This document shows positions 1-24,751 of a stretch of 24,751 nt of DNA, one piece after another. The notes beneath the pieces are model-generated. The model saw only the letters and a program-made list of their open reading frames with translations, did not search any database and had not been told where the DNA came from. This stretch comes from a virus, in IMG/VR virus record IMGVR_UViG_3300020160_001592, positions 1-24,751 of that record; one strand, given 5' to 3'. The translations under genes and the position numbers were made by a program. The stretch's first letter is position 1. Each line of letters opens with the position of its first letter.

Positions 1-3000
1 AGTAACATCATCTAATCTAACATATCCTGCATGAGGTAGTACAGATACGCTGTCTAAAAATAAACTACTAGTTGTTGCAAAAGGATAATTGTTATATCCG
101 TCTGGTTTTGTAACTATATTTTTAGAAGTTTCATAAGAAATAAAATCGTCAACAACAATCGGTTCGGTTTCTACAAATTTTACAACCTGAGGATTCTCTC
201 GGAACTTTAGTTCATTTAAAATTACTTCTAAAGTTTGGTTAGTAGAAAAACTTCCATAGTCTCCTACTCTAAATGCCCAATCTTCATAATACTCAACGTA
301 TCCGCCTTGACTTATTAAACTAGCCTTCGACAATTTATTAATTGTATTTTTTGTTCCTTTTTCTTTTATGTAGCCTTGATAAAACTTGTATTGACTGGTT
401 GCATTTGTAAAAATATTATCTAGATAAGTTCTAGGACTATATCCAATTAAATGTTGTGCAAGCTTCTGCTGAGATAGATCAAAATTGTCTATATCTAAAC
501 TATAAAAATCTTGAAACTGATCTATTTTGTAATCAAAGTTAGGCAATAATTCTGCAACTGGGCGAGATCCTAACACAGTCCAACTATCAAAATTAAATTT
601 TTCAGATCCTAATACTTTATTATTTGCAGAATAATAATTGCCTGCATAGAAAACTACATCGCCTGTTGAGTAATCAGTGAAACTTTCCCATGAGTTAATA
701 TTTGCCTCGTCATATATAAATCCAGGACTAAACAAATCTCCATTCCAGTTATCTGTTATAAAACCCGATAATTTAAGTCGACGTTGTCTGTATCCTGATT
801 CGATGTCGTATATAACATCGTTAAATAAAGACTGATTGTTTAAAACTAATGTATGTTCTTTTTGTATTAAATTTAATCTTACAAAAAATATCCCATCAGT
901 GGTGTTCTGAGTTTTGATTACAAAAATATTTTCATCTCTAGATGTTGATATAGACTTACTTGATAATACTCCCCCATCTGCCTTTAACACACTGTATTCA
1001 TAAAACGCATTTGTAAGGCTATCAACTACTCCAGAGCTATCACTGAATTTTAATCTATTGGCAAATGGACTTAGTGTAATTACACTTCCAGCGGTCCATT
1101 TTTGAGTTGTCCAGAATAAAAATTCTTTAGCAGAATATGTCCAATTTAAAATTTCAGTTAAATCTTTATTATATTCGTCAAAAATACATCCTTGATTTTC
1201 TAACCAACGACCGTATCCTACTAGAACAGCATATAATTCTTCAACGTCTGTGTACTCTACACCGTATGATATCTGTGCCACAGATGTTTCATACTTTGAA
1301 GGCCTGCGAACTGAAACTCCGCCTATTACGGGGAGACTAGGTAGAGGTTGAAAATTTGCAGAATTAAATGTCGTTCCAGAATTATGGCTTACTTTAACTC
1401 TATAAAATTTTCCTAAATATCTTACTACCTGTCCTTGTTTATAAAAACGGTACCCGTCGTTTGTAGATACAGATGTTGTGTCTAGTCCCGACATAGGGTT
1501 AGATGCGGATTCTGTCCAGTCAACATATGATTCGTTCTTTCCTCCGATATGCACACTAGGATCAGTAGAAGAAAATATTGGCATTAGGCAATTAAAGTAA
1601 GGAGCATTCGTATCGTAACCCCTAATAGAAAATCCTCTTTCTGTTTTTTCAACAATAACTCCACTGACTCCTAGACTTTTAATAGGACTACTTTTGTCTA
1701 AAAATACGCTATGATCTTCATCTACAAGTGTAACTCCGGCGTTAGCACTATTTGGATTAACAGAATCTACAATAATCTTAAATTTTTCTTTATTGATAAA
1801 TCCGCCTAGCTTATGAGCTAGCTTAAATGTTATGTAGTTTATCTGATCTTTTAAGTTGGATAGATAATTTTTGTTTTTTTGACGGCCAGCTTCTATTAAA
1901 AATACACTGTATCCCGATGCCATTACTTTGTCTAAGTCAGATATTGTATCTTGATAAAGAGATAATATATCAAAACTTAAAAATTCTTTATTGTCTCCGT
2001 AACCGAACTGACCTGCTAAGTTTTTAGAAATTCTACTTGTATCAAATAATAAAGAACTGTATGTTGCAGGATCAGTTAATGCCATTAATATTTGTACTGT
2101 AAAAGGCCAGAAGCTACTTTTCCTCCATGCAGCCTCGACAGGACCTTGGTCGCCAAATTTCCAATTATTAGATATTGAATTATAATCTAACGCTGTAGCA
2201 ATATTGGCGGCTGCTGGGTCTAATAAGTTTCCGCTATTATCAACTGGCAATATTTTAGATAAACCTGATCTAATATATCTTGAGTTAATTTTAATACCGG
2301 CAGGATCTCTTACTGTACCAGTCTCAATATCTTTCCATAAAATTTCATTACCCCTGGTATACGGTGCCGGTCCGTAAACTTCAATCCACCATTCAGGCAT
2401 TATAGGAAAACCTAACATTTCCCAAGGGTGTGTATGAGGTCTATCAGTGTCAAAGAAATATTTGTAAATTCCTCTCCAGTTTCCTGGTAAAGGTAAATTT
2501 GTTACTGTTTCTTGTCCTGAAGAAAAATTCCATGTTTTTCTATTCTCCGAAGATGTAGAATTATTAGAATAATTAAAACCGTAGAATGAATCCCATTTCA
2601 AAAATTCTCGAGATAAAATGTCGTTTACTTCTTTTAAATTATATTTGTTTGATCTAAAGGCTCCGGGCAGTATAGAATTAATATCTAACAGGTCTGGATT
2701 ATAATTTACCTTTATATTGTTAAAAACCCTACGTTCAAATTCTAAAATAATATCGTCACGGTAGTCTCCAAAAGATAAAATTAAACTACCGTCATGGCCT
2801 TGAATCATTGTTTGGGGACTATCAGCGTAAGTATCATCTACGAAAATCTTAGGTTCATACTTTGGATATAACCCTAACTTTGTAGGCGTCGGCGGAACAT
2901 AGTTGCCTCGTGTCCGCGGATAATCACTGACTGTTATTGTATCACCTTTTTCTAAATCAATCTTAATATAAACAGAAGAATCATAAAGATCAAAAGTGTA

Positions 3001-5802
3001 TTGACTACCGTGTAATAATTGAGTAATAGTTCCCTGTGTATCAGTGTGATATATTAACACTGATCTTTCTGACAACGAATCTAAAGAAAATATAGAAGTT
3101 AACGAATATTCTTTATTTCTTCTATCCGTTACTGTAAAATTTCTAGTAACAACATCTGTACCGTAGGCTATCATATCACTCATTGCATAAGGAAAAGAAA
3201 TATCCTTATTTGTATTCATATTGAATAGTGCAATGTCTAACGCCTGTGCCGATGTATAATTACCTTTTAATTGTGTTATTTGTTCAATCAATCCTAGTTT
3301 AAATTGATTATAATGTTTTGCCACTGTTTTAGTTGCAGTAATTAAATTATATTCATCATTTGCAATAAAGTATGCGGCAAAGGCCAACGGATTTTTATTG
3401 GAAATTAATCTAGTACCGTACGATGATAGATTATCAAGGTCTCTAATATTGCTAGTTCCGGGGAACGCTCCTGAAAAATCAGGATGTCTGTCTACCATTG
3501 TTTTTACGTGATCAGACAATTCAGATAATGTAAACTCTCCTATTGGGCCGTTTAACGGGTTGTTTGAATACCCTAAAGAAATTTCATATGCACCTGTATC
3601 ACTAGGTAGTGCTTCTGATTTTATTTTTAGTAATACTCGATTTCCTACAGGTAATTCATTTTTAAAAATTATAAAAAATCTACGCCCGGATGCAAATAAA
3701 GTATAATCGTCTATCAATACTTGTTTAATATCGTTGACATATACATCAACATCCAGCGACTGATATCCAGGATTCTGAACAGCAGTTATTTCTAATTCAG
3801 TAATTGGTTCTTCTACAATAGAATATTGTAATATAGGAATTTGATATGTAGTAGCTTCAGCCCATACATTTGAATATGTGCTTTCGTTTTTGCTTAGAAT
3901 TTTTTTAACAAACCCGTTTGCCACAGGCACAGAATAAGAATTGTTACCGTCAATAATAAAATTAATATCGTTCATGAAATAATTTTCAAAAAGATAATAT
4001 GCTTGATTTTCAATATTCTTATATTTTAAAGGGAACCCTAGTGCAGGGTCAGCAGTGCCCGTTCCTACAGAGTATCCAAAAATCTTTGAACCTAAAAATA
4101 TGTTTTTGTATTTGACATCACTGTACGCAACACCGTCGTTATCAAAAATTTCAAATCGAGGTGCCTGATTTAATGCAGTTTTTTGTTGTCCTTGTGTCCA
4201 AGTAGTTCCGTTATACCACCAATTTTCTCCTTTCTTGGTAGTACCTTTGGTAATAACAACAGAGTCTCCTAACTGAGGAGTAACATCTTCTTCTTCATCT
4301 AAACTGATTCTAAATTTTTCTCCGATTTTAACAAAGTTAATAATATAAGTTTTATTATTAACAAAATTGTCATTGTCGGCAGTGAAGATTACCCTATCGC
4401 CCTGTCCTACTTCTTCACCGTCAATGTAATATCCTACTGCGCCTTCTACCGTCGAAAACACATCTTTAGTGATAGTATCTATAAATTGTACACTAGGTTT
4501 TAAATATGTTCCAAAATTATTAAGCTGTAAGTCTGATTCAAATTCAATAATAGGTCGAATGGCCTTTCCTGTAGTAGGCAGCAATAATGGAATGTTATTA
4601 GCCTCTGCAGAAATTTTAATTACATCTTCGTGGAACCAACGATTATATCTAGTCCACGGATTCTTATCCTGACTAGATTTGTTTATAGTTACATATTCAG
4701 GAACTAACGGTAAATTCATTGACTGATCAAATTTGTACTCGTCAAATCCATCACTGTCAAATCTTTCGTCAGAAACAGTCGAAAATCTTTCAGGAGCAAC
4801 TAATGTATCAAAATCTACTAACCGAATAGATTTTCCCACACCTTCTACAATAAACTGTTTATTTTTATAAAACTCAGGGAATACCTGTCCTACAAAATTA
4901 ATTTTTAGCCCGTTTGTAAATGTTATTCCGGAATATGAAGTATAACTTTTCTTTCCTATGATTTCTTTTTCTACATCTATAACACTATTTTCTTCAATAG
5001 ATTTAATTATAAATTCGCCGCCATTTAATTTTTCATCTTCTGAAACAAAATAAAGAATCTTAGGAGATGTGTGATCAATAGTTAATGTAATTGTACCATC
5101 ATTAATTCCGTTATTATCAGTGGCGCGGTACGGAGCTTCCTTACCGTCTATTCTCGAAGTCTTAATCCAAAAATTGTTTTTAGATTTTATGTTGAATTTA
5201 TATGTAACACCTCTGTATAAAGTTATTTGAGGAGCTGGTGTTAAACCATCAGGAGTGAATAAGAAATAAAATCCGTCAGGAGTATCTGTAACATTATATG
5301 TACTAACAATCTCTCTTTGTTTGTTACCAATAGAAATACTGTCTGGACCGTTTGGTAGCCAGTAATACTTAGAAAAATTAACAAATTTATCCCAATCAAT
5401 GTGAGGATTATATGAATAAAATTCAGGATTAAACAATCTATCTAATTTAGAAACGTTTGAACCTTCAAACTCTAATTGGTTTATTAAATCGTCATAGGAT
5501 GTAGATTTAATAATTTTTAATATATCATTAGTAACTACTAATGCAGGCTCAAGCTGATAGTCTTGTTTTAATTTTAAATTGCTGTCTATATAAAAATCTT
5601 TTTCTATATTATAGGTAGGTGTTATTTTGCTACCTACCCAGCCATCTAATCTTTTTAACTGTGGAGGTTGTATTAACTGGTCAATTGTGCCTGATAAAAA
5701 TTTTGAATTTTTATCTGTTCTAAAAAGAACTGGCAACAAATTAACAGACTTCCGTGTTCCAGGATTATTTTTATCTATAATCTGATCTAACTCGTCTGAC
5801 AT
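1..5802 (-). CDS. Giant baseplate wedge-type structural protein (gp7 position), 3' end beyond the window
   Basis: An uninterrupted frame of 1934 codons reads leftward from ATG at 5802 to the window edge, so the C-terminus is missing. It starts inside the gp6 stop (TAATG, one-base overlap), so the two are probably translationally coupled. It sits where T4 has gene 7, the wedge protein that binds gp6, gp25 and gp53; T4 gp7 is only about 1030 residues, so assignment rests on position. The N-terminus is MSDELDQIIDKNNPGTRKSV. Aromatic-rich segments include NPWTRYNRWFH (about residues 378-392) and PHTHPWEMLGF...PEWW (about 1115-1160), a style I associate with large structural proteins of marine T4-like phages. 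Two segments, about 1448-1490 and 1697-1740, have a carbohydrate-binding (CBM5/12-like) spacing: Trp, then Y-x-x-G-x-V-x-Y-x-G-x-Y. Virion structural role is secure; identity with gp7 is inferred. Confidence 0.8.
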   Translation of the reverse strand, partial: MSDELDQIIDKNNPGTRKSVNLLPVLFRTDKNSKFLSGTIDQLIQPPQLKRLDGWVGSKITPTYNIEKDFYIDSNLKLKQDYQLEPALVVTNDILKIIKSTSYDDLINQLEFEGSNVSKLDRLFNPEFYSYNPHIDWDKFVNFSKYYWLPNGPDSISIGNKQREIVSTYNVTDTPDGFYFLFTPDGLTPAPQITLYRGVTYKFNIKSKNNFWIKTSRIDGKEAPYRATDNNGINDGTITLTIDHTSPKILYFVSEDEKLNGGEFIIKSIEENSVIDVEKEIIGKKSYTSYSGITFTNGLKINFVGQVFPEFYKNKQFIVEGVGKSIRLVDFDTLVAPERFSTVSDERFDSDGFDEYKFDQSMNLPLVPEYVTINKSSQDKNPWTRYNRWFHEDVIKISAEANNIPLLLPTTGKAIRPIIEFESDLQLNNFGTYLKPSVQFIDTITKDVFSTVEGAVGYYIDGEEVGQGDRVIFTADNDNFVNNKTYIINFVKIGEKFRISLDEEEDVTPQLGDSVVITKGTTKKGENWWYNGTTWTQGQQKTALNQAPRFEIFDNDGVAYSDVKYKNIFLGSKIFGYSVGTGTADPALGFPLKYKNIENQAYYLFENYFMNDINFIIDGNNSYSVPVANGFVKKILSKNESTYSNVWAEATTYQIPILQYSIVEEPITELEITAVQNPGYQSLDVDVYVNDIKQVLIDDYTLFASGRRFFIIFKNELPVGNRVLLKIKSEALPSDTGAYEISLGYSNNPLNGPIGEFTLSELSDHVKTMVDRHPDFSGAFPGTSNIRDLDNLSSYGTRLISNKNPLAFAAYFIANDEYNLITATKTVAKHYNQFKLGLIEQITQLKGNYTSAQALDIALFNMNTNKDISFPYAMSDMIAYGTDVVTRNFTVTDRRNKEYSLTSIFSLDSLSERSVLIYHTDTQGTITQLLHGSQYTFDLYDSSVYIKIDLEKGDTITVSDYPRTRGNYVPPTPTKLGLYPKYEPKIFVDDTYADSPQTMIQGHDGSLILSFGDYRDDIILEFERRVFNNIKVNYNPDLLDINSILPGAFRSNKYNLKEVNDILSREFLKWDSFYGFNYSNNSTSSENRKTWNFSSGQETVTNLPLPGNWRGIYKYFFDTDRPHTHPWEMLGFPIMPEWWIEVYGPAPYTRGNEILWKDIETGTVRDPAGIKINSRYIRSGLSKILPVDNSGNLLDPAAANIATALDYNSISNNWKFGDQGPVEAAWRKSSFWPFTVQILMALTDPATYSSLLFDTSRISKNLAGQFGYGDNKEFLSFDILSLYQDTISDLDKVMASGYSVFLIEAGRQKNKNYLSNLKDQINYITFKLAHKLGGFINKEKFKIIVDSVNPNSANAGVTLVDEDHSVFLDKSSPIKSLGVSGVIVEKTERGFSIRGYDTNAPYFNCLMPIFSSTDPSVHIGGKNESYVDWTESASNPMSGLDTTSVSTNDGYRFYKQGQVVRYLGKFYRVKVSHNSGTTFNSANFQPLPSLPVIGGVSVRRPSKYETSVAQISYGVEYTDVEELYAVLVGYGRWLENQGCIFDEYNKDLTEILNWTYSAKEFLFWTTQKWTAGSVITLSPFANRLKFSDSSGVVDSLTNAFYEYSVLKADGGVLSSKSISTSRDENIFVIKTQNTTDGIFFVRLNLIQKEHTLVLNNQSLFNDVIYDIESGYRQRRLKLSGFITDNWNGDLFSPGFIYDEANINSWESFTDYSTGDVVFYAGNYYSANNKVLGSEKFNFDSWTVLGSRPVAELLPNFDYKIDQFQDFYSLDIDNFDLSQQKLAQHLIGYSPRTYLDNIFTNATSQYKFYQGYIKEKGTKNTINKLSKASLISQGGYVEYYEDWAFRVGDYGSFSTNQTLEVILNELKFRENPQVVKFVETEPIVVDDFISYETSKNIVTKPDGYNNYPFATTSSLFLDSVSVLPHAGYVRLDDVT

Positions 5803-8800
5803 TAATAAACTCCTAAAGTATTGTTAACGATTGTTTCGGTTGTTTTTATTTGACTCGATGTAATTGCATCTATTATTTCTATATCAGTGACCATTGCACC
5901 ATTGACAAAAATTTCATTGTTTTGACATGCAATTTCATACAGGCTTCCAAATGGTACATCAGCTTTGGGTACAATAATAAAATTTGTAATATCGGGTGTT
6001 AATAGATTCATTATGTAAGTTGATAGTTCACTAAAATAAAATGTTTGGCCAAAATCCCAGTTATCAAGCATAAAGAAAGATTCAATAGCTACTAATATTT
6101 TAGACTTTAGTTCATTGTCAGTTGTTGATCTTTCTGAATTTCTAACAGCTTTAAAAGTTGCCTGTAGATTTTTATCTGCAGATGATCCGAACAATGCTTT
6201 GTATTTTACAGGTTGATATATTATTTGATCGCTTATAGATTTAATATTTTCCAGTGTTGAAGAATAATTTTCTTCAAGCTCTGAACTGGTAGGTGGCGTA
6301 GGTTCTGTTCCGGAACCTGAATCAATCCAATTTCTAAAAGCGGTGTCATAAGATTTTGTTAAAACAAAAATATCTATTAAATTTGTTTTGCTAGGATCTA
6401 ATCTTCTGTCGTCGCCGCTGTTATGTTTATACTGAAACTTTAACCCTTTTCTTCCAGGCTTTGCAAAATAGTTAGGTTCTAGTACATAAGATGTTGACGA
6501 TGATGTAGAGTAACTTTTAACAACATCAGCATTGTAAAAATAGAAAAGTTGTCCTTCGGTCGGAGTTTCCAAAACATCAAGCTCAGTAGGATATGCCAAA
6601 ATTTCTGAGTCGTCTATAATAGAATACGTTAATCCGTCAGTGGATTTTTTAAAGTAAACAAATTTATTTTTAAATCCTGTTTGCGGGCTGATTCCAAACG
6701 GTGACACAACTTCTGTAAATGAATCGGGATTTTCAATTTGGCTATCTTCATATTCATCTAAGAAAGACACTAAAACTTTTTTAGGATTAACATACCCGTC
6801 AGTTTCTATAACAGAACCGTCTATCTGCCAATTGTGATCAACTCCAAGAGGTAAAGTAGAATATTGAGAGCCCGAAACACCAACACTTACAATTGATGTT
6901 GCTGTATTATATCCTGTTCCAGAATTAACAATTAAGACACTGTCAATGTATCCATTCTTTAAAATAGGATAAAAAGAACCGTTTATACCATCAGAAACAC
7001 TAATACTAGGAGTTGACACATATCCTTTTCCTTTATTAGATATAGTAAATCCAGTAACACTTCCGTTAACGTTAACACCTGCTAAAGAAATAATTGCATT
7101 TCCGTAATTAACTGGAGAATAGTTTGTTCCTAAAATTTTTATTTGATCTCTCACTAAAATATTTTTAGTGAAGTCATAATTTTTTGTAGTTTTGTCAAAA
7201 TAGAAAGATGTATCTCTTTCACTTTCAAAAATATAATCAGTTGTTCTATACTTAATTTCGTAACCTATGCCGTTCCATATAAAAGCAAACAGCCAACTTG
7301 AATCTTTGTTAGTGTTTGACACATCCTGTTGAAATACAATACTAAACGGAGAAATAACATCAAGGTCTGTATCATTGATTATGTACCAAGTACGAGTACT
7401 TTCAGAAAAGCTGATACCAAAATTTCTTTTTGCAAGACATAAATTTACTATATCAGTTTGTAAAGAGTAGGTGAAAGTTGTATCAAACGGTGGGATTAAT
7501 TCTTTAGCTATTGCCCCTGAAGGAACATTTTTAGTAAGGATCACAGGTCCGGTACCGTCTGGTAACAGTCCCTGACCGCCATATGAACCGTCGCCTACAA
7601 TTAAAGAAGTTTTAACCCACATAACTTCTTTTGTTTTTTCGTCGGCTACAGAAGTTAAATTTCCGTTAGGTAAAAAATATTTTCCTGTTGGGGGGATAAA
7701 TTTAATCAATGTGCCTGGTTCTAAATATCTTAAATTTGTAGAAGAAAATATTCCTGTCTGCAAAGGAGTTAAGGAACTTGCATCTCTCAAATATCCTGTA
7801 CTCTGATTTGTAGATTTAGTTGCTTGATACCAATCAACAAAAGGATCTGAAATTTTTGGACGAGGCCAAAAATTTAAATAAAAATTGTTCATGCTAGTCG
7901 AACTAGCAATAGGAGAAAGTTGATTTATAAGAACTGCATATATTTCATTTTTATTTGAAAAAGAAAATTGCAAACTTTGCATTTTATTTTCTTGATAAAT
8001 TGCTCCGTCAGAACCAAAAATGTTTGTACTAGAATACTTTCCACTAATATCACTGAGTTCATAGTATTTAGAAATTCCGCTACTAAGTCTGTTGACACTC
8101 TTAATTTTAACAATATCTGATCCTGCTGTTAGCGGTGCAATATTATAATCTTCAGCAGTTACCATCCTATTTTGTGTATAATAAGATTGTGGTGCTTTTA
8201 ATTTAATATTGGCATCGGACTCGGCACCTTCACTGTTATTAACGGTGTATTGAAGACTAAATGTCATCGAAAGTGTGTGCTTCTGCCCAATTTTATTAAG
8301 ATAAGGAACCTGTATTTGAACTCCATTTATTTGTTCAGGTTTAATAGAATAACTAAGTCCGTTGCTTTGTCTATAAAATAAAACAAATTGCCCCTTAGGA
8401 AGATTTCCAAAGAGTCCATCTGCAAAATTGATATCAATTTGATCGTTTTCTCTCGAAGTTACTGCATATATATTTCTTTTTAAGTTATTCAAACTATTGT
8501 AGATAATATTATTGCCCGACAATGCATCAACTTTGTCCCACAGAGTTGAGTAATTTCCGTTTGCATCTAACTGCCATAACCAAACATCCGAATCGTTGAT
8601 ATCAGATGCATTAATTCCGATAATTTCATTAGGCACAGGAGCACCAATGTTAAACGATGTTAAATTTAATGTACCTTGTTTAAAATGTACAAAAAATCCT
8701 GTGTTAGCACTGGCACTGCCCTTTGAATCGTTTCTAAATAATAAACTAAATTGGTCAGCTGGTTGCGGAGTTGTTTCATAGATATATGTTGTATCTGCAA

Positions 8801-9452
8801 ACGTACAACCTGTTATTTCAAATGGCATAGGTATGCCGCCAATTGTTTTGTTGAATCCAAAAATTGGAACATCATTATTAGCTGTGTTTATTTTATACTG
8901 TTCAGTTGGTATTCCGTTTATTGTCTTTTTATTGTAAGGTTTTCCAAAAGTAACATTACCAGGCATGACTGAATTCATAATTGTCACAAACTGTTGATAC
9001 CAATTTAAATTACTAGTATCATTCCAGCTTATTACTGTATTGGCAAGATTACTGCCATTAGCATCAAATACATTATCTGTTGTAGAAACCGCCGTTAATT
9101 TTAATAGTCCGTTAGCCGGCTTGTTACGGCTAGCATTATAGTTAATAAGCTGTGCCAGCCTTAATATACTATCGCGACGTTGTGCCGTTTCTAAAAAGTT
9201 TTCGCGGGCATTTAAGTCAACGCGGAAACTTAGGTTTTGTCCTAGGTAAGCAATAAGGTCAATAAGAGCAATGTATTCACTAGATTCAATATAATCGTTA
9301 AAATCTTCTGGGTATTTTTCTCGTAGATAAGAGATCATCGTTCTACGTAAAGTTTCAAAATCGTAGCTCTTGAAGTCTGCGTTTTTAAAAGATTGGTATA
9401 CTTTTTTCCAATCTTCGGCTACCAGTAATTTAGAATTTGTTGACGGGATCAT
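5802..9452 (-). CDS. gp6: Baseplate wedge protein gp6, enlarged form
   Basis: This is the gp6 wedge subunit, which forms the inner ring of the T4-like baseplate and rearranges when the tail contracts. The N-terminal 110 residues are typical: a helical segment with EYIALIDLIAYLGQNLSFRV and the following N-A-R-E-N-F-L-E-T-A. The C-terminal region with DNWDFGQTFYFSEL and DITNFIIVPKADVPFG is also characteristic of the family. At 1216 residues it is nearly twice the length of T4 gp6 (660). The extra length lies in the middle and includes two G-x-G-Y beta-strand units (NKGKGYVSTPSISVSDG and NSGTGYNTATS, about residues 785-860). It starts 55 bases after gp25, behind a late-promoter-like AATAAATA, and its stop overlaps the next start. 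A shadow frame inside it at 7925-8113 is not a gene. Confidence 0.93.
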   Translation of the reverse strand: MIPSTNSKLLVAEDWKKVYQSFKNADFKSYDFETLRRTMISYLREKYPEDFNDYIESSEYIALIDLIAYLGQNLSFRVDLNARENFLETAQRRDSILRLAQLINYNASRNKPANGLLKLTAVSTTDNVFDANGSNLANTVISWNDTSNLNWYQQFVTIMNSVMPGNVTFGKPYNKKTINGIPTEQYKINTANNDVPIFGFNKTIGGIPMPFEITGCTFADTTYIYETTPQPADQFSLLFRNDSKGSASANTGFFVHFKQGTLNLTSFNIGAPVPNEIIGINASDINDSDVWLWQLDANGNYSTLWDKVDALSGNNIIYNSLNNLKRNIYAVTSRENDQIDINFADGLFGNLPKGQFVLFYRQSNGLSYSIKPEQINGVQIQVPYLNKIGQKHTLSMTFSLQYTVNNSEGAESDANIKLKAPQSYYTQNRMVTAEDYNIAPLTAGSDIVKIKSVNRLSSGISKYYELSDISGKYSSTNIFGSDGAIYQENKMQSLQFSFSNKNEIYAVLINQLSPIASSTSMNNFYLNFWPRPKISDPFVDWYQATKSTNQSTGYLRDASSLTPLQTGIFSSTNLRYLEPGTLIKFIPPTGKYFLPNGNLTSVADEKTKEVMWVKTSLIVGDGSYGGQGLLPDGTGPVILTKNVPSGAIAKELIPPFDTTFTYSLQTDIVNLCLAKRNFGISFSESTRTWYIINDTDLDVISPFSIVFQQDVSNTNKDSSWLFAFIWNGIGYEIKYRTTDYIFESERDTSFYFDKTTKNYDFTKNILVRDQIKILGTNYSPVNYGNAIISLAGVNVNGSVTGFTISNKGKGYVSTPSISVSDGINGSFYPILKNGYIDSVLIVNSGTGYNTATSIVSVGVSGSQYSTLPLGVDHNWQIDGSVIETDGYVNPKKVLVSFLDEYEDSQIENPDSFTEVVSPFGISPQTGFKNKFVYFKKSTDGLTYSIIDDSEILAYPTELDVLETPTEGQLFYFYNADVVKSYSTSSSTSYVLEPNYFAKPGRKGLKFQYKHNSGDDRRLDPSKTNLIDIFVLTKSYDTAFRNWIDSGSGTEPTPPTSSELEENYSSTLENIKSISDQIIYQPVKYKALFGSSADKNLQATFKAVRNSERSTTDNELKSKILVAIESFFMLDNWDFGQTFYFSELSTYIMNLLTPDITNFIIVPKADVPFGSLYEIACQNNEIFVNGAMVTDIEIIDAITSSQIKTTETIVNNTLGVY

Positions 9453-9476
9453 AGATAATTTAACCTAGTTATTGCA

Positions 9477-9484
9477 TATTTATT
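9477..9484 (-). promoter_or_regulatory. Late-promoter-like motif AATAAATA before gp6
   Basis: On the leftward strand the bases read AATAAATA, one mismatch from the T4 late -10 TATAAATA. The motif ends 25 bases before the gp6 ATG, in the only real gap of the virion block. The distance is the same as for the motif at 22740-22747. No -35 box is expected for gp55-type promoters. AT-rich DNA yields such matches by chance, so this is a candidate only. Confidence 0.5.
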
Positions 9485-9507
9485 GGAAAAATAAACCGCA
9501 TACATTA

Positions 9508-9942
9508 TTAACCAGCAAGGCCGACACGTTTATCAAAAGACAAAATCATATTGTCGCTTACGTCTGTATTTTTGTATGTTAATGTTAATTCCAACAAAAA
9601 TCCGTAATCTTGCTCTACTATATTAACACGGGTAGGAATCACTCTAGTATCTGAAGCAAGTATTCTATCAATATCTGATGCAATTTGTTGTTTTACAGCA
9701 GGAGTTAACGGTTCATATATTAGATCCCATATTACTGAGCCAAAAACAGGATCCATTAATCGCTCCCCTTTACGAGTATTAAACTGATTTAAAATATCTT
9801 GTTTGATCAGCTCATAGTCGTATATTTTAACATTAGTAGTACTTTCATCAACCGTGCTGAACCCTTTGTAAAACTGACTAGTTTTTTTAGTGGTTACATT
9901 ATTAATGTTTGGAGGAGTAATTACTAAATTTTTGTATGCCAT
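9508..9942 (-). CDS. gp25: Baseplate wedge protein gp25 (GPW/gp25 family)
   Basis: A 144-residue protein of the GPW/gp25 family, the sheath-proximal wedge component shared by T4-like tails, contractile pyocins and type VI secretion baseplates (TssE). The diagnostic segment is NTRKGERLMDPVFGSVIWDL near residues 55-75, containing the conserved R-x-G-E-R and P-x-F-G-x-x-x-W. The C-terminal half has the expected strands (VNIVEQDYGFLLELTLTY). In T4 gp25 contacts gp6, gp53 and the sheath. It starts eight bases after the stop of the gp5-like gene, with no room for its own promoter leader, so it is probably cotranscribed with the genes before it. Length is normal for the family. Confidence 0.95.
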   Translation of the reverse strand: MAYKNLVITPPNINNVTTKKTSQFYKGFSTVDESTTNVKIYDYELIKQDILNQFNTRKGERLMDPVFGSVIWDLIYEPLTPAVKQQIASDIDRILASDTRVIPTRVNIVEQDYGFLLELTLTYKNTDVSDNMILSFDKRVGLAG

Positions 9943-9950
9943 AATAATAT

Positions 9951-12191
9951 TTAGTTAGGTGGATAAGGGCCATATCTTACAGGTGTGCCGTCTCCTGTTG
10001 TGATAGGATTTCCTGAACTATCAGTCCATACTCCGCCGTCGTCTGGTATTTTTAGTAGCTGGGTCCTAATGTAGTTCAACTGATCCCGAGCTTTGGCTGC
10101 GGCTTCTGCTTTAGTAATGTTTCCATCTTTATTTTTATCAAGTCCTTTGTTTTGTTCATAGGCTTTACTTGGGCTTGAAAATAAAACATAATCATTAGAT
10201 TTACCCACCGCAACTGGCCATAAAATAGCCATATACAAATCTTCAAGAGAAACTGAGGAAAGTTTTTTAATTGGTCCTGCTTTAAAATATTTTAAAACAT
10301 AATCCATTTGTTCAGTACGCGACATTGCTGCCAACTGATCAGTTGTTGTTCCTAAACTTACTGCGGTAGATCTTAAGAATTGAATTAGTCCTGTTGCCCC
10401 AATGCTGTTTCGTAAGCCAGGATTCATTGTTCTGCCTGTTTCAAATGCCATACAACACAATAAATCAATGTAAGAGCATTTTAATTGTGTGGCTACAGAT
10501 TTAACTTTTTTGTAAAAATCTAAATCTTTTGTCCAATCTGCAGGCATATCTGCCCTATTATAATTTGGTGCAGGGTTGTTAACTGTTGCAGGATTTGTAC
10601 CCGGATTTGCCTTAGACTGTTTCTTTGTAGGTGGCATGGTAGCACTATCTGTTGCAATAGGATTAAACTGATCTTTATTAATATTTTCGTGATGATCCCA
10701 AGGTTCGTGTGTTGGTACTCGTTTCATAATAGACTGTATATCCGACTCTTTATAGAAGCGGCCGTCATCCCAACCTGCTTCTTTTTTTCTATTAGGCAAA
10801 TTATATTTTGGAAGTGCTGACGGAATATCTGCAGAGTTGGCAGCGGTTGCGGCTGTAGCCGCGGTGGACGCCGGACCATTCATGTGAATCTGGCTTGCTT
10901 TTTCTATGTATTGTCCAGAAGCTTTAACATAGAATGTTGCTCCAGAAGTTTGATACATATTAGTACCTGATTTTAAATGCATCTCCGACGCAGCCGTTTG
11001 ATATAGACTAGTTCCTGCATTTAAATGAAAGTTTTTAGTAGCAGTTTGAAAAATACTCGAACCTGCTCCAATATGCAAATTTGTTCCTACGGACAGTGTT
11101 GCGGCTGAATCAACACTATGGTCATAGTTTCCAGCAAATGTAATCAATCCGTTTTTACTAACAACTAAAGTATAATCTTCAGTAACATCAGTTTGCATTT
11201 TTCCAGAAACCGCAATATTTAAATTTCTTCCTGCTTCTATGTTAATATCTCTATCGGCTTTGAAATTAAAGTCTTGTTCTGAATGAATGCTAACGCTGTC
11301 TTTTGCGTAGATATCTATCTTACCGTTACTAGTCATTTCTATCCAGGCTGTTCCTCGACTGTTAGCTATATAAATTAAATCTTGACTGTTATGCAACAAT
11401 ATTTGATGGCCAGTTCTAGTTCGTATCCTAACTAATTCGTTTTGGCCGGCTTCATCTCCGTCATCCATAACAAATGTTGTTCCGCCTAGTCTAGATACTG
11501 GGCCAGTTCCAACTTCTTCGTAACCAATATATCCTTTTTTGCCGTTTGGATCAAGCGGTCCCGGTGTTGAGATTCCAAACACCATACTAGGAACTTCTCT
11601 TCTTGCAGAGCTAGAAGTAACTCCTCGAACCGTATCAGTTAACAGTCCTTGTGCCAATAATCTATCTGCAAAAGGGTGAATAGGTTTTGTGTATGTGTCG
11701 GGCCTGATGTTTGAAAGGTCTCTGCCTTTCTTTAAAAATTCAGCAACAGGTAAATTTCTTGTTCCGTATTTCCGTTCTTGCTCTGCTGTTATTGCTACAT
11801 TTTGGCTCGATGCAAGACCTGGTACCATATGATTTTGAAATTTGTCTGCAACACAGCCTAACCAATATCCTTCATTAGGATTTCCGTCAATAAAAAAACA
11901 AAGGACGGTGGTTCCTAAGTCAGGAGGAACCATCCACATTCCGTAACTTTTTTGTACATCTTGAAAATCACTCGAATTAGTTCCTTCATTTACAATGTTA
12001 GTTACTCCATAAAAAGGAGACATATATCTAACAATCATTGTCTCGTTTTGTAATGCAAGTTCTCCCATTGTTGATTTAACCAAGGAAACTTCTAGGCCGC
12101 CCATGTATGTGGGGTCAAGATAATTAGTTACTACTCCAATATACGGTCCCGGATATGCTAATTTTTTTCTTCGTCTTTCTAATTGTGCCAT
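9951..12191 (-). CDS. gp5: gp5-like baseplate hub with beta-helix and C-terminal lytic transglycosylase
   Basis: A 746-residue central hub/needle protein. Residues about 10-125 look like the gp5 OB-fold (AYPGPYIGVVTNYLDPTYMGG; later PPDLGTTVLCFFIDG and GYWLG). Residues about 255-430 are short alternating repeats such as GKIDIYAKDSVSIHS and DINIEAGRNLNIAV, typical of the gp5/VgrG triple-stranded beta-helix. A Pro/Asn-rich linker follows. From about 555 comes an SLT-type lytic transglycosylase: catalytic Glu584 in MAFETGR, then GATGLIQF at about 598-605. Around 683-696 an EF-hand loop, DKNKDGNITKAE, has all canonical acidic positions and would bind calcium. T4 gp5 instead carries a T4-type lysozyme between the OB and helix domains. 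The start follows the previous stop at TAATATG. The predicted role is piercing the outer membrane and cutting peptidoglycan during DNA entry. Confidence 0.9.
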   Translation of the reverse strand: MAQLERRRKKLAYPGPYIGVVTNYLDPTYMGGLEVSLVKSTMGELALQNETMIVRYMSPFYGVTNIVNEGTNSSDFQDVQKSYGMWMVPPDLGTTVLCFFIDGNPNEGYWLGCVADKFQNHMVPGLASSQNVAITAEQERKYGTRNLPVAEFLKKGRDLSNIRPDTYTKPIHPFADRLLAQGLLTDTVRGVTSSSARREVPSMVFGISTPGPLDPNGKKGYIGYEEVGTGPVSRLGGTTFVMDDGDEAGQNELVRIRTRTGHQILLHNSQDLIYIANSRGTAWIEMTSNGKIDIYAKDSVSIHSEQDFNFKADRDINIEAGRNLNIAVSGKMQTDVTEDYTLVVSKNGLITFAGNYDHSVDSAATLSVGTNLHIGAGSSIFQTATKNFHLNAGTSLYQTAASEMHLKSGTNMYQTSGATFYVKASGQYIEKASQIHMNGPASTAATAATAANSADIPSALPKYNLPNRKKEAGWDDGRFYKESDIQSIMKRVPTHEPWDHHENINKDQFNPIATDSATMPPTKKQSKANPGTNPATVNNPAPNYNRADMPADWTKDLDFYKKVKSVATQLKCSYIDLLCCMAFETGRTMNPGLRNSIGATGLIQFLRSTAVSLGTTTDQLAAMSRTEQMDYVLKYFKAGPIKKLSSVSLEDLYMAILWPVAVGKSNDYVLFSSPSKAYEQNKGLDKNKDGNITKAEAAAKARDQLNYIRTQLLKIPDDGGVWTDSSGNPITTGDGTPVRYGPYPPN

Positions 12192-12192
12192 A

Positions 12193-15100
12193 TTATGCTT
12201 CTTCTATCGGTGGTAATCCTAGTCGTCTACGTACAATAGGATCATTTCCTGTGTACGGAGGAGCACTAGGATCATTTAATTTATTAACTGAATTATTCAT
12301 TAGTTTATCTAATGGTGTTCCTACACTACCGGTTAGACTTCCAAATTTTGATGTAACACTTTTTCCTAAATTTTCTAATTGCGTTACACCAGAGCCCGGA
12401 TTTCCCATTGCTGTTTGAATTCCGCTTAAAGAACTTTCAACTGACCCTCCTCCAGAGAATAAGCTACTAGCAGATTTTCCAATGCCTTGCAACGACCCTA
12501 GTCCTTTAGCTGCCTGATCTTGTAACCCTGCAAATGTGTCAGATCCAGGAAGTCCCTCAGGTACAAGACCTCCTAATTGTTTTTGTATTGCCGCAAATTT
12601 ACCACTAGCTATGTCTGCACTAGTAATACCTAAAGAAGACAGTGCAGATAAATTTCCCGAGGCAGATTGTGGAAGATCGGATAGTGCAATTGCTTGAGCT
12701 TCCGGTGTTAGCCCTTTTAAATTAATTCCAAAAACTGCGGCATTTCTTAATGCTTGATCTACAGGAATTCCTTTTTTATTTGCATCAGCAATTACAGCGG
12801 CACGTTGTTCAGCTGTTAGTGCAGAAGAGACCGATCGAGCTGGCAACTCGGCGCCCAGTGAACGCAAGTTTGGAGGAATTCCCGGAAGATTCTTTAAAGT
12901 GTCTCCGGCAAGGTTAGACATAATAATACCTTGTTTTTTTACTTTTTCTAAGTCAACATTTTCCGGAACTTCTTCTGCAAGTTGTTCAACTTGTTTTACA
13001 ATTTTACTGTCTAGTGTTCCCGATAGACCAGAAATTTGACTTGGATCTATTCCTAATTTTGCCGCAATGGCTGCAGGACTAGATTCAAATCCGGGAAGAT
13101 TTGCACCAAACATACTTGCATTTCTTAATGCTTGATCTACAGGAATTCCTTTTTTAGTTGCATCGGCAATTACAGCGGCCCTCGCGGCAGGAGATAAATT
13201 ATTTCCATTAGAAGAATAAGATGATAAGTTTTTAATTTTATCTCCAATACCTCCTAACATTCCTCCCGAAGAATCTCCCATCTCTTTTAAAGACGCTAAA
13301 GAACTAGACATCATTCCTTTTGAAGAATCTAATAAGTTAGATATGCCCGGAGTTAACGGAATTCCTTTATTAGTAAGACCTTGTTTAAATGATCCTATGT
13401 CTGCTGACATTTTTTCTGAGATATCTGAATTTAATAAGGCTGACGGATCTCCAGGTATTAAGGTACCTGCAATATTTCCTGCTTGATTCACTAACGATGC
13501 AGACGCAGGTATTTTTGATGCCATAGAACTTAATGCAGAAACACTCATTGGTATTCCAGATAACAAGGGATTAACACCTGTTAATGCATCTCCTACATTT
13601 AGTCCTGTTAAATTGCTAGCCTGATTAAGTAAATTCATTCCAGGACCTAACGATCCACTAACTTTCTTAAATTGTGCCTGTGCTGAACTAATATCGGCAA
13701 GCAAATTAGATGTTTGCCCAGGCAGTCCTGTAGTCGGTAGGCCTCGCTTGATCATTGCAGTTAGTTCAAGTTCGTTAGGTTTGACTCCTGCTTTTACAAC
13801 ATCCGGCCCTGCTTTATCAACAGTTTGTTGTTCTCCTGGTTTATCTTCTTGAGAAAATAAGAAAGCAGGTGTAGGCTTTAAATCGCTGCCGTCAGCAATT
13901 TGGCCATTGTACCTCATAATTTTTAATCGTTGCTTAAAAATTCCTTCACGTAATGCAGAAGAGCAAGAAAGAACCTGATACACTCCACTGAATGCTACAT
14001 TAGTTTTAGAAAATTTTACAAGACCAGTTTGTTCGTCAATGTCGATTGGATTTCTAAAATTAATCCTTACAACGACTGGGCCGTTATTAAAGTTTGCCTC
14101 GCCAGTTATTGTAATAGATTGATCTTTTAGTTTAGGAAGATAATTTCCCATGCCACCGGTGCTAATGTAGAAAGGGTCGCCTAGAATTTCTATTTCACCA
14201 GTTAACATATTAACGCTTTCTAAAATTGCTTTATGTGCGGCGTAGGCAATTTGATAATAAGGGTTTTGTTGCACCGGTTGTCCGCGATCACTGTTTGATC
14301 CTGCAGAATCAGATGCATGTAGTGGGGCTCTATCGTTTTGATCTCGAGATGCATCTTTGCCTGCATTGGCCGGAGCTTCAACTTGTCTATCATTTGATGC
14401 TCCGGCGCCGGATGAAGTATCTTTTTTATCGTTGTTACCCATTTTAGGGTTTGCTGCCTGAAAAAATAGATTATTAAAATTAAGTTTAAAACTTAATACA
14501 TCTATGTTCTGTCCTGTGTAAAGATAGTTATAAACTCTTTTTACATAATTCTTCATTGTCTTTGCATCAAAATTTGTAAATTGTTGACCAGGCAATTTTG
14601 AATAATGCACTTTATATGGACAAATTATATATTGATATATAAATCGCTGTTCGTTAAAAGTAACATCCATTTCGCCAGGAATCGTATTGATCATTATTTG
14701 AAAATAATCAATCATCCCGTCACCTTTTTTTGCTTCTTCTACATCTTTTAAAATTTCTTCAAAGTATAAACTATCTCGAATTACAGCTTCTAAAATTTCA
14801 TGTATATTAGATCCTTTAGAAAATTGTATTTGATTTTTAGTAGGGTCATACCTTTTATTAGAACTTCCAGAATCTGTCCTTCTCGGGTCATTGGTATTTC
14901 GTCCGTCACTACCCGGTGTAGAATTTGCTGACGATTGCTCAATAGGGGGAAATTTATAAACAGCATTAGATCTTAGTTGTTCGTTGATATCTGCCTTTGA
15001 CATTTTATTTTCAGAAGAGCTATCTAAAGTCAGACTCTGTCCTGATTTTGGAAAAGATGGAAAATACACTTCGTATTTGTCATATATTCTAGCGACGTCT

Positions 15101-16107
15101 CGAACTTTTTCTTTAGATGCCCTATCTTCTGTACTTTTGTTAATTCCTTCAAACAAACTTTTAACTACTTCTTGAACAGTATTTCCGCTGAAAGATATGT
15201 CTGTAAAAATAACATTAGGATTTGCATATCCGTGTTCGTTATAAGGAATGGCGCTACATCTATACTTTGTTCCTGTTTCCGTTACGTCCATTTCTGAACC
15301 TGTTAGTTTTATAGGATAATACCTAGTTGCATCTATTTTCTTAGAGTCAGCAATAGGGTCCAGGCTATCGTCCGGATATCCTACAAATTCTAGCTTAACT
15401 ACATAACATGCATTTAGATAACCCGACCAGCCGGCGGCGAGAGCCGATACGTGAAGTGCTTCGATATACCCATTAGCACTCATAGGTTCAAATATTTCAA
15501 ATTTTAATTTTGTTGCAATTGCAGGACCAGTTTGTTCGTTTGGGGCTAATAATGTTTCAATTTCAAGTCCGTCAATAAACAATTCAAATTGTCCAGGACT
15601 TTCTTTATTAAATTCTTTTACCGCTTCTGTACCACCGTAATCTAATTTTGTTCCTGTAATATTTTCTTTTGTTCCTAATATTTTACCGCCTTCTCTAACT
15701 GTTTCGGTTTCTATTATATTTGTTTTAAGGGCAGTAACCTGAGAAGAGATTGCATTTTTTCCTTTTCCTCCAGATTTAGCAACAACATATTTTAAAGGCC
15801 TTGCCCTGTATCCTGCAGGATCTTTTAGATCCTCGGGACTGAGCGCCGCCAAAGTAATATTATATGTTACAGACCTATAGTTGTTTAATATATTTTGTGT
15901 TTCTCCGGGAGCACTTGCTGTTGGGCCGCCAGACGAAGAATTATTAACACTAGATTCTTTAGGGCCGTTAGAAAATATCTCTTTAGTTTTGGTAATATTA
16001 GCATCTAACAGAACAGGTCGCTCATTAAAGAATTTGCTATCACGCATTGTTTTAGAAACTGCGGTTTGAGCATCTACCATGCCTCCGTAGAAATCCAAAT
16101 TTTTCAT
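12193..16107 (-). CDS. Large baseplate hub-like protein with repetitive C-terminal half
   Basis: A 1304-residue protein between gp53 and the gp5-like lysin, the place of a gp27-like hub subunit in many T4-like genomes. About residues 1-830 are mixed alpha/beta, with features I associate with marine T4-like hub proteins (KLKFEIFEPMSANGYIEAL; VVKLEFVGYPDD). A Gly/Ser/Asn-rich disordered stretch lies near 545-620. From about 840 the sequence becomes Gly-, Ser-, Leu- and Ala-rich and helical. It includes two copies of a roughly 45-residue unit containing AVIAD-A-x-KKGIPVDQALRNA (about 973-1021 and 1098-1143). The C-terminal half could be a tail-tube or tape-measure contact region, but no family is recognised. 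Both junctions with the neighbours are TAATATG. A virion role is well supported by context; equivalence to gp27 is inferred. Confidence 0.78.
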   Translation of the reverse strand: MKNLDFYGGMVDAQTAVSKTMRDSKFFNERPVLLDANITKTKEIFSNGPKESSVNNSSSGGPTASAPGETQNILNNYRSVTYNITLAALSPEDLKDPAGYRARPLKYVVAKSGGKGKNAISSQVTALKTNIIETETVREGGKILGTKENITGTKLDYGGTEAVKEFNKESPGQFELFIDGLEIETLLAPNEQTGPAIATKLKFEIFEPMSANGYIEALHVSALAAGWSGYLNACYVVKLEFVGYPDDSLDPIADSKKIDATRYYPIKLTGSEMDVTETGTKYRCSAIPYNEHGYANPNVIFTDISFSGNTVQEVVKSLFEGINKSTEDRASKEKVRDVARIYDKYEVYFPSFPKSGQSLTLDSSSENKMSKADINEQLRSNAVYKFPPIEQSSANSTPGSDGRNTNDPRRTDSGSSNKRYDPTKNQIQFSKGSNIHEILEAVIRDSLYFEEILKDVEEAKKGDGMIDYFQIMINTIPGEMDVTFNEQRFIYQYIICPYKVHYSKLPGQQFTNFDAKTMKNYVKRVYNYLYTGQNIDVLSFKLNFNNLFFQAANPKMGNNDKKDTSSGAGASNDRQVEAPANAGKDASRDQNDRAPLHASDSAGSNSDRGQPVQQNPYYQIAYAAHKAILESVNMLTGEIEILGDPFYISTGGMGNYLPKLKDQSITITGEANFNNGPVVVRINFRNPIDIDEQTGLVKFSKTNVAFSGVYQVLSCSSALREGIFKQRLKIMRYNGQIADGSDLKPTPAFLFSQEDKPGEQQTVDKAGPDVVKAGVKPNELELTAMIKRGLPTTGLPGQTSNLLADISSAQAQFKKVSGSLGPGMNLLNQASNLTGLNVGDALTGVNPLLSGIPMSVSALSSMASKIPASASLVNQAGNIAGTLIPGDPSALLNSDISEKMSADIGSFKQGLTNKGIPLTPGISNLLDSSKGMMSSSLASLKEMGDSSGGMLGGIGDKIKNLSSYSSNGNNLSPAARAAVIADATKKGIPVDQALRNASMFGANLPGFESSPAAIAAKLGIDPSQISGLSGTLDSKIVKQVEQLAEEVPENVDLEKVKKQGIIMSNLAGDTLKNLPGIPPNLRSLGAELPARSVSSALTAEQRAAVIADANKKGIPVDQALRNAAVFGINLKGLTPEAQAIALSDLPQSASGNLSALSSLGITSADIASGKFAAIQKQLGGLVPEGLPGSDTFAGLQDQAAKGLGSLQGIGKSASSLFSGGGSVESSLSGIQTAMGNPGSGVTQLENLGKSVTSKFGSLTGSVGTPLDKLMNNSVNKLNDPSAPPYTGNDPIVRRRLGLPPIEEA
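12740..12802 (-). repeat. Direct repeat, copy 2, within the hub-like gene
   Basis: This 63-base stretch matches 13118-13180 at 60 of 63 positions by eye. The copies are 378 bases (126 codons) apart and in the same reading frame. They encode the AVIAD...KKGIPVDQALRNA unit of the hub-like protein. Protein similarity extends beyond the DNA match on both sides. Confidence 0.92.
13118..13180 (-). repeat. Direct repeat, copy 1, within the hub-like gene
   Basis: This is the partner of 12740-12802, with three mismatches in 63 bases. Such close DNA identity inside a longer, more diverged protein repeat points to a recent duplication or to gene conversion between the copies. Confidence 0.92.
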
Positions 16108-16108
16108 A

Positions 16109-16402
16109 TTATAATCCCAATACCGCTGTTAAGGTAGAAAGTTTAGGCAAATAAATTTTTTGTCCTGCTATCATATCAAACACCGGGTCTTTAATAACAT
16201 CTTTATTTCTCACCGCAAACACCCACCAAAGGTCTACATCATTGTATAAATCGTAGGCAAGCAAATCTGGCCTATAGGTATATTGTTGTGGTATTTCAAA
16301 TAATATATCATCTTTCTGATTAGGAATATCTCGCAAAGATAGAAGGTCTAAATAAAAACCATTATTAATAGTTGTATAATACGGACTAGTTTTTGAATAC
16401 AT
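16109..16402 (-). CDS. gp53: Baseplate wedge protein gp53
   Basis: A 97-residue wedge subunit. The core YRPDLLAYDLYNDVDLWWVF followed by A-V-R-N-K-D-V-I-K-D-P-V-F-D and AGQKIYLP is the gp53 signature, a LysM-like segment in which a short domain is placed against gp6/gp7/gp25. In T4 gp53 joins the completed wedges to one another around the hub. It is shorter than T4 gp53 (196 residues), apparently keeping only the conserved core, as is usual in marine relatives. It begins one base after the upstream stop (TAATATG) and ends in the same way against the hub-like gene, so translation along this stretch is probably coupled. Confidence 0.93.
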   Translation of the reverse strand: MYSKTSPYYTTINNGFYLDLLSLRDIPNQKDDILFEIPQQYTYRPDLLAYDLYNDVDLWWVFAVRNKDVIKDPVFDMIAGQKIYLPKLSTLTAVLGL

Positions 16403-16403
16403 A

Positions 16404-17531
16404 TTATAGATATCCTTTGCCTTTTAGTTTTCCAGATAGCCAGTTGTCAACTGAAAACTCTTGCATCTCTCTTCGACTGTACATAACATTTAATCCTAAA
16501 GTAATTGTTGAAATAGACGGAACTAATGTAGTTTTATATATAGTTCCTACTCCTGACTTTCCTACTTCAATATAATCTACACTATCTGGCAATTCAAATT
16601 TAAAAGATTGTACAACAACAGGCACGTTCCGTAACATGAAATCTCCGTAGGCCTCTAACCTACAAACTGGCGGAGGAGCTCCGGCATTTGAATCTGATCC
16701 AAATCTCATTTTAGTTAGGCTTCTTAACAAATGAATCATTCCTAACCAAATTGCACCTTCTTTTTCGTTCTGTACTGTAAACTTTCCTGTAACTGTAATG
16801 TTACTTACTTGACTATTTTTATAAAAATATTGTGTAAAATTACTGTGAACTGGATTTACAGACCCGTAAATTGCTTGACTGTCGTAGTTTATACTAGGAG
16901 TGTATGGAAATAGTACGCCGCCAAATTCACCTAAAATTCCCGAAGGGCCTGCTGCCGGACCTATGATATATGATCTAGGTACCCTTAAATAAACTCTAAG
17001 ATCTTTTGCTCCGGCCCATTCTGCCGATGCGGCTTGTCCCGATGAACGTTCTGCTCCGGTAGGTAAAATTCCTCTCCTTGAAACAGAAGGAGAATCTGTG
17101 CCTTCGTCGCCGCCACCGTTGTCACTAAGGAGAACCGGACCCGAACTTGTATCTTCTTCTTTACTTCTATTATCTTCTGGATCAGCGCCTGGCGGTAATT
17201 GAAGACTGTTATCATCTGGAACATTTGTAGTATTTGAGTATTTGTTAGCTGTCTCGGTTTCTGATTCCGAAGGCACAGTTGTTTGAGTATCCCAAGACGA
17301 AACAGTAGTCTGTGCGTTTGTAAGGCTAGAATTTGCAAGTTCTAAATTTTCAGTTGCCGTTGCTAATTTTGCTTCAGCACTTGCTATATCTTCGGCAGAA
17401 GCTCCGATAGATTTTAAGGAATCTACTTGATTTTGAAGGCCCAACACCTTAACCTGATACCCAGAAACACGCTGTTGATACAGCATAACACTTTGTTGAG
17501 CTTGTTGATATTCTAAGAATGATAAGGCCAT
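16404..17531 (-). CDS. gp48/gp54-like baseplate tail-tube initiator with coiled-coil N-terminus
   Basis: I place the start at ATG 17531 (protein MALSFLEYQQAQQS, 375 residues). AGAGG lies eight bases upstream of it. An in-frame ATG at 17573 has no such site and falls in the promoter region. Residues about 5-85 form a Gln/Ala/Ser-rich heptad-like helix. Residues about 90-165 are Ser/Asp/Glu-rich and probably disordered. From about 175 the C-terminal domain resembles gp48/gp54: IYGSVNPVHSNFTQYFYKNS, then GDFMLRNVPVVVQSFKFELP, DSVDYIEVG and VMYSRREMQEFS. In T4, gp48 and gp54 cap the hub and start tail-tube polymerisation. I cannot decide between the two, so no symbol is given. It is the first gene of the leftward virion block. 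Confidence 0.82.
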   Translation of the reverse strand: MALSFLEYQQAQQSVMLYQQRVSGYQVKVLGLQNQVDSLKSIGASAEDIASAEAKLATATENLELANSSLTNAQTTVSSWDTQTTVPSESETETANKYSNTTNVPDDNSLQLPPGADPEDNRSKEEDTSSGPVLLSDNGGGDEGTDSPSVSRRGILPTGAERSSGQAASAEWAGAKDLRVYLRVPRSYIIGPAAGPSGILGEFGGVLFPYTPSINYDSQAIYGSVNPVHSNFTQYFYKNSQVSNITVTGKFTVQNEKEGAIWLGMIHLLRSLTKMRFGSDSNAGAPPPVCRLEAYGDFMLRNVPVVVQSFKFELPDSVDYIEVGKSGVGTIYKTTLVPSISTITLGLNVMYSRREMQEFSVDNWLSGKLKGKGYL

Positions 17532-17536
17532 TATTT

Positions 17537-17544
17537 TTTCCTCT
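17537..17544 (-). promoter_or_regulatory. Ribosome binding site AGAGGAAA that decides the 17531 start
   Basis: On the leftward strand AGAGG sits eight bases before ATG 17531. The alternative upstream ATG at 17573 lacks a Shine-Dalgarno match and would place the start upstream of the TAAATA late-promoter core, so the downstream start is preferred. Confidence 0.8.
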
Positions 17545-17549
17545 ATGCC

Positions 17550-17557
17550 GTATTTAC
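17550..17557 (-). promoter_or_regulatory. Late-promoter-like TAAATA core before the virion block
   Basis: The leftward strand reads GTAAATAC, sharing the TAAATA core of the T4-type late -10. It lies about 19 bases before the first virion gene's start, ahead of its ribosome site. The first two bases of TATAAATA are not matched. It is the obvious location for the promoter of the late block but the match is weak. Confidence 0.4.
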
Positions 17558-17559
17558 CC

Positions 17560-17567
17560 CATAAATA
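17560..17567 (+). promoter_or_regulatory. Late-promoter-like motif CATAAATA, rightward, before gp55
   Basis: CATAAATA matches the T4 late -10 at seven of eight positions. It is identical to the motif before the gene at 22772, including the following AA. It lies 74 bases before gp55, upstream of the sigma70-type promoter, so it could give continued late expression of gp55. It may also be a chance match in an AT-rich spacer. Confidence 0.35.
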
Positions 17568-17585
17568 AACCACAAGTTTTAATGG

Positions 17586-17615
17586 TTGACACCGGTGTTG
17601 CGTTTATGCTACACT
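17586..17615 (+). promoter_or_regulatory. Sigma70-type promoter for gp55
   Basis: A perfect -35 box TTGACA (17586-17591) is followed by an 18-base spacer and an extended -10, TGC TACACT (17607-17615). The start of transcription would be near 17622. A strong ribosome site AAAGGAG (17623-17629) precedes ATG 17641. This is a host RNA polymerase promoter suited to early or middle expression. Confidence 0.75.
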
Positions 17616-17640
17616 GATTAATAAAGGAGACCACACCAAG

Positions 17641-18546
17641 ATGGCCACAACAATATCGCCTACTGGACGCAAAGTTCGGTACTTAAACAACCGAGATTTA
17701 CTAGCAGAAATACATAAAAGCAAAAACAGTTTTTCTAGCTTTACACAAAAAGAATATAGTCAACACGATATTATTTTAACAAATTTAGATAAAGTTAATA
17801 TTCGGACAGTTGCAGATGCAAAACGAAACAGGGCAAAACGGCTAGGGCTTATCGCGTTTAATCAAGCAAGATTAAGCGGGGATAAGAAAATAAAACTAGC
17901 AGAAGTTACTCCAGATTATAAAACTATACAGAAAATTGATTTAGTATTCCGAATTATGACTTTTGATCACATCCCAGAAGCACCGGGAAGAAAGAAAACA
18001 GTTAAAAGTACAGCAGATGCTCATGACAAAATTAACTTTCCCCCGTTTCAACATTTTAAATTTGATGAAAATGATCAATTGATCTGTGTAGGGAAAAGTC
18101 ACTGGAAGGGCGATTTAGAAAAAGGTCACTTCAGCAAAGATCACGGACGTATTACTGAAGACTTAGGAAAGATGTTTATTAAGTTAAGCGAAAGATATGC
18201 TCAAAGATCAAATTGGCGGGGTTATACTTATAATGAAGAAATGCGTGGGCAAGCAATTTTACAATTAAGTCAGATTGGTTTACAGTTTGACGAAAGTAAA
18301 TCTGAAAATCCATTTGCATATTATACTGCCGCTGTGACAAATTCTTTTACAAGAGTATTAAACATTGAAAAGAAAATGCAAAATATTAGAGATGATATGT
18401 TAGAAGTAAATGGATTAACACCTAGTTCAACAAGACAATATCAAGCAGAATTTGCAGAAGAAACTGCTCGTCAAGCAGAGTTATATAAAAACTTTAGAAT
18501 GCCAAAATCTGAAGAACCGGACATCGAGGAAGAGGAAGAGGCTTGA
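17641..18546 (+). CDS. gp55: Late-transcription sigma factor gp55, N-terminally extended
   Basis: The 301-residue protein is the phage sigma-family factor that directs host RNA polymerase to late promoters. The conserved core is at about residues 170-260: DLGKMFIKLSERYAQRSNWR, GYTYNEEMRGQAILQLSQIG, then NPFAYYTAAVTNSFTRVLN and EKKMQNIRDDM, a sigma region 2-like helical block that would bind the beta' coiled coil and the TAAATA element. T4 gp55 is only 185 residues. Here about 165 residues precede the core, starting KVRYLNNRDLLAEIHKSKNS and including a basic segment (DAKRNRAKRLGL). The C-terminus is acidic (EEPDIEEEEEA) and may correspond to the tail that in T4 contacts the sliding clamp gp45. 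The gene next door is gp47, matching the T4 neighbourhood of 46, 47 and 55. Confidence 0.9.
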   Translation: MATTISPTGRKVRYLNNRDLLAEIHKSKNSFSSFTQKEYSQHDIILTNLDKVNIRTVADAKRNRAKRLGLIAFNQARLSGDKKIKLAEVTPDYKTIQKIDLVFRIMTFDHIPEAPGRKKTVKSTADAHDKINFPPFQHFKFDENDQLICVGKSHWKGDLEKGHFSKDHGRITEDLGKMFIKLSERYAQRSNWRGYTYNEEMRGQAILQLSQIGLQFDESKSENPFAYYTAAVTNSFTRVLNIEKKMQNIRDDMLEVNGLTPSSTRQYQAEFAEETARQAELYKNFRMPKSEEPDIEEEEEA

Positions 18547-18571
18547 TTTGTATTATGCTATCTGCTATACT
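18543..18571 (+). promoter_or_regulatory. Sigma70-type promoter for gp47
   Basis: TTGATT (18543-18548) overlaps the gp55 stop codon. After a 17-base spacer comes an extended -10, TGC TATACT (18563-18571). AGGAG (18579-18583) then serves gp47 at 18594. The layout matches that of the gp55 promoter, so gp47/gp46 can be expressed independently of gp55. Confidence 0.72.
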
Positions 18572-18593
18572 ATCAAGTAGGAGACTCTAATTA

Positions 18594-19607
18594 ATGCCTT
18601 TATTTAAAAAAGTAGCATGTTTTACAGACATACATTTTGGATTAAAATCAAATAGTCAAACACATAACCAGGATTGTGAGGATTTTGTAGATTGGTTTAT
18701 TGCTGAAGCTAAGAACGAAGGGTGTGATACTTGCATCTTTCTTGGGGATTGGCATCATAATCGTAACTCAATTAATTTAATCACCTTAGATACTTCAATG
18801 CGGTGCTTAGAAAAACTAGGAGCCGCATTTGATCAATTCTTTTGGTTCCCAGGTAATCACGATTTGTTTTACAAGGATAAGCGAGACATCCATAGTAGTG
18901 CGTTCGGACGCCATATTCCTGGCGTGACTGTCGTAGACTCTGTCACCACTCTAGGCGAAGTCACCCTTGTACCGTGGTTAGTTGGAGACGAGTGGAAGGC
19001 TATGAAAGACCTTAAAAGCAAATATGTCTTTGGTCACTTTGAATTACCTAAGTTTTTTATGAACGCAATGGTACAGATGCCCGACCACGGGGAACTTCGG
19101 GCAGAAGATTTTAACGGTCCTGACTATATATTCAGCGGACACTTCCACAAACGTCAAGAAAATAATAAAGTTGTGTATATTGGAAATGCATTTCCACATA
19201 ACTTTGCAGATTCTTGGGACGACGAACGTGGAATGATGTTTATGGACTGGGGCGGAAGCCCCCAATACAAGGCATGGCCCGATGCTCCTAAATTTAGAAA
19301 TATTAAACTCAGTCGACTAATTGAAGAAAAAGATGCTTTAATGAAAAGTAAGATGTATCTTAAAGTACAACTAGACATTGATATTAGTTTTGAAGAGGCA
19401 AATTTTATTAAAGAAACATTTGTCACAGAACACGATGTTAGAGAAATTAGTCTAATACAGGATAAAGAAAATATTGATTCAGTTATAGATGATCAAGTAG
19501 ACAGTAAGTTTGAAAGCGTTGATCAGATTGTAACTGAGCAGTTAGTTAATATTGATAGCGATACTATCGATAAAAAAGTTTTATTAGATATCTATAATAG
19601 TCTATAA
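18594..19607 (+). CDS. gp47: Recombination endonuclease subunit gp47 (Mre11/SbcD-like nuclease)
   Basis: A 337-residue calcineurin-type phosphoesterase, the nuclease half of the gp46/gp47 complex that resects DNA ends during recombination-dependent replication and host DNA breakdown. All metal-binding motifs are present in order: D12-x-H14, G51-D52-W-H54-H, G87-N-H89-D90, G147-H148 and G182-H183-F-H185. The length is close to T4 gp47 (339). The C-terminal 100 residues, rich in Asp, Ile and Lys, would be the partner-binding and capping region. Its stop codon TAA overlaps the ATG of gp46 by one base, so the two subunits are probably coupled in translation. It has its own promoter overlapping the end of gp55. 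Confidence 0.96.
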   Translation: MPLFKKVACFTDIHFGLKSNSQTHNQDCEDFVDWFIAEAKNEGCDTCIFLGDWHHNRNSINLITLDTSMRCLEKLGAAFDQFFWFPGNHDLFYKDKRDIHSSAFGRHIPGVTVVDSVTTLGEVTLVPWLVGDEWKAMKDLKSKYVFGHFELPKFFMNAMVQMPDHGELRAEDFNGPDYIFSGHFHKRQENNKVVYIGNAFPHNFADSWDDERGMMFMDWGGSPQYKAWPDAPKFRNIKLSRLIEEKDALMKSKMYLKVQLDIDISFEEANFIKETFVTEHDVREISLIQDKENIDSVIDDQVDSKFESVDQIVTEQLVNIDSDTIDKKVLLDIYNSL

Positions 19608-21388
19608 TGTTTAAAATAAAAAATATAACAGTTAAAAATTTCCTATCTGTGGGTAATCAAACACAGGCCGTAGACTTTGATAAAGAATTACTGACTTTAG
19701 TTCTCGGTGAGAACTTAGATCTAGGTGGAGATGACAGTGGTTCTAGGAACGGTACTGGCAAAACTACTATCATTAATGCACTCAGCTATGCACTATACGG
19801 GCAAGCACTAACAAATATTAAAAAAGAAAACTTAATTAATAAAACTAACGGTAAAGCAATGTTAGTTACTGTTGAATTTGATGTTTCGGGCAATTCTTTT
19901 CGTATAGAACGCGGCAGAAAACCTAATGTTTTAAAATTATTCATTAACAATCAACAACAGAAAGCATCTGACGAAGACGATTCTCAGGGCGATAGTAGAG
20001 AAACACAGAAAACCATTGAACAAATGTTAGGCATGAGTCATACAATGTTCAAGCATTTAGTAGCATTAAACACTTATAGCGAGCCTTTTCTCAGCATGAA
20101 GGCTGCTGATCAACGAGAAGTTATCGAACAATTACTGGGTATTACTTTGCTTTCTGAAAAAGCAGAGAAACTTAAATTAGAAATTAAAATTACAAAAGAC
20201 TCTATTCAGGCTGAAACATTTAAAATTGACGGTATAAAGACTGCAAATGAAAATGTACAAAAAAGCATAGATAGTTTGCAGATTAAAAGCTCTGCGTGGG
20301 AAAATAAAAAGACTTCTGATATAGAATCATTAGGTAAAGCAATAGTTAATTTAGAAAACGTTGACATAGATTTTGAATTAGTTTCTCATTCACAGTTAAA
20401 AGTGTGGGATGAAAATAATAAAAAACTAGTTAATCTAACAAAACAGAAATCTACATTAGAGTCAGCGGTTATTCAGGCTGATAAAACTGTTTCTAAATAT
20501 ACAAAAGAGATAGAAAAACTAATAGATAAGACATGTCCAGCGTGTGAGCAAGAGCTTCACGATCATAAACACGAAGAAATGTCTGCGGCAGCTGAAAAGA
20601 ATTTAGAAGATGCTGTCACTTACCTAACTAAAGTCAGCAATGATCTACTTACAATTACCGCATCAATTGATGAAATTGGAGAACTTCCTAGAAGGCCTAT
20701 TACATTTTATGAAACAGAAGCAGAAGCTTTTGGGCATAAAAACAATTTAGATAGTTTAGAAAAGAGTTTAGACCAACGAATTGCCGAAGCTAACCCCTAT
20801 GAAGAACAAATTGAAGAACTGAAGCATACAGCTATTCAAGAATTAGATTGGTTAAATGTAAACAATTTGGTAAAAATTAAAGATCATCAAGAATTTTTAT
20901 TAAAGCTACTAACAAATAAAGATAGTTTTATCCGTAAGAAAATAATTGATCAAAATTTAAACTACCTTAATAAAAGATTAAGTTACTATATTGTTAAAAT
21001 GGGATTGCCTCATCAAGTTGTTTTTCAAAACGACTTAAATGTTGAGATCACGCAATTAGGTCAAGATTTAGATTTTGATAATTTGTCAAGAGGCGAAAGA
21101 AATAGACTTATTTTAAGCCTAAGTTGGGCGTTTCGCGATGTTTGGGAAAACTTATATCAACATATCAATCTATTGTTTATCGATGAATTAATCGATGCAG
21201 GAATGGATGCGGCTGGTGTTGAGGCAGGACTTGCTATCCTAAAGAAAATGTCAAGAGAACGAAATAAGAATATATACTTGATCAGTCACAAGGACGAGTT
21301 AATAGGTAGGGTTAATAATGTATTAAAGGTTATAAAAGAAAACGGTTTTACCTCTTACTCAAATAATGCCGACTATATAGAAGCATAA
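19607..21388 (+). CDS. gp46: Recombination endonuclease subunit gp46 (Rad50/SbcC-like ATPase)
   Basis: The 593-residue SMC-type ATPase partner of gp47. Walker A is NGTGKTT within about residues 45-56. A zinc hook C-P-A-C lies at about 309-312, with coiled-coil arms on either side. The ABC signature is LSRGERNRL (from about 494), Walker B is LLFIDELID (about 523-531), and the switch-histidine segment is LISHKDEL (about 558-565). The arms are short, close to T4 gp46 (560 residues) and much shorter than cellular Rad50. ATP binding would close the heads and open the gp47 active site to DNA. The stop overlaps the next small gene (TAATG), extending the operon. Every catalytic motif is intact. Confidence 0.96.
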   Translation: MFKIKNITVKNFLSVGNQTQAVDFDKELLTLVLGENLDLGGDDSGSRNGTGKTTIINALSYALYGQALTNIKKENLINKTNGKAMLVTVEFDVSGNSFRIERGRKPNVLKLFINNQQQKASDEDDSQGDSRETQKTIEQMLGMSHTMFKHLVALNTYSEPFLSMKAADQREVIEQLLGITLLSEKAEKLKLEIKITKDSIQAETFKIDGIKTANENVQKSIDSLQIKSSAWENKKTSDIESLGKAIVNLENVDIDFELVSHSQLKVWDENNKKLVNLTKQKSTLESAVIQADKTVSKYTKEIEKLIDKTCPACEQELHDHKHEEMSAAAEKNLEDAVTYLTKVSNDLLTITASIDEIGELPRRPITFYETEAEAFGHKNNLDSLEKSLDQRIAEANPYEEQIEELKHTAIQELDWLNVNNLVKIKDHQEFLLKLLTNKDSFIRKKIIDQNLNYLNKRLSYYIVKMGLPHQVVFQNDLNVEITQLGQDLDFDNLSRGERNRLILSLSWAFRDVWENLYQHINLLFIDELIDAGMDAAGVEAGLAILKKMSRERNKNIYLISHKDELIGRVNNVLKVIKENGFTSYSNNADYIEA

Positions 21389-21714
21389 TGCTAAACAATT
21401 ACGACAAGGTTTATAGTGAATTTATTGATAAAGTTGCAGAGTTACACAATGCCCATATTGCATTTAAAAATAAAGCAACTCACGAAAGTTCACTTAGACT
21501 TAAAAAAGCAATAGCTAGTTTAGAATCTCACATGTTTGTGTATAGAGGTGAAGTTAAAGACTTTAGAGAAAATTATAAACAGGAACAGAAAAGATTATGG
21601 GCAGAGCATAAGAATAATCTTAGAGCCGCTGCCGACGCGAAAGCAAAAAGAAAAGAACTCAGAGAAAAAAGGAAACAAAATGAGCACACAACAAGAACTA
21701 CAGGCGGCATTTGA
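21388..21714 (+). CDS. Small charged coiled-coil protein following gp46
   Basis: A 108-residue protein of unknown function starting within the gp46 stop codon. It is almost entirely helical and highly charged, with a leading acidic/neutral helix (YDKVYSEFIDKVAELHNAHI) and a Lys/Arg/Glu/Ala tail (AKAKRKELREKRKQ) that could bind nucleic acid. There are no cysteines or recognisable catalytic motifs. Its last 35 bases overlap the start of the next gene in another frame. The overlaps on both sides support a real, translationally coupled gene. A link to gp46/gp47 or to DNA is suggested by position only. Confidence 0.75.
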   Translation: MLNNYDKVYSEFIDKVAELHNAHIAFKNKATHESSLRLKKAIASLESHMFVYRGEVKDFRENYKQEQKRLWAEHKNNLRAAADAKAKRKELREKRKQNEHTTRTTGGI

Positions 21715-21874
21715 AGCATATATGGCTGAGGATGCAAAATTTACTGGTGGCAATTCGGCCGCAGGTACTAGAGCACGTAAGGCATTGGCCGAAATGGGCA
21801 AAGCTGTTAAGGCTCGTCGCAACGAAATCACTGCTGAAAAGAACGCTCGCAAGGAAGCCAAGGCAGCAAAGTAA
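21680..21874 (+). CDS. Small Ala/Lys-rich basic protein
   Basis: I start it at ATG 21680 (MSTQQELQAAFEAYMAEDAK, 64 residues) because AAGGAAA lies just upstream. The longer in-frame reading from 21536 would lie wholly inside the preceding gene. The first half is mildly acidic and the second half is KAVKARR followed by alternating Ala, Lys and Glu (KNARKEAKAAK), like a histone H1-type tail. Small proteins of this appearance occur in marine T4-like phages without assigned function, as far as I recall. Non-specific DNA binding is possible but unproven. It overlaps the previous gene by 35 bases and ends four bases before the next. Confidence 0.7.
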   Translation: MSTQQELQAAFEAYMAEDAKFTGGNSAAGTRARKALAEMGKAVKARRNEITAEKNARKEAKAAK

Positions 21875-21877
21875 CCA

Positions 21878-22306
21878 ATGACTTGGTACCATAAAGGTTC
21901 TATAGTTACAGAATTGCCTAAAGATTGCGTGGGATTTGTATATCTTATCTCATGTAATACTTCTGGCAGGCTTTATGTTGGCAAAAAATTAGCAAAATTT
22001 AGTAAAACGACCTACAAGACTGTAAAGTTAAAGAACGGCACCAAGAAGAAAAAGAAGATCAGAAGCAAAATAGACAGCGACTGGCAAGATTATTATGGCT
22101 CAAATATAGAACTTAACAAAGATGTTGAGTTATATGGCAAAGAAAATTTTACAAGAGAAATATTACATTATTGTAAATCAAAAGCAGAAACATCTTACAT
22201 TGAGGCCCGAGAACAATTCGACCGCAAAGTATTAGAATCCGATGAATACTATAACGGACATATTCAAGTCCGTATCCATGGCTCTCACATTAAATCTAAA
22301 ATTTAG
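21878..22306 (+). CDS. GIY-YIG-like nuclease-domain protein
   Basis: The 142-residue protein has the strand pair of a GIY-YIG domain: F20-V-Y22 in VGFVYLIS and Y33-V-G35 in GRLYVGKK. A helix with KENFTREILHYCKSKAE and E109 in YIEAREQF follows, in the place of the metal-binding Glu of the family. A basic insertion (LKNGTKKKKKIRSK, about residues 50-63) and the segment DWQDYYGSN come between. It has no separate DNA-recognition domain, unlike SegA-type homing enzymes. It may be a homing-endonuclease relative, or a domesticated phage nuclease working with the recombination genes. The start follows the previous stop by three bases and has only a weak ribosome site. The domain is clear; the activity is not. 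Confidence 0.75.
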   Translation: MTWYHKGSIVTELPKDCVGFVYLISCNTSGRLYVGKKLAKFSKTTYKTVKLKNGTKKKKKIRSKIDSDWQDYYGSNIELNKDVELYGKENFTREILHYCKSKAETSYIEAREQFDRKVLESDEYYNGHIQVRIHGSHIKSKI

Positions 22307-22361
22307 GCAACTTTAAACGGTAATGGCTCGCTCCTGCTAACTTCTGGAGCCCTAAACCTGG

Positions 22362-22454
22362 ACCTTGGGTCGCAGGGATGGAAATCTCTCGCCGTTAAGA
22401 GTGCTCAACCACTACCCGAAAGGATGAGGATCGCTATTAAGCCCTGCGATTTGG
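22362..22454 (+). ncRNA. Candidate structured RNA element with a long closing stem
   Basis: CGCAGGG (22371-22377) pairs perfectly with CCCTGCG (22442-22448). One A-T and three G-T pairs extend the stem outward. The 64 enclosed bases can form CTCT/AGAG (22386-22389 with 22398-22401) and a CC-GAAA-GG tetraloop hairpin (22416-22423). A smaller hairpin, CTCC/GGAG (22331-22349), lies just outside. This looks like a multibranch RNA, but it matches no class I can name. Transcription of this strand is assumed from the flanking genes. Confidence 0.35.
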
Positions 22455-22502
22455 TTGTTTGAATATGTAAAAATAGGCAAAAAGAAGGGAGAAAAACCCT
22501 GG

Positions 22503-22534
22503 ACTTACAAAAGTGTTAGCGTATTTTTGTAAGT
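22503..22534 (+). other. Strong hairpin with AGTGTTAGCG in its loop
   Basis: ACTTACAAAA (22503-22512) pairs perfectly with TTTTGTAAGT (22525-22534). Three more pairs can form towards the loop. The apical loop TTAGCG is complementary to CGCTAA at 22593-22598. No T-run follows it, which argues against a terminator. Confidence 0.65.
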
Positions 22535-22558
22535 TGCCGTCGTATAAAGACGTAGCTC

Positions 22559-22579
22559 GTGGTACCGGATGACCGCCAC
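22559..22579 (+). other. GC-rich bulged hairpin
   Basis: GTGG (22559-22562) pairs with CCAC (22576-22579), and CGG (22566-22568) with CCG (22573-22575). The loop is ATGA and the three-base bulge is TAC (22563-22565). Seven pairs, mostly G-C, make it one of the more stable elements in the gap. Confidence 0.55.
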
Positions 22580-22604
22580 TGTAATGCTATAACGCTAAGT
22601 GATC

Positions 22605-22658
22605 ATGTTCGACTCAGATAATGTTCATTTTTGCCCGCCCTGGGCAAAGTGTGACTGA
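22605..22658 (+). CDS. Possible 17-residue mini-protein
   Basis: ATG 22605 opens a short frame encoding MFDSDNVHFCPPWAKCD and stopping at TGA 22656-22658. The peptide has two cysteines six residues apart, a Pro-Pro-Trp, and an acidic start. Only a weak ribosome site (TAAG, 22596-22599) precedes it. The bases from 22630 to 22648 also form a 7-bp hairpin, so the sequence may be constrained as RNA rather than as protein. It could be a leader peptide, a small structural peptide or chance. Confidence 0.25.
   Translation: MFDSDNVHFCPPWAKCD
22630..22648 (+). other. 7-bp GC-rich hairpin inside the mini-ORF
   Basis: TTTGCCC (22630-22636) pairs perfectly with GGGCAAA (22642-22648) around a five-base loop, GCCCT. 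The T-run lies before the stem, not after it, so it is not a rightward terminator. The leftward strand has A bases after the stem, which rules that out too. Confidence 0.55.
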
Positions 22659-22677
22659 ACGATCTAGATAATATTAA

Positions 22678-22738
22678 ATCATCTACGATGATAAAACTGC
22701 TTCGAGTGTTAGCGAAGAAGCATACGAACGTAGTTCGT
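22678..22738 (+). other. Cluster of three short hairpins ahead of the late-promoter motif
   Basis: ATCATC-TAC-GATGAT (22678-22692) and ACGAAC-GTA-GTTCGT (22724-22738) are perfect 6-bp stems. Their three-base loops, TAC and GTA, are complementary to one another. Between them CTTCG (22700-22704) pairs with CGAAG (22713-22717) around AGTGTTAG, and the alternative GCTTC/GAAGC (22699-22721) is equally possible. The last hairpin ends two bases before CATAAATA. An operator, an RNA-processing site or a leader structure would all fit. Confidence 0.5.
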
Positions 22739-22739
22739 T

Positions 22740-22747
22740 CATAAATA
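22740..22747 (+). promoter_or_regulatory. Late-promoter-like motif CATAAATA before the gene at 22772
   Basis: The motif matches the T4 late -10 TATAAATA at seven of eight positions. It ends 25 bases before ATG 22772, the same spacing as the gp6 motif. It marks the downstream genes as likely late virion genes. Confidence 0.55.
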
Positions 22748-22771
22748 AAGAATAATATTTCGGAATAATAA

Positions 22772-24163
22772 ATGCAATTATCAACACTTCTTAGTAAACT
22801 TGATGAAATTGAAAGTTCTCCTAAACAATCTATATTTGAAAGCATAGGTCAAGGAGATCAATACTTCCGTACCTGGGAAAGAGATATTCATCCAGTACTA
22901 TGTGAGGTTGCATTACAGCCTGATCAAGTTCAACAACTCTTTAAAAGCATTGAAGCAGGTGCTGGCCGTAGTGCGTTAGGTAAAGGTCTAGATGCCGTTA
23001 AAGGTGCTAAGGACAAAATCAGTGATGTCTGGTTTAATAAATTTGGAGGTATGCTACAGAGTAGTGCTCCGGTTCAATCGTTTGATCAAAAATGGGAAGA
23101 ACTTAAATCATCTATTGCTAAAAAGAATCCTGAGCTTGCATCTAAACTAGCCAAATACGGTGAGTTCGCTAAGAATAATCCTAACCTACATAAATTTTTG
23201 TTAGCTATTGCAGGTTCAGCCGCAGCCGCATTAGGTGTAGCAGTTGCAGGCGGAATTGGTGCAGGTGCTCTAGCAGTTGGCACAGGTACAGGTGTTGCAG
23301 TAGGTATTGTTAATATTGCCGACCGGTTACTACAAGGTCAAAAAGCATCAACAGCTATTGGTAGAGGTGCAACCGCAGGAGTGGTAGCAGGTATCACAGC
23401 AGGAACCCTGGCAAAACTTGGAAGTTGGCTAGGAGGGTTTCGTGAAAAATCAATACCATTTGGTCCAGCAGATGCAGGCCTAGAACAAGTAAGTTGGGAT
23501 GCAACTCGTACTCTTAGAGCGCCCGGAATGGAGTCAATTCAAAGACTACAAGGGTTTAATGCTCTAGTAAAACCTGAAGAAGCTAGCGGTATTCGTGCAG
23601 CCATGAACTTGATCAAAAGCGGAGGCGACGGAGCACTTGAAGGATTTAAACAACTTGAAAGTATTAGTAGGATTGTTCGAAACAAAGAATATATGGCAGG
23701 AATGGATGAACTGGTCCAAGGTGCATGGAAAGTTGCCAAAAATAACGACAGTATTTTACAATTTATCAACGGTATAACACAGGCAAGCACAGCAGCCGCA
23801 GGCGGCGCTGCCAGTGCAGGTATGGCTTCGGGAGGCCAGAAATCTGCACCGCTTTCAGAAAATCAATTAAACGAATTATTTGGCATCACAGGCAATAAAG
23901 TAGATGCTAGTAAATTAGAAAAGGCCTGGAAGAAGGCAGGTAGTCCGATGGACAGCGAAGAAATTGCTAAGATACTAGCAGATACAGGGGTTGATAGTCA
24001 AGTAATCAAAACTGCATTTACTGGCATAGGACTTCCAGAGCCATCTGAAACAAATAGTGTAAATACACAATTATTACAACAGATTCAGCAAGAATTTGCA
24101 AAACTTGATCCAGAAGGACAGCAACAAATTCTAGCTTATTTGCAATCATCAGGAATAGCATAA
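22772..24163 (+). CDS. Probable internal virion protein with glycine-zipper membrane segments
   Basis: A 463-residue protein that I cannot assign to a named family. The N-terminus MQLSTLLSKLDEIESS resembles the T4 capsid-targeting peptide and contains LDE, a possible (I/L)-x-E site for the prohead protease. Residues about 142-183 are a long hydrophobic Ala/Gly stretch (AIAGSAAAALGVAVAGGIGA and on), followed by a second at about 193-222. Both have the small-residue spacing of glycine zippers and could form a membrane hairpin. The C-terminal part is soluble and helical, ending in QLLQQIQQEFAKLDPEGQQQ. One reading is an internal protein ejected with the DNA that inserts into the host membrane; this is inference. 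It has a late-promoter-like motif, and its stop is one base before the next gene. Confidence 0.65.
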   Translation: MQLSTLLSKLDEIESSPKQSIFESIGQGDQYFRTWERDIHPVLCEVALQPDQVQQLFKSIEAGAGRSALGKGLDAVKGAKDKISDVWFNKFGGMLQSSAPVQSFDQKWEELKSSIAKKNPELASKLAKYGEFAKNNPNLHKFLLAIAGSAAAALGVAVAGGIGAGALAVGTGTGVAVGIVNIADRLLQGQKASTAIGRGATAGVVAGITAGTLAKLGSWLGGFREKSIPFGPADAGLEQVSWDATRTLRAPGMESIQRLQGFNALVKPEEASGIRAAMNLIKSGGDGALEGFKQLESISRIVRNKEYMAGMDELVQGAWKVAKNNDSILQFINGITQASTAAAGGAASAGMASGGQKSAPLSENQLNELFGITGNKVDASKLEKAWKKAGSPMDSEEIAKILADTGVDSQVIKTAFTGIGLPEPSETNSVNTQLLQQIQQEFAKLDPEGQQQILAYLQSSGIA

Positions 24164-24164
24164 A

Positions 24165-24751
24165 ATGAAAATTACAGAATTGCTCGAACAAAGACAACAG
24201 GTAGATGAATTAAACATGGCCCAGGTAGGCAATGCAATTGGTAAAGGTGCAACTGCCGTAGGAAAAGGCAATGTCACTAATATCAGTATCTCTGCTACCA
24301 CTGCACCTTCGGTTGTTACTACAGCAGGCTCTGGTACGGCAAAAGAGACGTCGGTCATAACATTCAACCCATTGGCTGCTGGCGAAGCAGTTACCGTCAA
24401 TGGCTTAACTTACACAGCAAAAAACAGCTTAAGCGCTAATCAAGTAGCAGCCGCTTTTGCTAGCTTGACATCAGGTATGACTGCAGCTGCAGCCACAACT
24501 GCCAACAGTGCAAGTGCGGCACTTGGAACATTTTCAGGGACAGCATTTACTGCAGGGTTTACCACTGGCGCAGCAAGTGGCTCTAGCATCACAGCATCCA
24601 GCGTATCCAACGCAGACGTAACTGACATCACAGTAACTGCCAGTCTGACGGCTCCCACTGCTAGCACTACGGATGGTATTAGCGTTGCAGCTTCAACGGT
24701 TTATGGCACAGTCACTTTAACGTCTAATGAGCCATTTACCGTCAAACCTGG
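24165..24751 (+). CDS. Adhesin-like Ala/Thr/Ser-rich protein, 3' end beyond the window
   Basis: The frame opens at ATG 24165, one base after the preceding stop, with GGAA upstream. It stays open for 195 codons to the right edge. It begins MKITELLEQRQQVDEL, again like a capsid-targeting peptide, with LLE as a possible protease site. From about residue 50 it becomes rich in Ala, Thr, Ser and Gly with beta-strand spacing: FNPLAAGEAVTVNGLTYTA, then LSANQVAAAFASL, GTFSGTAFTAGFTTG and SNADVTDITVTASL. That order recalls repeat units of bacterial surface adhesins and RTX-like proteins. The DNA here is visibly richer in G and C than neighbouring genes, suggesting acquisition or distinct codon preference. 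Function is unknown; virion decoration or internal protein are possibilities. Confidence 0.68.
   Translation, partial: MKITELLEQRQQVDELNMAQVGNAIGKGATAVGKGNVTNISISATTAPSVVTTAGSGTAKETSVITFNPLAAGEAVTVNGLTYTAKNSLSANQVAAAFASLTSGMTAAAATTANSASAALGTFSGTAFTAGFTTGAASGSSITASSVSNADVTDITVTASLTAPTASTTDGISVAASTVYGTVTLTSNEPFTVKP

Follow-up and report, generated by a model that had tools for sequence, protein, structure and literature searches.

The stretch of DNA analysed here, a 24.75-kb virus record referred to in its entirety as the window, carries minus-strand virion genes first and then a run of plus-strand genes that begins with a late sigma factor (17641-18546). Between the sigma factor and a gene for a SegE-like GIY-YIG endonuclease of 142 aa (21878-22306, plus strand; Pfam PF19835, 4.6e-31), the plus strand encodes gp47-like and gp46-like recombination subunits and two small ORFs. 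The GIY-YIG protein also matches PHROG 447, to which PHROGs and many phage records give the label “NAD synthetase”; since Pfam assigns the same protein to the SegE GIY-YIG group, this label looks like a widespread misannotation. Downstream of the endonuclease gene lies a gap without a gene (22307-22771), which extends, just as the preliminary description had reported, from the ORF ending at 22306 to the ORF starting at 22772. The latter (22772-24163, plus strand) encodes a protein of 463 aa with the N-terminus MQLSTLLSKLDEIESS, probably of a head-internal type by the tag pattern count given below; it matched no family in Pfam or PHROGs and has no relative among isolate phages. A second downstream gene (24165-24749, plus strand; N-terminus MKITELLEQRQQVDEL) bears a capsid-targeting-like tag by the same count. 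When the gap was compared by blastn with 50,697 isolate phages, only chance matches came up.

The order gp46, small ORFs, GIY-YIG, gap and downstream gene is kept in relatives. At 158 of 172 loci the GIY-YIG gene is the same-strand upstream neighbour of the RNA that occupies the gap, and at most loci the RNA begins on that strand a median of 18 nt past the GIY-YIG stop codon. In L244 a different gene takes this place, and in L024 (3100-3545), L209, L254, L203 and L297 the SegE-like gene is separated from the RNA by additional genes, which stop 4-28 nt before the RNA begins; one of these is a second GIY-YIG gene and the rest are unnamed. A SegE-type gene is present in 389 isolate phage records, and in the three isolates among them that were examined (Melnitz-3, BUCT-ZZ01 and ACP17) no comparable gap or RNA is annotated beside it.

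Extent and fold of the RNA

The gap holds a complete structured RNA of about 415 nt (22325-22739, plus strand), composed of a 5' domain and a 3' half and delimited by a full-profile nhmmer match, with covariation in sets of 35 and 124 homologues; the remaining ~30 nt at the 3' end of the gap belong to the next gene, as its promoter and start. On the plus strand the gap folds with a z-score of -3.47 relative to 100 dinucleotide shuffles, none of which did as well, and the minus-strand fold is weaker (z -1.90, dinucleotide shuffles). Relatives were collected by searching with the downstream protein, which gave 64 loci, and with patterns from the conserved core; a profile of the whole region matched 190 loci, 145 of them at full length. 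In an alignment of 35 homologues, RNAalifold found compensatory changes in 41 of 70 pairs; the structure was then refined by a column-coupling analysis over 124 sequences to a set of 89 named pairs, for which 90.2% of cells in the 35 homologues are paired and 61 pairs have changed on both sides. Controls in which the partners were slid gave 36-45% paired cells and covariation scores of 0.07-0.09, as compared with a score of 0.406 for the actual pairs. The structured RNA at 22325-22739 is, for practical purposes, certain. Its fold comprises about 20 helices, including the pseudoknots PK0, PK1 and PK2, and it hides no gene, since the ORFs within it vary in place and strand among loci.

Several points of the preliminary description can be settled from these data. 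Its reading of the gap as a phage noncoding RNA is upheld by the strong covariation and by the conserved presence of the RNA at 190 loci; its stems change with compensation, as in 61 of 89 pairs, and do not show the uncompensated change that the preliminary description had named as a refutation. Its impression that none of the stems resembles a terminator agrees with the lack of an intrinsic terminator on the plus strand of the gap, and it was right to set aside group I and II introns, tmRNA and RNase P RNA, for none of which Rfam models or ARAGORN gave a match. It had further found no known RNA class and had named a confident Rfam match as grounds for calling the RNA known rather than new. 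This part holds for the ~280 nt at the 3' side, where no Rfam cut-off was passed, and fails for the 5' third (22325-22460), which is RF01718.

The 5' domain matches RF01718, the Polynucleobacter-1 RNA, over the whole of the model (positions 1-141) with 114.7 bits against a cut-off of 37. Weinberg et al. 2010 (PMC2864571) described Polynucleobacter-1, from Burkholderiales and from fresh water or estuary samples, as probably a structured RNA and gave no function. Pair counts place six helices in this domain: P1 (22330-34/22346-50), P2 (22357-64/22368-76), P3 (22386-89/22398-401), P4 (22406-11/22452-57), P5 (22416-17/22422-23) and P6 (22429-34/22446-51), of which P1, P2, P3, P4 and P6 are consensus helices of RF01718, retained here with covariation. 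The 5' end of the RNA, 22325-27, pairs with 22336-38 in the P1 loop to form pseudoknot PK0 (22325-22338), detected through the coupling of 22326 with 22337 (GC in 101 sequences, AT in 20); its inner two pairs are formed in 98.5% of cases and the outer pair 22325/22338 in 75%. The 5' third of the RNA thus belongs to RF01718, and the whole is larger than catalogued: in all 145 full-length copies it is ~280 nt longer than the motif and has two more pseudoknots as well as a pair of direct repeats, R1 and R2, so that the Rfam entry describes the 5' third only.

The 3' half opens with helix P7 (22486-89/22497-500), identified by couplings in the 124 sequences and paired in only 71% of cells because its register varies. 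It is followed by hairpin P8 (22503-22534), with a conserved UUAGC loop; this is the 10-bp hairpin singled out in the preliminary description (22503-22512/22525-22534), and all 12 pairs counted show compensatory changes. The P8 loop pairs in turn with a downstream strand to form pseudoknot PK2 (22516-22598; UUAGCGU at 22516-22522 with ACGCUAA at 22592-22598), identified by couplings, 98.4% paired and changed on both sides in six of seven pairs. Pseudoknot PK1 (22539-22573) joins GUCG at 22539-42 to UGAC at 22570-73, with 96.4% pairing and two-sided changes in two of four pairs. Among the strongest couplings are those of the core helices P11 (22553-56/22586-89) and P12 (22560-62/22576-78), which together (22553-22589) enclose the conserved GGUACCGGAURACCGCC. 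Further hairpins are P14 (22630-22648; UUUGCCC/GGGCAAA), which lies between R1 and R2, P15 (22699-22721), which is 94.9% paired with two-sided changes in five of five pairs, and the terminal P16 (22723-22739), seen in the couplings. Two loci (L035, 1180-1577; L046, 860-1204) represent a third type in which the 3' part with R1, hairpin and R2 is retained and the whole 5' part is different. In L193 (8440-8640), a deletion takes R1, hairpin P14 and the partner strand of PK2, and leaves R2.

Part of the 3' half (22502-22599, plus strand) also resembles a second Rfam entry, the cow-rumen-2 RNA RF02947, albeit at 22.4 bits (E 0.11) and below the cut-off of 66. The loci collected by core patterns fall into window-like and cow-rumen-2-like groups, and because these loci had been chosen by motif, the RF02947 model was run on 22 whole window-type phage records picked by other means. 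It gave nine matches up to E 10, eight of which lie on the 3' half of the RNA (best 6.9e-4), and none of the 22 relatives passed the gathering threshold. In the reverse direction, a window-type model found the rumen loci at the right place, with E 0.0075 at best. The UAGC-loop hairpin, GCCGYC, the GUAGC...GUACNGGAUGACC core and GUAA occur in the same order in both RNAs. By these sequence comparisons the 3' half is shown to be distantly homologous to cow-rumen-2, at a level below the Rfam cut-off. The 5' domains of the two types differ, as RF01718 is absent from 15 rumen records, and so do the surroundings: cow-rumen-2 loci have a Bacteroidota-like promoter upstream of the RNA and a TATAAATA late element downstream, and, unlike the window type, have no GIY-YIG neighbour. 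Five of them (L121, L127, L131, L145 and L166) lie in contigs of 210-424 kb, which suggests that cow-rumen-2 RNAs probably reside in jumbo phages of rumen bacteria. Two short orphan motifs that had been filed separately are thus parts of larger, related phage RNAs, and such RNAs are common in fresh water, marine water and the rumen.

Late promoter and tagged neighbour genes

Immediately 3' of the RNA lies a T4-type late promoter element of the next gene (22741-22747, plus strand; CATAAATA including 22740). A late-type element separates RNA and next gene at 118 of 126 same-strand loci and at none of five convergent loci. The motif TATAAATA is rarer than expected in these phage genomes, and 12 of its 16 copies are situated within 80 nt upstream of an ORF, both of which support it as a real late promoter. 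The downstream neighbour is convergent with the RNA at 41 of 177 loci. Because a late promoter intervenes and neighbours can be convergent, the RNA does not serve the next gene as a 5' leader; the long regulatory leader that the preliminary description had considered, or any other 5' cis-regulatory, riboswitch-like reading, is not supported.

The same-strand downstream genes share an N-terminal tag, M-K/R-I-x-E-L/I-L, mostly followed by L/I-X-E. Downstream and on the same strand, the tag is present in 70 of 136 genes in first place and in 58 of 70 in second place, as against 1 of 456 upstream genes (0/170, 1/139 and 0/147). Tag and cleavage-type site occur together in 60 of the 136 first genes and 43 of the 70 second ones when the site may begin with I, L or V. 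The internal head proteins of T4 have capsid-targeting propeptides of 10-19 residues, which the protease gp21 cuts after L/I-X-E (PMC9026906). The neighbour genes likewise start with a tag of 10-20 residues and then L/I-X-E, and by this pattern their tag is probably of the T4-like capsid-targeting type. Unlike the T4 internal proteins, they show no match to a sequence family: no PADLOC, PHROGs or Pfam family and no head family was found for the tagged proteins, PADLOC covering only the genes beside them. Tagged genes are absent beside the RNA at loci with convergent neighbours and in the cow-rumen-2 types. We know of no counterpart of the structured RNA in T4.

Coupled repeats and copies in bacterial chromosomes

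The 3' half contains two direct repeats, R1 (22609-22623; ACUC + AGAUAAU, with the 7-mer at 22616-22622) and R2 (22660-22673; AUCU + AGAUAAU), whose 7-mers are the same in the window and change in concert on the tree. In 123 of 124 sequences the two 7-mers match exactly, with 11 variants among them, and they have changed together at least 38 times on a quick tree from which the repeat columns were excluded, a count that recombination could inflate. The same rule holds with other sequences in divergent types and in bacterial copies (for example, ACTTAAA in L334); among cow-rumen-2 loci, repeats are clear in L071 and L087, weaker in L069, and elsewhere not significant or absent. As these alignments show, R1 and R2 must present the same 7-nt sequence, the sequence itself being free to change. 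Searches for a counterpart gave no complement of R1/R2 inside the RNA or in 2.5-kb flanks, no site repeated across ~400 kb of phage genomes, and no residues covarying with the repeats in neighbouring proteins, the GIY-YIG protein included. We read the two repeats as one partner bound twice. Such repeats, identical to each other and yet able to take almost any sequence, would be a rare hallmark of an RNA that docks twice, and one that lends itself to a sharp test.

A scan of genomes first detected the RNA in a Methylococcaceae MAG, and six of 237 genomes of that family were then found to carry it; outside Methylococcaceae it was hardly found in genome scans. Copies in Methylococcaceae-like genomes are located at L331 9356-9738, L332 3141-3517, L333 14154-14533, L334 10125-10690, L338 9412-9729, L339 377-754 and L340 1-421. 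L334 and L338 contain long stretches of ordinary bacterial genes, and the copies in L333 and L338 adjoin type IIG restriction and TIR-type genes. As some contigs are short MAG pieces, L332, L339 and L340 may represent mis-binned phage DNA. One of two contig-scan matches, in L325 (Niastella), was a short match only and was dropped.

At five of the six bacterial loci with upstream sequence, a divergent gene encodes a protein of 108-138 aa that has a tag of the same type and an Arg/Pro-rich body (L334 9582-9992, L333 13553-13969, L338 9988-10404, L331 9921-10301 and L332 2647-2982); at four loci a late-like element precedes the ATG of this gene by 26-27 nt. The members of this family share a layout of N-terminal tag, I/V-x-E-G/A, Arg/Pro-rich middle and conserved C-terminal NPKID...VFPE.TDKEIEIEMK, and match no Pfam or PHROGs family.

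Possible functions of the RNA

The identity of the RNA is firm, and its function is what we infer. It likely acts in trans, to judge from the late promoter between it and the next gene, the convergent neighbours, the copies without GIY-YIG in cow-rumen-2 phages and the copies in bacteria. A link to head-internal proteins is plausible, if less than even in our estimation, and the best explanation that we can offer, tentatively, is a stand-alone, trans-acting RNA of ~415 nt in T4-like phages that works with such proteins. The RNA would be transcribed at the end of the gp47-gp46-GIY-YIG operon, with the cow-rumen-2 types seemingly using a host-type promoter of their own, and its compact body would display R1 and R2 on both sides of hairpin P14, where a single partner, either a protein (of phage or host) or a further RNA, would dock twice. 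The tagged genes downstream in phages and the divergent gene at the bacterial copies point to late head assembly as the process in which this partner might take part. The RNA may help to load head-internal proteins or may be loaded with them, and the tagged proteins would, like the internal proteins of T4, be directed to the prohead and cleaved by gp21; that the RNA itself is packaged in heads is a guess. In phages, the tag genes could lie nearby through a gene order that was inherited, and not for a functional reason. Present in phages and, independently, at bacterial copies, the link with tag genes is the first concrete lead to the function of the RNA. Competition with look-alike RNAs in host chromosomes might drive the rapid concerted switching of R1 and R2. 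A speculative and rather improbable extension is that T4-like phages package or load the RNA with capsid-targeted internal proteins, that a minimal two-part element of bacterial chromosomes, consisting of a look-alike RNA and a capsid-targeted basic protein driven by a late promoter, hitch-hikes on or sabotages these phages, and that the R1/R2 switching marks the conflict.

Among other readings, it is conceivable, if doubtful, that the RNA serves the upstream recombination operon as a regulatory structure in the 3' untranslated region, shielding or terminating the early/middle transcript and separating it from the late promoter. The short same-strand spacing behind the GIY-YIG stop codon at most loci and the late promoter directly 3' of the RNA would suit such a role; however, an RNA with three pseudoknots and no U-run is far more elaborate than a terminator, the cow-rumen-2 relatives and bacterial copies do not lie behind that operon, and the R1/R2 coupling is left unexplained. 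We consider it unlikely that the phage makes the RNA as a decoy, or to counter host defence, by titrating a host protein: the bacterial copies in L333, L338 and L332 are in or near defence islands and the quick switching of R1 and R2 suggests an arms race, but no host target was identified and bacterial copies are few, at six of 237 genomes.

An element acting at the DNA level, such as the origin that the preliminary description had also entertained or a recombination site, would account for the adjoining recombination genes and for the required identity of R1 and R2, which is also required of the cores of recombination sites. Such an element is very unlikely, since the pseudoknots are of RNA type, with G-U pairs and compensatory changes that argue for RNA as the functional form, R1 and R2 lack inverted arms, and the sole deletion seen, that in L193, is not an R1 x R2 product. 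Most improbable is that the RNA guides the adjacent GIY-YIG endonuclease, or acts as its cofactor, in the way that omega RNAs do for IscB or TnpB, for despite the gene lying immediately upstream at most loci the linkage is not obligate (it fails in the cow-rumen-2 loci, the bacterial copies and L244), no such RNA is annotated in the three isolates examined from the 389 records with SegE-type genes, neither end of the RNA has a variable guide, and no residues of the GIY-YIG protein covary with the repeats.

Among known systems, GOLLD and ROOL are likewise large, ornate phage RNAs with several pseudoknots, whose function is not established (PMC12286853). Their Rfam models gave no match at gathering threshold or at E <= 1, and the RNA described here is shorter than either and has no tRNA in the window. 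With GOLLD it shares the combination of a conserved 3' and a variable 5' region (PMC12286853).
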